The translations under genes and the position numbers were made by a program. A stretch of DNA of 64,000 nt from Norana najaformis (lineage: Eukaryota; Annelida; Clitellata; Crassiclitellata; Hormogastridae), in NCBI GenBank assembly GCA_964023275.1, contig OZ029918.1, positions 15,869,861-15,933,860 on the forward strand. Direction: 5' to 3'. The notes beneath the pieces are model-generated. The model saw only the letters and a list, made by a program, of their open reading frames with translations, did no database searches and had not been told where the DNA came from. Of the stretch, positions 1-64,000 are shown piece after piece; within the stretch, counting starts at the first letter, position 1, and each line of letters starts with the position of its first letter.

Positions 1-559
1 CTCGGCAAGTTGTGACTATAATAGTCTGCATACCTCTCCGACTTTTAAGGATCATTTTCGTCATTTGGCAAATATTAGACGTCAGTTGTGTGCTTTATAC
101 GTCTTTTTAGGCCTAACAGAAAACTAAAATTGTTCACTTGATGCCAAATTTGAAAATTGTTACATCGCAGCCTCTGTTGACGAAATTTTGACTGATGCTG
201 CATGGAACCGTCGAGGCAGCAGATTTTTGGAAAAATCCATCCTTGCGCAATAACAGACAGTTTTGGAAATACTAACGCTGGCGTAATAGCGGGTTTCTGC
301 AAGGGGCGCGATACTGAGCCAGTTTGAACTGGTCTGCTGTCGTGGCGGGAAATAGACTATAGATGAAGTTGCAAGAGCATTGTTAAGAGAGCGCGAAAAA
401 GATATGGTACCAATAGTTTGTCCCGAACTCAACTGATAGTTTAAAGTTACAAATGTCGTTGATAGATTCGTTTGTTTAGACATTGTATGTCGACGAAGTA
501 CTATTGTGACTGAGCTGTTCGTTACATCAACTATGAATTTATGCAAAAACAAACACTGT

Positions 560-1520
560 GTCTTTTATCGCGTTTTAGCTCCGTTAAAAAATCAGGCGAG
601 TTTCTGGTTCGAAGCGAAAGGACATTAAAGAGTGGTGTCGGTTCTGTGAAAAGTGCCAGCTTAAAGCACGAGAATTCGTTGTGGATTGGGTACCGATCAC
701 AACGATTTTACAGAAGGCTGTACCATTCAGACATCTTAACATGGATTGCATTGGACCGGCTGAGCCAGTCATCGCCAGGTCACAGTTGATGTCTATGCAA
801 TGTCGATTTGCATACAAAGTGGCCAACAGTGTTTGTGCTCAAGGCGTCAACCGCAAAGGTTGTTTGTTGTGCCTGCGTCCACTGAATTTCGGACCTCAGA
901 CGGCCTGGAGACGTGCTCAGAACAAAGACGGCTGGCAGTATGTTGTGGAAACGGCTACGCTCCGGAGCGGAGCAGACCATAGATGATGATGATGATGACG
1001 ACGACGACGATGATTATGACTGCACTGTTGGAGTTACTTGTGAACTTTAAAGTCTAATCGGTTGTTACAAGTGACCAAGGCAAAAATTTCACAGCCAGAC
1101 TAACAAGAATTTATGAAACTGATGCGACGTAGTCCACATTTCAACACATCGGGCAACCAAAAGGCGTCTGGATTAGCAGAAAGGTCGAACGAATCATAGA
1201 AAATGCAAGACGTTGGCATACGTTGATAACTTTTACGGTATGGGCGCTGAGGAAGGGGCAAACTGCGATAACTGAGGTCACTCCTTATTTGTTGGATTAT
1301 GGAAGAAATCCTGAGGACCAATGTCGATTCTTAAAGAAACATGTTCCAACAAAGTTCCGATGCCATCTATGTTGGATGGAAGGAAAACCGCCAGATATTT
1401 GAAAGAATGGCATAAAAATTTGTTAGAAGTCATGAAGTTTGCCGAAACCCTTCACAGTCTTAAATGGTATGAGACTGTCGATCAGGGTGCGCATAGAGAC
1501 TAGTAGACGTCAAAGAGTTC
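560..1520 (+). mobile_element. Ty3/gypsy-type integrase relic
   Basis: Decayed pol fragment of an LTR retrotransposon. From about 618 one frame reads the second half of an integrase zinc finger (WCRFCEKCQ), then a VPIT motif and the start of the catalytic core at LNMDCIGP, whose Asp corresponds to the first catalytic acid. A second block at about 1105-1320, in shifted frames, reads PHFNTSG, then ASGLAERSN, then TPYLLDYGRNPED, which match the end of the core and the following conserved segment in gypsy integrases. The middle of the core (about 790-1040) is scrambled by frameshifts, and no LTRs, protease or reverse transcriptase are visible nearby. Integrase normally inserts element cDNA; this copy cannot. 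Family assignment is by motif recognition. Confidence 0.75.
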
Positions 1521-1930
1521 ATCTGAGCAACGGTTTTCCATGGCCGACAGGCTTTCCCAAGTCTGGGCTTTCAATAGGCCGGTTTTGAAAGCATTTATGT
1601 CTAGGCTCGTTCGTCCTCGCATAGACCTGATTGTATAAACCGGCTGCACGTGGAGATAAGGAGCGATGAAGAGTAGGAGACCATGATCCGAAAGAGATGG
1701 CGGCTCCACACGGAGGTCTTGAAGGACAAGTCGTGTCTGGTGATGAATACGCCAAGCCAGTCTCCCAAGTCGTGCGTTGGATTTGAAATGTGCTGAGCCA
1801 ATTCGAACTGCTGCATAAGGGTCTTTGAATCGGGCTGCGTCTGAGGAACCAGGCTCTTCGAGGTCGATGTTAAGGTCGCCGATCAGGACTAGTTGACTGT
1901 TGTAATTGCGATCACCTCCAGCATGGAGGC
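1500..1930 (-). mobile_element. CR1/L2-type LINE endonuclease fragment
   Basis: On the minus strand two or three frames together read the C-terminal half of an apurinic-type endonuclease of a non-LTR retrotransposon. They show LIGDLNIDLE (the conserved GDxN), an AQHISNPTHDLGDWLGVFITR segment typical of CR1/L2 elements, and LSDHGLLLF with the catalytic SDH. After that come an RSMRGRTSLDINAF linker and a DVYDS-like segment that normally leads into the reverse transcriptase. Frame changes near 1800 and 1690 show it is dead. It lies back to back with the gypsy relic. The 5' half of the endonuclease and all of the reverse transcriptase are absent here. Confidence 0.75.
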
Positions 1931-2640
1931 GAACTCAGAGTAGACTGCCGACCAAGAAGACACGAATCCAGGACAGCAGAGGGCGAGCAGAGTCCAAGGA
2001 GCACGAACAGTCGCGAACGATAGACAAGGCTCCGAAGGTCTTTGGGCGGTCTAGCAAAGCAGTGATTTTGACCCGACTAGTGTCTTTAAAATAAAAGACC
2101 ATAATCTCCATGATTCTGAACTAAGGCCTGCTTTTCAGTAACTGTCGCATGAACGTAGATCGTGGGACGAGTAGCCGGCCAGCGCCGCTCTGCAAACCAG
2201 TGCGTGTCCGAAGAGGAGGAGTGCCACGACTTAGTGACAACAACGTCCATGTCACGGGCAATGACGTGTCACTGCTCTGAGCTCTGAGCAAATCGATCAA
2301 TCGATCCTAGGCCAACAGTCAACGCCTACTTGTCAGAAGTAAGGTCAGATAAGGCAAGATAAATGCTCGTTTAGGCCTAAAACATTGACTTATAACAGAG
2401 TCATGGTCTCTGAGTTATCATCGGTCGGATGCAAACACGATGAAGCTAATCCATCAAGCGGACCTTGCTTTTCATGCTCGACAACACATCGGCTTTAACA
2501 TCGAGGCCAGGATTCGAGATCCGCTCTGACGGGTTTAGAATCGATCAGAATGCCACTCGATTGGGCATCGACCTGTGAACGGTTCGCACCGCAACAAATC
2601 TATTTTACAGTTTCTAGAGATGGAACGGGGTGAGGGACGA
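1931..2640. other. anonymous sequence
   Basis: I see no gene, repeat array or recognisable element fragment in this stretch. CpG frequency is near normal. Confidence 0.4.
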
Positions 2641-2645
2641 TGGAA

Positions 2646-2740
2646 CGAGTACAGAGAGAGACAGAAAGAGAGACAGACAGACAGAGGGAGAAGGAAAGAG
2701 ACAGACAGAGGGAGAGGGAGAGGGAAAGGGAGAGGGATGA
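2646..2740. repeat. purine-rich (GA/ACAG) microsatellite
   Basis: An imperfect run of GAGA, GACAGACAGAGG and GAGAGGGAGAGG units, almost entirely purine on the plus strand. Short open frames on both strands (Arg/Glu repeats and Ser/Leu repeats) are artefacts of this composition. Confidence 0.85.
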
Positions 2741-4630
2741 TTGCCTAAAGGATTCTGGGTATGTGCGGTCGGTGAGGGTTAGTCGGTCGGTCGGGTGGCC
2801 GTCGGGACTGACTCTTTTTTGCGTGACAGACAAAACAGTATGTATGCCTGGACGGGTTTGTGCGCCGAATATATATTAGACAACGGACTCCGTTGCCTGT
2901 CCTGAGTTGTACCGTTCAAAAGCAATCGTAAAGCTGCCAGCAGGTAAGACGCTCTCTCGTCTTGTCTTTTGGCACAGCTGGATGGAGAGGGGGCTCGTCC
3001 AGTCAAACAGGGGCTGTAGGGGCGGCCGCGTGAGGGTAGGCGGGCGGGTGGGTGTAGGGTCGGATACTGTTCTCTGTGCATATCGGGTGAATACAGTTGC
3101 TGATGCTGCCGTTACCGTCTTTTACGCGTGTCGATTTGAAGAATGGATATACACAGTGGTTCAACGCCGTCAAACAAATCCAAAAACACTTCTGTTGTGC
3201 AAAAACTTATTTATGACAGGCGCACCCACACCACTGAAGCGATGCCTGGGCCAAGGAGATTATCGCATCGGACACAGTACAGGCGTTTAGTGCCGAGGCT
3301 TCTTTTAAGGTCGTTAGAGTTACCACGGTTCAGTTTATCGATAGTTTATAGTTCGGCTTCTGTGCGAAGTAGCATTATTCAGTGTTTTGTAGTCATGCGC
3401 TATTATAATCTTAGATTCTCGGTGGTGCCGCCCTGGTTTGTCTTTCAAATCCCTGTCAAAAGCTTACCTTCAACGATAAGCATCTCCATGGAAACCGCGT
3501 TGCCCTTTGGTCACCGTTCACGCACAGTGGGTGGTCGCGCCTTCTGCCTTTCTCCTCATTTTTGCTACTAGTACAGTTTAGCATAGAGCTGAAAACGCAG
3601 CCTACAGAACTCTTCCATCTTGCACAGGTCTAATCGGAAACAACTCCTTATACAGATTGCCATGTTTACATCATATTTCTTTAAATAACAGGATAGGCCG
3701 TCGAAATGGTCCTCAAAATGTACCTGAAAACCCTAGACGTAAATTGTGCTGTGTTTTATTGTATATATTATGTGTGGTATGAATCGTTGCTGTTTAAATG
3801 TGCAATATGCAATCTACTGCGGGTTAATCGTAGCTGTCGCTTGCTGTAGGCAGTTGCTGAATTATCTTGTTGGCTGGGCGCTATGCCTATCGAAGCGGAC
3901 CAGAAGGATCCCTCCTAGGGTAGCGTATAGTATACTTCAATGGCAAGGCCGTGCAAGACCCTGGGTCAGCAACTGTTGCTGTCTGGAACCTCAGCGGCAG
4001 CGCGCTCCGTCTGCTCTTCGTACCTCCGCTGCGCATGCGTGCCTATGCATCGCTCGCTGCAGCGCCCTCTGTATGCACGTGCGTTTATTAGCGTCCCGCT
4101 TCCCGCCTATCGGAGTTGGCTGCTGAGGAAGTGACGAGGGTGATGATGCTTCGGATGCGAACTGTGATGATCCGGCTGCTGCTGCAGCTGCGCCTGCCTA
4201 CTACATCTTTCGGCGCCTAGCAACTGACGGAGATGTGGTTCTGTGGAAAGCGTATACTCTTCGTCCGCGAATAAAAGATTATTCTTCGAAAACGCTTCAG
4301 CCATATACACAGCTGCCAGGCATCGAAGGGGCGAAGCTTATGCAACGACGCATAGTAAACACGGACGCTGTCCGTATCAATACACGCGCCTGCGATCGTC
4401 GAATAGTTTTTATAGAACAGTAATACAACACGCTCATCGGTGTTTTTCATGGACCACAAATTGCGCTGCAAAGTTATTATTATATCTAAAATTGATGAAT
4501 TTGTTTGCAAAACGTAGGTCAGTGCCTAATTATACAAAGCAGACGAAGTTACTGTGGGATTCTCGTCACCATTTCACAGGATGTACAATGAACTGAGTTT
4601 TTCTAGACGCCTCTGTTTTCGCCTTTCCAG
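2741..4630. other. anonymous CpG-containing sequence
   Basis: Several open frames of 60-140 codons occur on both strands, but none shows a domain, a codon pattern or splice context that I can support. A GC-rich patch lies at about 3960-4220. No promoter or repeat array is evident. Confidence 0.35.
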
Positions 4631-4649
4631 GTCGCCTGAATTACGCCGA

Positions 4650-5770
4650 GGGAAACTGGTCGAACTACAAGAAGCTGGAACGGAGTCAGCTAAGCATATA
4701 CGCTAGGGCTATAAGTGCATCGAAGTCATCTAGGAACGAACAACTGGTAGTTGATTTCCTATTGGATATAAAGTTAGAGGATGTAGAAGCGCTGCATTAG
4801 GAGAAACTCGCACATGTTTTGATCAGCTGTTTATTACCATAATCGGACTTAATGGCCTGGAACTTGTTAGTTGTTTGGGAAAGTCTCACAGCGTAATAAA
4901 ACTAGGAATTGTCGATGGCGATATCAGTTACTATCTCGTGGTAAAGCAGCGTTTCATCTTATATCAATTCCGGATGCCGTACAAAGGAGTTTCGTGCCTT
5001 GAAGGTTTCCGTTTTATCGGAACTGTGTTGTAAATTCACGAATGACAAGGAACTTGGTTTTGGTCTACAAATGGCTGCAGAAGTTTTTAGATAATAAATA
5101 TTTCTTTTTAATAAGAGCAGTAAATCAGTTGTTGGAGATTTCTCGCGTTTGGCGCATTTTGAAGATGAATCGCGGAAATGTATTCACCGGATTCTATCGT
5201 TTAGCCGAAGCAATTTGAAGTCAATATTGAGCTATGTTAGAGATAGAACAGCTGGAAGAGTTTGCCTTACACACCGTGAAGCGGGTAAGAAAAAGGCAGT
5301 TCAGGCGGTACATACTACATCTGATGAAGTTAACATTCGAAATTTAATCAAGGAATATGCGATCCATCATGTTTCCTGCTCAGGCAAAGGTCAGCGTTAA
5401 TCAACTAAAAAGCGATTTCTACGTACGAAGAACGCCTTGTCTCAGATAAAGTTTGCTGCACTTCGCTACGTTATGAAATCTAGATTTTTAGACAATGAAT
5501 TTGGCATTCATGGGAACAGTTACTTAGGCGATCTCATAAGAACCCGAGTTTCTCGAGTCGTAAATACCAGTTACTGCGCACGTGTTAAAAGCAGTCGAGC
5601 GTAGTTGGAAAATACTGTCGATAATGCTGACAATGAAAGCCTGCGCAGATGGTTATCTGCATCGGAAAACGAGGAACGGTCTGCATGTTTCTTTAAACCT
5701 ATGTCGTCAGAATCCCAATGTAGCTGTAAAATTCTTCACCCTTCTAGGCCGATGATTCATCGTTGGACTT
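4650..5770 (+). pseudogene. unrecognised decayed coding-like region
   Basis: Several plus-strand open segments follow one another with few stops, the clearest at 5149-5400 (84 codons, Lys/Arg/Ser-rich) and continuing past a stop to about 5590. An earlier piece at about 4655-4800 reads an acidic stretch, VVDFLLDIKLEDVEAL, ending in a stop. No domain is recognised. The pattern could be a relic of one gene or mobile-element ORF with scattered stops and frameshifts, or chance. No splice sites were convincing. Confidence 0.25.
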
Positions 5771-6098
5771 AATCCCTGAAAGTTCTATGATGCAGCACAG
5801 TGATATTCGATGCAATTCGATGTAAAACGCGTTTTCAACAACTGACCCCCGTTTTGTCTAAAAGATATCGCCGCAGAATCTGGCACTTTCAGATGGTGTG
5901 AGAATCTAAGCAGGACCAGAAACTGATTCAACGAAAAGGACGCATGCAACTGTAGCGCCCGGAGATACACTTACATTATGTGGCGCCAGAGTTTGAACAG
6001 AAATCGAAAATCGTCAAGATTGAGTACAGTTCCGAAGCGCTGTTAACTAAACGAGAATCGAAATAATTGATAAGATTGCAACAGAAATTGCTGAGACG

Positions 6099-6401
6099 AT
6101 GAAAGACGTTAATGTTTTTCTTCGGCGATTCTTACTCCTCGTCTTTTATGCGAACATCTCTACGACGTCATCCTTCCACCTGGAAGGAGGAAAAGAACCG
6201 AAAATAATGTCACCTGTGGTCAGGGAAAGATGGTCTGGGTCCTCAAGGACACAGGAAGGGGCTGAACCGATATCCGGAAGAAAGCATTCGGTTGTTCCTC
6301 AGGATGACTTGCACCCGATGGCCTCTTCTTTCAGGCTGACGTCGAGGCATCTGGTAGCGCGAGAGGACGAAGACTACCAGAGAGATCAGGTAAAGGAAGA
6401 T

Positions 6402-6433
<32 letters not shown>

Positions 6434-6601
6434 CGAAGAGAGACAATCGCAGACAGATAGAAAGCATCTTCACTCTTCGAGGGAGTGTCGCAAGCAACTG
6501 AACCTCGATATTGAGTCCTGTCTGTCTGGATACGAGAGGATGTTGCGTAACATGAATCCAAAAGAACAGCTGAGCGAATCGTTTAAACTACAGCTCTGTC
6601 A
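6099..6601 (+). CDS. exon 1 of secreted, probably GPI-anchored six-cysteine protein
   Basis: First coding exon of a two-exon reading frame completed at 19877-20930. The ATG is followed by a signal peptide: basic residues at 9-10, then a hydrophobic core FLLLVFYANI, with cleavage likely around residues 24-28. Residues 90-115 are strongly acidic, with ten consecutive Glu. Cysteines 130, 141 and 167 begin a compact Cys domain. The exon ends after CA of a split codon at a strong GTAAGT donor (6602); the in-frame stop right behind it belongs to the intron. Joining to 19877 keeps frame (2+1 bases) and gives 518 residues in total. The role is unknown. Signal, acidic region, Cys domain, Ser/Thr stalk and hydrophobic tail suggest a cell-surface protein. 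I could not assign a family. Confidence 0.65.
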
Positions 6602-6777
6602 GTAAGTAAACTATCTATGAGACTCACAATAATTCACAGGCCTATATTCAGATCTTACTTGATTTCTAGCACCATCTGTCAGCAGTATTATGCACGTTGC
6701 CTGTGGAAAGCCGGGCAAGTATGCACATTTGTGCATGTAAGTAAAGCAGTCGATTGATAATATAATCGTAAACTCGA

Positions 6778-6832
6778 CATTTCTACAGCGCCCAAAGAAA
6801 GCTAAGTCGCGGAACCAACATATTCACATGCG
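6778..6832 (-). mobile_element. LINE/SINE 3'-tail remnant
   Basis: On the minus strand it reads the tail shared with 22985-23085 and 27440-27480: GAACC, then GCGACTTAGC, then TTTGGGCGCTGTAGAAATG. Only about 55 bp is recognisable. Confidence 0.55.
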
Positions 6833-9055
6833 TTGGCTAAATAGTATCGGCACTGTATGTATAAATCCTTTATCTATACGTATCTAGTCTACATTGATCG
6901 CTTCTGTAGTGGTTTTTGTTGCACTTGCAAGGCCTCGACTAAAGACAGAGGGTGCATTTATCAACAAGGACAACCAAACATACTGAACAGGTTCACACAA
7001 TCTTTGATCAGTGCAGGACCGGTTCAAAACTCTTAATGGACATTTGGGGCGAAAGGGTTGATAAGGACGAAGACTTATAGGTTGCCAGGTATAACAACTG
7101 ATACACAAAAGCAAATTGTCTGCTGGCCACATTTCGTTTTTGGTCCCCACTTTTATTTACTAGAGGGATCAATGCGTGCACAAACAAGTCGCCAACCCAA
7201 TGACTCATCAGTATGACGTCGCGGAAAATTCCAATGCAAAGGCGCGTTTAAAACTTGTTTACTAATAATCAGCGTAATATTACGTTCAAATCCAGATACA
7301 TATATACATATCTAAATACATATCTATGGCCCAGGTTTACAAAGGCAGAATGTTTATGGCCTTCTATGACACCAATATTTATAAGCATAGGCTACGTGTA
7401 TAGACAAGGTTAGGAAATTATTTTTCCCACTTTTTAATTTTGTAGGGTAAGACGAGGAGGCCTAGTGGTATGCGAGTGTAGCCCATTGGCCTACTGGCCC
7501 CTTGCGATGAGTGATGACACCCCTATAAATGTACACCTAGAGGCCTGTACACTTTTATGGGTTTATTTCATAAGTGGGGCGGCTGTGTAACTATGAAACT
7601 AAGGACTGACAGAACCCGCAACTGCGGCCAGAGACCCTGGCCAGAACCTGAAAAGGAGGAGGCTCACTGAGAGCTTGATAAAGTACGAACAGGCCCAGAG
7701 AACCTAGAGAAAGTGCAGAGCGGGCAGAAACTGACAGCAAATTCCAGAGCGTCAAACCAGCAACAGGGGAATCCCCGAACCTGTGGCTGTTCTGGCACTG
7801 GGTAGAAAAGAGTCCAAGGCCCCGATTAGTTTGTGGACTGCTTATGAGTCTGATGGTTGAACGACTATCGAAGTTTAGAATACGTCTGCTTCACCCCACC
7901 GTCCTCAACTGTGCCGCCCGAGAAGCGGTCAGTCTACCACAATTAGCCTATTTCATATAACACATTATGTGACAGTTACACTCGGCTGACTTCCTCTCGA
8001 GGAAAGGCTGATGTTCAAGGTCATACTCCTAGGATGGGTTTTGTTGGTCGGCTCCGCACGGGCATACATCAAGAAGCTCTGTGTTCCTGTCTCGAGTCAA
8101 ATGGGTCGGCGATCGTTGCGCTCTCTTCTGCCTGTGGAGATATGCAGAAGCCGCCATTTGGCATATCAACTCGAGGCAATCCTGCTTCCTCCTGTGTTGT
8201 ACTTTCTCCTCGGAACAGTCTTCTATTTCATATACGTACTGTTTTACTTAACTCGGTTCAACATTCTCAAGCCACTTTAAAACCCACCTTTTGTATCAGT
8301 CGGGTAACACGTGTGCAGCGGTTTTGAGAGATTCCAAAGGGCGCTATATTAAGTGTCTTGATGCAAACATATATAAATACATGCAAAGATAAGTTGGTCT
8401 GTAAACAGTCCAAATGTATCGCTTTAGTATATTGTGAGACATATTTTAAACTGGACTAACTGTTCGTTTAGATGCCAATGTAATTATTCCTGGATTGAGG
8501 ATCAGTGCTGAAATTTTTGTGTTTTATTATGGCCCTGGCCAGGGAGTTCTGAAGCACATGAAATTTGTGCGGATTTGTCTTCGTCGGTCAGAAGTGACTT
8601 AAAGTAATCAAAACGACTAGAAACTATGGCGTTAATTAGCTGCTAGTGAAAGTAAAGCATACGAGATCTGATTCTTTGGAAACGTCGTGTATGAAAGTAA
8701 GCAGTTGCTTTGCACATGGCCTGAACATGATCTAACAAACTAATGATCGAATCAAATACTGTATGATACCCAAATCAAATGATGACACAGTGCGAGGGCC
8801 AACCGATCCACCAGGGTGAATAAAAGTAGGCTAATTAGCAAATCAAAATAAAGAAGCTGTTTGTTTGTGAACTGCAGAGGAAATTCGGTGTTGGACGGGT
8901 TCAACAGAATCTTATGAAATGCAATCCAAGAATGCAACTCTTCATAAAATGGGGTCAAAACAGCTTCTCTTGGCATGCCTTTGAGTGGAAATCTTTGCTC
9001 TCTGCTCTGTGCCAACACATGTGTAAATGTATTTCTATACTTATTCATAGATTTA
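6833..9055. other. anonymous intronic sequence
   Basis: No recognisable gene or element. An open frame at 8011-8280 (+, 89 codons) has hydrophobic stretches at both ends, but there is no supporting context. The stretch at 7600-7800 is GC-richer than its surroundings and lacks a coding signal. Confidence 0.35.
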
Positions 9056-9061
9056 TTTTTT

Positions 9062-9112
9062 AGTTATATATATATGTATATATATTATATATATATATGT
9101 ATATATAGGCCT
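9062..9112. repeat. AT dinucleotide microsatellite
   Basis: Imperfect (TA)n interrupted by GTATATA units, ending next to an AGGCCTATA word. The sequence is nearly self-complementary and can fold back. Confidence 0.85.
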
Positions 9113-9522
9113 ATATACAAATATGCCTGGTGGTAGACTGTAACGGTTGCTTAAACTTTCCAATATTGTTTAGTTAGTTTATTATCTAGAGACTTAATTA
9201 ACATGACGCTTTTTCAGTTATATATTTAATCGTTATTTTTGGTAAAATTAAATTGAGCCCTGTTCAGGTGCTCTTACTTGTACACAAATATCGATCGTGT
9301 ACCTGAAAGTAGGTTTTTCAGTGATTTCATCGGTTGAGACCCATCATACCCGCCGTTGTAGCGTCCCCCATTTGTAGGTCCCAGTTCATGGCCGCAGTTG
9401 CCCGAGTCCAGATAAGCGAGCTCTTATTTATGTCTCTCATTTACTTCTGCCTAGATCGATTCAACTTTAGTTCTATTCAGTCAATTTTACTTCCATTACA
9501 CCGTGTAACAAATTTTTATTTA

Positions 9523-9560
9523 TTTTTGTTCCTGGGTAGTAAGTGTTATTTCCTAATTTC
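9523..9560. repeat. outer half of left inverted repeat of the 9.5-13.3 kb element
   Basis: Matches the reverse complement of 13291-13328 at about 33 of 38 ungapped positions, including CCTGGGTA and AAGTGTTATTTC. On the right side this motif is continuous with the inner repeat. On the left it lies 1.4 kb outside it, as if a later insertion split the terminal repeat. Confidence 0.7.
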
Positions 9561-10982
9561 TGTAGCGATCCTCCGTTTAATTCGCATTTGTATTTGTTAA
9601 ACTCAGCTGAGAACAGCTTACTTACCTACTCAGTTAGTGTATAGTAGTTTAGTGTAGTTTGTTTGTAGTAATAGATTTGTGTGCAGAGGCTGTAGTTAAG
9701 ACAGTGTTGTAGGCAGACCAACGTATGAGTAATAGGCCTAGCTAGATTATAGAACATGGCCAGCTTAAGTAGGAACATGGTTTAATGAATTGTTTGGGAC
9801 TGTGCCACGTCAGCACGCCGGATTACAACCTACATGACGATTTTACAAAAGAACTAATCTGATATGACGGAGCGAATTTGAAAACTGAACATTGGCTGAT
9901 GTCACCGAGCAGACGACAATTATAATGGACGGTTGGCATTGGTCATGCGCAAATCATCGAGGACGGTTGGCCGCCATTGAAGAACCAAACGAACTTTTAC
10001 GGGTATAAGAGGAGGCTTCCTGTGTTCAGTCGGAGGGATACAATCGTTGGTACATGTTGGTATAGACGTGTAGAAAAACCTTCGAAAACCTCCTGGGAGT
10101 TTGAGGTAGAACGTTCCTTAACTTCGATCATCATTCGTATTAGAAGTGTCCTAAGTGTGTAGGAACTTCGAAAGTAACTGGGATTTACCTGTTTACGGAA
10201 GCGGCGATAGTCGTGTCGAACTGTGAGAAATTCGTTATCCACGCAAAGGATTGTGATCGTATCGATGGAACTTATCGTTCGATAACGTTAAGCAAACACG
10301 CAATTGCGGTTTGACGAGAAAAGAGCCAAAGAAAGAGCACGTTTTTTTCGTCGTTTGGGAGCGATCTTAAATTTCTACGAACTTTCATGTAATCAAGTCG
10401 GAAAGTTTCAAGAAAGAAAATGGCGAATATCCATCGTCTGCCTACAGATGCATATTGTCGACATGTGCCTGGAGATGGACTTTCGTGAACGATACCTCGA
10501 GATCAGCAATTCTTCTCAAGAACTGAGGCCTGGAAAGTCAATAGCTCATCGTGAGGGAGGGAAGCAATTAAATTCTCTCTTTTAATTGACTTATCTAGTT
10601 TAGTAGTTGTCCTGCAGTAGTCGCAGAATGAGGTAGTCGTAGAGTGATACTCGTTTAATCGAACCGAAACATACTGTCTTGATTAATAGTTCATTTCTAT
10701 AATAAAACTGCTTAAACTTTGCAGTTAGTTTGAACGAGCCATCATTTCATCAAGATCAAATTCACCATTTGAATTTGTTATGATAAGACTTGGGATAGAT
10801 GTATATTGACAGAAGTCTTTAGCCATTTGCATGTACCCTTTCCCAAGGTCTTATAACTGAACGAGAGATCATGCCCTCTAGGGATTGTGATTTAAGTTAC
10901 AATCTGGCACAGAGGTAAAGGTTTCAAAGGGTACAACCGGAAGTAGCCCGAAAGGTTTGCTACATTTTACAAGGTACAATTG
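9561..10982. other. apparent insertion splitting the left inverted repeat
   Basis: About 1.42 kb separates the outer and inner halves of the left repeat, which are adjacent on the right. No open frame, LTR pair or family signature is recognised. It has several CAGTTTAG/TAGTTTAGT words near 9630-9670 and 10590-10610, and an AATAAA at about 10700. It may be a non-autonomous element. Confidence 0.4.
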
Positions 10983-11028
10983 CCTATGACTCTAAAGTAT
11001 AGAAAATGGCTATTATTCCCCACAAACT
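10983..11028. repeat. inner left inverted repeat
   Basis: Matches the reverse complement of about 13249-13294 without gaps at about 36 of 44 positions. Perfect cores are GTATAGAAAATG, TTATTCCC and CAAACT. Together with the outer pieces this brackets the heat-shock promoter and the open frame. Confidence 0.75.
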
Positions 11029-11137
11029 CGAAGCCTACTTTTATTCACCTTTGTTGCTGGTTTGATATTCTGAAATTTTTCTACTTTACAGAACATTCAA
11101 GATGAATTCAGTGCTGAGTAAACTTGGAGTAACTGCT

Positions 11138-11212
11138 AGAACTTTCTAGAACTTTCGAGAATATTCTAGAATATTCTAGAACGTCCAAGAACCTTCTGGA
11201 ACTTTCCAGAAA
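11138..11212 (+). promoter_or_regulatory. array of 15 contiguous heat-shock pentamers
   Basis: Read in 5-bp steps, the sequence alternates nGAAn and nTTCn for 15 consecutive units. Only unit 10 (gTCCa) departs from consensus. Heat-shock factor binds three or more such inverted pentamers cooperatively, so this is an exceptionally long element. It ends at the base where the TATA box begins and lies about 80 bp upstream of the broken open frame, which it presumably drove. Confidence 0.9.
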
Positions 11213-11220
11213 TATAAATA
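11213..11220 (+). promoter_or_regulatory. TATA box (TATAAATA)
   Basis: Directly adjoins the last heat-shock pentamer. A second TATAAAA follows at 11225. A TCAGTT word near 11253-11262, about 35 bp downstream, is in a suitable place for an initiator. Confidence 0.8.
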
Positions 11221-11294
11221 GCAGTATAAAAACAGTAGCCTTAAGCCCACCAGTTCAGTTTAGTTCTAGGTGCCTAAATGGATACATATCTGAA

Positions 11295-13085
11295 ATGGTA
11301 TCAAGAGGCTGCAAGCTTCCGGCAGACGCGTTTTGCTATGTCTGTGGCCAATTTATCAAGATAAGAGCGAAAAGGTACTCCTTGGAAGCATCTGCTAAGA
11401 TGTGTGAAGCCTACAAGGCATATTTCGGCATGCCTGTCGGGGATCAACACGAACCCAGGGCACTTCATTTCACCTGCGAGCACTGCAAAGGGAGGATAAG
11501 ATGGACAATTGATACTCGCTTAGATAGCGACATTTTATGTCGTTGAGATTTCATATTTTTAAAATTTTCAATGTTATTGAACAAATATATGTTGCGAGAA
11601 TGTCTTGCACATTAGTCTTTGGTGAAATACATTTATTTTGTTATGATCACAATTTCATCTTGTTCTTTCGCTGACAACTCAAGCAATTGCTACTTCTGCA
11701 TGGCGGATCCTTCCAAACTTCGGACTGGCAAGAATGCACCTGCTATCACGTATCTGGACCTTCCTTCGATTATCGTACCGGTGCCACTCTGCCCTGAGCT
11801 TCCCGTACCAAACTCCTCCTGAGAGAAAGCAGCCGTCTTCAGAAGACAGCAGTAAGTCAGAGAGCGAGGAAGACGTTGGCGATCCAGATTACAATTTCCG
11901 AGCTGAGGTGAGAACCCCATACTATCCCGACCAAAAGATCTCAACGACTTGATCAGAGATCTTGGTCTCACCAAGTCCAATGCCGAGCTTTTGACGTCTA
12001 AGCTCAAGCAGTGGAATTTGTTGGATGAAAGTGTGCAAGTCGCAGATCAGAAGAATCGTCATCACGCTTTTCCCAGCTTCTTCACCAGTCAAGATGGGCT
12101 CTGCTTCTGCCACAATGTGACCGGTCTGTTCGAGGCAATTGGAATCGACTGTAACCCGAGCGAGTGACGTCTCTTCGTTGACAGTTCATGCAGAAGCCTC
12201 AAAGCTGTGCTGCTTCATAACGGGAACAAGTACCCGTCTCTTCCTCTAGCTCACTCGGTGCACCTCAAAGAGGATTACAACAGCATCAGAAGCTTACTAG
12301 ACGCCTTGAAGTATGATGAGTACGGCTGGGAGGTAATCGGACACTTCAAAATGGTAGCATTCCTGATGGGTCGCCAAGGCGGTTTTACCAAGTTTCCCTC
12401 CTTTTTATTTTCCCTTTGGGACAGCGGGGAAAAGAAGATGCACTACAACAGGCGAGACTGGCCACATTGGACCGAGTTCTCTGAGGGGAGGAACAACGTC
12501 AAGTGGGAGCCACTGGTGGACCCCAGAAGGTGCCGCTGATGCTACCACTGCACCTCAAATTTAGCCTTATGAAACAAGTTGTCTCAGCTCTAGATAAGGA
12601 TTCGCAGCCTTCAAGTACCTTCACGAGTTCTTCCCTAAGCTGTCTGAGGCAAAGGTCAAAGGCGGTGTCTTCGTCGGACCACAGGTAAAGAAGATCCTGG
12701 AGAACAAAAAATTCCCCAATAAGCTCACTAGGAAGGAGAAAGCAGCTTGGAACAGCTTTGTCGCAGTGGTTAGGGGCTTCCTGGGCATACACAAGGCTAA
12801 AACCTATGTGGAGCTGGTTGAGATTCTGGTGAAGAACTACGGCCAGATGGGGTGCAGGATGTCCCTCAAAGTTCATATCCTTGATGCTCATCTTGTTAAC
12901 TTCAAGGAGAACATGGGAGCGTACTCGGAGGAGCAAGGCGAAGGCTTCCATCAGGATATACTGAATTCTGCACGTCGCTACCAATGACAGTATAACGAAA
13001 ACATGACGGGAGACTACATTTGGGGCTGATTCGTGAAAGTGACTTACAGTATAATCGTAAATCTCGAAAAACTACTAACTTCTAA
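11295..13085 (+). pseudogene. broken transposon-borne protein of unknown function with Cys pairs
   Basis: A decayed copy of one long protein, about 560 codons when intact by my estimate. In order: an N-terminal CYVCGQF Cys pair and a FTCEHC pair (11295-11500); about 150 bp of unrelated sequence; NCYFCM (about 11685); a Pro/Ser/Glu linker ending VGDPDYNF (11875-11905); IRDLGLTKSNAELL (11950 on); CFCHNVTGLFEAIGI; VDSSCRSLKAVLLHN (about 12175-12220); FKMVAFLMGRQGGF; a PLHLKFSLMKQ block (about 12545); and a C-terminal SEEQGEGFHQDI, then DYIW, ending near 13085. Lesions include frameshifts near 11820, 11940, 12530, 12605 and 13026, a stop at 12165 in place of Trp, and a stop after RYQ at 12985. 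From memory, intact relatives are multi-copy uncharacterised proteins in many animals. The acid, Cys and inverted-repeat context suggests a transposase; this is inference. Confidence 0.8.
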
Positions 13086-13248
13086 ATCTTTATTGGTCAT
13101 TTTTGTATAACTGTAGGGTAAATACATGTTCATATTGATTCATGTGTTGTTGTTTTCTTTATTTGTATGAAAACACGCAAATTCGCCCGTTTCTTCATTG
13201 GAAATAGGTACATTTCGAAATATCATTGTCCTGGTCACAAAAAGAAAG

Positions 13249-13328
13249 TTTGAAGGGAATAACAGACATTTTCTATACCTTTTAGGCATAAGCAAGTAAG
13301 AAATAACACTTAATACCCAGGCACAAAA
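13249..13328. repeat. right inverted repeat
   Basis: Its reverse complement carries, continuously, both motifs found on the left: the CCTGGGTA..AAGTGTTATTTC half (13291-13328) and the GTATAGAAAATG..TTATTCCC half (13249-13294). The exact outer end and target-site duplication could not be fixed by eye. Confidence 0.75.
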
Positions 13329-13329
13329 A

Positions 13330-15265
13330 TTATGTTAGTGTTATTATTCAACCCATTCATACCTACTGTCTCTCTTTCATCTAAACCTAAATTCGACCTG
13401 ATTTACAATCAATTCATTTCAAATTCATCGTAATGTAACATACCAGAGACTGCCGCCGTTCGCTCATAACTCATCAGAGCTTTGACCTTAGCGGCTACCG
13501 GTAAAATAATTCCGAGAACTACAAGTCTTCCTTCGTACCTGTAAACAGCCGACGAATGGCTCTTCGCGGATTCTCTGGAATTAGATTTAACTCAGAGCAA
13601 AGTCAGAGTGAACCCCGTCGCGCGGGGTAGAGCAGGCTTCGTTTTAAGATGGTCTTTTATCTGCAGTTCACTGTTAAGCGCCTCCAACACAAATAGAATC
13701 CGCAACACGCATATTTATTTGCCTATTGGTTGCTTCAGCCTTACTTCGATATATTAGACCAGTTGTATAAACGGCGTCAAAATAAAATATAGCCTAGTAA
13801 GAACCCATAGGGGTTATACGTTGTGGCCAAATAAACTAAGAAGAGCCATTGTTTTCCTACTATTAATGTTACGCTACCATTAAATGTGATTTTATTTCAA
13901 GGCGCCTTCATAACGAGATGATCGGCAATCCTGTAAATTTTGCTAGCCTATGGTAATGTTGGAAAGACTTTTATAATTATGATTTCGCATTACTTAGGTT
14001 TATGCCAGAACGATGCTGCAAGCCTGCTACCCCGCCCCTAGTCGCCGCAGTGCTGGTTATGGTGGGGGTAGGATTTTCCAAGCTTTAACTGGGGTCTCGT
14101 AACGGCCAATGGGAAGTTTACTCTCCCCTCAGCGCCTCAGTATGCGATACTTAAGGTATCTATGTATATTCTATTATTATTCTAAGAGTTCATAGATTTT
14201 ACAAAAACATTTAGAGTTTGATGAACGTTCGCCGTTCGGTCGTTTCAGTTAAAATGTCTCGGTTTACTAGCAAAACATCGTGCCAGCCGACGTCAGAACT
14301 GCCCAGCACGTGTTCGATGCGTGACAGATAGACGCATCTAGCGAGCACAAACAAATCAATAATACCATGACGTCATAAAAATTTCCGATACAAAGCATGC
14401 TTACTCAACAATGTAAAAAGTATGTCCACATGTGTACTTTTATGCAATACAATGGATCAATGGCATTCAGTCCATTCATATCACTGCAGGTAAAAGGTCT
14501 ATTCATATTCCCAAGACTGCCATAATTAAAACCAGTACTAGGCCTACACATGCATGTTGCCAGAGTTTGTTGACGTTGATAGGCCTACATTTATTCATAT
14601 TGTCAAACATTATTCGCACTGCAGTTGTTATTATGACCTACCGCGATGCAAATGTTTTCTTAGACAAACCAAGTCGCGTCGCTATATGATTTTTAACAGT
14701 GGAAAAGTTTTACTGGTACAGAAACGTGAGCAGATTAGATGCCTGCAGCCAGCAAAGCATCTTCCTCTACCCGCCATATTCATTGCGCTGCATTCAGCTA
14801 TCGGCTGGGCTTCCGCGAACTTAAGAGCATCAACGATACACCCAGTGCGATGCTTAGCGGCAAATTGCCACCGATCATTTCAGGCCTGCGGGATAGACTT
14901 ACAGCGGGAAACTGTGTAGATAAGTCAGTGCGTGAGAAAATGACTCTCGCTCCGGGTTTGATGCTTTCTTTCTCATTCTCGGTTGTTATCTGTGTAATAC
15001 AAGGCTTAGATACGTGGTGCATCAGTGGCGCCGCAGGCAATGAAATGGTACTGAATAGCTGACTGACCACAAAATCTAAGCTCTGTCTCAAGATATTCCA
15101 AAATGTCAAGAATTTTAAGTGCATTAATAAATATTGTAAATATGTGAGCTCAGTTAAATTAAGAGCCAGCATTTAGGCAGGTTAATAATTAAAGTAATCT
15201 ATGCCTGCAAAAATGAGCTAAATAATTCGTTATTACTGTAACTTTAATTTAAGATTTATAAAGCG
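13330..15265. other. anonymous intronic sequence
   Basis: Nothing recognised. A C-rich/G-rich patch lies at about 14020-14080. Open frames at 14432-15172 overlap on both strands and show no domain. Confidence 0.35.
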
Positions 15266-15600
15266 CCTCTTAGAGAATAACTCAACAAGGGCGCTCCCGA
15301 CCCGAACAAGTAAAATATCTGCTAAACAGTACAGTCTTCAGGCGCCTGCAAGACCCTGAGAGAGGAAGAGAGAGGAACTCGAGTCGCAGATCTTGAGAGA
15401 GACGGTTCCTGCAGGTGGGAATGACATAAGCAAAGCTTCTGGACTGGGCGGTAGCAGTTCGCATGCGCGGGACAAACAAGAGATCATGGGTGGCCGAAAG
15501 GAGGGTGCTATGGCCCGGTAACGAAGAGACTAAAGTGCAAAAGCCCATGACTGTGGGGACATCAGTCAACAGGACACTGTCTAGCGATTTCACCTAAGGC
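15235..15600 (-). mobile_element. LINE reverse-transcriptase C-terminus and 3' tail
   Basis: The minus strand reads DLLFVPRMRTATAQSRSF, then RNRLSQDLR, then FLSLPLSGSCRRLKTVLF. This corresponds to the WNxLP..FKxxLKTxLF end of CR1/L2-type ORF2. A GGGAGCGCCC..AGGCGCTTTATAAAT tail follows. The segment upstream of the PSLW motif is frayed. The same tail type recurs at 17385. Confidence 0.7.
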
Positions 15601-16471
15601 AGGGATTCAGCGGAGAGAATTTAAACGGTAACGGTTAAATCGAATGGTGTCTGCTTTTCACGCTCTACGTGACCTCACTTTACGGTTTGACTTTTGTTGT
15701 GCTTCTGCCATCGAACGGGTTCGATGCATTGGTGTTATGGCAAGTCGCATCGAAGAAGTCTGTAACTAAGTCGGTAATTCAATGAAAAGAATATTTGTAA
15801 CAAGTTTTCTCGTGCGAATATACAGTTCTTTCGTACGAAAGCGGTAGACGAATTAGTGTGAGTTCACTGGCGTGGAATAGTGAGTTAGAAACGTTTTGCG
15901 TGAACTGGAACTTCGTTGACTCTGAGCGACAGAACTGCTTAGCATCATCGATTGATGCTTTGACATTTGATAGTGGTGCTAAATAAATAAATAAAGAAAT
16001 AATAATAATTAAGCGCAAAATAATGGAAGTAGGCCTATCAATAGAATTAGATGTAGACCTTTAGACTCTAGGCAAAATTGTTGCATTATTACATGAACTT
16101 TGAGGAGTGACAGATGTCCACCGACCAATTCACGCTCCTTGTACTGATACAGAAGCCAAGAAGACAAGCGGCCCTGATTCGGACGCATTAAGCAGTTTGG
16201 AAATAGTGACGGTCATAGCCATCGTCATCCCATAAGCCTAAACTTTGCTGGGACTTATGCCCTCTGCCCTCTTTAATCAACGCTACGATGCCTTAAATGT
16301 GCCTTTGCCTAACTTCTTTATAGCGAATATAAACGTGACCAAGCTATATCGATTACACAAACTTTCGTTCTCTTTATAGATAGATATTTCTAACTATTTA
16401 CAAGGCTACATGTTATTCCATCAAACCTCCACTACTTTCTGTCTTTAATAAAAGCTGAGACTCGACTGTAG

Positions 16472-16556
16472 TATACCTATAAACAAAACATACCTATAAA
16501 CAAAACATACCTATAAACAAAACATACCTATAAACAAAACATACTTATGAACATAC
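16472..16556. repeat. 17-bp tandem repeat
   Basis: Four perfect copies of ACCTATAAACAAAACAT starting at 16475, 16492, 16509 and 16526, and a diverged fifth at 16543. Confidence 0.9.
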
Positions 16557-16654
16557 ACCGTGCATTTTCACAACTGCTGCCCTGTGCTCACCCTAGCAAT
16601 GCCATGCCAATCCCAACCATGAAGTGCCGATCCCTGCCTAAATTTAAACGACTG

Positions 16655-16990
16655 TAATGTAACAAGCATTTTTATAGCGCCTTTCAGCATCTGTCAAAAG
16701 CGATTATCACGCCATGTGTTCTAAAGAAACTCAGCGTACTTTGCTTTACATTACTTTTACTGTGACATACCTACTGCCTGCACTACTTGCCTTTGTTTGC
16801 CTTAGCTTCCCTTCCTTTGATGACATGTCCGTTTAAAATGCTGCGGCTCGGCTAATCAGTTTTATTTACAAAGTTTCGTGATATATTTAAATGCAAGGGG
16901 GATGAGCTGCAAACTGTTTGCCTATGCACATACTAATCTAATCTAATCTAATCTAAAGACTTCTATAGCGCCGTTTTCATAATGCCCAGG
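16655..16990 (-). mobile_element. fragments of L2/CR1-type 3' tails
   Basis: Two minus-oriented tail words, GGCGCTATAAAAATGC (around 16665-16690) and GGCGCTATAGAAG (around 16965-16980), flank a short (CTAAT)n run at 16933-16958. No coding portion is left. Confidence 0.45.
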
Positions 16991-17139
16991 GCATAAGTCG
17001 GTGGTCGCTTCTAGTCAAAATCGCAATCAAAATCATATTCCTTTGGAGAAGACGGATCGAAGACGCATTGAGTTCATGACTTCATGGCTGATGCGTTCCA
17101 TCCTATCTTGAGGCGCTATTTCTGTCTTAGCTGACCGCA

Positions 17140-17405
17140 TGTCCATTCCCCGTTCAGCGCAGGGTGATCTTTGTTGTCTGTCTGTCCCGTTTCTGTCCCG
17201 TACTGCCACATTCCAACAGGGTAGCTTCGCCGCTGTCGACTCCTCATTTTGGAACAGGCTGAGTGCAACTTGTCATGATTTTTTGTCTTTTCTCCGCCTC
17301 TTTTTTGAAAGCAGTTGAAGAGTATTCTATCTGATCCTGACCTTGTGTTGCCAGGGTCGGAAGCACCTCCAATGAGGCGCTATATAAATGTGCACTTAAG
17401 AGTAC
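17140..17405 (+). mobile_element. LINE reverse-transcriptase C-terminus and 3' tail
   Basis: Reads QGSFAAVDSSFWNRLSA, the counterpart of the FSVAGPSLWNSLPA motif near the end of CR1/L2 ORF2. A short FLSFLRLFF segment follows, then a frameshift, then the tail GGTCGGAAGCACC..GAGGCGCTATATAAATGTGC. The copy is severely 5'-truncated, as is usual for LINEs. Confidence 0.7.
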
Positions 17406-17409
17406 GATA

Positions 17410-18460
17410 TGCGGCGCCATTGGTTGTTCTTTTTCGAAATACGGAGAAGCGCCAGAAAAGCTTTAAATGAATAAAATATATGCGGCTGTCTTCTGAGCCT
17501 ACTCTACCTGTGGCCTGGGCGCTGGGATCTAGCGTTCGCATTCATCGCCACATCAACAACACCAACAAAGTTTAGCATCTGCTCGGATGCTGTAGGGACT
17601 AAACACTGCTGCAGGCATCATCTTCTGGCAGTCATCAGCAGCGCGTACTACGCACCAGCTGCTACCCTGGAGAAAATATAGCAATCGCACCGAGTGGGGT
17701 AAGTTATTTACTGGATATGGAAGCCGTCATACATGCAATAGGCGTGTCGGTTTGTTTTCGAAAGTTGTTGTTGTTTTCAAATTCCTATCAGATCCATTGC
17801 GGTTTATGCGTTGCTGCCCGTAGAAGGGCGGATCCTAAGTGAGTTGGCTGGGCGTCTATCGTCAGGATTCTGTTCCGGATCGGCGCATTGCCCGGTTCGA
17901 GAAACCGTTAAACTACCGACGAATGAGACACCTGATTTCGTTCAAGCACAGGCACCAGTAGCTTATCACCTAGGCCTACACACACACGACTCGGTCTAGG
18001 CTCGTATCGTACAGCCGCGGCCACCAATCTATTTCCAAAAACCTTCTTCTCCAGTCCTCGGTTCCAACCGCGAGAAAGCCAGGTTCGCAACACGAGTTTG
18101 ACATTACTGAGCTCTACCAAACTGTGACTTTATTCCATAAGAACCTGACGATTTGCGACCTTATTCGGCCAGCTATGCGCAGCGCGGGCCGCATCAAAGT
18201 AGAGCTCTGATTAAATATACTGGGGGGTTTTGACCTATAGAATGAGATCAATGTAAAGGTCGTGACCCTTGCTTCTCTTCAATGGCGACTTCCTAGCCCA
18301 TCCATGTAACGTGGCGCGTATTTGGTAAAGCCATCGGTGTCGTGTCTGTCTGTTAACATAGTAGGTCTAAATGGTAAACTCTGTGTTTGAAGTCGCCTGC
18401 ATACTTCACCCATTAACCAAACAATTCTTTGTAGAAACTAGACTTTTAAAAAGCCAAAAT
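17410..18460. other. anonymous intronic sequence
   Basis: GC-richer than the average of the window, with normal CpG. Open frames at 17811-17999 (+) and 17908-18120 (-) overlap and are not supported. Confidence 0.3.
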
Positions 18461-18464
18461 AGGT

Positions 18465-18680
18465 TGATTGATTGATAGCTGGATGAATGAATGAATGGGT
18501 GGATTGGTGGAGTGAATGGATGATCAGACAGAGAGGTAAAATATTTAAGATAGACAGATGTACGGATAGATGGATGGACAGATGGATAAGTATATATATA
18601 CACGGATAGATAGATAGAGACAAACAGACAGACAGACAGACACAGACAGACAGATACAGACAGACAGACAGACAGAATTA
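18465..18680. repeat. compound GATA/GACA/GAATGAATG microsatellite
   Basis: Successive runs of TGAATGAATG, TGGATGGA, GATAGATA and ACAGACAG units over about 210 bp. The minus-strand open frames full of Ser/Val/Cys/Leu repeats come from this. Confidence 0.9.
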
Positions 18681-18839
18681 AACTTATATGGCGCCGCAAT
18701 AGAGCAGTAAATGGAACAATGGGACCGTAAAAACTGAACTGCCGTGACTATGATTTGTCAAAGGAAATGTTTAAGGCAGGAATTTAAGCGGACATGGAGT
18801 CGCAGGTCATCTCGTAGTAAAGATTCCAATTAGTTTCCA

Positions 18840-19170
18840 TTTCTATTGGCCATGGACAGAAACTATCGGGGCATTCGAGAGAAGCTTTGAACACAAACTT
18901 AGTCGAACTGGAGGGTGTCGGAGCGGCCGCCTGTAAAGCAAGTGATGGGCTCGAAGTGTGTCGCCCTGTTGCGCGCAGGGTGAAAACCCGGAATCCCCGA
19001 CCCAGGGGCGACTGGCGAGGGCACTACAGCAGACTCTGAACCGGCGACAGAAACTGTATCGATACACTTGATGGACAAGTGCTCTGTGCACGAGTCCGCC
19101 TCCGGGCCACTCCCGAGAGGGAGGAGGTTTTGCCCAGTGCTAACTGAATAAGTCAAAGTGAAGAAAATCA
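18840..19170 (-). other. GC-rich open segment, unrecognised
   Basis: A 90-codon minus-strand frame (19171 to 18899) has balanced composition with several Pro/Gly/Ser and four Cys, in a GC-rich island containing GGCCGC and GCGCGC words. It could be a lone exon or part of an element. No family is recognised, and it lies inside the intron of the plus-strand gene. Confidence 0.25.
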
Positions 19171-19732
19171 AAAAGCGACGGGCAACGGCCTGGAGTGATT
19201 AGTACTCTCTTAAGGTAGTGTACAGCAAAGAAAAAGCACATCAGTTTCGCCTTTACTTCTCATTATTAATGTCCAAATTCCAATGCAATGGTTTATACAG
19301 TTCATCCTACGTCGCATAAATTGACAATGGAATGGCTGTTCAATTTATGTATGCATGTCTGTATCAAAACACTTAATGTATTACCTGTTAGGTAGCTCAC
19401 AAAAGCCCTCGATGGTCTCTGAGGCGGCGAGGGTCAAGTTAAGTTGCTTCACCCTAGTTCAAGCCCTTGATCCGGGGTTTCGTTTAAGCCCGCATACCAC
19501 TGCTACGAGCGAGGACCAGTCAGCAACAGCAGCAGCACTCGTCCTTCATCAGACGAAATTAGTACTGGTAGAACTTTTCCAACGCTCCTCGGTTACATTT
19601 CAAACATTCACAATTGTCGCTTCCTGCAACACATTTGCGCTGCAACAACCGTCTTGTCCAGACAATTCAAGCTGGTCTTATCTACTGATGACAAACCGAC
19701 AAAGGTAATAATAGTCAGAATAATAGTCATGT

Positions 19733-19770
19733 TACTACTACTAATACTACCACCACCACTACTACTACTA

Positions 19771-19801
<31 letters not shown>

Positions 19802-19862
19802 CACTACTACTACTAATTATTATTATTATTATAAATATTATTATTAATATTATTATTATACG
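19733..19862. repeat. (CTA)n/(ATT)n microsatellite just upstream of a splice acceptor
   Basis: CTA and CCA triplets pass into (TTA)n and ATATTATT units, ending about 15 bp before the TTTTTACAG acceptor at 19876. It occupies the position normally taken by branch point and polypyrimidine tract. Confidence 0.9.
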
Positions 19863-19876
19863 TTGCGTTTTTACAG

Positions 19877-20930
19877 AGAGTATGAGAAGACGATGCAGTG
19901 CCTTCACCTGTCATTTGCCCATTGTCGTCCTGGACACCTCCATCTCCAGCTGATTGCCTACCGCCTTGGATACCTTCGCACCTTCATGGAGCAGACCTGT
20001 GATCAGCTGGACAGGGCAGCAGACGGGGCCGATGAGTCGGAAGACGACGAAAGCGACAGCTCTCCGCTGCAGCCACCGCCGCAGCCGACGATTGCTGATC
20101 TGACGTCCGAGGCTGCAGGAGATCGTGTTCAGATGGAACGACAGGATATCGGTGGCCCAACGACTCGTCTCATTTCAAGTGGCAATGCTACGCTCAGAAG
20201 TTACTTTACAACGTCTATCGTGGTGCCAAGCGACTCTTCACAGTCAAAAACTCGTATAGAACCAAGTTTCGCATGGGTATCAAGTGACTCCTCGTCCTCG
20301 CCATCCTCCTCCTTCTCTTCCTCCTCCTCTTCCTCTTCTTCCTCCTCTTCCTCCTCCTCCTCCTCCTCATCTACGACGTTAAGTGTTACTTCATCTTCGG
20401 CACTTCGGTCGGTGGCACTTGGTGTGACGTCGTCTCACCTGCGCATGACGTCAGAGCACCTGACGAGTGGAGGTGGCGCCGAGTGCAGTGGTGCGTTCGC
20501 TTGCGGAGGCAGAGCATCAGATGCGGATGGACAGCAACGGACATCGCTACGGATGTGGACTTTGTCGTCGCGACATCCAACGCCGCCGCCGACGACGACG
20601 ACGACGACACTCTTGGCCGCGATCTTTCCCGTCGTAAGGTCGACCTTGCCCCATAGTTTCAACGGGGGTCTTACGCCAGACCCAGCGGCGACAGTTGCCC
20701 TTCAGTCGCTCTTTCGCCCTAGTTCATCTACTGGTGAAACAACCCAGACTGGTGCCCTGGCTACTGCATCGTCGTCGGTAGGCGGCACGAAAGCCATGCA
20801 GTGCCATCCGGGAGTCACGTGTTCGAGAGCTAACTCTGCGGGAAACGGAAGTAGAAGCTACTCGTTAGGCCTTTGTCTCGCGTTGTCTGCCATCTTGTTG
20901 CTGATGAATCATGTAAATATCTGTCTCTGA
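19877..20930 (+). CDS. exon 2 of secreted, probably GPI-anchored six-cysteine protein
   Basis: Terminal coding exon. The first base completes the split codon from exon 1 (CA+A, Gln). Cysteines at 176, 184 and 209 of the joined protein complete a six-Cys, probably helical domain with Leu/Tyr-rich spacing. Next come an acidic ESEDDESDSS segment, a Pro-rich patch and a Ser homopolymer of about 20 residues (around 20310-20372, TCC/TCT/TCG codons). A long Ser/Thr/Ala/Gly-rich stalk follows, with N-glycosylation sequons NAT and NGS. The last residues, LGLCLALSAILLL and a short polar end, look like a GPI-attachment signal or a single membrane helix. The exon continues as 3'UTR after the TGA; the first AATAAA I noticed is near 21952. 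Family not recognised. Confidence 0.7.
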
Positions 20931-20933
20931 GAC

Positions 20934-22100
20934 TGAACTGGATGCATTGCCATGTTTTGTAGATGATATGCCGTTATCTAGAGGCATTTATCAATGCGAG
21001 TGGGATCTCCTCCTGGTGAAGAGGGATCGTCTGGCCGTGCACGGCCCCCTGCCTGACTCTGGCAACCGGTGGAGTTCAGGTGGGAGGGACCTTCTGTGGC
21101 GGCTGTGACACCCACAGACCTGTGCATATTTAGTAGAATGCATTTGGTCTCTTAGAGTTTTCCAAGAGGCCTACAGCCTTTAAGACGTATAGGCCGTTCA
21201 TAGTAGGCCTAAACGCAGGCCTTTCCCGTGTGTAGGCCTTCAAGATGCCGCCGTTAAGGCCAGTAGACCAAAATAGCTACAGGTTTCTTATGGAGGCAGT
21301 CAAAAGGGCATCGTCCATCTGACTTTATGTTAGACGAGTTACTGGCCAATGAGTACTGGTTATTCTAAGAATCGGTGGTGGGTAGCTAAGCAGTCGGAAG
21401 CTAAATGCTGTCTGATGAAGACTGGAGACCATAGAGACATCTGACCATAGGGAACATTTCTGACCGAACGACTCTCAATAGGAAGCGTTGTCAGACAATT
21501 ATTATAGCGGATGAAATCCAAATGTTGAAGGTGGTCGTGTGCAAACATGTAGAACAAACTACGGCGTGCCTAGTATTGGTCATCAGAAATGAAACCAATT
21601 TCTGGGATCATCCACCTGAATCCGTCTGTCTTATGTGTAAATTGATGGCAGCTATATCTCCCACGGCCCGTAACAAGTCACTGCTTAGTATCGTCGAGTT
21701 TCCTATCAGTATCTTGACATTCAGGCTTTTGCGAAGCATTCTCAAACGTTCATCCATATTAATGCATCAATGTCTGGCTACATTACTTTACATGGTAGTG
21801 GAAACTCCCAGTTAGAATGTTGTCATTTCCATATCCATAAGTCAGGCATCTCCTATTTCGTAGCACTATTAACTATCCCAGTTAGAATTATGGTTTGACC
21901 AATAGTTGTCGAAATCCTGGTAGGTAGGCCTAACAACATAACCGTTTCCAGAATAAATTGTTTGGACAGCTACATGTTAGACCTTGAGCAACACAGCACC
22001 CGTATTATACTGGCAGCTAATCTGTCAGCTAGGCCACTGGCAGGACCAGAACCGAGCGTCAGAAGTCAGAAATTAGCAAAAATTACAGAGGAGAGAAAGA
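20934..22100. other. probable 3'UTR, then anonymous sequence
   Basis: It follows the stop codon of the six-Cys protein. A GC-rich patch at 20990-21120 and several AGGCCTA words are present. AATAAA occurs near 21952. No other gene is seen. Confidence 0.35.
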
Positions 22101-22104
22101 AGAA

Positions 22105-22240
22105 AGTGAGTGGGTGGGAGCGTGGGTGAGTGATTAAGTTAGCGAATGGGTGAGTGATTGAGTGAACGGGTGAGTGTGATTGGGTGAGTGGGTTGGTGGG
22201 TGAATAACTGAGTGATTGATTGAGTGGAGTGAGTGAACGA
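22105..22240. repeat. degenerate GAGTGAGTG minisatellite
   Basis: Irregular repeats of GTGAGTGATT, GAGTGAACGG and GTGGGTGAGT over about 135 bp. Confidence 0.8.
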
Positions 22241-22539
22241 TTTCATTAATGCCAGACTTCATAAGTAACCATAAAAAAGGATGTTATCAGCTGCATCATT
22301 AGATCACTAAACCGCACTCACTAAATGAAAATAACAAGGATTAAATAAAATTACTGAATCGATTAAAATTAAATAAAGATTGAAGGAGACACTCTCCTAT
22401 AGGCAATCATGGGTATGATGTGTTACCGACATCATTTTCTTAATCTCGGTGTACACTGTATAAAATAAAGGCGCGTTAGCTTTCACTGTATACTCGTTTA
22501 AAAGCCGAGTTGGCTGGCGGTTCTAGTAGATGTAAATGT

Positions 22540-22640
22540 TACTCTACAGAGCACTGTAACTAATCGCCTGTAAATAAGCTGGTCCCACGACTTAGCTTTA
22601 TTGGGCGCTGAAGAAATCCGGAAATTACGATTACGATTCC
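22540..22640 (+). mobile_element. LINE 3'-tail copy
   Basis: Reads CGCCTGTAAATAAGCTGGTCCC, then TTTATTGGGCGCTGAAGAAATCCGGAAATTACGATTACGATT. This matches the tails at 22985, 27440 (reverse) and 40590. An (ATTG)n run follows at 22662-22690. Confidence 0.65.
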
Positions 22641-22984
22641 TGGTTTCCTGTTGTGAATTAATGAATTGATTGATTGATTGATTGATTAAAATGGTGACAA
22701 GCACCAAATGCAAGTAGCTCGCTAGTAGTGACTTTAGTAATTGTAATTTGCAACCTCTTTAGCGCTGATATTAATGCACAAAGCATCAAAATCATGAGCC
22801 GCAATCAGATCAGTATCCAGAAAGTCAGTCCGCTAAAACAGTGGCAGCCTGGGGCGCGAAAAGACAACTGAAAAGGTATTGTATCGTATATGATAACTTA
22901 TATAGCGTTTCTTACAGAACAAACTACTCAGAGGCACTTCCAGCAGGAGTGCCCCTGGGAAATAAGAACCTCTTTAAACAACGA

Positions 22985-23085
22985 GCTGACTGAGCTCTAC
23001 CTGAGCGCCTGTGAATAAGCTGGTCCCCGCGGCGCGGCTTTCGTTGGGCGCTGTAGAAATCTCGGAATTACGATTAAGATTATCA
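22985..23085 (+). mobile_element. LINE 3'-tail copy, inverted against the adjoining LINE
   Basis: Reads GAGCGCCTGTGAATAAGCTGG..GGGCGCTGTAGAAATCTCGGAATTACGATTA on the plus strand, while the reverse-transcriptase frame that begins right next to it is on the minus strand. Read on the minus strand it adds a false C-terminus to that frame. Confidence 0.7.
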
Positions 23086-24002
23086 CCAACAGTGACCCTT
23101 GCACAAAACGATAGCGGAAGTTCATTCCACAGAGAAGGCCCAACAACAGCAAAAGCCCTCTGTTGAGCAAACGAGGACTTAATACGAGGAACAAATAGAT
23201 CCAGACGATCTAGAGAACGTAAACGACGGGATGAGGTATTAGAGTGTGGAGGCCGAATAAGATCACAAAGGTATTTTGGAGCCTGGCCCATGCGAGCTCT
23301 AATTACCAGTGACAATAGTTTAAACTGAATACGAGATTGGATAGGGAGCCAATGAAGTTGCTGAATTATATAATCAGAGATATGAGAGAAACGAGGAAGA
23401 CGTGTTATTAACCTGGCCACAGAATTTAACACTGATTGAAGGGAAGACAGCCGATACTTAGGCAAATCAGCAAGTACAGAGTTGCAGTAATCAATGCGAC
23501 AGCATATCATGGGGTGAATCATAGTAGTAAAGACAGAGGAAGAAACAGAACGACGAACAACTCTTAAGCGCCTTAATTGGTAGTAACAAGACCGAGTCAA
23601 ACTAGATACATGGTTTGCGAAGGTAAAGTTACAGTCAAGTATAACGCCTAGATTACGAACACTAGACGAAAACATAAAAGAGGGGAAAGCTTCAGATAAG
23701 CAAGAATAGTCAAGCTGAGCAAGACAGTATTTAGAACCAAACCACATCAACTGAGTCCTAGCAGGATTAAGGCGAAGACGATTGCAGGACATCCAATGTT
23801 GAATATCATGAGTCAGGGCATCAATCTTACCAACAAGAGCAAGTTGCGCAGACGGAGGTCCTTGAACAAAAGCCTGGACATCATCAGCGTACAAATGACC
23901 AACAGCCAAGTGTTTCGCAGAGGGAAGGGGATATCAGCAGTATACAAAATGTATAAAAGAGGACCAAGGACCGAGCCTTGGGGAACACCAATATCAAGGT
24001 AA
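23085..24002 (-). mobile_element. CR1/L2-type LINE reverse transcriptase, copy A
   Basis: The best-preserved LINE piece here: a minus-strand frame open for about 280 codons. It starts with GVPQGSVLGPLLYILYTADIP (palm motif B, around 23990-23935), then after a one-base shift HLYADDVQ, the catalytic YADD (around 23885). Next are NPARTQLMWFG, VRNLGVILD, the RIDYCNSVLADLP motif, ARLITRLPRFSHI, LHWLPIQSRIQFKL and VGPSLWNELPLS. The reverse transcriptase copies element RNA into the genome. The 5' side is truncated inside the palm domain. The 3' side is cut before the usual FKxxLKTxLF end, where an inverted tail adjoins. Confidence 0.9.
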
Positions 24003-24009
24003 GTCTTAA

Positions 24010-24600
24010 GTTAGACCGAAATGACACAAGAAACTAACCAAAACGAACAGATGCAGGAAGAGAGTTCCAAAATTTAGATCCAGCAACCGAAACGTTCGTC
24101 CCCCAAGAAAAGTTATAGTTTTTTGGCACAATCAGAGAGAGACAATCAAATGACCTGGTTGAATTATTATAGAACAGGGAGTGAGGACTGATTTTAAGCA
24201 TTGTGGTTGACCAGACCAATGTTTTATAAACTATAACCATCAATCTGAAACAAATGCTTTTTGAACAGGAAGCCAGTGCAAAGTTTCAGATGTATCAGCT
24301 GTGGCTCTAACCAAGGAGTTCTGAACTTTTGGAGTTTCTGCATGCTCGACTTTGTGATGCAAGTAAGAAGCGAGTTACAGTAATCAAGGATCATAATCAT
24401 AATGCTTTCGCCCGAGATATTCTAGAAGGCATGAGAACATAACGCCTAATTCTGCCAACATGACGACTATATAGGTACGATAACTTACAAATACTATTCA
24501 CATAGTCAGTGAGAGACACAGTTGAACCAACCGCAACGCCCAAGTTATGAACAGAATCAGCCAACTCAACAATTGAAGCTTCTCAAGTTGCAGTGAGTGA
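24010..24600 (-). mobile_element. LINE reverse transcriptase C-terminal part, copy B (second subfamily)
   Basis: The minus strand reads, over frame breaks, DSVHNLGVAVGSTVSLTDYVN, then ITVTRFLLASQS, LMVIVYKTL, DCLSLIVPKNYNFSWG and VAGSKFWNSLPASVRFG. This parallels the 33-34 kb copy rather than copy A. It ends at about 24010 in the middle of the C-terminal FRSNL segment and abuts copy A, so this copy is truncated at its 3' side. That is unusual for a LINE and suggests rearrangement. Confidence 0.75.
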
Positions 24601-24815
24601 GTGCTCAGTAGTAGAGAGAAGCGCAGTCCCTTAAGCCAGCCCTGAGGCAGCCATGGGCGTGAACTGTTGCGACTTCATTTTTCTTAGCCTCAGTATATGA
24701 GAGCGGTTGGCCAGTCCTCTCCCTCGCCGCCTGATCTTCCCACAAACAGTGTACGGTCAGTGTACTACTTGTTATAGCTGAGTTGGCTAGAGGGTGCAAG
24801 TAGAGCCGAAATCTC
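24600..24815 (-). mobile_element. SINE body (same family as 38.27-38.55 kb)
   Basis: Its reverse complement aligns over about 200 bp with the plus-strand SINE at 38340-38530. Shared blocks include AGTACACTGA, TACACTGT, GGGAAGATCAG, CTCATAT, AAGGCTAAGAAA, ATGAAGTCGC and GGCTTAAGG. The tRNA-like head is missing in this copy. Confidence 0.7.
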
Positions 24816-25224
24816 GAAACAAATTTCTGCATTGGGGCCAACGAAGACAGCATCTCCTCAAAGGCAGTGGACAGCAGTGGCTGCAGAGAAGAGCGACAAC
24901 ACGACAGTCAAAATGTAAATTTGATTATCGTACGCATGGTCGGCGGTGCAAGGACAATTAGACGCAAGACAGTTCGGTGCAGGGATAAAGCAGCGTCTTT
25001 ACCGATTGATTCGAAATTAAAAAGTAGAGCACAATTGTAAAGAATCTTCGAAGTTGCTCTAATTAAATTAGGTATATATGACAGCAACAGTTCGCAAGAA
25101 CACTTTCCACTTTACTGGCAACAAAATACTATTCGCTCAGGCCGATAGGCCAGTTATAAGCCTAAAAGTTAATGTTGTGACTACTTCCGCTTGAAGACCG
25201 TATTATGCCCCAGTTCTGGAATGG

Positions 25225-25300
25225 GCCGGGAGCGCCTCTGATGAAGCTACCTTGAAGCGGCGCCTTACAAATTTACGATTAAGATTACGATGAAGTAATA
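25225..25300 (+). mobile_element. LINE 3'-tail remnant
   Basis: Reads TTCTGGAATGGGCCGGGAGCGCC..GGCGCCTTACAAATTTACGATTAAGATTACGA, a tail of the GGCGC..ACGATTA type. No coding part remains. Confidence 0.5.
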
Positions 25301-25339
25301 TCATGATTTTCATAATTACTTACCATATTTCGTAAACGT

Positions 25340-25771
25340 TCATCTAGATCCCGGAATTTCTTTCTTATTTATTTGTATTGGAGGTGCTTCACCAGCGAGG
25401 ATTTTTCGATGCTTCTTCTGTAATTTGTGTAATTTGGAAACACCTAAATTTTCACTGTCGGGTGAACTATTCCCACAGAGCACGCGAAAGGGTTTATGCC
25501 ATCCTTCCACGACATTGTTTGTACGTGTAGACTTTATGGAGTATAGGCCTATTTTCATACTGTAGAGTAAATCCCAAATTTCACAAGTAAACAAAGGTAC
25601 TGTACTTGCTCTTCGTCTTCGTCGGGATCTTTTACCAATGAAAGTAGTTTCATAGTTAAGCAACGGCTGCACTTCGGAAAATGAATCGAAGGTTATGAGC
25701 TCTGGCTCGTAGGCTCTGGCTTCGTCGCTGTTCGGAACAAAAACTGACGCAAACAGCATCTTTATGTGCAT
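25340..25771 (-). mobile_element. MULE-type transposase C-terminal fragment
   Basis: A 143-codon minus-strand frame. Its middle matches the region after the MULE catalytic core: LLNYETTFIGKRSRRRR, then PLFTCEIWDLLYSM, then the diagnostic RTNNVVEGWHKPF, and a C-terminal basic segment with ILAGEAPP. In intact Mutator-like proteins this motif follows the DDE domain, which is absent here, so the fragment is inactive. It could also derive from a domesticated FLYWCH/MULE gene. Confidence 0.75.
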
Positions 25772-25989
25772 TGTGAAATCTGGATCTGTAGTACACGAAG
25801 TAGCATTACCGTAGGCCTACACTTTACGCCATATACTTACCAAAGTGGAAGTGGCAACCATGAAATTCTAACTGCATGTATACCGTTGATAGTATTATAT
25901 AACACAAGTATACAACAATTCTTGTAATTTGCATGAGATAGGCCTACCGTCATCATTATCTGAGTAACTTCCTTGTACAATTTGTCCCT

Positions 25990-26445
25990 GCGCCGAACTG
26001 TCATGGAACCGAAATTATATCCTGGTGAATGATTGTCACGCAATGTGCCTACTGGTGTATAATGTAAACAACAGAGGATCAAGCATTGAAACCAGCTGGA
26101 CACTAAATGGTAACAGCGCTGGACGATTAATTGCCACTTAAACATACTGACTGACCGCGTGGACCGATGTAGGGAGAAAATAAACTCAGGGCAGGACCAG
26201 AAAATCCAGATCAATGCTGGAGGCGATGCAAGAGAACAGCATGGTCAGCGATACCAAAGGCAGCAGACAAGTCAAGAAGAACAATTGCCGACACTCTACC
26301 CTGGTCCACTGAGCCCACAATGTCATTATTAACAGAAAAATGGCAGTTTCTCTTGAATGGACCTTACCGTATGCAGATTGAAAAGGGGATAATAGTGAGT
26401 CAGGGCTAATTCGTCACCGAGCTCTGGTTGTTCACTTTCCAGGAA
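25990..26445 (-). mobile_element. LINE reverse transcriptase palm fragment
   Basis: The minus strand reads SPFQSAYGKVHSRETA, then VLLDLSAAFGIADH (palm motif A, with the FDT position changed to FGI), and after further frame breaks YTPVGTLRDNHSPGYNF, which matches YTTPLGTLLDNHSQGYHY in the 33-kb copy. It stops before the YADD motif. Confidence 0.7.
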
Positions 26446-26819
26446 CATCATATGCAACAGTGAAATGAATGCATTTCAAAAAGGCATAAGTCTACGAGTA
26501 TTAAAGAAGTTAAAAAGTTAATTAAAATTTTTGAATTGAGAAAAAAATTGCAAGAGTCAAAATGCAAAGGCCTCTACAGTCAAGACGTATCCAAATGAGC
26601 CTTCCCCTTTAGGGAAGGGTATGTCGTTGAGTTGGCCCACTGCCTCCTAAGTACTGACAGGCCATAATGCTGATTGTGTGACGTCACCAACCTAATCTGT
26701 ATGTACGTATGCATGTATGGTGTAATTACAGGTACAGAAATTAGTGCAATATAAAAACTTTATTATTTGAAACTTCAGATCTGACATACGATACTGACAC
26801 GGAAAATACAGAACAGAAG

Positions 26820-27060
26820 AACAGAACACAAGTTTTATTATATATATATTGATAATATTACATATAATTTGAAATCATAATCATAATTTGCACAGCACCG
26901 CTTCAAAAGAACTAATCAGAGGCACTCTCTTAATGTAAAATGTCATGAAGAACATAACATTCATCCATTAGTAAACATTACTCAGATAACTAGAAGAGTC
27001 GCCAGTGGCAAGCTCACACACACGCACATGCACACACCCACCCACACGCACACAAAGCCC
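26820..27060. other. AT-rich segment, LINE tail words and CA repeat
   Basis: Contains a short TATATATAT run (26838-26850), a minus-oriented tail (AGTGCCTCTGATTAGTT..GCGGTGCTGTGCAAATTATGA, around 26885-26935) similar to those at 22900-22960 and 45925-45965, and an imperfect (CA)n at 27015-27055. Confidence 0.5.
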
Positions 27061-27394
27061 TATCAACAGGTTCTCAATCAGAGTTGAAATGTGACAGTTA
27101 CAATAACAATTTGCAACTGTGAGTCTTGAACTAGAACTGTCGCATTCATGACGCCTTCAGTGTTGACAATTTATGAGCACTGTTGCTTTGCTGTCCTTTA
27201 CAGAAGTCGGGCGTCATTCAAACGTTTGCAGCAGTTGTTAAGCAAGATGGTGGACATTTTGCTAACAATCACAGAAACAAAGTTTAAAATTTACACCCAC
27301 ATTTACAAACATTATTTATATATGAATACTGCATGAAATGTATTATAGATACAGAGATAAGAAGTTTTTCTGATTTGGATAAGAAACTGAAGTT

Positions 27395-27955
27395 CACAAT
27401 CGGTCGACACCAAATCGTAGTTGTATTCCCGAGATTTCTACAGCGCCCAACGAAAGCCCCGCCGCAGGAACCAGCTTATTCAAGGCGCTCAGTCAAAACA
27501 AAATACATAGGCAAAAGGGCTCGGTTCCAGGTCAAGATCCAAAAGTCAGACGGAGAGACAGCGTGGCAGCTACAGGGGTGGAATTTGAGGTTGGAGAGGC
27601 GAGAGAGATGAGGAAGAAGGGGTGTCAGGATACGATCTGTGAAAGAGGTATACCTTCAGTTTTGAGTGAAAGGCTGAAGCAGAAATTGCAAGCGGTGGAG
27701 CATCGATGAGTTTGTATGATGGGTCAGAAAACTGTCGCAGTTCTCGGGAGAGTTTATTCCTGAGTGGTGGGGCAGCTATGGCTATGAGGCGATTACCAAA
27801 TTTTAAGGATGAGGTGACGGGAGGGCGGAGAAGTGTTAGGGAGAAGAAAAGCGGGTTGACAACCACTAGAATATACAAAATATTTTTACCACGACATCGA
27901 CCACTGCCTGTGTTGGCCAAGTCAGCACTCCTCTGTCTAGCATTTCCTCATTAGT
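27395..27955 (-). mobile_element. LINE C-terminus with complete 3'UTR tail
   Basis: The minus strand reads FGNRLIAIAAPPLRNKLSRELRQ, then DPSYKLIDAPPLAISASAFHSKLKVYLFH, the end of a CR1/L2-type ORF2. A 3'UTR of about 190 bp runs to TTTCGTTGGGCGCTGTAGAAATCTCGGGAATACAACTACGATT. The same C-terminus and 3'UTR occur on the plus strand at 40325-40665, so this pair defines the tail found at many sites in the window. Confidence 0.8.
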
Positions 27956-28289
27956 ATGAAAATCTAGGTTCAATATAGATCTCATCAAGCAGTATTGTCA
28001 CATAATGCTCATGAGGCTCAAGCAACTGAGCTTTTATTGATTTACAGGCTATGTGAGTACTGCATTCAATAACAAGTTCTACAGCAAAGCAGGATGAAAG
28101 TTTATGCAAATAAGGGTGGGGAAAAAATCAGTGAACTGTCATGCAAGAAGGTGACAGCGAAAATACCTTAAATGCCTAGTGTAAGTAGTCACTCCAGTAC
28201 GTGGCCTTGATTTGCCACAGTAAGTTCAACTGCTGAATAACAGTTGGTTTAATATCATGAATGTTTTTAACTTAACTTATATTCCTGTC

Positions 28290-29025
28290 CTCCTACTCCT
28301 CAGGATCTGCTACTGACAAGTGAACACTGTTGCTCACATACATCACATAACAAAACTAATGCCATTTCTACTTCATTTCCGAAGTCAACTTTTCCACTTT
28401 CCCATCCCTGAAAATGGCTCAGAAGACTTGTAAATTTGGAATAAGAATCAAGTTTTACATTACAACAACAAATCATCCACTCTAAGTTTCTGTCATCAAC
28501 GCTATATACTCCACAGCAAGTGATAACACCAATACACGAACACTTACTCAAAATATTGGCACTTCAGGTAAATGAGGAACGTAGCACAATAAGCAACTGT
28601 CTGCAACCATAAAGTTCCATCAGTGAAGACTCGAACATATTCAGTAAAGTTCTTACAAAGCTCCTCAAACAATGAAATCCTGTCAAGATTTAGCCCATGT
28701 GCCAGCGCCTGATTGTCCTTGGCTTTCATATCAGAATATCTGTCTTAAGGTTTTCTTCAATTCCTTGGGGGGTTCTGATGACAAATGTGATGGACAGTTT
28801 TGAAAAATAGATGAGCACACATCTCTTGCTAATTTTGGAAGCTTCTGTGGCACATTCAGCACAGATCTAACCAACAGGAGCTTGTCCACTGTAATGATAA
28901 ATTGTTCAGCAAAATGCTTAACGCAGATTACCATAATTAATTTCAGTGGATTATTCGTCTCTTGGGTGTGAAATCTGTTGCAACCATTTCTGTAGCTTTT
29001 CATCATTTCCTTTCCAGTCATGGCC
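28290..29025 (-). other. unrecognised minus-strand open segments
   Basis: Three successive minus-strand frames (29021-28731, 28729-28544, 28551-28300) cover about 730 bp with few gaps and ordinary amino-acid composition. No domain is recognised and no convincing splice sites join them. They could be a decayed processed gene, or exons of a minus-strand gene starting from the 31-kb CpG-rich block. Confidence 0.3.
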
Positions 29026-29194
29026 AGAAGTCTGCAACTAGCATATTTTAATGAACAGATTCACTGAAATATCAGGCAATCCTTAAAAATAAATGTCATT
29101 ATTTGCACTGTTTCAAGTATCTGTGTAATTAATGCTTAATGCCACCAGAGACCATTAGAACTAACATTAGAACCAACAGTCAATGTTTGCAATG

Positions 29195-30830
29195 ATATCC
29201 TTTGTTCGTAATGACAATTTGTTTGCAGTTTGCAGTGCGGCATGGACTGAGCCAATTTTATGCAGTACTCCGCTGTCATCTCACACACCTATAGGGTTTT
29301 GATCCAGTTGACTAAGTCTGCCTCCGAAGTTGGATTGTGGGCAGAGAACTTCTTTTCATCGCTGTTCACACATTCTCAATAATGCTTGAGTTTGGACTCT
29401 TTCCAGGCCATGGCTCCACCAGGGGAATGCGCTTCTGCAACAGCAGGATCAGCAGGAATTTGGTGGCCTTTGCATCGTGACATGGTGCACCATTTTGTTG
29501 GAAGTGGTGGATGTTGATAAAGCTGACAGTTCCTCTTTCAGGATGTTCAGATACATGGTTCCATTTGTTGAAGTGTTCTTTGGCAGCATCCACAGCTCAG
29601 CACATCCCACACCCAACATTGCTCCTCACACCATAATATTTGGCATCTGCTTCACTGTCAATATGGGATTATGCCACTGGTTTAATGGTCTCCTCATATG
29701 CCTGCAGAAACTGTAAAATTGGATGAAAATACTTTCATCCGCAAACATCACTGCTGCTACTGGTCACAGGTCCACTGTTTGTATATGTGACAACAGCATG
29801 GCCAATTGTTATCATTCTTCAGCAACAGCCTCAATTTTTGTATAAGACAATATGACTGCAGACCAGCATGGAGCAGTCGTCTTTGTTTTATTCAGTTTTG
29901 CTGCATTTCTTGACTGGAGAGCCAGGTAATCTGGATCTGATGATACCGGAAGATGCCTTTGGTATGAACTTGGTAACCTTTGCAATCGCATTGTCAACTC
30001 GCTTGGCGGTCACCTTTGGTCGCCCACAGTAATGCCATGAATAGAAGTTTCACAGATGAGTCACCCTTTTGACCGTAGCAACAACAGTTGAATGAGCTAC
30101 CTTCAGCTTCTTTCTAACCTCTCTAATGGGTATCTTCTGTTTGCAGTTGTTCTTAATAAGGCTGCCAACCATCCCAGATTCGCCCGGACAGTGCTGGAAT
30201 CTGCCTTGTGCACCCCGTGTCCCGGATTGATCCCAAATTGTCCTGGAACTTAATGTAAATATCCACTTCACCAAATGTTGTGCTTCTTTTTGCACACTAA
30301 ACTTGAACAGCCGGCCGTAAATAAGTTTCACAGAGTGACCATAGAATAGAGGGTAGTTAGGTTAGTAGACCCAATAAATAGCATCAACAAATTGCATGCA
30401 TCATGCATGTATACACAAACTTTGCTTGTGCTAGACCCTGAAGGCTGGTAGTTTACTGGAATTTAATAAACCTTTTGCTCTTGAAGTTGATTCAGATTTT
30501 ATATGTAGGCCACTTGTCTTGTGATGATTTTATTCAAATAATTTGACTGTAATTTTTAACAACTATTTGCAGTTGATCCTACATTAGGCTGATGCAACAT
30601 TCGTTACATACAGTGAAGTGGACAGGGAAAACTAGTACTGGCATATCGAGTGACTATGCGGGCATCCCGGATTGGCAGAATCAAAAGCTGGCAGTCCTAG
30701 CTGTTAAGCAAGACGAATATTTGTGCATGCTTTTCTGGTGTTAGCTCCTTTCCATGAGCCATGGTCAGCTCTCCAATGCACACAAAAGTAGTTGAAATCA
30801 GAGGTCTCTTTCACAAAGTGAGGGCCAACA
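29195..30830 (-). mobile_element. Tc1-like transposon, interrupted and mutated
   Basis: A minus-strand Tc1/mariner transposase. It starts MAHGKELTPEKHAQIF at 30762 and is interrupted at 30698-30159 by another element. It resumes with the helix-turn-helix PIREVRKKLKVAHSTVVATVKR (around 30130-30070), then a KVTAKRVDNAI linker, VMFADESIF (first catalytic Asp, about 29740), IMVWGAM, KNTSTNGTMYLNILKEE, FQQNGAPCH and PWPGKSPNSSIIENV (third catalytic Glu in IEN). The second catalytic Asp of QQDGAPCH is Asn here. Stops and frameshifts add to the decay. Without the insert about 300 codons are left, close to the usual 340. Terminal repeats could not be located with confidence. Confidence 0.85.
30159..30698. 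mobile_element. hAT-like non-autonomous element nested in the Tc1 copy
   Basis: It splits the transposase between FVLLNS and VGSLIKNNCKQ. The ends are inverted: AGGCTGCCAACCATCCC on the left and the reverse complement AGGACTGCCAGC..AATCCGGGATGCCCG on the right, with alignable CCCGGATT/GCCCGGACAG words further in. The CTGCCAAC..CCCGGATT pattern recalls hAT termini. The flanking 8-mers (CTTATTAA and CTTAACAG on the minus strand) match only partly, so the duplication is uncertain. No open frame inside. Confidence 0.5.
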
Positions 30831-31139
30831 TGATATTAACATTACAGTGTAATCAATTGCCACAAGTCTTTTATCACTTACACAGCACAAATGCTGCAGT
30901 TTGAATACTTTAAAAGTGCTGTAAAACCAGCACAAGGATTACAATATTTGAATACCAAAAATGACAGTAAAGTAATACAAAAGAAACAAAACATAAACTG
31001 CCAAACTATTTGCCAATTATAGAACACAATAACAATCTGTTCCCACACACCTGATAGCAAAACAAGCACAATAACCTAATAACAGCAAATATCATTAGAA
31101 AATTTGCGAATTTGTCTCAAAATGTATGATCACAAACTT

Positions 31140-31990
31140 TTGACCATACACTTAATATAATACACGTTGAATTATACTCTGATTTTTCGTTCTTGCGTGT
31201 GCAGTCAGATCACATGTACACTGTGGTGCAACAATGACGAGGCATTCTCCAAATCCGGTAAAATTAAACTAGTGAAAGTAAGTAAATCCAACAAGATTTT
31301 ATGCCGAAACTAAAATGAGATGGCGCAGTCTGACAACGTTACTTTAAGTTTTCGATAAAAAACATTTAACTCCGAATCGTTTAACGTGTTAACACAGGAT
31401 CAATGAAACCGACCAGCCGTGAGGTGTCGCACACTCGAATATCTCGACAATTAATCTTTCAGTATTTACGAGGCAGTGGTTGGCCCTAATTCCCGAAACG
31501 GGTTATGGTGAAAGTAGCGCACATAATTAGACAGAAATACACGGCCACCACAGCACTGTGAAAGGAAATGAAGTTAAATAAAAAAAATGAAAAGTAATAC
31601 GAACAATTCGCCAAAAAGTACGAAAGTGAAAAATTTTGATTCGCTAAAAGGCTCTTGAAACGAGTAGTGATAATCGCTAGGTGGTGCGTGCAGTTCGTCT
31701 GCTGTGAGCGGCGGCGGCAGCGGCGGTGTCTTGAGTCTCTTGACCAATGACTGCAGTGAGTGATTACTGGTCGGTTGTGGGATGCTACTGACCGGCGTCC
31801 GGTTGGCGGCTGGACTTGTTGTTCAGCGATCGATCTGCGAGGTGAGACGAATTTCTTGCAGTTATTCTTATGTAAAATGCTCCGTGCTGTAAGCTGCTGC
31901 GGTATGCCTAAACGAAGTTACAAGTGTTGTGTGACATTACCGTTTACGTCGCTGGTAGGCCATGCATGCAGATTGAAGGCATTTTGAAAG
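31140..31990 (+). promoter_or_regulatory. CpG-rich promoter-like block with candidate first exon
   Basis: In 31321-31500 I count 14 CpG in 180 bp; in 34501-34680 there are none. Near 31700 is GCGGCGGCGGCAGCGGCGG, typical of 5' untranslated exons. A donor-like GAG|GTGAGA lies at 31841/31842. No ATG-led frame of note precedes it, so a noncoding first exon on the plus strand is the simplest reading. A divergent minus-strand transcript is possible. Confidence 0.5.
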
Positions 31991-32279
31991 AAGATTTGTC
32001 TCTATTAGAGGCCTTAAAAAGTACCGAGGGATTTTAGCCTAGACTGACCGCTTAAGCTAGTAGAGATAGCCATGCATGCAGCGCTTTGAGAGGTCTCAAA
32101 AGGGCTGAAGGGCCCTATAGCCTGCTGTGTCTTGATATATACGTAGCAGCGTTATATACTGTTGGATTTAGTAGTTGCCATTGTCGTAATAGACAATGGG
32201 AAACACCAATCAAAGCCTAAAATCCAGTAGGAAAACTGAAAACTCGGCACTGTAAAAAATCAGTGGAAAGTTCCACAGG

Positions 32280-32715
32280 TTTTGGTAATCCCTGGGGTCC
32301 ACCAATAATATAGTGAAAATTCCATCAATTGATGGGGTGGAGCAAAACCACCAACCCAACTGCAGGTGGTAGACTAATCCACCATTGTAAAGGTGGAATG
32401 CTACACCAGTGGAATGGTGTATTATTGAAGAGGTGGAATTCTTCACCAGTTTTGGATGAAATGGTCCACTGTTCAAAAGGTGGAATGCTTCACCTGTTAT
32501 TGGTATGATGGTCCACTAATGAAAAGGTTGAATGTTCACCATTGAAAGGTGGAATGCTCCTTCAGCTATTGGTGGAATGGCCCACTGTTGAGAAGGTGGA
32601 ATAACTGGTGGAGCATTCCACCAGTTTTGGGTGAAATGGTCTTTCATTCAAAAGAAGGAATATTCCACAAGTTATTTGTGGAATGGTCCACAGTTTAAAA
32701 TGTGAAATGCCCGAG
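32280..32715. repeat. degenerate 47-bp minisatellite with internal palindromes
   Basis: About eight diverged units built as AAAAGGTGGAATGCTTCACC, a short spacer, then GGTATGATGGTCCACTAATG. Clear 46-47 bp steps occur between about 32430 and 32700. Each unit contains GGTGGAATG and CATTCCACC-like words that can pair within or between units. Confidence 0.8.
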
Positions 32716-32779
32716 TAGATGTTCATTGAAACCTGTTCCTGAGGTTCTGTTGCATCCAGCTCTGCTATATCATAATTTG

Positions 32780-34515
32780 TTGGTCATTCAGTATGCAATA
32801 GATTTCTTCTTCCTAGTTCTTCATCTCCAGTCTTAGATTACTTTCAGCCAACAACTCTTGCAGAGGTTTGCAGACTTATATTTTCTTCACCTGACAAAAG
32901 TTCTGTCCTAGGCACCATTCCCACTTCTTTCCTAAAAGAATGTTTTGATGTCCTCTGTCCAACCATTACATCAATTATCAATTTCTCATTGCTTGAGGGA
33001 TCCTTCCCATCTGCTTTTGCTCATGCCATAGTTCATCCTCTGCTAAAGAAACCTTCTCTCGATTCAGGTGACCTGTGTAATTACATCTCAGCATTAAATT
33101 TTGTATCTAAAATTCTTGAATGGGTAGTTTTGAATCGTATGCAAACCCACCTTTCTTCCAACTCACTAATCTCTCCATTTAAGTCTGCATACCTCAAGTT
33201 TCATGTAACAAAATCTGCCCTGCTTGCTGTTTATAACAACATCATGTGCTCCATGGATAAGGGTAAGATGACAGCACTTGTTCTACTTGATATGTCTGCT
33301 GCCTTTGATACTCTCGACCATTCTCTGCTTGTGCATCATCATGGTTTGGGGTTTCTGTTCCCACCCTACATTGGTTTACTAATTATCTCAGCCCTCACAC
33401 TCATTCTGTATATCTAAATGGACATTATTCAGCTAGTGCTTTGTTGACTTGTGGTATTCTGCAGGGTTCTGTACTTGATCCTCTTTTGTTTACATTATAC
33501 ACAACACCTTTAGGTACACTGCTAGACAATCATTCACAGGGATATCATTACTGTGCGGATGACACCCAAACCTACATTTCGTTTGACAGTTTGTCTTGTC
33601 TCTCGTCTGTGCAGCTGTTGTCTGATGCCTTTGAGGAGCTGTAGTCTTGGATTAACCCGTTGAAGACTGAATTTCTACTGCTTGGCACTCCACAGCAACT
33701 TAAGAAGTTTGAATGGCTTAAATCCTTGCAGCTGGGGGACTCACTCATTGAGTTCACTGATGCTGCTCGTGACTTGGCTGTTGTTTTTGATTCTGTCATG
33801 TCTCTCACAAACTATGTAAATGGTATATTTGTAAGGCGTCATACATGTATATTCGTGACGTATGCAGAATTAGGCGTTATATCCCCATGTCTTCTAAAAT
33901 ATCATTGGCTAATGCATTGGTCTCCAGTCGCCTTGACTGTTGTAACTCAATTCTTGTTGGTATCACAAAGTCAAACATGCAGAAACTCCAGTGAGTTCAG
34001 AACTCTTTGGCTAGAGCCATAATAAATACTTCAAAATATGAGCATATAACCCCTGTGCTTAAATCTTTACGTTGGGTTCCTATTCAACAAAGGATTTGTT
34101 TCAAATTGGGACTTACAGTTTATAAAACATTGAACTCTGGCCAACCAGAGTACTTAAAAACAGTCTTTATTCCCAAGACTTACCATTATTCTGCAAGGTC
34201 ATCTGATTGTCTCTCTCTGGTCATACCTTTTGGACTAGAACTGTTCTTGGTAAACAGGCTTTTTCGGTTGCTGGACTTAAATTCTGGAACTCCCTCCCTG
34301 TGTCTGTTTGTTCTGTTCAGTCGCTTTTGTCATTGCGTTCTCAACTTAAAACTTACCTTTTTCAAATTGCTTATCCACCGTAAGCTGCCTCTCCGTCCTG
34401 TGGACTGACCTTCTGGATATTGACCTGATTGGGGCTTTGCTTTGGTGCGCCATCGGTTGATGCCTTGTGCTTTAGACCCTGGCACATTAGAAATTGCTAA
34501 TTATTATTATATCCA
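32780..34515 (+). mobile_element. CR1/L2-type LINE reverse transcriptase with 3' end
   Basis: The longest LINE copy. In order over several frames: an SSVLGTIPTSFLKECFDVL fingers region (about 32890 on), FKSAYLKFHVTKSALL, palm motif A VLLDMSAAFDTLDHSLL (about 33280), motif B GILQGSVLDPLLF (about 33450) and motif C YCADDTQ (about 33555, Cys in place of the usual Tyr/Phe). A TAG stop at 33642 precedes NPLKTEF. Then LMHWSPVALTVVTQ, LRWVPIQQRICFKLGLTVYKTL, DCLSLV and LDLNSGTPSL follow in shifted frames. The 3'UTR carries CGCCATCGGTTGATGCCTTGTG and ends in TTA/ATTATTAT repeats, as CR1/L2 tails do. The endonuclease is absent. Confidence 0.9.
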
Positions 34516-34519
34516 CTTG

Positions 34520-35280
34520 TTTGCTAATGCAGCCAAATTACAGGATGTCAGATTATATATTTAATGGCTGTAATGACTTGTTGATATTTAAAAATCAATA
34601 TTAGAATAAAAGTGGTTTCTTTCATATGGACCTAATAATAAAACATGTTGTTATTTATAGAAAATAATATTAAAACCTGTTTTTGTTATTATTATAAATA
34701 GCATACAATTTGCTGATCAATATTTATGTTGACATTTTAATGATATTTTTTCATGAACTTAAAATACTTTTGTAAACAACTTTTGTTGTTGTCAAATTAT
34801 TCACAATATGGCATCATAGATGACATCTGGCAAAAAGGGCGAAATCCACTAATGCATAGCCAAGGGTGGTTCCTATCGATTAAGCATAGTTAGAGGGGGA
34901 TTTTCCACCAGAACAGCTAAATTCAATTCATTAATTTTGTGTTGGAGAATGTATGATCAAAGCTATTAGTGAAAATGTATTATGTAATAATTTCAAAGAC
35001 TTACCGCAGTAAGAGATTCTTATGCCACATGGTGTTCTATCATAAAACATGATGATTTTCTTTTCCAAAACATTGACAGCTTAGCTCTTTTTTATGATGC
35101 ATAAGCATGCTTCATGCTCATGAATCTAAACTCTGTTAATTGTTATATATAGAACCCCTATTAGTTACTTTTTAAATTTGCAGGGTCTAAAATAAAAAGC
35201 TTTTGCTCAAAATAAAATAGTAATATCATGCCCCTTCATGTATAGACCTCTACTTAAAACTGTAAATAGTTTTCATTACC
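34520..35280. other. AT-rich, CpG-free sequence
   Basis: No gene or repeat recognised. CpG is almost absent over most of the stretch. Confidence 0.4.
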
Positions 35281-35284
35281 CCTA

Positions 35285-35465
35285 AGCCAGTAGGAGGTGG
35301 CAGATCAGCCAACTGACTAATGTGTTGGCTTTCCACCTCTGTGACCTGAGTTTGAACTCAGGCCTGTCATGTGAAATTGCCATAGATTGATTTTTTAACT
35401 GAGCATAGGCTTGGAGACCATGATCTTCAATTTGAGCGCCTCTTTAAATCCATAAGCAAATAATT
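35285..35465 (+). mobile_element. tRNA-derived SINE, diverged
   Basis: A tRNA-like head: GGTGGCAGATCAGCC with an A-box-like start, and a B-box-like GAGTTTGAACTC at about 35349. The 3' part includes GAGCGCCTCTTTAAATCC, similar to LINE tails. Confidence 0.45.
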
Positions 35466-35469
35466 ACAT

Positions 35470-37260
35470 TAGGAAATAACAAGTGAGTATATGCTACTGA
35501 AGCATGCACAAAAATTTAATCTAGCAGACATACTTACATACCAACTAGTAGACTTGTACATAGGTATGTTTCGTACATACGTGTCTAAGCATATTATTAC
35601 ACATATAACACGGTCGCTTGTGTGTGTCTGTTTGCCCACTCCTTGTCCCTGTCCTTATGCATGATCATCTTCCTAGCCAATTGCAAAGAAATTACTTTAT
35701 CATATTATTCAGGAGACTTTGCTGGCATGTGAGGTCATTATTTGACACTATAATCTGCCAGATCAAACTTTTGCATGTGCTTCAGCAACACATACTTTAT
35801 TATTAACCTACTTAATTTGAGAATGAATTAGAAGGGCATTATATAACATTTACGAGGACTTAGTTGCAAACGCATGAAGCGCACTTGCGCCTCACAAAGT
35901 AGTGTGAAGCTGTTAATGTTCTGAAAAAGATAAGCAAGTGTTCACTCATATATTTATGATAAAGTAACATGCAACATTAGAATCATTTATCATAGCAAGT
36001 CTTTCAAATAATTTCTTTCAAATTATTGCTTAACATATTTTCAATAATGACAGTGACATTACATTCTCCAACACAGAACTTCATGTGCTGAATTTGGCTG
36101 TGCTGGTGGGATATCTACCTTCTTCTAGTCCAACTGTGTCTTGTCTATCAATGGTGGATTTTCCATCCTTACCACTACTATTCCACTGGTGAGTGGGATT
36201 GTACTTTACATGCTGTATGTTGTACCAAGATGGTGACATGATATTTAGTGCTTTCCTAAAAATTCTGTATTGGATTGACCTATTTATTTTGGCACTAAGT
36301 CTATTATAGGTCATAGTTAGTGATATCTTTGAAATGCTAGTAAAGTTCTTGTTGTGTCTGCTTAAAATTTTCTGCCTATGTGTTGCAGAAGTTAGATCTC
36401 ATTGCATGTTAAATGACATAAATACTGTGGAGGTGAACCGCTTTTTGCTTTTTGTACAATGAGTCTTGGTGACAGTCATAGCCAAATTTGTGGATTGCCT
36501 TAACTTTCTTTTATTCAGAATTTAAGACTAGCCTTCTCTTTCTATGTTCATCTATCTGTTAGGGTTCAAAATTCATTGGCCAGTATAGTTGGCAATAATT
36601 TTAAAAAAACATCACACGGAATTATAAAAGTAGTTGAGATGAAAAGCCAGGATTACCAAACTACAATTTATGACACAAGGTTTTTGTTGTCTTTCTGCTT
36701 TCTTTTAGAGCAGCTGCCGTGGGATTTTCTTGTGCTAGGATCAATTAACCATTTCCCTGTTGGGGAAGTAAACATGTTTCAACATGCACTATACTTTCAG
36801 TTGATGGCAGGTGGATTGTGTTAATTTTCTCGTAGAAGATACCATGTGCTGTGACTGCATTCCCTGAAGTGATGGTCTTGAGTAATGGTGGTCCATAATT
36901 TGTCTGGGACTTCACCTGGAAATCTCATCTGGTCATAAATACTGGATCTTGAGGTGATCAGACATATACTGTATTATGTGCCTCCATCTGGAATTCATTG
37001 CCCCAGGAATTTATGATTTTTTAGATGAAGCACTTACATGACAGTTCAACAACTGGACAACCATTCCTGATAGTTTTGATATTTTCCAATTGATATTTGA
37101 AAAAAAACCAGAATCTAGTGCTGAATGAAATAACTTTACCACAAGACCACCATGCACCAGCCAGACACACAAGTTCCCAACACATATAAATATTTTTATG
37201 TTCCCTTCCAGGCCAGTAATGCAGTTCTTCTGGTGTCCCTGCATCTGCCATCATTTTTGG
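35470..37260. other. CpG-poor sequence without clear features
   Basis: A 77-codon minus-strand frame at 36314-36081 (ending GLEEGRYPTSTAKFST) has coding-like composition but no recognised domain or splice context. A minus-strand segment around 37150-37090 (TGGTCTTGTGGTAAAG) may be another tRNA-like head. Neither is firm. Confidence 0.3.
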
Positions 37261-37269
37261 GAGGAACGT

Positions 37270-37401
<132 letters not shown>

Positions 37402-37509
37402 CCTATGATGAGGGACTATAAGGAACCAACATGCTACAGAAGTATGTTTTAGTAGTCAGAATGAACTTTCTAGTCATCAGTGCAATGCACACTTCTGGCT
37501 GAGATCCAG

Positions 37510-37795
37510 TTTGACTTTTTAATGATGATAGTAAGTAAGTAAAGCTCCCACGTCCCATGAAGAACATAGGGGAAGCACTCATTTCCTTTCCGTAGGTCCT
37601 TGAACCAGCAATGGATGAATCCCAAGTTCCTGGACAGTGGGCCAGTGCATCTCAGGACTTGCCATTTACGTCCCAGCTTACACTGGTACCAAATTATACT
37701 GCATAGTAACAACTTGCCAAGGGTGTTACATGGAGTCGAACCCACAACCACATGATCGTTGATGAAACACATTACTGATAGACCACTGTGTAATG
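37510..37795 (-). mobile_element. tRNA-derived SINE
   Basis: On the minus strand a tRNA-like head begins CAGTGGTCTATCAGTAATG, and a near-perfect B box GGGTTCGACTCC lies at about 37732-37743. A body of about 220 bp runs down to GTAAGTAAGT repeats at the 3' end (37528-37540). Confidence 0.65.
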
Positions 37796-38264
37796 CATCA
37801 ACTTTCCTCTCGGCAGTAAACAGTGCTTTCTTTGTAGACTAATGATGCTAATAACAGGTGTTTCCAGTTAAGTTTTGGGCAAGTGGGTTGAGAATTGGGC
37901 CGATTACACCAGTTAAGACATAAAACAAAGCCTTTCAAAGCACTAGGTGCAGTCGTAAAGCATTTAGTATAGTAGGAATGGAATAGGATTGGAATGAAAG
38001 ATTTTATCAGTATAGCTGATTTTTGGCGTACCACAGACACAATAAACCTACATTTACTTTACAAGTATTATTTGGCAGTGATATTGCTGATCAAATATCG
38101 ACTTAGTAGAAGGTTATGACCCAGGCTTGAGAGACAGCATCTGTGGATAGCTGTGAGGACATGGCAGATTAGTGAGCACTATTAGGTATGTGATTACATT
38201 TCTGCTGCGGCAACAGGAAAGTACGTAATGTTGTATTATAATTTGTAGTAATGCACTTCTTTCT

Positions 38265-38555
38265 GGGGTTGTGATAGTCTAGTGGTTTGTGTGCTGGACT
38301 GTCAAGTGAAAGGTTAGGGGTTTTGAATTCTCATCAGGGCAGAAGTTTATTCAGCTCTACTTTGGCCACCTAGGCACCTCAGCTGTAATGAGTACACTGA
38401 TCATACACTGTCAATGGGAAGATCAGATAGCAAGAGAGAGAGGGCTGGCCGGCCCTCATATGCCAAGGCTAAGAAAATGAAGTCGCTAACACTTCATACT
38501 CATGACTGCCTCTCTGGGCTAGCTTAAGGTACTGCTGTTCTTCTTCTTCTTCTTC
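38265..38555 (+). mobile_element. tRNA-derived SINE with (TTC)n tail
   Basis: The head is GTGATAGTCTAGTGGTTTGTG (A-box region), with a degenerate B box GGGGTTTTGAATTC at about 38318. The body of about 200 bp is shared in reverse with 24600-24815. The end carries a (TTC)n run at 38538-38556. RNA polymerase III promoters in such heads drive SINE transcription; mobility depends on a partner LINE. Confidence 0.7.
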
Positions 38556-38969
38556 TCTATTTTCACGAGGCCGTTACAAGTCTTGCCGAACCACTGTGTG
38601 AATGCTTAGCATCTGATGTTGCAACCCTGGCTAGGATTTACGATGTCTGACTATGTATCTGAATGTATCGCAGTTACACTGTTAATATTCGGTACCAGTA
38701 ACTATTGGTTGAGAGGTTAGGTGAAGTTCATGAAGCCACAGTTACATCACATAGGCTGAGAGCAGACATCTTCCCTTTGGGTCCAGTGTGTTATAAGAGA
38801 AGAGAGGAGAGCCAAGAAGCAAGAGGGCACCTAATTTAGAGAAGCATAAAACGTTACTCTAGGATAGTGAATATGACAGTGGTGCTGCTGCCGCTGTTAA
38901 TAGCAATACTGTCATGTCGTTAACATGCAAATGATTTCTGTGCTACCTGGTTTTGCCCCTGCTCGCAAA

Positions 38970-39190
38970 AATTTCTACAGGCGCCCATGATCAGAAATTG
39001 GGGTTTAGCTTGATGTCACCAAAAATAAATAGCAGAAAGGCAAACAAGAGATAAGTAATTCTGATAAGCTTTGAACCTAGATGTAGGTTTGGATGAATGA
39101 ATTTGGTGAAGGAACAGAGTGAGCATAAAAAGATGTCCGGGTAGGTATTTTTACATGGCCGGTTTGATGAGGTAAAAGGGATAGGCATCA
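38970..39190 (-). mobile_element. LINE 5' ORF fragment fused to a 3' tail, with 2A-like motif
   Basis: The minus strand reads a hydrophobic LLFAFLLFIFGDIKLNPNF and then a stop. Many CR1-type ORFs begin with a hydrophobic stretch and a GDIExNPGP motif, a 2A-like translational recoding peptide. Here E is K and the final GP is changed. Directly after it the sequence becomes GGGCGCCTGTAGAAATTTT, the 3' tail seen at 22985 and 40630. The element therefore keeps its 5' and 3' ends but lacks everything between them. Confidence 0.5.
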
Positions 39191-39194
39191 GCAG

Positions 39195-40036
39195 GATAGT
39201 AAAATAAAATCAAGCAGCTTGTTCTGGCAACAACAGTAAGGTGATGGCTGTGGAGATTAGGCATACATATATGTGATAGTGAACAGAAAAGAGGGCATAA
39301 TAATGACCAGTGTAGAGAATTATGTGTGTGGTGTCATGTTGGCTTGAAACCAATAACAATGACAGCTTGTGTAACACAGGTGTTTCAGCTGATTAGCATA
39401 AAAGGCTAGTCAAAAAATGTGCATCAAGTGAGACAGATGGAGCCTGTTGAAGAAAATGAGTATAGAATCTTCAGCTTATGGGGTGACTCGTAATTGCAGT
39501 GCAATTAAATGGTTCCAGGCCTATGTTAGCTGTGGACATATTGTAATGTTAGAATTTTTACAAAAGTGAATGAGGAGTTTGCTGCACACAACTTAATTGC
39601 AGAAAATAAATAAGCCAGCATTGAACGAAAACGAGTGATACTAGAGGAAGCAAGAAAAACACCCAATTACTTAAATATAATATACAATAATCATTAGGTG
39701 AAAGTGAAAAGAATGATACTTCCTTGATAAAACTAAACTAGTGACATTTAACAGTTTATTAATTTAAGCTAATTTAAAACATGTTTAATAGCCTATTTGA
39801 CTAGCAGAATTAAAACCAAACAACAGGTAGCTAAGCATTTCTTGTTTTTCTTAATGCTTAAGTCTTAAAACTATGAATCATGGCATAAAATTGTATGACC
39901 CAATATCTTCTTTAGTAAGAAAAACTTCATTGGAGTGAATGACCTCAAAACTTTATGGCTATAGATGAAAAATGTTAAAAAACTAAATTTGAAATTTTTT
40001 GGTATTTTGGATAATGGAGTTTTGTTGTTTATTTCA
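39195..40036. other. CpG-poor, AT-rich sequence, possibly intronic
   Basis: No element recognised. It ends in a pyrimidine-rich TTTTGTTGTTTATTTCAG just before the candidate exon. Confidence 0.35.
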
Positions 40037-41475
40037 GCAGTATGTAAAGGAATTCTGTTGGGGTATGAGATCCAGCATATCAGTCAGCAGGTTTGTTAAA
40101 GAAATCATGTTCCTCAATGGTGATATTAACGTTTGTGAGAAGTGCAGAATATCTGACAGTGATCCATGGCAGTACAAGCGGTCATGACAGTCACCAGCAT
40201 CGGTAACTCTGACAGTGTCTCAAATTCTGTGGCAGTTATGAATGATATTAGTGCTACTGCTGCTGTCAGTGATTCTGAACTGGTAGCAAGCATTGTCAGT
40301 ACTGCGAACAGCACAGTTTGCTTGAAAACTCCCCTCATAACTGCGACAGTTATTTGACCCATCATACAAATTCACCTATGCTCCACTGCTTGCTATTTCT
40401 GCACTGGCCTTTCATTCAAAACTGAAAACATTCCTCTTTCACAGATTCTATCCTGACTGCCCTACTTCCTCTGATCCCTCTTTCCGCTCCAATCCCAGAC
40501 ATCACCCACCGTAGCGGCCACATTGTCTCTCTGCCTGACTCTTGGATCTTGACATGGAACTGATCACTTTTCCCTATCGATTTTGTTTTGACTGAGCACC
40601 TGAGAGATAAACTGGTCCCTGTGACGTGGCACTGTAGAAATCTCGGGATTACGATTACAAATGTGCAGTGACTTTTACAATTGATGCTTTTGTTACTTCT
40701 GATGGAGCTGGTGAAAGTATTTCTAGTACCACCATTTCTGAACATAGCACCATTTCTGACATTAGTGTGAACTCTGATGATGGATTCCAGAGTGATGTGA
40801 AAAGACTCGCAACAAACAGCACTGTTGAAGCCAAGGGATAATTTTATTGATTTCATGGCTCAAAAGGTGATAGAAATTAGTTGTAATGGTGAATTTAGCG
40901 ATCATGGAACATTCCGTGGTGATTCTGCAGACAAGACTGTCAATGACAATGTCCGGTGTGAAGATGACCAACATTTTGTTGGATTTAAAGATTGCAAAAA
41001 GTGCCATGATGATGATGTTTCTGTGGTATGCAACAACTGCATGTATAATAGCAACCATTGTCAATTTGCTTCCTCCAACAGAATCACAGTCTCCAGTTCA
41101 GCCAGATGTCATCATTCAAGTCAGCTAGAAAGTCAGCCTTCTGTGTACCCCACCAAGGAAGTCACTGTCAGTGACACTGGAGAACTAGAGTCACAATCAT
41201 ATCAAGTACACAGTGACTCTCTTCGAAAGAATTACCACAGTAGTTGCAACATTAATGCCTGTTGCTCACTTGTTGCATCACCTGATATTAACCAGCTCCA
41301 GACAGATGAAGAAATTCCAGATGCTTCTAGTACTGCTATTGATATGATATCTTCATGTGCTTCCAGTAAAATCCAAAACATTACAACAAACTCTGGTATA
41401 CAACACCAGGTCTCTGTGTCCCTTTCCGAAGCTAAAGACAAAGCTGCTAATACCTGTGATGCACTCATAATGAAG
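40037..41475 (+). pseudogene. candidate large exon of unknown protein, broken by a LINE tail
   Basis: A good acceptor (TTGTTTATTTCAG) precedes open sequence: QYVKEFCWGMRSS, INVCEKCRISD, then in a shifted frame a Ser/Thr/Val-rich stretch to about 40325. An inserted LINE tail (40325-40665) follows, then TIDAFVTSDGAGESISSTT. After another shift a 217-codon frame from about 40825 contains CKKCHDDDVSVVCNNC and many Ser/Asp/Thr. It ends after MK at a GTTAGT donor (41476) in phase 0. The composition looks like an intrinsically disordered nuclear or signalling protein. Three frames and an insertion argue for decay, or for sequence errors around a real exon. Family not recognised. Confidence 0.4.
40325..40665 (+). 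mobile_element. LINE C-terminus and 3'UTR insertion
   Basis: Reads DPSYKFTYAPLLAISALAFHSKLKTFLFH and then the same 3'UTR as the minus-strand copy at 27395-27955, ending CTGTAGAAATCTCGGGATTACGATTAC. It interrupts the candidate exon. Confidence 0.8.
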
Positions 41476-41479
41476 GTTA

Positions 41480-42070
41480 GTGTAAAGTTCTTACTGATCA
41501 GTGCTTCAGTCACTTCTGATACCATAAGACAGTGATGTGTATACATGTAGGTATTAATTTATTTGAACAATGTTGGACCACCTACCTGATGGCATAAGGA
41601 ACATCAGCCCAAGAAGTGCCAGTCAGTAACTGCAACCTATTACAGCAAGCACTTTATTCAGCTGTCGTCATTCCTCAGTGCAACACAAACCAGGACTCTG
41701 AATGTAGTGTCATCAGCCAATCAAGGACAAGATTCCACAGGTCAGGTTCTGCATGCGTGCAAGGACTCTGATATCATTTAGGTTCTTAGGGATCAGCACG
41801 GAGAAGCTTTTAAAAGGTGCTGTACAAAATATCTACTGCATTACGTTGCATTACAGTGCCAGGGCTTTGGGATAGTGGACACTGATGTAAAATAGAGCCT
41901 CACATATCCGTAGTGAAAAAGCATTAATTTCACTGTCCAGGGCTAACTTTCAACAAGGGATGATTTCGATAGACCTGGGTTTGAAGCCAGTACATATCAG
42001 AGCTTTCTGTTTACTTTAGCATGAACCAATATCAAAATATATCGCTGTGTGCAATTAAGGTAAAGTAACT
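41480..42070. other. CpG-poor sequence, possible SINE head
   Basis: A weak B-box-like CTGGGTTTGAAGCC occurs at about 41969. Nothing else is recognised. Confidence 0.3.
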
Positions 42071-42071
42071 G

Positions 42072-42316
42072 TTATTTTGCCTTCTGACAATATAACTTCG
42101 TTGATGTTGTTGTCATTCTACCTTCTGACGATATAATTACATCAATGTTGCTGTTATTCTACCTTCTGACAATATAATTTCATCACTGATGCTGTCATTC
42201 TACCTTCTGACAATATAATTTTATCAATGATGCTGTCATTCTACCTTCTGACAATATAATTTCATCAATGTTGCTGTCATTCTACCTTCTGACAATATAT
42301 TTTCATCAATGATGCT
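42072..42316. repeat. 41-bp tandem repeat, about six units
   Basis: The word CTTCTGAC recurs every 41 bp from 42081 (42122, 42163 and on). The unit contains CATTCTACCTTCTGAC, AATATAATTTCATCA and a TG(A/T)TGCTGT variant site. Identity between units is high. Confidence 0.95.
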
Positions 42317-42319
42317 TAA

Positions 42320-44430
42320 CCCTGACAACACCAGTAGAACAAATGGAAAACCTTTCTGTAAGACTTGCATGATTTGAAACAGGTTTGCCAGTTTTGCACA
42401 GTCAACTGGGATAAAATTTTAAGATGGTCAATATGTTGACTTTAACATTAGAGTTAGTTGCACGCAAGTAGAACACTAGCTAAGTATCTGTCATGGCTGA
42501 TTTTCTTCCAGACACATCACAAGGCTATGGTTTAAAACTTGGTTCAGTAATAATCTTATGCTAATTCCTGCATTTAAATTTCCTCCAGTATTTCTTGTCT
42601 TCTTTTAGGCTCAGTGAACCAGTTGTCAATCCTCGATTTGCTGACGTTTTTCATTGTTAAATGAAGCATGACTGATATGCATGAATAGTCTGGCAACATA
42701 GCTTAATGGTTGTGGCCTACATTGTCTATGAAGACCATGTTATTGTCTGGCTGCAGGACACTTAGGGTGTCTTTTTTACGGAATCAGTAGTGCTGGAATG
42801 ATAGCCATCAAGCTTTTGTGTAGTTCAACAATGCAAAACTCTGTAGAGTTTAACACAAGTATCAGAAGTATGTATGTTTGTATCAGGACACTTAATATGG
42901 CAAATTTCAGGTTTCTATCTTTATTACTTCTGGATTTATAGCAAGTCAAAGTTCATCAATCATTCAATTTTTCGCGAAGTCACGAAACGGCAGGAAAGTT
43001 TGAAATTCTGTAATTCCAACATTTTTTGAGATAATCAAGTAAAATCTTCAGAAATTCCTTATATCGGTTTGTAGAACATGTTTGCCAAATTTCATCAAAA
43101 TCCAAGATGGTGTGGTGTACACCTCTGGTTGATTTGATGTGGAATGACCCAGTTGAATCTTGAATAATGTGATTGCAGAATGTTAAGTTAGCTTATCCCT
43201 GTATTCATAACCTCTGCATTGGATCACCATACTGGCTAATGCTCCAACAGAAAAACTATTTTCTTTGAGAAGAAGTGATGTTTCACTTCTTCTTCATCTT
43301 TCGGTAGCACATGATGGTATTCTTACACATGCATAATCTACATTGCCAGACCTCAATAGTCTGAATTAAACTAGTATTACTTTGGTACTGAGAAAAAACA
43401 GTTTTGGTATTAGCTATTTCTATTTTGGTATTGTTAACTGCCTTCTGTGTTCAGTCTACACCTGTGTTTTTTCTTCATCCTTTCCTCTACTCAGGTCTTT
43501 GTGGCTCTTGGTCAGCCACTTAGCGTTTCCTGTCACTTGCTCTGTTGTTCAGAACGGGTAAGAAATGAAGTCAAGAATTCTGGTTGAAGACAACTTATCT
43601 CATCTGCCTTACTTACCATCTGCTTTCTTTCAATTGGATTACATTGTTTAGACTTCATTTCGTTGCTTTTCTGCCTGGTATAGTTGCTTTGGCTTTGCTT
43701 CTTTGATATTTCTTTTCTGTCTCTGAGTTTTGTTTTTTCCTGTTGACTTTTTCAAAGGAATTTTTCCCATTTAATATCTTCTTCATTGTTGACCATCTGC
43801 TTTTCACACTGGATATGCATATTTCAGTGACTTCTCTTTGTGTTTTTGATTACTCTGTCAGAAGAAAGCATAACTGTTTCCACTAACACTAATTATTAAT
43901 AATGTCTAGAAAGAATCAAATTTTCCCTTAAGTAGCACAAGAAATATGTTCAATCCACATTAAGTTTAGACCTGTTTAGTACCCATACTTCAGTGTTTTC
44001 CTGAAGTTCTTAAAGAGACAGTTTATAGATTTAGTTCCTGAGGGATCATTTCTACCTCGGGTTAAAATTTTTTATAGATTGACAGATGAATACACACATG
44101 CGATCAGTCAGCTGGCTTGATGGCTTAGTAGAAGAGTTACAAATTCTACAGATTCCAATGTCTTGCATTAGCAGTCCAGTGCAAAAGAGAATCCATTTAG
44201 ATATTGGTATTTACTTAATCTGTTGGAGGAATGATTCTTTAAACATTTTAAGATTATAATACAGGGGGAGGTGACTTGACAGAGGTGCATAATAGGGTGG
44301 CCATAATTTTCTCATTTTCGAAATTTCCAACTCTCACCCTCTGAAATGGTTTCATTTTAGTAAGAAACACTTTGTGTAAAATTTGAAGCAGATGATCTGT
44401 ATTTACAGGTCGCTCATGGCAGCCAAAGTT
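42320..44430. other. CpG-poor sequence without recognised features
   Basis: AT-rich and TG-rich, with pyrimidine-rich stretches at 43440-43760. No supported gene. It may be intron of a long plus-strand gene. Confidence 0.35.
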
Positions 44431-44554
44431 TACTATGTAATCAACATGGTATGAACTTTCATAAACTCGTATGCACAGTGCACATGAATCTTGCACATGG
44501 TTCTTTGCACACGAGTACTTTGCACAATGCACAGTTGCACATGGCTCTTTGGCA

Positions 44555-45440
44555 GGATTACCTAGTTAGCCCTGCAGAAGGGATAGAAGGAAGTAAACTA
44601 CCATTGGAGAAGCAGGTCCTTGGCCACTTTATGCATCGCCACAGTGTACTGAAGAAGATGGCAATGCATTCGCAAAATTACCTAGTTAGCCATGCAGAAG
44701 AGATAGAAGGCAGTGGAGAGGCAGGTCCTTAGCCACTTTATGCGTCACCACGGTATACTGAAAGAGGACATCCGAAATGCAGTGACCCACATTATTAAAG
44801 TTTGGCTCTTCAGGTCGCAGTTCAAACTCTTGGCGAGAGAATCTCGGGGACTGTTAAGTGTGAACATATTTTTTCGCAAAACTTTACATCAAGTACTGGT
44901 TCCTGGCATCTGTGGCTTCCACAGCAGCTAGGAATGACCTGCTCTTCCTGCAGCAACTTGATGCTTACCCTGATTGCGATATCAGTGCAGCTACTTCACA
45001 GAAGCTAGCCAGTCACACATGGTACCTTTCCGAGGATTTCATCCTTCTCAGCCTCTTTGATCCAGAGGTGGACTTGACCACAAAACAGACCATGCTGAAA
45101 GCATCAACAGAGAAAAAAGGAGCAAACAACCCATTGAAACCCATAGAGGTGGACTTGGTGATGGTACAACAGAAGACTCATCGATTTCTTGACATTGTGG
45201 AGCAGAAATGTATTTGGAATGCTGGGCTTGCTGGTCGGTTTCCTAACCGAAGACCCTGATACGTGGAACAGTATGTATGAGTTCAAGGCTTCTGAGGCAG
45301 TCATCAGCACACTAGCAGTCACCAACGATCATGCAAAGCGAGGTGTTGCCATGATCCAAGAAACGGCACAGACAGGGTGCTTTAAGAATGAAGAACAGTT
45401 GCAGTATCCGCTTCAAGTTATCGAACAGAGGCGGGAAAAC
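44555..45440 (+). pseudogene. broken member of an uncharacterised multi-copy protein family
   Basis: Frames in order read: RQVLSHFMRHHGILKEDIRN..THIIK (about 44717-44800), a damaged middle part, ASTAARNDLLFLQQLDAYPD (about 44915), KLASHTWYLSEDFILLSLFDPEVDLTTK, VDLVMVQQKTHRFLDI, then one frame shift to LTEDPDTWNSMYEF, VTNDHAKRGVAMIQE and FKNEEQLQYPLQVIEQRREN followed by a stop (45440). From memory, the set RNDLxFL, WYLSEDxxLxxFD, DPxTW, VxNDxAxRGVAxIQE and ExQxxxLLQVxxxxR marks a family of unannotated proteins found in many copies in invertebrates. An imperfect 109-120 bp duplication repeats the VLGHFMHRH segment upstream (44558-44677 against 44678-44790). The function is unknown. Confidence 0.7.
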
Positions 45441-45834
45441 TAAAAATGTTACTTAAGAAACCATAAAATCATACTGTATACTATACATTCAGTATACAGT
45501 AGTTTGATTTTAAAGACTGTTCTGTATCGGTTTGAGACTTCTAAATAAACACTAAAATAATAGTTTTCATTGCAGCTTGATTTCTTGCATGGCTTAGGCA
45601 AACTGAAGGCAAACATTTTTGAATTCTACCATTTATGCTATATGGCTAAACATTAGGGTCATTGAGCAACCTGTACATATTAAAAATTTTTGCTCAAAAT
45701 TTGCATGTAATATTTTTTGTAATAAGGAATATCTTGAAAGGGTGAGACTTAATATTGCTTTGCAATTAATTTTCGCCATATATATATAAGGACCACCCTA
45801 ATGTACGTAATACATAAATGCATTCATTCATTCA

Positions 45835-46160
45835 GTCATACATGCATACATACATACATACATACGTACATACATACATACATACATACTTACATACTTA
45901 CATCGTTTAGGCTATGTAGAGTAGTCAGTGCCTCTAATTAGTTTCTCTCGAAGCAGCGCTATATAACTTTCCAATTGCAGTTGCATGCATGTGTACATAC
46001 GTACATATATGCATGCATACGTACTTATATACATGCATGCATATGTACATATATATATATACACATCGTTTAGGGTATATAAAAGCGGCTGTATAACTTT
46101 CCAATCCCATTTGCAATTGCATACATACATATATATACATACATACATACCTTGCTACAT
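45835..46160. repeat. (CATA)n/(TACG) microsatellites around an L2-type tail
   Basis: CATA/TACATACG runs at 45838-45903 and 45985-46065, and CATACATA at 46122-46150. Between them are two copies of a tail-like segment (AGCAGCGCTATATAACTTTCCAATTGCAG at 45952, AAAGCGGCTGTATAACTTTCCAATCCCATTTGCA at 46082), which shows that the microsatellite and tail duplicated together. Confidence 0.85.
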
Positions 46161-46164
46161 GCAC

Positions 46165-47320
46165 CCTACCAACTGTTAACCGTAACTATTAATAAAAATT
46201 GTTGTCAGAACCTGGATTTACACGATCATCATTCTAAGCTAAGCACAGGATATCAGCTTATTTAATAGTGCTGCATCAAGTCCATGGGGTTATCCAAAGC
46301 TGCCACGTCAAGAACCAAGTCAGGAGACCAGAAAGAGAAGGGAATAGGAGGGTAGGGTGGGTTGTGTTTACTTATCCTATTAACTGTAACTGTAAATGAC
46401 TGTAACAAATACCAAGTTTAAAACATCTAAAGCGTATAACAGACCGATCACAACATGCTGCCTAACTCTCTCTATGTCAAGACACAGACTACTATGACTA
46501 CTCAACACACCTTAACTATTGTACATACATCAAGTGTATGATTGCACACTATGAGCAGAGCATGACACTTCAGTGACTTGGCACAACACAAATTCATATG
46601 AAACAAATCCCATTAGCTACCCAACCCATCATGCACCCTTGGCATATGATTAATCCTAGGGGCATTACATGTGACAGTCACAATCATGTTTTGTGGCCAA
46701 CAGCCAGACAGTTCTGATTATTGTGAAGGTCACATAACTATATGACTTTAGGCAGATAAAAAATTTTCTGTAAATTCCTTGCTGCCTGACCTAACTTTTC
46801 CAAGCATCTGTTTCCATTATTTCCTGACAGTTTGTGGCTGTTTAGGCCCTAGCAACACTAAACCTATTTCAGCAGGCGTTCGGGAATGTTACTAGGGCAA
46901 AGGTTAGAATGATGATGGTTAAGGTTATGCCTTCTCCCTCCAAGATATGAAATAGAACTCAAAGCCAAGGCAGATATGAATGTAAGAAAATCGATTTTGT
47001 TTTGCACAATATCTGACGTGATTATATGGAAAAGCACATGAAACCACAACAATAAAATGTCTGCAAACGAATTCACTAGTTACTGGAAAATGGGTTTAAT
47101 ACAGATTTAGGCAAATTGTCGCTCAGATCTCAGTGTTGCTGTTAGTCTCACAGATTGAAAGGGTATTCTGCCTCTTGTCTGGAGTTTGCCCTGCAACTGT
47201 TTGCATTTGTAATGTACTGTAACTCCAGAATTTTATAGGAGCCTTTCAAAAGAACTGATTGTGAATGAATCTGAGACAGATCACAAAGCCATGACTTAGG
47301 ACAAATTGCATAACATGTTC
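46165..47320. other. CpG-poor sequence without recognised features
   Basis: A 70-codon minus-strand frame at 47076-46864 is not supported by context. Confidence 0.35.
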
Positions 47321-47329
47321 ATTGATCTA

Positions 47330-48760
47330 CATCAATAAATACCATATGCATGTGTGATTGGAAATTGTTTGGGAGTCTAGACTGTTCTCTGTCCTTGGTT
47401 GTTCTGGTGTTTGTGCACTCTCAGCTGGAGACAAAGCATCTAAATCCGTTCTTTGTGCACTGTCAGATGTAGAGTGCTGGTTGTGATGTTCCAGCTTGAG
47501 CTGAAATCTCAGGCAACTCCAGAATTTAACCAGGCCCCTCTTACCCCCGTGACAATTTTGGCCCACACCAGTTTTTGCCTCAACCTGGCCAAACCTGGGG
47601 GTAAACCTAGGACTGTAGCTGTTCCCAACCACCCACACAATTTCCAGCCTCTACTTGTACTCCCCTTTGATAAAAGGTCCACACCTCCTGACACCAAGAA
47701 CACTCCCACACACTTCCGGTTTGAGGCTGCCTGTTGTTTTCTGCCCAACAACAACTTGGCCACAGAAGCCATTACCACCCCTACCGTGCTTCTCAGCAAC
47801 AGTTTCTGGGTCACTTGGGTTGATGCCCTCTCCCACAAGGCTGGCAGGGGTGGGGGAGTTGATGTCCCACCCACACTTGAACATTCCAGAATTGAAAACT
47901 GTCTGCTTCCTGTTTAACTGACACTTTTTTACTCGCAGAGTCGCTGAACGGTGACAGAACAGGGCAGTGCTGATGCATCTGAAGAATCTAGTCCAGCCCG
48001 TATGCCGTTTTGCATACTTATGGATATATTTACCAGAGCTGTCTATGGCATGCCAACAGAGTCTAAAATAATGAAATTAAATGCTTAAGTTATGCGGAAC
48101 ATAGGACCATAGTTGTTTCCAGCCGCTGGTGCACCTTCCAGCTCCCGCTTGTATCTTTTGCTGGCCAGTGGCAGGACGGTGTTTGGTGATTTGCGGATAC
48201 TGCACGGACGCAATGAGATTGTTCGGACGTCGGCCTACCAACCTTCTAGGAGGCAAAGGCTTCACCCTTCCACTGGGGCATCTGCAAAACCAGATGCAGT
48301 TCATGGTTCCTGCAGATTTGGTGCCTCAGACGCCAATCCCGATGCTGACATCAGGTGGCTTTCAGGTCCAGGATGATGATGACGCTGCCTGTATGGTCTT
48401 GGGGTTGTTGTACCAGCCGGTAAAAATCTGGCTGTCAGCATTGATTGATGGGAGTGGCCAGGGGATTGACATCCTTGAGAATAATATGTCTGCTGTGACT
48501 GTGCCCAAAAGTTGTTGTTTGGATACTGTGGCAGGATAATGGTATGTACTGCCAGCTGGCTTGGGGTGCACGAGGCTTTACCACATACTGGGCTAGCACT
48601 TCTGCAGTTTGCACCATTACATGGAACTTGAGGTTAACTGGCATATGGGAACCCCTGACAGCCACATTCTACCCCTGCCTGCTGTGCACCCAAAAATGGG
48701 TTTACAGACAGTGGTGGTGAAGGATCTCACCTGGAGAATTCATTGAAAAATGGGGAGGGT
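47330..48760. other. coding-like GC-richer block, strand uncertain
   Basis: Within the AT-rich domain this block has overlapping long open frames: 47453-47917 (+, 154 codons, Pro/Thr-rich), 47509-47874 and 47327-47638 (-), 48129-48539 (+, 136 codons) and several minus frames to 48665. The minus-strand reading of 48400-48660 is rich in Gln/Pro/Tyr/His (with PPQYPNNNF-like words), and the plus reading is Ala/Gly/Cys-rich. One or two real exons are plausible, but I recognise no domain and cannot choose the strand. Confidence 0.3.
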
Positions 48761-49049
48761 AGAGGTCAAACGGTCACTGGAGAAAACTGTGTACGTTTAT
48801 GGTTACATTGAGCTCCCACTATACTCCTGCCAACACCCACCCGTAACCCTACTTCAGCTTTTCTGCAGCACAGTATGCATGGATTTCTGTTTGCCTTCAG
48901 AAATTTTGATATTGGGAATTTATTTATCACTTTAATCTTTTGAAGCAGTTTGCAAGAAAAGTTGTTCGTATTTTCACATTTGGCCACTGTGAATAAACTG
49001 TAAATGACAATCTAAACAACCATAACAACAAATAAACTAAAGGGCCCTG

Positions 49050-49460
49050 GTGCTGCTGTTTGCGTGGAACCGAAAATGCAAATCACATGGCTGTAAATGG
49101 AAGTGTTTTGGTGGCCAGATAGATCAGGCAAAGGTCGTGTATTGGTTGGCTCTGCATAACTCATATAGGATTAGACTGTTTCAATGTTTCCTTAGTCGAT
49201 TTGCCATGTGGCATAGTTTGCCAGAGCACTGGGATTACTTCATATCGACAGGCTTTCATTGCTGTTGGCACGCTGGAGAATTACAATTGTCGTGCAGATG
49301 GTTCATTAAAGCACTCGTGGTGGTCCATTATTTTTGGAACATGTGGGTCCCTTGGTCCCTGTGCCCCCCATGTCCCTTACGTGACTTCTTTCTTTGGTAT
49401 CGAATACTTGGGAGTGTTCCTCTAATGCATTCAGAACCATCAGAGTCATACATATGGTAG
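49050..49460 (+). other. open segment, unrecognised
   Basis: A 136-codon Trp/Cys/Phe-rich frame with no ATG of good context. A second frame reads YNCRADGSLKHSWWSIIFG. It may be a mobile-element relic. No family is assigned. Confidence 0.25.
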
Positions 49461-49464
49461 TAAA

Positions 49465-52170
49465 GGTGGAATACACAAAGTGCTCCAGTTGAATGAAGCG
49501 TCAGTGCTAAGTTTGTTTAATGTGGCAACCTATGCCACACGGCAAATGAGTTCATGACAAGAGATGTCGCCTTCGATACTCATCTTCAGGTTTATGCCTG
49601 ATTTTCTGTATTTCTTCAGCCTGCCTATCTTTACACTCTCAAGTATTACTAGCCCTTTGTCCGTCTGCCTGTATGTCTCTGTCATTTCTATTCTTTGTCT
49701 TTCTATAGCCTACAACTAGGGATTGATCAGTTGTAATGATAAGTATGGCAATGAATCTTTGGCAACTGTAAGCTTGTTTCCCATTTGCCTAAACGCAGTA
49801 TGTGGCTCAGGATGCTTTCAGTGGATGCTGTCCTATCAACCAATCAGTTTATTGTGTTCTGAATATACTATTCATTCATACTTGACTTCCCTCTGTGGTG
49901 TATTAGTGGGTGGCAGTCTCTACCGTGACATAAAAAGCGACCAATTTTGTGAGAGTAATTAAGGATATCCAGAACTGTGCCGCTGTCTTGCACATAGATT
50001 CCATTGTGTAGAGCATTGTGATGGAATGCAGCGCATAATTTTTCTGTGGTTTCAGGGCTTGTAGGTTTTTTAGTGAGATGGACACAGACTATTTGTGGAT
50101 AAGTTATTTGCAGTTGTCACCAATTTATCACAAATGGGCAGGAGAATGAAAAGCCTGTGTACATGCTCGCTAATCTAGTAGAAACTAATCTGCTTGGCAG
50201 ATAAATGGAACATCAGTGTATGGTTGCCTCTAGGTGAACACAGTCGGTGTGTAAAAAATCCAAGATCAATACAGTTAAAATTCCACAAGGTTTTTTTGGC
50301 AAAGACTAGTGAGGAAATGGAATTTGGAAAAGCTAGAGAGATACTCAAAATGACCATGAGATTCAGTTTTTGTCAGCACAAACAATGAGGTTAGGGTCAA
50401 ATTAGAGTGGGGGTTATTTTAAACAACACTGGGCACAATCTGTTGGAACAAGATTTAAAAAATTATGCAGACCGCTTAACCGATGATGTACGAGTGTATC
50501 TGAACAATTGTACAGTGTTTAAAATTCTTTTTGAAGATGTAAATTTATGTTCATGTATTGAGCATGTTGCTTTTTCACTGGTTGCTGCATAAATCACTGG
50601 ATAACTAAACTGTACAAAATTTTTTGAATATTCTAGTATCTATGGTTTGTTTTCAGTTGAACTGTAAATTAAAGTTTAATTTTCAAACTGTGACATCATT
50701 TGATTGTTCTTTTTACCATCATTGAGCTTTTTCATGTATAGTGTGCAATTTTGTTTATAAAGTGTAATCACTTGTCTTGCAACAATAAACTTTACTTACT
50801 TACTTATTTAGGTGTACCTGAAACAGTGTCTTTTGAATTTCTATATGAATGTTGTTATACAAGTGTGTTTTTGCAATATACGTATTTGAATGTGTTTGCA
50901 TGTGTTGTGGTCTCTCTGTGGCTGTGAGTGCATTTGTCTCTGTTAAACATGTGCTCCTGTGTCCATGTGTAAAAGTTGCTCTAAAGTCATATACGGAGTC
51001 AACTGCCTTTTCCAAATTTGTCTTGATGAAACGATCCAACAAGTTCACGTGCCATCGTTGTCTCTGAAGATTTAAAGTTTCTTGGCCTGCTCATCCTGCC
51101 AATCCTGCATCTTAGTTCACAGAAGACCACCAAAGTGGATTTTAGGTTGCTTTGTTGTCCTCTAATCTGCACTGTGTTGTCTCATTGCAAATGCACGAAG
51201 TGGTGCACCACGCTGGCCGATCACACTCCACACCATCATTGCCGGCTGCATGGCAGATAAATGGAAATGAGATGAAAAACACAGAGTCATCCGTTGTCGA
51301 TCCATTGGCAAAATTAAAGTTATATTGTGGTGGAACATGTGTGTCTCCATTGTGTGCTTGCACTGGACCTCCACGGCGCCAGTTGTGCTGCTAGAAGTGC
51401 ACTAATCTTCTCTCGCATCCAGGGAAATTGTATGATGCGGTGCACATGTGGCGTAATAAGCATCCTTGATTTATTCTCCATTTTTCAATTGACATCATCA
51501 TTCCGATCTCTGACTGCTGATAAATTGGACGGATTCTCCAACGGTTGAATATTGCCGAGACACGCCATGCAGTCCGTATAATGCAATCTGTCGGTGAGTA
51601 GAACTGCTGCAATATGGGGCTGTTTCCAGGCACCCTGCTGTGGTGCAAACTGCTGTGGTGGGTACCATTCCAAATGGCCAATACACGGATAAGAACTGTC
51701 ACTTTTAAACATGGTCGTTGAAAGAGTCATGGAAAATTTATGAATCACACCAGAGAGTGAGGATAGGAACCTGTTTTGGAGCTGATTTACAAAATTTATG
51801 GAACGAAAAGTCTCCTGAAAGCTAATTTGAGTGCTTATTTTATAGACTTTTTGGTTAGTTTATTATGCGTTTGTGAAGTCTAGTGTTCTGCTGGTACTGG
51901 CAGAATTTATGCTCTGGTGTGGACTGGTTAATCAATAAAGGGCCTTCAAAGCCAGTTACATTTTTGTTAGCTGTTGCTGCAATAATGAATGTTGTTGAGA
52001 AATAATGTTGCTCATTGTTAGGATGCTGAGAGTCTTGGCTGAAGTGTTTTCAAGTCAGTGCACCATGCTTACATTTCAGTGTTTGTATGTAGTCTGATGC
52101 TGCAGATGCTGATAAAGATCGCAAGTTGTTAAAGAAACAGGAAGGAAGAACATTGTTCAGTGTTTTAGGT
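49465..52170. other. CpG-poor sequence with several unsupported open frames
   Basis: Frames at 50194-50592 (+) and 51142-51748 (-) have moderate length. The minus frame near 51300-51200 contains HFHLSAMQPAMMVWSVIGQ, faintly like a Tc1 MVWG block. None is firm. AATAAA with a TTACTTACTT run occurs near 50785-50810. Confidence 0.3.
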
Positions 52171-52179
52171 GCATTAAGT

Positions 52180-52295
52180 CTAACATTCCTCACCATGGAA
52201 TTTGGCTTGGACAGTGATGATTTTGTTTAGCAGCAACCATCGACTGATGCCTTGAGCATTATTATGTAGAAGTTCTTAGATTAACATTGATGAGC
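52180..52295 (+). mobile_element. LINE 3'-end fragment
   Basis: Reads CAACCATCGACTGATGCCTTGAG..AGAAGTTCTTAGATTAACATTGATG, the same 3'UTR end as at 34450-34500 and 55010-55060. Confidence 0.65.
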
Positions 52296-52739
52296 ACTGG
52301 AGTACTGAATGAAGTAAGGTGTAGTTGTTGTGGGAGGCCTTGTGAGTCAACAATCTAGAATGCTTTTTACAAGGTGGTTAACAAAGTAACTTGTTTTTGC
52401 TTTGCTGTGATGTTATTTACACCTCATCCAAAAGATCCTTCAACCTTTTCTGTAGAACTGTGTGAGCAAGCAGTCGACCTTTACCTTTAATATTTTCATA
52501 ACAGTTTCCTTGCACTTGTTTCTTTTGGTCTGATGCTTATCTCTAATCAGTATGCAGTGTGCCATTAACCACAGGTTGTTTGTTTAACGTTTAGTAATTA
52601 CTTCCTCAGTGTAAGTAAGCATTAGACATTTTAAAATGCTAACTTAAACTTATCAAATGGCCAAAATCTAGCAGCAAAATATCATGACAGCAGTTTTGCA
52701 CAAGGACTGAAAAATGTGAAAAGCAACATTTAAAAAATG

Positions 52740-52862
52740 CGGGCTGAAACTTCGTGGCGTGGCCCTCCACACACTTGGTCTGGCCTGGACCATGAAAAAG
52801 AACGGGCCAAGCCAGGCCGCCCGGTTCGGCCCAGCCTGATGCTGATCTCTAGATAGGAGGGA
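52740..52862 (-). mobile_element. hAT-like MITE fragment
   Basis: On the minus strand it starts CTAGAGATCAGCATCAGGCTGGGCC and continues with GGCCTGGCTTGGCCCG blocks. It shares its terminal word and GGCCC-rich body with 63793-63900 on the plus strand. TAGAGATG termini with GGCCC-rich interiors are common in hAT-type elements. Confidence 0.45.
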
Positions 52863-53069
52863 TGTGGTAATGCTTGGATGTCCTGGTAGCTGCTTGGGCA
52901 AGTGAATTTTATATGAGTTGAAGATGCCTAAGCTGTGCATGTATTCAAGATTAAGGAAAAGGGAAATACAGTAGTCAAACTTAGAGTGGAGAGTGGAGGT
53001 AATGATGGTAGAGACAGTTTTAAAATTGGCCTTAAAATAAATACGGCAAAGGTCACAAATATGAATGAA

Positions 53070-53485
53070 GCTACAGTCGGTCCTTAACTGGGCTGCCTAG
53101 GTCATAGACAACTTGCCTAACTTTTTGCATATCCCCAACTATGTGAATGATACATTGCATTGGCTTCCGGCCGAGAAGAGAATTCAAGATACTTCTCATA
53201 GACTTTGATAGCTGGCTCAGCTCTAGAATACATCAGCGAGCTGTCATACCCGTTGCAAGCCAATCAGCAAAAGCTGCGATCAGCTGCACGTGGACAGGTT
53301 ATAATTCTGCGCTCCTGGATGATGGCACTGAGGCTAACAGATTGTGCTTTCTTGTGTGTGAGACTTTCTCTCTGGAACAGTCTTCCTTCAGAAATTTGAA
53401 CTTTTGTTCCTTAGCAGCTCAAGAAACATTCTTGGTCCATCTTAAAACATACGTTTTTGGAACTTCTAGATAGCAATGCCATAGA
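53070..53485 (+). mobile_element. LINE reverse transcriptase C-terminal fragment
   Basis: Reads LQSVLNWAA, then VIDNLPNFLHIPNYVNDTLHWLPAEKRIQ. After shifts it reads RSAARGQVIILRS, LCVRLSLWNSLPSEI and FLVHLKTYVF. These are the successive C-terminal motifs of CR1/L2 ORF2. It lies tail to tail with the minus-strand copy at 53.66-54.29 kb. Confidence 0.8.
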
Positions 53486-53659
53486 GCCTTATAACGTGGT
53501 ATATAAGTTCTTGGATACATACGTACATACATGCATACATGAAGCATGTGCAAGAATGGTTGGAGATGTGATTTGAAATTGAGAGGTGGGTCAAAGGTAA
53601 TGTCACTATTGTGAACAGTTCAGTCAAAGGTGAAAGTGAGAATGAAGTAATTAGTTGAT

Positions 53660-54290
53660 ACGTGGGTGGAAGAGCCAGGCTTATCTTAATCTGATCTGGT
53701 AGACCTATTTGAATGAATTAAGTTTTGGCAGGGTTGAGGCAGAGGAGGTCGGAGGACATCCACTTTGAGAATTGACTGACAAGATCAAGCAACTGAGTGA
53801 TGGATGGGAAAAGGAACTTGGAGAGAAGAATATGAAGAGTTGAGTGTCATCAGCATAAAGATGGTGGTTGACTGAAGAGAATTCTATGAAACAGCTCTGT
53901 GGCATAGTGTACAAAATGAAGAGAAGTGGCCTTATGATGGAACCTTGAGGGACATCAGAAGAGAGAGGGAGCTAGGGATTGTGAACAATGACACAGCTTT
54001 TACAGAAAAGGAGCGAGAAGACAAGCAAGACCGGAACCAAAGAAGGACAGTATCAGAGATACCAAACCAGGAAGATAGTCATTGAAGAAGTCATGATCAA
54101 TGGTGTCAAACACAGCAGAGATGTCGAAAAGACAGAGACAGGAGACTTGTTGACCACTATTGGCAGAGACTAGTTTGTTGTATAGAGAAACAACCAGGGT
54201 TTCAGTGGAGTGGTGTTTAATGATTGGTAGGGATTGAGAAATGAGTTAGGAGAAAGTTAGTCATTTAGCAGGGCAAAGACATGCATTCAG
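53660..54290 (-). mobile_element. LINE reverse transcriptase palm fragment
   Basis: The minus strand reads VVSLYNKLVSANSGQQ, palm motif A CLFDISAVFDTIDH (about 54130-54090), motif B SDVPQGSIIRPLLFILYT (about 53960-53910) and motif C HHLYADDTQLF (about 53850), then NSQSGCPPTSS in place of the usual WMxxNxLxLN. Both catalytic positions (FDT and YADD) survive, but frame breaks and both truncations make it inactive. Confidence 0.85.
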
Positions 54291-54639
54291 TGTGACAAGA
54301 GAACATTATAGTTGTGAATTTGTCAGGCAGTATAAGAGTTTCAAACCAGTTTACTATTGGTGTTGGATCTTCTCATACTTAACTGAATAAGCGTCCAGGG
54401 CTTATGATGTTCGTACAAGTATTGCATGTAAATGTATTGAAGAATGCAAATTTAGGTCAGAAATTAATTGAAAAATAATTATGTAGTGGTTGTAGGCTAA
54501 CTGATGCTAAGCAACAGAATTTAGCATTGAAAATATATGGACTAAAAGTAGAAATAGAAAGGAAAGAAAACAGTTTGTTTATGGCTACTAAGCAACTAGG
54601 TTAAGTCTGAATTTGGGTTACAAGTAAAACTGTAAAATT

Positions 54640-55065
54640 CTTTGCAGTGCCATGCCAGAACGGCCAGGGCCCAAATAGCTCCAGCACCCAAAACAAGACT
54701 CCAGTGCCCAAATGTCACATACCCTTCCGGCAGATATTGCATTGTATGAAGAGACCTTTGACTCATGTTGTGCCTTGTACCAGGATAGTGTTGGGCTCTT
54801 GGGTGTTCTTGGTGGCTAGTCTGAGGCTTTGGAATTCACTATGCATTTCTTTGTGTTCTGTCAGTTCCTTGATGTCATTCCGGTCTAAAATCAGTACTCG
54901 TCTTCTTCAACTTGTTTACCCACCATAGCCTGACTATTGGTTTGTCTGCCCTACCAGATTTGACCATGCTTCTCCAGTGCATTGTGATTTTGACTGTGGT
55001 TTTGAGTTGAAGTGACCATCGATTGATGCCTTGTGCAGAAGTCATTAGATTAGTATGAAGGTTAG
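54640..55065 (+). mobile_element. LINE C-terminus and 3'UTR
   Basis: Reads VLGSWVFLVASLRLWNSL, then SVSSLMSFRSKISTRLLQL to a stop, and a 3'UTR with GTGACCATCGATTGATGCCTTGTGCAGAAGTCATTAGATTAG. It is the same subfamily as 32.8-34.5 kb. Confidence 0.8.
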
Positions 55066-55069
55066 CAAG

Positions 55070-56525
55070 GCAGTGAACAGTCAGTTATGGGACAAAATTA
55101 GGTCAGATATTGTACCATTTTATCACTCAGTACCATTTTATTACTCAATAATGACCATATCGATTTAAGCACCTGCATTGTTTTGCCTGTTGTTGTATGA
55201 AGCAAAAGTTTGTCTGTTGTTGAATTCTTGCTGTTGTGCTTGCGTTTGAGGCGAAAGATCCCTCGACCCTGAGACCATGCTTATGAGTTCTGAGGAGTTT
55301 CTGTGGAAACTAGTGCATTACTTTTATTCTTTGGTGGATTTCCATTTCTGGCATTTCTATAGTCGCAAATGATTTTTCAAATGCAGTTTTTGCACACCTC
55401 AAGAAACGTATGCTAGAACAATCAGCATCCAGCATCTAATGGCATTGGTTCCTGATACCATTCCTGACTACATTTGATAAGGGTGTGTATATCATCTGAC
55501 CTGACAATATTCTGTTTGCATGTACTCCGGGTGTGTATCTCCTGTCTTTTTGCCTCACGATACCCTTTTAAGTGTTTGTTTGGTCTTAAAGTTAAGATTT
55601 TACTCTTAACTTTTAAAATTTATTTAAGCAACATGTCTTGTAAACTTCCAGACAGTGAATTACTGAGGCACAGAAGTAGTCTGTGAAGAATAACACTGTT
55701 GGTGTGTTTTTTGAGTCTGGATCAGAGTATCCTGCTGTAATGATTGGTAGAGAAAGCCAAATTTAGTTGTGTTTTCTTGTCTGCCTGACATTTTCAAGTC
55801 ACCTGGGGCCTGTTGCTTTAATGATTTAGGATGCTGCAGCCACTACAAAGTTTCCATGGCTTTTCAACATGTACACTTCTCCAAGGGTCATATCATAGAT
55901 CACTAGCATGTATAATGCGACGTCTATTGCTGTTGCTCGTCTGCTTAGGCAGCGGTCCAGATCGGACTTAGGCTGGGTTTAATGGAGCTCCAGGGACTCG
56001 GACACATGGGCCTTGTACAACTGCAGATTGCTGTCAACAGGATATTGGTGGGTTTTACGGCCCCCTGCATAGCCTGAAAAGGGTGGAGTCTGTCGGTCTC
56101 AATGCCAAGTGCCACTCCTTGGAGAATGCAAGTGTTCTGATCCCATCTGATGTGGAACCCCCCCCATTGATATGCCCATTCACTTCAATTTCAATTTGTC
56201 ACCAGTGCACAAAGACCCCTGATCTCGCCATTCTCATATATCTGTGCTGTTGGTGTCAATGTGCCCTGCCTTTCAGCTGTTCACCTTTCATTATTCAGTT
56301 CTTGGTAGGTATTGACAGCTGCAACAAGGCTTTTGGCAGAACAGCTTGAGCTGTTATGATATACAGGTCCTTTATTAGATAGTAAATTCCCAAAAATGGT
56401 TACAGTTATGGAGCATCCTCTTACTGAGTTCAAAACTAACTCAGGAACAGTTTCTTGTGCAGAGCTTAATGATCCTAGGTAAGTCATGTGGCGTTGCCTT
56501 CAAAGACGTCTGACTTGTTTGGGGT
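55070..56525. other. CpG-poor sequence without recognised features
   Basis: Open frames at 55474-55686 and 56083-56349 (+) are not supported by motif or splice context. Confidence 0.3.
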
Positions 56526-56539
56526 TAGTTTACAGCAGC

Positions 56540-56612
56540 TGTGTGATGTAATGTGAGATATGAGAGAAACGTGGAAGACATGCTATCAACCTGGCCGCAG
56601 AATTAGTACTGA
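56540..56612 (-). mobile_element. short LINE fragment (copy A subfamily)
   Basis: The minus strand reads AARLIACLPRFSHISHYITQLL, which matches ARLITRLPRFSHISDYIIQQL in the 23-kb copy. The nucleotide sequence also aligns (GAGATATGAGAGAAACG..GGAAGAC). Confidence 0.75.
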
Positions 56613-56829
56613 CTGTTGATTTGCTGAGCAGGTAGGCCTTGTGTGACTCCTGTCTGTGTGAGCTGTGCCACTGAGGTGTGATCGCTTGTCGAACACCACA
56701 CTTACATGACATGACCAGACTCACTGGCAATGCATGTGTCCTAGATCAGTTTGAGCAGGACCAATGAATGTCCCTTTATTGAAGCTTGATTGTAGCTTTG
56801 GCATCAGGTCACTTGCTTCTAGCACACCA

Positions 56830-57220
56830 TCAGCTGAATGACTATTTTGTCTGCAACTTTTGATAGAAATGTTAGGTTTGAAATTGATCGATAGTTGATG
56901 ATGTTATCTGGATCCAAGCCAGGGGTTCTTCGGTGAAGGTGGAATTGTGCGCTTTTGACCTGTTGGAAGGAATTGCTTAGCCAAACAAGAAACTGCAAGC
57001 TGCACAAGGAAAGGGAGTAGCTCATTGATGAAGTTGTTTAGGAGGAAGGTTGGAATAGGGTCGGTTGCATGTGTAGGTGAAGAAGATAACAGAAGCACTT
57101 TCTGCTCTGCACCATTCACCATTTTGAACTGATCCTGATGACACTGTGTCGATGAAAATGTAAGTGGAGCTGAGCCCTTTGTCTCTTTCCGGACATCTAA
57201 GACATTTTCCATCATATATC
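56830..57220 (-). mobile_element. LINE reverse transcriptase N-terminal fragment
   Basis: The minus strand reads ATDPIPTFLLNNFINELLPFL, a QFLPTGQKR segment, and after a frame shift LDPDNIINYRSISNLTFLSKVADKIV. This is the fingers region that precedes palm motif A in CR1/L2 elements. Confidence 0.8.
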
Positions 57221-57334
57221 ACAGGTAATCCTTACAGTAAATGCTGAATTCTGTGATGTGAATGAATGACCCTGAATCACTGAGCTGCTGGCCATCCTTT
57301 GAATGATGGAAAGGTTATGAATATGCATGATGCA

Positions 57335-57800
57335 CTAATGGGAAAGATAGACATGATCAGAGAAGCTGAGGTTTTCCCTGAAGATCACAGCTAAGTTATA
57401 GACAGGAGAAATAGTATTAAGGGTGTGAGTGGAAGCAGAGTCCAGGTTGAGGAAGATTGAGGGGTCTAGAATTTTCTTGAGCTTGTTATGTAAACCTTTG
57501 CTTATGAATTCAGTTTTAGGTGGGTTCAAGCACGGAAGAGTAGAAGTCATCCAGGAGGAGATTTGGTTAACAACATGAAAAAGATGATCTCTAGAGTCGG
57601 TGAAACAGTTCAAAGCGAGAGAGAAATAATTGGATGTCATCAGCATAGAGGTGATGGTCAACTGAGGATGCTTTAATGAGTGAACTAAGTGGGATAGTGT
57701 ATAGGATGAACAGAAAGGGTCCAGGAACAGAAGCTCTGCAACTGAGAGGGCATGATTAGGGTGTAGAGATATTGTTAAACATTTATGGAACACTGCAGTG
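57335..57800 (-). mobile_element. LINE reverse transcriptase palm and following region
   Basis: The minus strand reads GPFLFILYTIPLSSLIKAS, HHLYADDIQLFLS (catalytic motif C), a VVNQISSWM segment, NPPKTEF and YNLAVIFRENLSF. On this strand it lies before the N-terminal fragment at 56.83-57.22 kb, that is, in the wrong order for one intact element. Confidence 0.85.
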
Positions 57801-57829
57801 GACTGGCCCTAAGGTGTGCAACAAGTGTC

Positions 57830-58650
57830 TTCTACAGAAAATTATTGCCCACTATATACCAATTCAAATTCATGCCTGTTCAGAGATGCCATGAGCAAAA
57901 GATAACAAGATAATTTGTAGAGCTTATGTTTCAGTAAAGGAGCCCTACCCTTTAAAATTGGATACATTTCATGTTTTGCATTTTAAACATTGTAAAAAGT
58001 TATGTACTTGCTTGCTTGCGTATATACTTAAGCTTTCTATTACATGATTATCATGATAATGACATAAACCCAAAATTTTGCAGCCTATACTGTTTTTCAT
58101 GTATAACTTAACTATGTATTCATCTTCAGCCGGTTTTCTGTTCAGCGTCTTATCTGTTGTGACAGATGGAAGTCATCAGACTGACATAACTGCTGCCATT
58201 TTCTTGTAATTTCTGTTTTAACAATGATTCAGATTTCTCAGGGTATATATGGCCATACACTTCTGGGGGATGATTAAAGGGAACTGAAAGTAGAATTGCT
58301 TCCTTTGGGGATCATTTGTTATTCTTATCAGAGGTGAAATGAATGGTCCTCATTGTGTCCGTGCGCCAATTACTCGTTTGGCATTGAGAACGTCTTCCTT
58401 CTTTGTACTACTCTAATTCCTCTGATCCTCTGCATATGATTTTTTTTCCTTCGAAGAACATATTTGTTTGGGATTGGCAAGAACTGTGGAATAATGAAGT
58501 CTTCAGTTCTGAATGCTATATAAGTTGGTATTTTGCTTATTGAACTCTATATGCTTAAGATATCCGCTTAGTGCCTCCTGTGCAGAGGAAAGTTATGAAT
58601 TCTTGGATTTTTGTCTAGAAACTTTGTGCAGTTATTATTAGTATTGTTAT
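57830..58650. other. CpG-poor sequence without recognised features
   Basis: No supported gene or repeat. Confidence 0.35.
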
Positions 58651-58654
58651 TATT

Positions 58655-58815
58655 TTGCATTTATTACATGTGCAAGGTTAGCAAATCAGAATCTGAGGTG
58701 TGAAGCAATTGCTCAAGGCCCCTACACAATAATCATCTAAGGGTAGGCTTGAACCTGTACTCTTCCTGTTACAAGCTGAGTGCTCTATCCAGTTGGCTAC
58801 CATGTCCCACATGTC
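58655..58815 (-). mobile_element. tRNA-derived SINE
   Basis: The minus strand begins GACATGGTAGCCAACTGGATAGAGCACTC, closely like a tRNA D-arm and A box. A B-box-like AGGTTCAAGCC follows at about 58755, then a GGGGCCTTGAGCAATTGCTTC segment that recalls the conserved core of Deu-type SINEs. Confidence 0.65.
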
Positions 58816-58819
58816 TCCT

Positions 58820-60400
58820 TTCCCTTTTTCTCTGATCATCCAAGTTAGTGCAATCTAACCAAGAGAAATGGTGTTTGTAATTGGCTGGATGGCTAGACCT
58901 TTAGGACTTAAAAGCCCAGCTAGTAGTAGAGTACCCAGTGTTTAATGACACCTAATGGCTGTCAGGACTTTTGGGGCAGACCTTGCATTACCTTAGCAGA
59001 AGAGTGCTGGCCTTAATAAAGAAATCCTGGCTACTGAAGCTCAGATTTTAAGGTTCTTCTCATAACACTGAGTTACTTTTATAAATCTCTGTTTCTGTCT
59101 AGAAGACTTTTCCTCTCAGCCCAGCCTGTGAAGTGTGAAATGATGGCAGACACTGGGGAACAAGCAGTTACCAAATACCTATGCAGCCGGCATTAGTGGA
59201 TTTATAAGGTACAGGACGTCTAAGTAACATGTGGAAAGGTGTGTTCAATATTTCTCTCCTGTGCCATGCATCTTAAGTAACCTGTGCCCAGGTTTGTGTT
59301 AAGTCTGTGCTAAATAACATTTGGTATTCCCAGTCATGGTGAGTTTTCCCATCATTGGATTTGTATAAGGATATAATGGATATATAATGGATAACTGTTG
59401 AGCATTGACTGCTTTGCATATCACTATGATTGCGAGAAGGAAACAACGCAGCAATCTTCAATAATCATGTGATTGCCACTTGGTTTCAAAAATAATTTTA
59501 AAATTAGAATACACTAAGAGCTACAAGCTACTGGTTTTTACATCAGAGGGTGTGGTAGATTGAGATATGTTGCTGAAATATTACAAAGGGCCGGGTAACT
59601 TCCTACTAAAGAGCAAATCATTTCTTCCTCAGAGTGCCAAAATTTAATTTACCCAGTAATGTACTGTTTAAATGTTTTGCTGAAATGTTTTGTTATACCA
59701 TGTATCTGACTTCTTGGAGATGGCTTTTAATGTAGGCTAATGTAATGTCCATTTTAAATTCATCTTACCTGACAGAAAATTTGCTCTGCTGAGTATACTT
59801 ATGTAGTGTACTTATGCTGCCTGGCTTCACAAATACTGTAAATATTCAACACAAATTATACAGCATTACACAGCAATCTTTCGAGCATCGTCTAAACACA
59901 ACATTACTGTATTTCTGTATATATGATATGCAAAATTGTATTATTGCCATCACATTATATATATATATGGGACTGCCGCTAAAAAGCGGCCTGTGCCTTC
60001 CAGTGCATCGCTTCAGCATAAGAGCTTTTTCGTGATGGACAGCTGCTGAGCTCTGGGCTTGTCTCATTTACAAACATGCAATGATCCTACAGTGACTTAA
60101 GTTACACAACACTTTTGTGGAACCTAATAAAGTTTTTCAATCAGTCGACCGATTGATTTCATCTAATCAACTTAATTTCATCTACAGATGCAAATGTCTT
60201 CTCTGCCATCCGCCTGGTTCGAGTGATCGGTGCTTCACGTTTTTATTTATTCTGTATTCTTGCAAACATGATAGTATCATCAAGCGATATGAATAAATCT
60301 GGCAGCTGCAGCAAGTCAGATGGTCATGGGTTATTGTCCATTACTAAAGCAACCGGCAGTCGTATCTGATCGGCTGCAATTGATCTGTTCTGTTCAAGAC
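58820..60400. other. CpG-poor sequence with a small hairpin
   Basis: GCCGCTAAAAAGCGGC at 59975-59990 can form a 6-bp stem behind a short (TA)n. No gene supported. Confidence 0.35.
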
Positions 60401-60404
60401 CTGC

Positions 60405-61025
60405 TGCCTAAGAATGCAAAGAGGAGGAAGTAGGTAGAGAAAGAAGAGAAGCAAATGGAGGAAATGAGAAACTGAAGGAAACAGTAAAAATAACATGAAG
60501 CAAGAAAAAAAGAAGAGGAAAGTCTTGTGTAGGAGGACAAGAATGATGAGTAAAGGAGAGGGATGTGTTAAAAGGAAAAGAAATAGAAAGGAGACAAGGA
60601 TGAGGAGAAATGGTACACAAGGAAGAAAAAAATGAAGAGGAGAGAAGAGAGAAAGTAAATGTAAATGTACACGGTTTTCTATAGCAACTGTTTGGCCTCG
60701 ACCCTCCTGTTTTTTTCAAAGTAGTAGTAGACATAGCAAGGAAAACAAGAGCAAAGAGCTCAGAATGAGGTGCAAAGCAGAAGGACTTAATGTGTTAGAA
60801 GAGGAAAGAGTAAAAGAGAGGAGAAGAATAGAATGGAAAAGAAATATAAGAGAATTGAGAAGAAGAAAGAACATCAGAAGAAAGATTCGAGAAAAATGAG
60901 GAAAGGCATAGAAGAAAAAAGAAGAGAAACTGGATAAGTTGGGATAAAAGACAGATAGAAAGAGAAGAAGAAAGGTGAGAAGCAGGACAAGTTAGAAGAA
61001 AAATGAAAAGGGAAAGCGAATACAG
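60405..61025. repeat. about 600-bp purine-rich (GAA/GAGG) block
   Basis: The plus strand is almost all A and G (AGAAGAGGAAAG-type words) from 60405 to 60655 and from about 60735 to 61020. An 80-bp mixed segment, containing TTTCTATAGCAACTG, lies between them. The minus-strand open frame here is Ser/Phe/Leu low-complexity. Confidence 0.85.
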
Positions 61026-61359
61026 TGCATAATGGGAAGATGCAGGCTGCCATGGTTATGAATTAGGTCAGTGGGAACATTTATGCTATCAATCTATGGG
61101 ACTTTTTGAATGATTTTGAGGGAAAACCAAGTCTGGTCTGAAAATGGAGGTTGTTCATGAACATAAATTATGTTCTACCTTAAAACACTCACTGCCACAG
61201 AATTATAGAGATGTCACTCCACCATTCATTTGCATTTATGCAAAATATAGTTGTTAAAATAGTTGAAAATGAAATTGTGCAATTTCATTTATTTCGTTAT
61301 GTTTATTTGATTGTTCTTCAACTTTATTGCAATTAGATCTGTGAGATAGCCATGGTTGA

Positions 61360-61410
61360 GTACCTCTGTAAAGTCTTTAAAGGGTGCTATATAAATGTTC
61401 AGATACATAA
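61360..61410 (+). mobile_element. L2/CR1-type 3'-tail word
   Basis: AAAGTCTTTAAAGGGTGCTATATAAATGTTCAG resembles the tails at 15250 (reverse) and 17385. No coding part is present. Confidence 0.4.
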
Positions 61411-62210
61411 AATACGTTTGTATACAACATGAACATGGGGTCAGAACATCTTTTAACTTTTTGCTAAAATTCAGCAACTAATGTCTTCACTATGCTGATA
61501 TAAATGCAAAATAAAGGATACTGCAGAGTTCCCGTTTGCACATCTAATACTATATGTAGCTGAAGCACACGAAGGAAGGTTCAGAAGGTTCAGTAAAGGA
61601 TGATTTAACTTATCCCTGGCATCAAACATGATAAGGGTTAAATATATTCTAAGAGTTTACCTCTGTTTTAGATACAACTTATCTTGACCATTAAGGATTT
61701 AACTTCCATAGTTTACCTTAAGGAGTTTTGCTTTTTAGGATTTAAACCTCTAGTTTGCCTTCTGTATTTTAGGACTTTACTGTCTGGCCTAATGTGGCAT
61801 TCGCCTTCTTCAGTAGGAGCTGTTATAGTTTATGCAGCATACGTACTGAAGGCTACCTGATCAGTTGTCTTCAAGCAGTTGTGATTGATGTCATACATAT
61901 CTTGTAAATGGACCAGTTGCAGACTATCATCATCTTGGCTTGTCATCATCAGGTGCCCAATGTTTCCTTATGGGCTTCTGGATGACGGTGCTCCAGGCCA
62001 CATCCACCATTGTTTCCTAGCAAATCATACAACATGTTGCTCAGTTTAATAACGATGGCGTTCATCTTCATGGCTGGTGCTGTGCCAGTCTGCTTGCAGG
62101 TGAATTCCTGTTCCCTGGGAATATTTGGCTGCTATTCAGTTATGTCCTTTATTGTTGCAATTGTTCTTGTTGTAAGTAAGCAGATAACAAATGCTATGGC
62201 TCAGAGTGTA

Positions 62211-62425
62211 ATTGGGATGTGGTGGTGTAGTGGTATAGTCATTGCATCGTAACTGGAAGGTCGCGGGTTCGAATCTGCCTTAAGCCACTGCGTAGCGACC
62301 TTGGACAAGTTGCTCACCCACAGTTGTCTGTGAGGAAGGCAACGGGAAACCACCTCACTCATCTCATCCCCGGGTGGCATAAGCCAATGGACCTGCCTTC
62401 AAGCAGAAAACTCATCATCATCATC
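62211..62425 (+). mobile_element. complete tRNA-derived SINE with target-site duplications
   Basis: The head is GGGATGTGGTGGTGTAGTGG (A-box region). The B box GGTTCGAATC lies at 62266-62275. A GACCTTGGACAAGTTGCTCACC core of Deu/V-SINE type and a body with GGAAACCACC follow, and the element ends in (CAT)n. It is flanked by ATGGCTCAGAGTGT (62196-62209) and ATGGCTCAGAATGT (62426-62439), 13 of 14 bases alike, so both ends are defined and the insertion is fairly recent. Confidence 0.9.
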
Positions 62426-62439
62426 ATGGCTCAGAATGT

Positions 62440-63790
62440 GAAGAGATGAAATCATGCATGTATGTGACGTAATCCATAGTGGGGCAGACAGCTGTTGTCT
62501 TTTGTCTATACAGCTATACGTAGTCTACGTTTGATATTTATAACAGGCAAACCAACTCGGGACCAAAATCAGATACTGAACTGAATTACGCCATGAGGAA
62601 ACTTTGTTACAAACAATGAAGAATTCCATTTGTGTGAAAGAGAAGCCTAAGAAAGGACCAACATGATCCTGCTGACAGCCACCCAGTTCAAATGCATGAA
62701 ATTTGTAGACGAGTATCAAATATTGGACAAAGTGTACTTTACTTAGGTCCATGTGTGACCAAGACACACATAGACCCGGATTGGGCTGCATACAGCCTGG
62801 AGGCGAGCCCAGCACTGTGGCGGTTGGTGGAGAATTGTTGAAACAGCAACGCCTCAGAGAGGGGCATGCTATTGATGATGATGTACTTTACTTGATTGTC
62901 GTATGATATATGTAAAGAGTAAACTGTGCTTATGGCTTTATTTATTCAGTTCAGAGAGATAATATCTCAAACATGATTTAACCTGGTGTAAAGAAGGTGC
63001 ATTCCAAAGGTGCTAAGAAAGTAACACATGAAGGGTGATGGCAACATAATATTTTGAAGTGATTCATAAATAAACATATTTGCAACTTAATAGAGCTTGG
63101 TAGACATGAGGTTCTATACTAATATTTCTCTACATATTTTGGAGACATAGAAAATCAAAGGTAAAATCCATAATACTTGTTTAAGTGTGTCTGTAGAAAT
63201 TGCTCAGAAATCGGTGCCAAGGTTGAAGGACCATTTGGATGAAACATGAACATGACCATAGTAATCTGACAACCGAACCTTCCTAGTTTGCATTTGTCTT
63301 CATATGCTGACCCCAGAGGTATGGTTGATTGAGATGCCACAAAAGCAGTGGTCACCCTCACAAATACTGAAATAGCCACTCATTGCATAACTGCACTGTG
63401 CTTTTGTGTCATATCCATGGCTTCAAGCTGCCACATGTATGTGTTTTCTGTATGAGGTGCTGGTCAGTGTAAACTTAAAAATTGTAAGGAGGTTGTTTGA
63501 ATAATCACTTTGCCATTGGTAACAGTGTTCATGTTCACAGATCAAGAAAACACTAAGCTGATGAGTGGAATAGTAATTAGTTTTATCTTAATTGAGAAAC
63601 AGACTATTCTGAGGCATTCAGGGACTAATTGTGGTTTGTGATTTACTTGTTCAGCCAGAATATTGATATCCTTATTAGGGATCAATATTGATTATGTAAT
63701 GTGCACTGATATTGAACTTTTAAAATTTTGACACATTTGCAGATATTGTTGACATATGATGGAAATAGCCAAATAAGTTAGTTATCTACA
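62440..63790. other. CpG-poor sequence without recognised features
   Basis: Minus-strand frames at 62525-62815 and 63155-63379 are not supported by motifs. Confidence 0.3.
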
Positions 63791-63792
63791 AA

Positions 63793-63900
63793 CTAGAGAT
63801 GAGCATGGGCTGAAAAATCATGGCCTGACCCGCATTGTAAAAGTTGTGGCTTGGCCCAGCCCAACTTGGCCCGGCCCACCCCAAATCTAGGCCGCATTAC
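63793..63900 (+). mobile_element. hAT-like MITE fragment
   Basis: Starts CTAGAGATGAGCATGGGC and continues with TTGGCCCAGCCC..GGCCCGGCCCACCCC, the counterpart of the minus-oriented copy at 52740-52862. The far end is not recognisable. Confidence 0.45.
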
Positions 63901-64000
63901 AGTCAGTAGTTAATGATTGAATGATAAAATTGCCCATACTTGATATTTATATAGTTGAACGTTCTGCAGTTGTTGTTTGCTCATTGTTGGCACTTTTAGG

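Follow-up and report, generated by a model that had tools for sequence, protein, structure and literature searches.

The interval from 9499 to 13340 of the window, i.e., of the whole 64,000-nucleotide stretch of Norana najaformis DNA analyzed here, very probably represents an ancient and now defunct DNA transposon that moved by cut-and-paste and belongs to Chapaev3, a group distantly akin to the recombinase that rearranges antibody genes. Its nearest lineage, judged by published hallmarks and not by a tree with named members, comprises the two-exon families Merrow and Garfield. In front of the transposase gene, the element carries an array of contiguous heat-shock elements (HSEs), which, from its sequence, looks like a strong heat-shock switch. 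The placement in Chapaev3 was made because the element matches the hallmarks given in the available text of Zhang et al. 2014 (PMC4079192) in its ends, target duplication, motifs, length, and possession of an intron. The first-pass annotation had called the transposon undescribed, a label not borne out in view of the diagnostic features published for Chapaev3, and especially for Merrow and Garfield. Its statement that the protein resembles no known transposase superfamily was not borne out either, the named group being matched via published hallmarks and not via an aligned named sequence. The supposed new superfamily now has a probable address.

Boundaries, terminal repeats, and target-site duplication

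Two inverted-repeat pairs had been annotated at 10983-11028/13249-13294 and 9523-9560/13291-13328. Both were recovered by self-comparison within the window, at 10980-11028/13247-13295 (49 nt, 82%, E 8e-7) and 9522-9561/13291-13330 (40 nt, 88% complementary, E 2e-7), and their arms reach further out. The pairs form one structure, in which a continuous right arm (13247-13340) faces a left arm split by an insertion (9499-9560 and 10979-11028). The ends of the element, CAC at 9499 and GTG at 13340, were moved outwards by copy comparison and then read by eye, as were the TTA triplets on both sides, which are preceded by A and followed by T (Table 1). The net length of the element is approximately 2.43 kb.

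Table 1. Features of the Chapaev3-like element in the window.
Feature	Position	Strand	Basis and remarks
Left target-site duplication TTA	9496..9498	.	By eye; preceded by A; rule set on copies
Left terminal inverted repeat, outer part, begins CACCGTG	9499..9560	+	Repeat search, copy comparison
Younger insertion TGTAGC...GCTACA, LTR-like repeat family, splits left repeat	9561..10964 (end ~10965)	.	Repeat matches
Left terminal inverted repeat, inner part	10979..11028	+	Repeat search, copies
HSE array, 15 contiguous alternating pentamers nGAAn/nTTCn, 14 perfect	11138..11212	+	Pentamer scan
Core promoter: TATAAATA at 11213, second TATA box at 11225, initiator-like TTCAGTTT at 11254	11213..11261	+	Sequence, copies
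Exon 1 region of transposase with Cys-pair domain at the N-terminus (weakly supported as ZAD-like)	11295..11543	+	Translated matches
Intron remains	11544..11681	+	Exon 2 start (~30 aa) appears deleted in window copy
Second exon, broken transposase in pieces in three frames	11682..13044	+	Translated matches, alignment
Right terminal inverted repeat, ends GTG	13247..13340	-	Repeat search, copies
Right target-site duplication TTA	13341..13343	.	By eye; followed by T

To evaluate the element beyond the window, the genome (608 Mb, 17 contigs) was searched with the transposase stretch as query. Out of 300 candidates, 40 matches (window included) were scored, the 39 other copies being 82-89% identical to the window. 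Terminal repeats, dispersed copies, and target duplications bear out the annotation as a DNA transposon. When the copies were aligned with their flanks, as the first-pass annotation had proposed, the termini CAC/GTG and 3-bp duplications emerged. Of the 39 other copies, 23 carry the terminal repeat at both ends and 12 at a single end, and 4 lack it at either end. Left ends start with CAC in 21 out of 27 anchored copies, and right ends read GTG in 13 out of 27, the window's right anchor having been misplaced by the script and its GTG found by eye. Ends deviating from CAC or GTG were taken as decayed or as misplaced anchors. EnSpm/CACTA was rejected as a candidate, its CACTA ends being absent and the left ends reading mostly CACCG or near variants.

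Identical 3-bp flanks were detected in 7 out of 20 copies anchored at both ends, compared to 2.19 expected by re-pairing (p 0.0018); flank lengths of 2 bp and 4-7 bp gave no duplication signal in these copies. The 20 copies include the window, scored as a miss since the script misplaced its right end, and the flank counts include two loci, L041 and L043, with one flank in common. An A at position -4 and a T at position +4 were found in 23 and 21 out of 27 anchored ends, respectively. As a point against the assignment, exact duplications were retained by only seven of the 20 pairs, the copies being old.

The left repeat is interrupted by a member of an LTR-like repeat family, for which 40 scored candidates (342 at first look) gave 47 matches, the window's own included and some being pieces of one copy. 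The long matches are 75-83% alike and mostly end at query positions 1404-1408 (window 10965-10969), with three ending at 1413-1416. Between the apparent end of this insertion and the resumed left repeat, 14 nt up to 10978 were assigned to neither, and no clean duplication was found around the insertion. Separately, a 33-nt inverted match (82%) connects 8800-8832, outside the element, with 11032-11064 in the subterminal region, representing either a fragment of another copy or a chance match.

Age of the copies and a second family in the same genome

All 39 other copies contain stops or frame changes in their tblastn pieces. Among 36 copies aligned over more than 1 kb (window included), the mean pairwise difference was 0.129 and the closest distinct pair differed by 0.095, with nearly equal differences at codon positions 1, 2, and 3 (0.066, 0.059, and 0.080). 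Such a pattern would be expected after a single old burst and subsequent, mostly neutral decay. One identical pair was encountered among the 36 copies, namely L018 and L019, located approximately 70 kb apart on contig C4 in opposite orientation and identical across the compared transposase stretch; they probably represent a duplicated segment. For this pair, as for L041 and L043 with their common right flank, duplicated segments and assembly artefacts both come into consideration.

The same genome also harbors a second Chapaev3-like family (e.g., L048, L049, and L050), which reads in one exon. The search for it gave 6382 candidates at first look, of which 77 were scored; 72 rows show 49-50% identity to the fish protein P0001 (see below) over nearly its whole length, and 70 of these are free of stops. 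Three copies were found to be approximately 99% identical with intact frames, and the family therefore looks recently or still active.

Transposase gene and protein

The transposase starts with an ATG at 11295. The single promoter and open frame annotated for the element stood only in part: the promoter was found, and the coding sequence lies in pieces in more than one frame, over which the blocks CYVCGQF, FTCEHC, NCYFC, VDSS, LMGRQGG, and SEEQGE, all present as listed, are distributed. Exon 2 of the window copy is interrupted by a stop codon (12165-12167) and, compared to the alignment of relatives, retains neither the second conserved Asp nor the two Cys residues of the C(2)C motif. In most other copies possessing exon 1, the exon gap falls near residue 66/67 of P0001, a 562-aa fish protein that was the best relative (76% identity) in the search with the window pieces.

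This search returned 747 proteins at E up to 0.001, and a profile search returned 2010 (120 listed), the relatives coming from many animals and some residing in long open frames. Among the 120 of the 747 matches listed, the named sources include fish, sturgeon, lamprey, frog, tunicate, mantis shrimp, shrimp, wasp, moth, and sponge, and the proteins are called 'uncharacterized', 'hypothetical', or 'unnamed', with the exception of one sponge protein bearing a RING-ligase name. The mention in the first-pass annotation of uncharacterised multi-copy animal proteins as relatives was accurate for the matches listed.

The motif residues are almost completely conserved in the alignment (C336 in 76/77, C339 in 77/77, L384 invariant, and H385, H493, and H498 in 77/77). 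A fold search, likewise proposed at the outset, pointed to a predicted RNase H-like transposase, and the DDE catalytic residues of the Chapaev3 hallmark were found on this predicted fold. The best structural matches of the predicted fold were Transib and RAG1, with 10-16% sequence identity over the structural alignments; Foldseek alone gave weak matches, the best being P element and ISCth4 at E 0.011. In the N-terminal region, Cys pairs are present that may bind zinc, their likeness to zf-AD (ZAD) being weak and below the Pfam cut-off. The available text of PMC4411706 uses the name 'Chapa domain' for the zinc finger at the N-terminus of Chapaev and Chapaev3 proteins.

A tree built from 79 rows over 196 columns places the window copy next to the fish protein (97/74, the fork not being firmly supported). 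Both sit inside an 11-row clade (97/87), in which the members with names come from fish, a frog, and a mantis shrimp. The clade does not follow host kinship and fits horizontal transfer, as published for Merrow. P0043, a relative from a Cotesia wasp, falls outside this clade.

Classification and alternative assignments

According to the available text of PMC4079192, Merrow and Garfield end in CAC..GTG, duplicate TWA target sites flanked by A and T, possess two exons as well as the C(2)C, H(4)H, and LH motifs, and have undergone repeated horizontal transfer; membership of a family required a DNA identity of 80% or more with the query element across 300 bp. Merrow, with 2451 bp and 562 aa, resembles the element, in a comparison by description, in ends, TWA duplication, motifs, an intron near the 5' end, a length of about 2.45 kb, and a protein of 562 aa (that of P0001). 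Furthermore, a patchy distribution over fish, lamprey, and arthropods is common to Merrow and to the relatives of the element. The published exon split of Merrow (78+484 aa) differs from the gap near residue 66/67, which may be a matter of prediction. Garfield, also compared by description, features the same ends, duplication, motifs, and two-exon gene, and was reported from the bracovirus of Cotesia, the wasp genus from which P0043 originates.

The working ancestor would have encoded a transposase of approximately 560 aa, composed of a zinc-binding domain at the N-terminus and an RNase H catalytic core of the RAG1/Transib type. This enzyme would bind the long CAC..GTG inverted repeats, excise the element, and reinsert it at A-TWA-T sites with duplication of 3 bp.

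That the element belongs to a superfamily of its own within the CMCT clade, be it a new one, as the first-pass annotation had suggested, or the CNEST-type clade of unclassified animal transposases, is quite improbable. No Pfam family reached its cut-off for the transposase, the PDB contained no close sequence (best E 0.37), and the names among the matches listed are uninformative apart from the sponge RING-ligase name, all of which would suit such an assignment. Moreover, CNEST was reported within the CMC supergroup as the sister clade of Chapaev and Mirage (PMC12810828, as far as its available text goes), and as a possible home of the element it makes our confidence in Chapaev3 a little lower. 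However, the ends, duplication, and motifs published for Chapaev3 were all found in the element, and the host range of its relatives, with sturgeon, lamprey, and Cotesia, overlaps with that in a table of PMC4079192.

A position of the element within Transib or the RAG-like elements proper, near the V(D)J recombinase, is very improbable. The structural matches lead in this direction, and the CAC..GTG ends resemble the RSS heptamer; Transib/RAG1 also have in common with the element a similar predicted fold, an RNase H core with the C(2)C and H(4)H site, and the CAC start. However, the C(2)C/H(3-4)H site occurs throughout the CMCT clade, and the 3-bp duplication disfavors this assignment: a 5-bp duplication was detected in 0 out of 20 copies, whereas the TransibSU example in the available text of PMC4411706 has one of 5 bp (CCAGG). 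A host gene family, to which the widespread relatives in long open frames might point, can practically be dismissed, as terminal repeats, dispersed copies, and target duplications already contradict it and the copies have diverged similarly at all three codon positions.

Heat-shock-element array in front of the transposase gene

Besides its placement in Chapaev3, what is left over is an animal cut-and-paste transposon whose transposase gene is seemingly coupled to the heat-shock response. An initial scan found 11 out of 12 pentamers in agreement with the HSE pattern, whereas none of 20 mononucleotide shuffles of the window exceeded 5. At least 7 out of 16 units were detected in 29 of the 39 other copies, and a further copy (L051) contained 7 out of 16. 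The ten copies devoid of the array were judged from end and exon data to be 5' truncated or internally deleted. Control stretches in the right flanks (from position 3996 on) contained at most 4 units in all 39 copies, that of locus L020 still being partly element, and the remainder of the window beyond the element contained no more than 5.

The majority sequence of the 29 anchored copies (window included; 11 out of 40 could not be anchored) shows 12 out of 13 units perfect, directly before TATAAATA, and a TATA box was found in 27 of these 29 copies. The longest perfect runs amount to 2 to 7 units in individual decayed copies and 9 in the window.

Alternatively, the array could be a decayed 10-bp tandem repeat that reads as HSEs by chance and plays no role in expression, which is rather unlikely. 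Tandem Repeats Finder indeed reported a 10-bp period with 7.6 copies and 77% matches. However, variation among the units is concentrated in the spacers and spares the GAA/TTC cores, both in the majority sequence (1 of 39 core and 9 of 26 spacer positions differing, p 7e-4) and in the window (1 of 45 and 11 of 30, p 1e-4), and the array ends directly at the TATA box in front of the transposase start.

Induction of transposase transcription by heat via the array appears fairly probable from these features, and the host heat-shock factor would most likely act on the HSEs just upstream of the TATA box. With similarly guarded confidence, we propose that a cut-and-paste transposon of the RAG1/Transib clade evolved a transposase promoter of 13-15 contiguous HSEs, so that its jumping, perhaps in bursts following horizontal transfer, would follow heat or other proteotoxic stress of the host. 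If true, Helitrons and LTR elements, for which a link to stress is known, are joined by the clade from which RAG1 arose, and ready-made heat-shock promoters have been carried through the host genome with the dispersed copies.

A comparable promoter is described in the available text of PMC6927752 for Helitron1_CE of C. elegans, which carries many HSEs, 14 at one copy, and is heat-induced through HSF-1. Helitron1_CE is a rolling-circle Helitron with a Rep-helicase, whereas the element described here is a cut-and-paste DDE transposon; heat induction was shown for the former and is suggested by sequence for the latter. We found no description of a heat-shock switch before a Chapaev3 transposase, and the word 'heat' is absent from the main text of PMC4079192. 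The array was absent from the three young copies of the second Chapaev3-like family (best 5/16) and is therefore not general in the Chapaev3 group.

Two upstream regions of HSP70-type genes of the host were inspected for comparison. In one, a TATA box located approximately 0.9 kb before the first coding match is preceded by a perfect HSE of three units, the end of which lies 24 bases away from it; this likely represents the promoter of the gene. No run of three HSE units was found in the other.

Other features of the window

An open frame at 32776-33417 matched reverse transcriptase weakly (PF00078, E 4.8e-6, short of the cut-off) and is likely a non-LTR retrotransposon remnant. On the minus strand, a 319-aa open frame devoid of a Pfam match (22974-23933) gives the impression of resembling the C-terminal part of a non-LTR reverse transcriptase. 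In addition, a 41-bp tandem repeat with 6 copies and 88% matches is located at 42069-42316.
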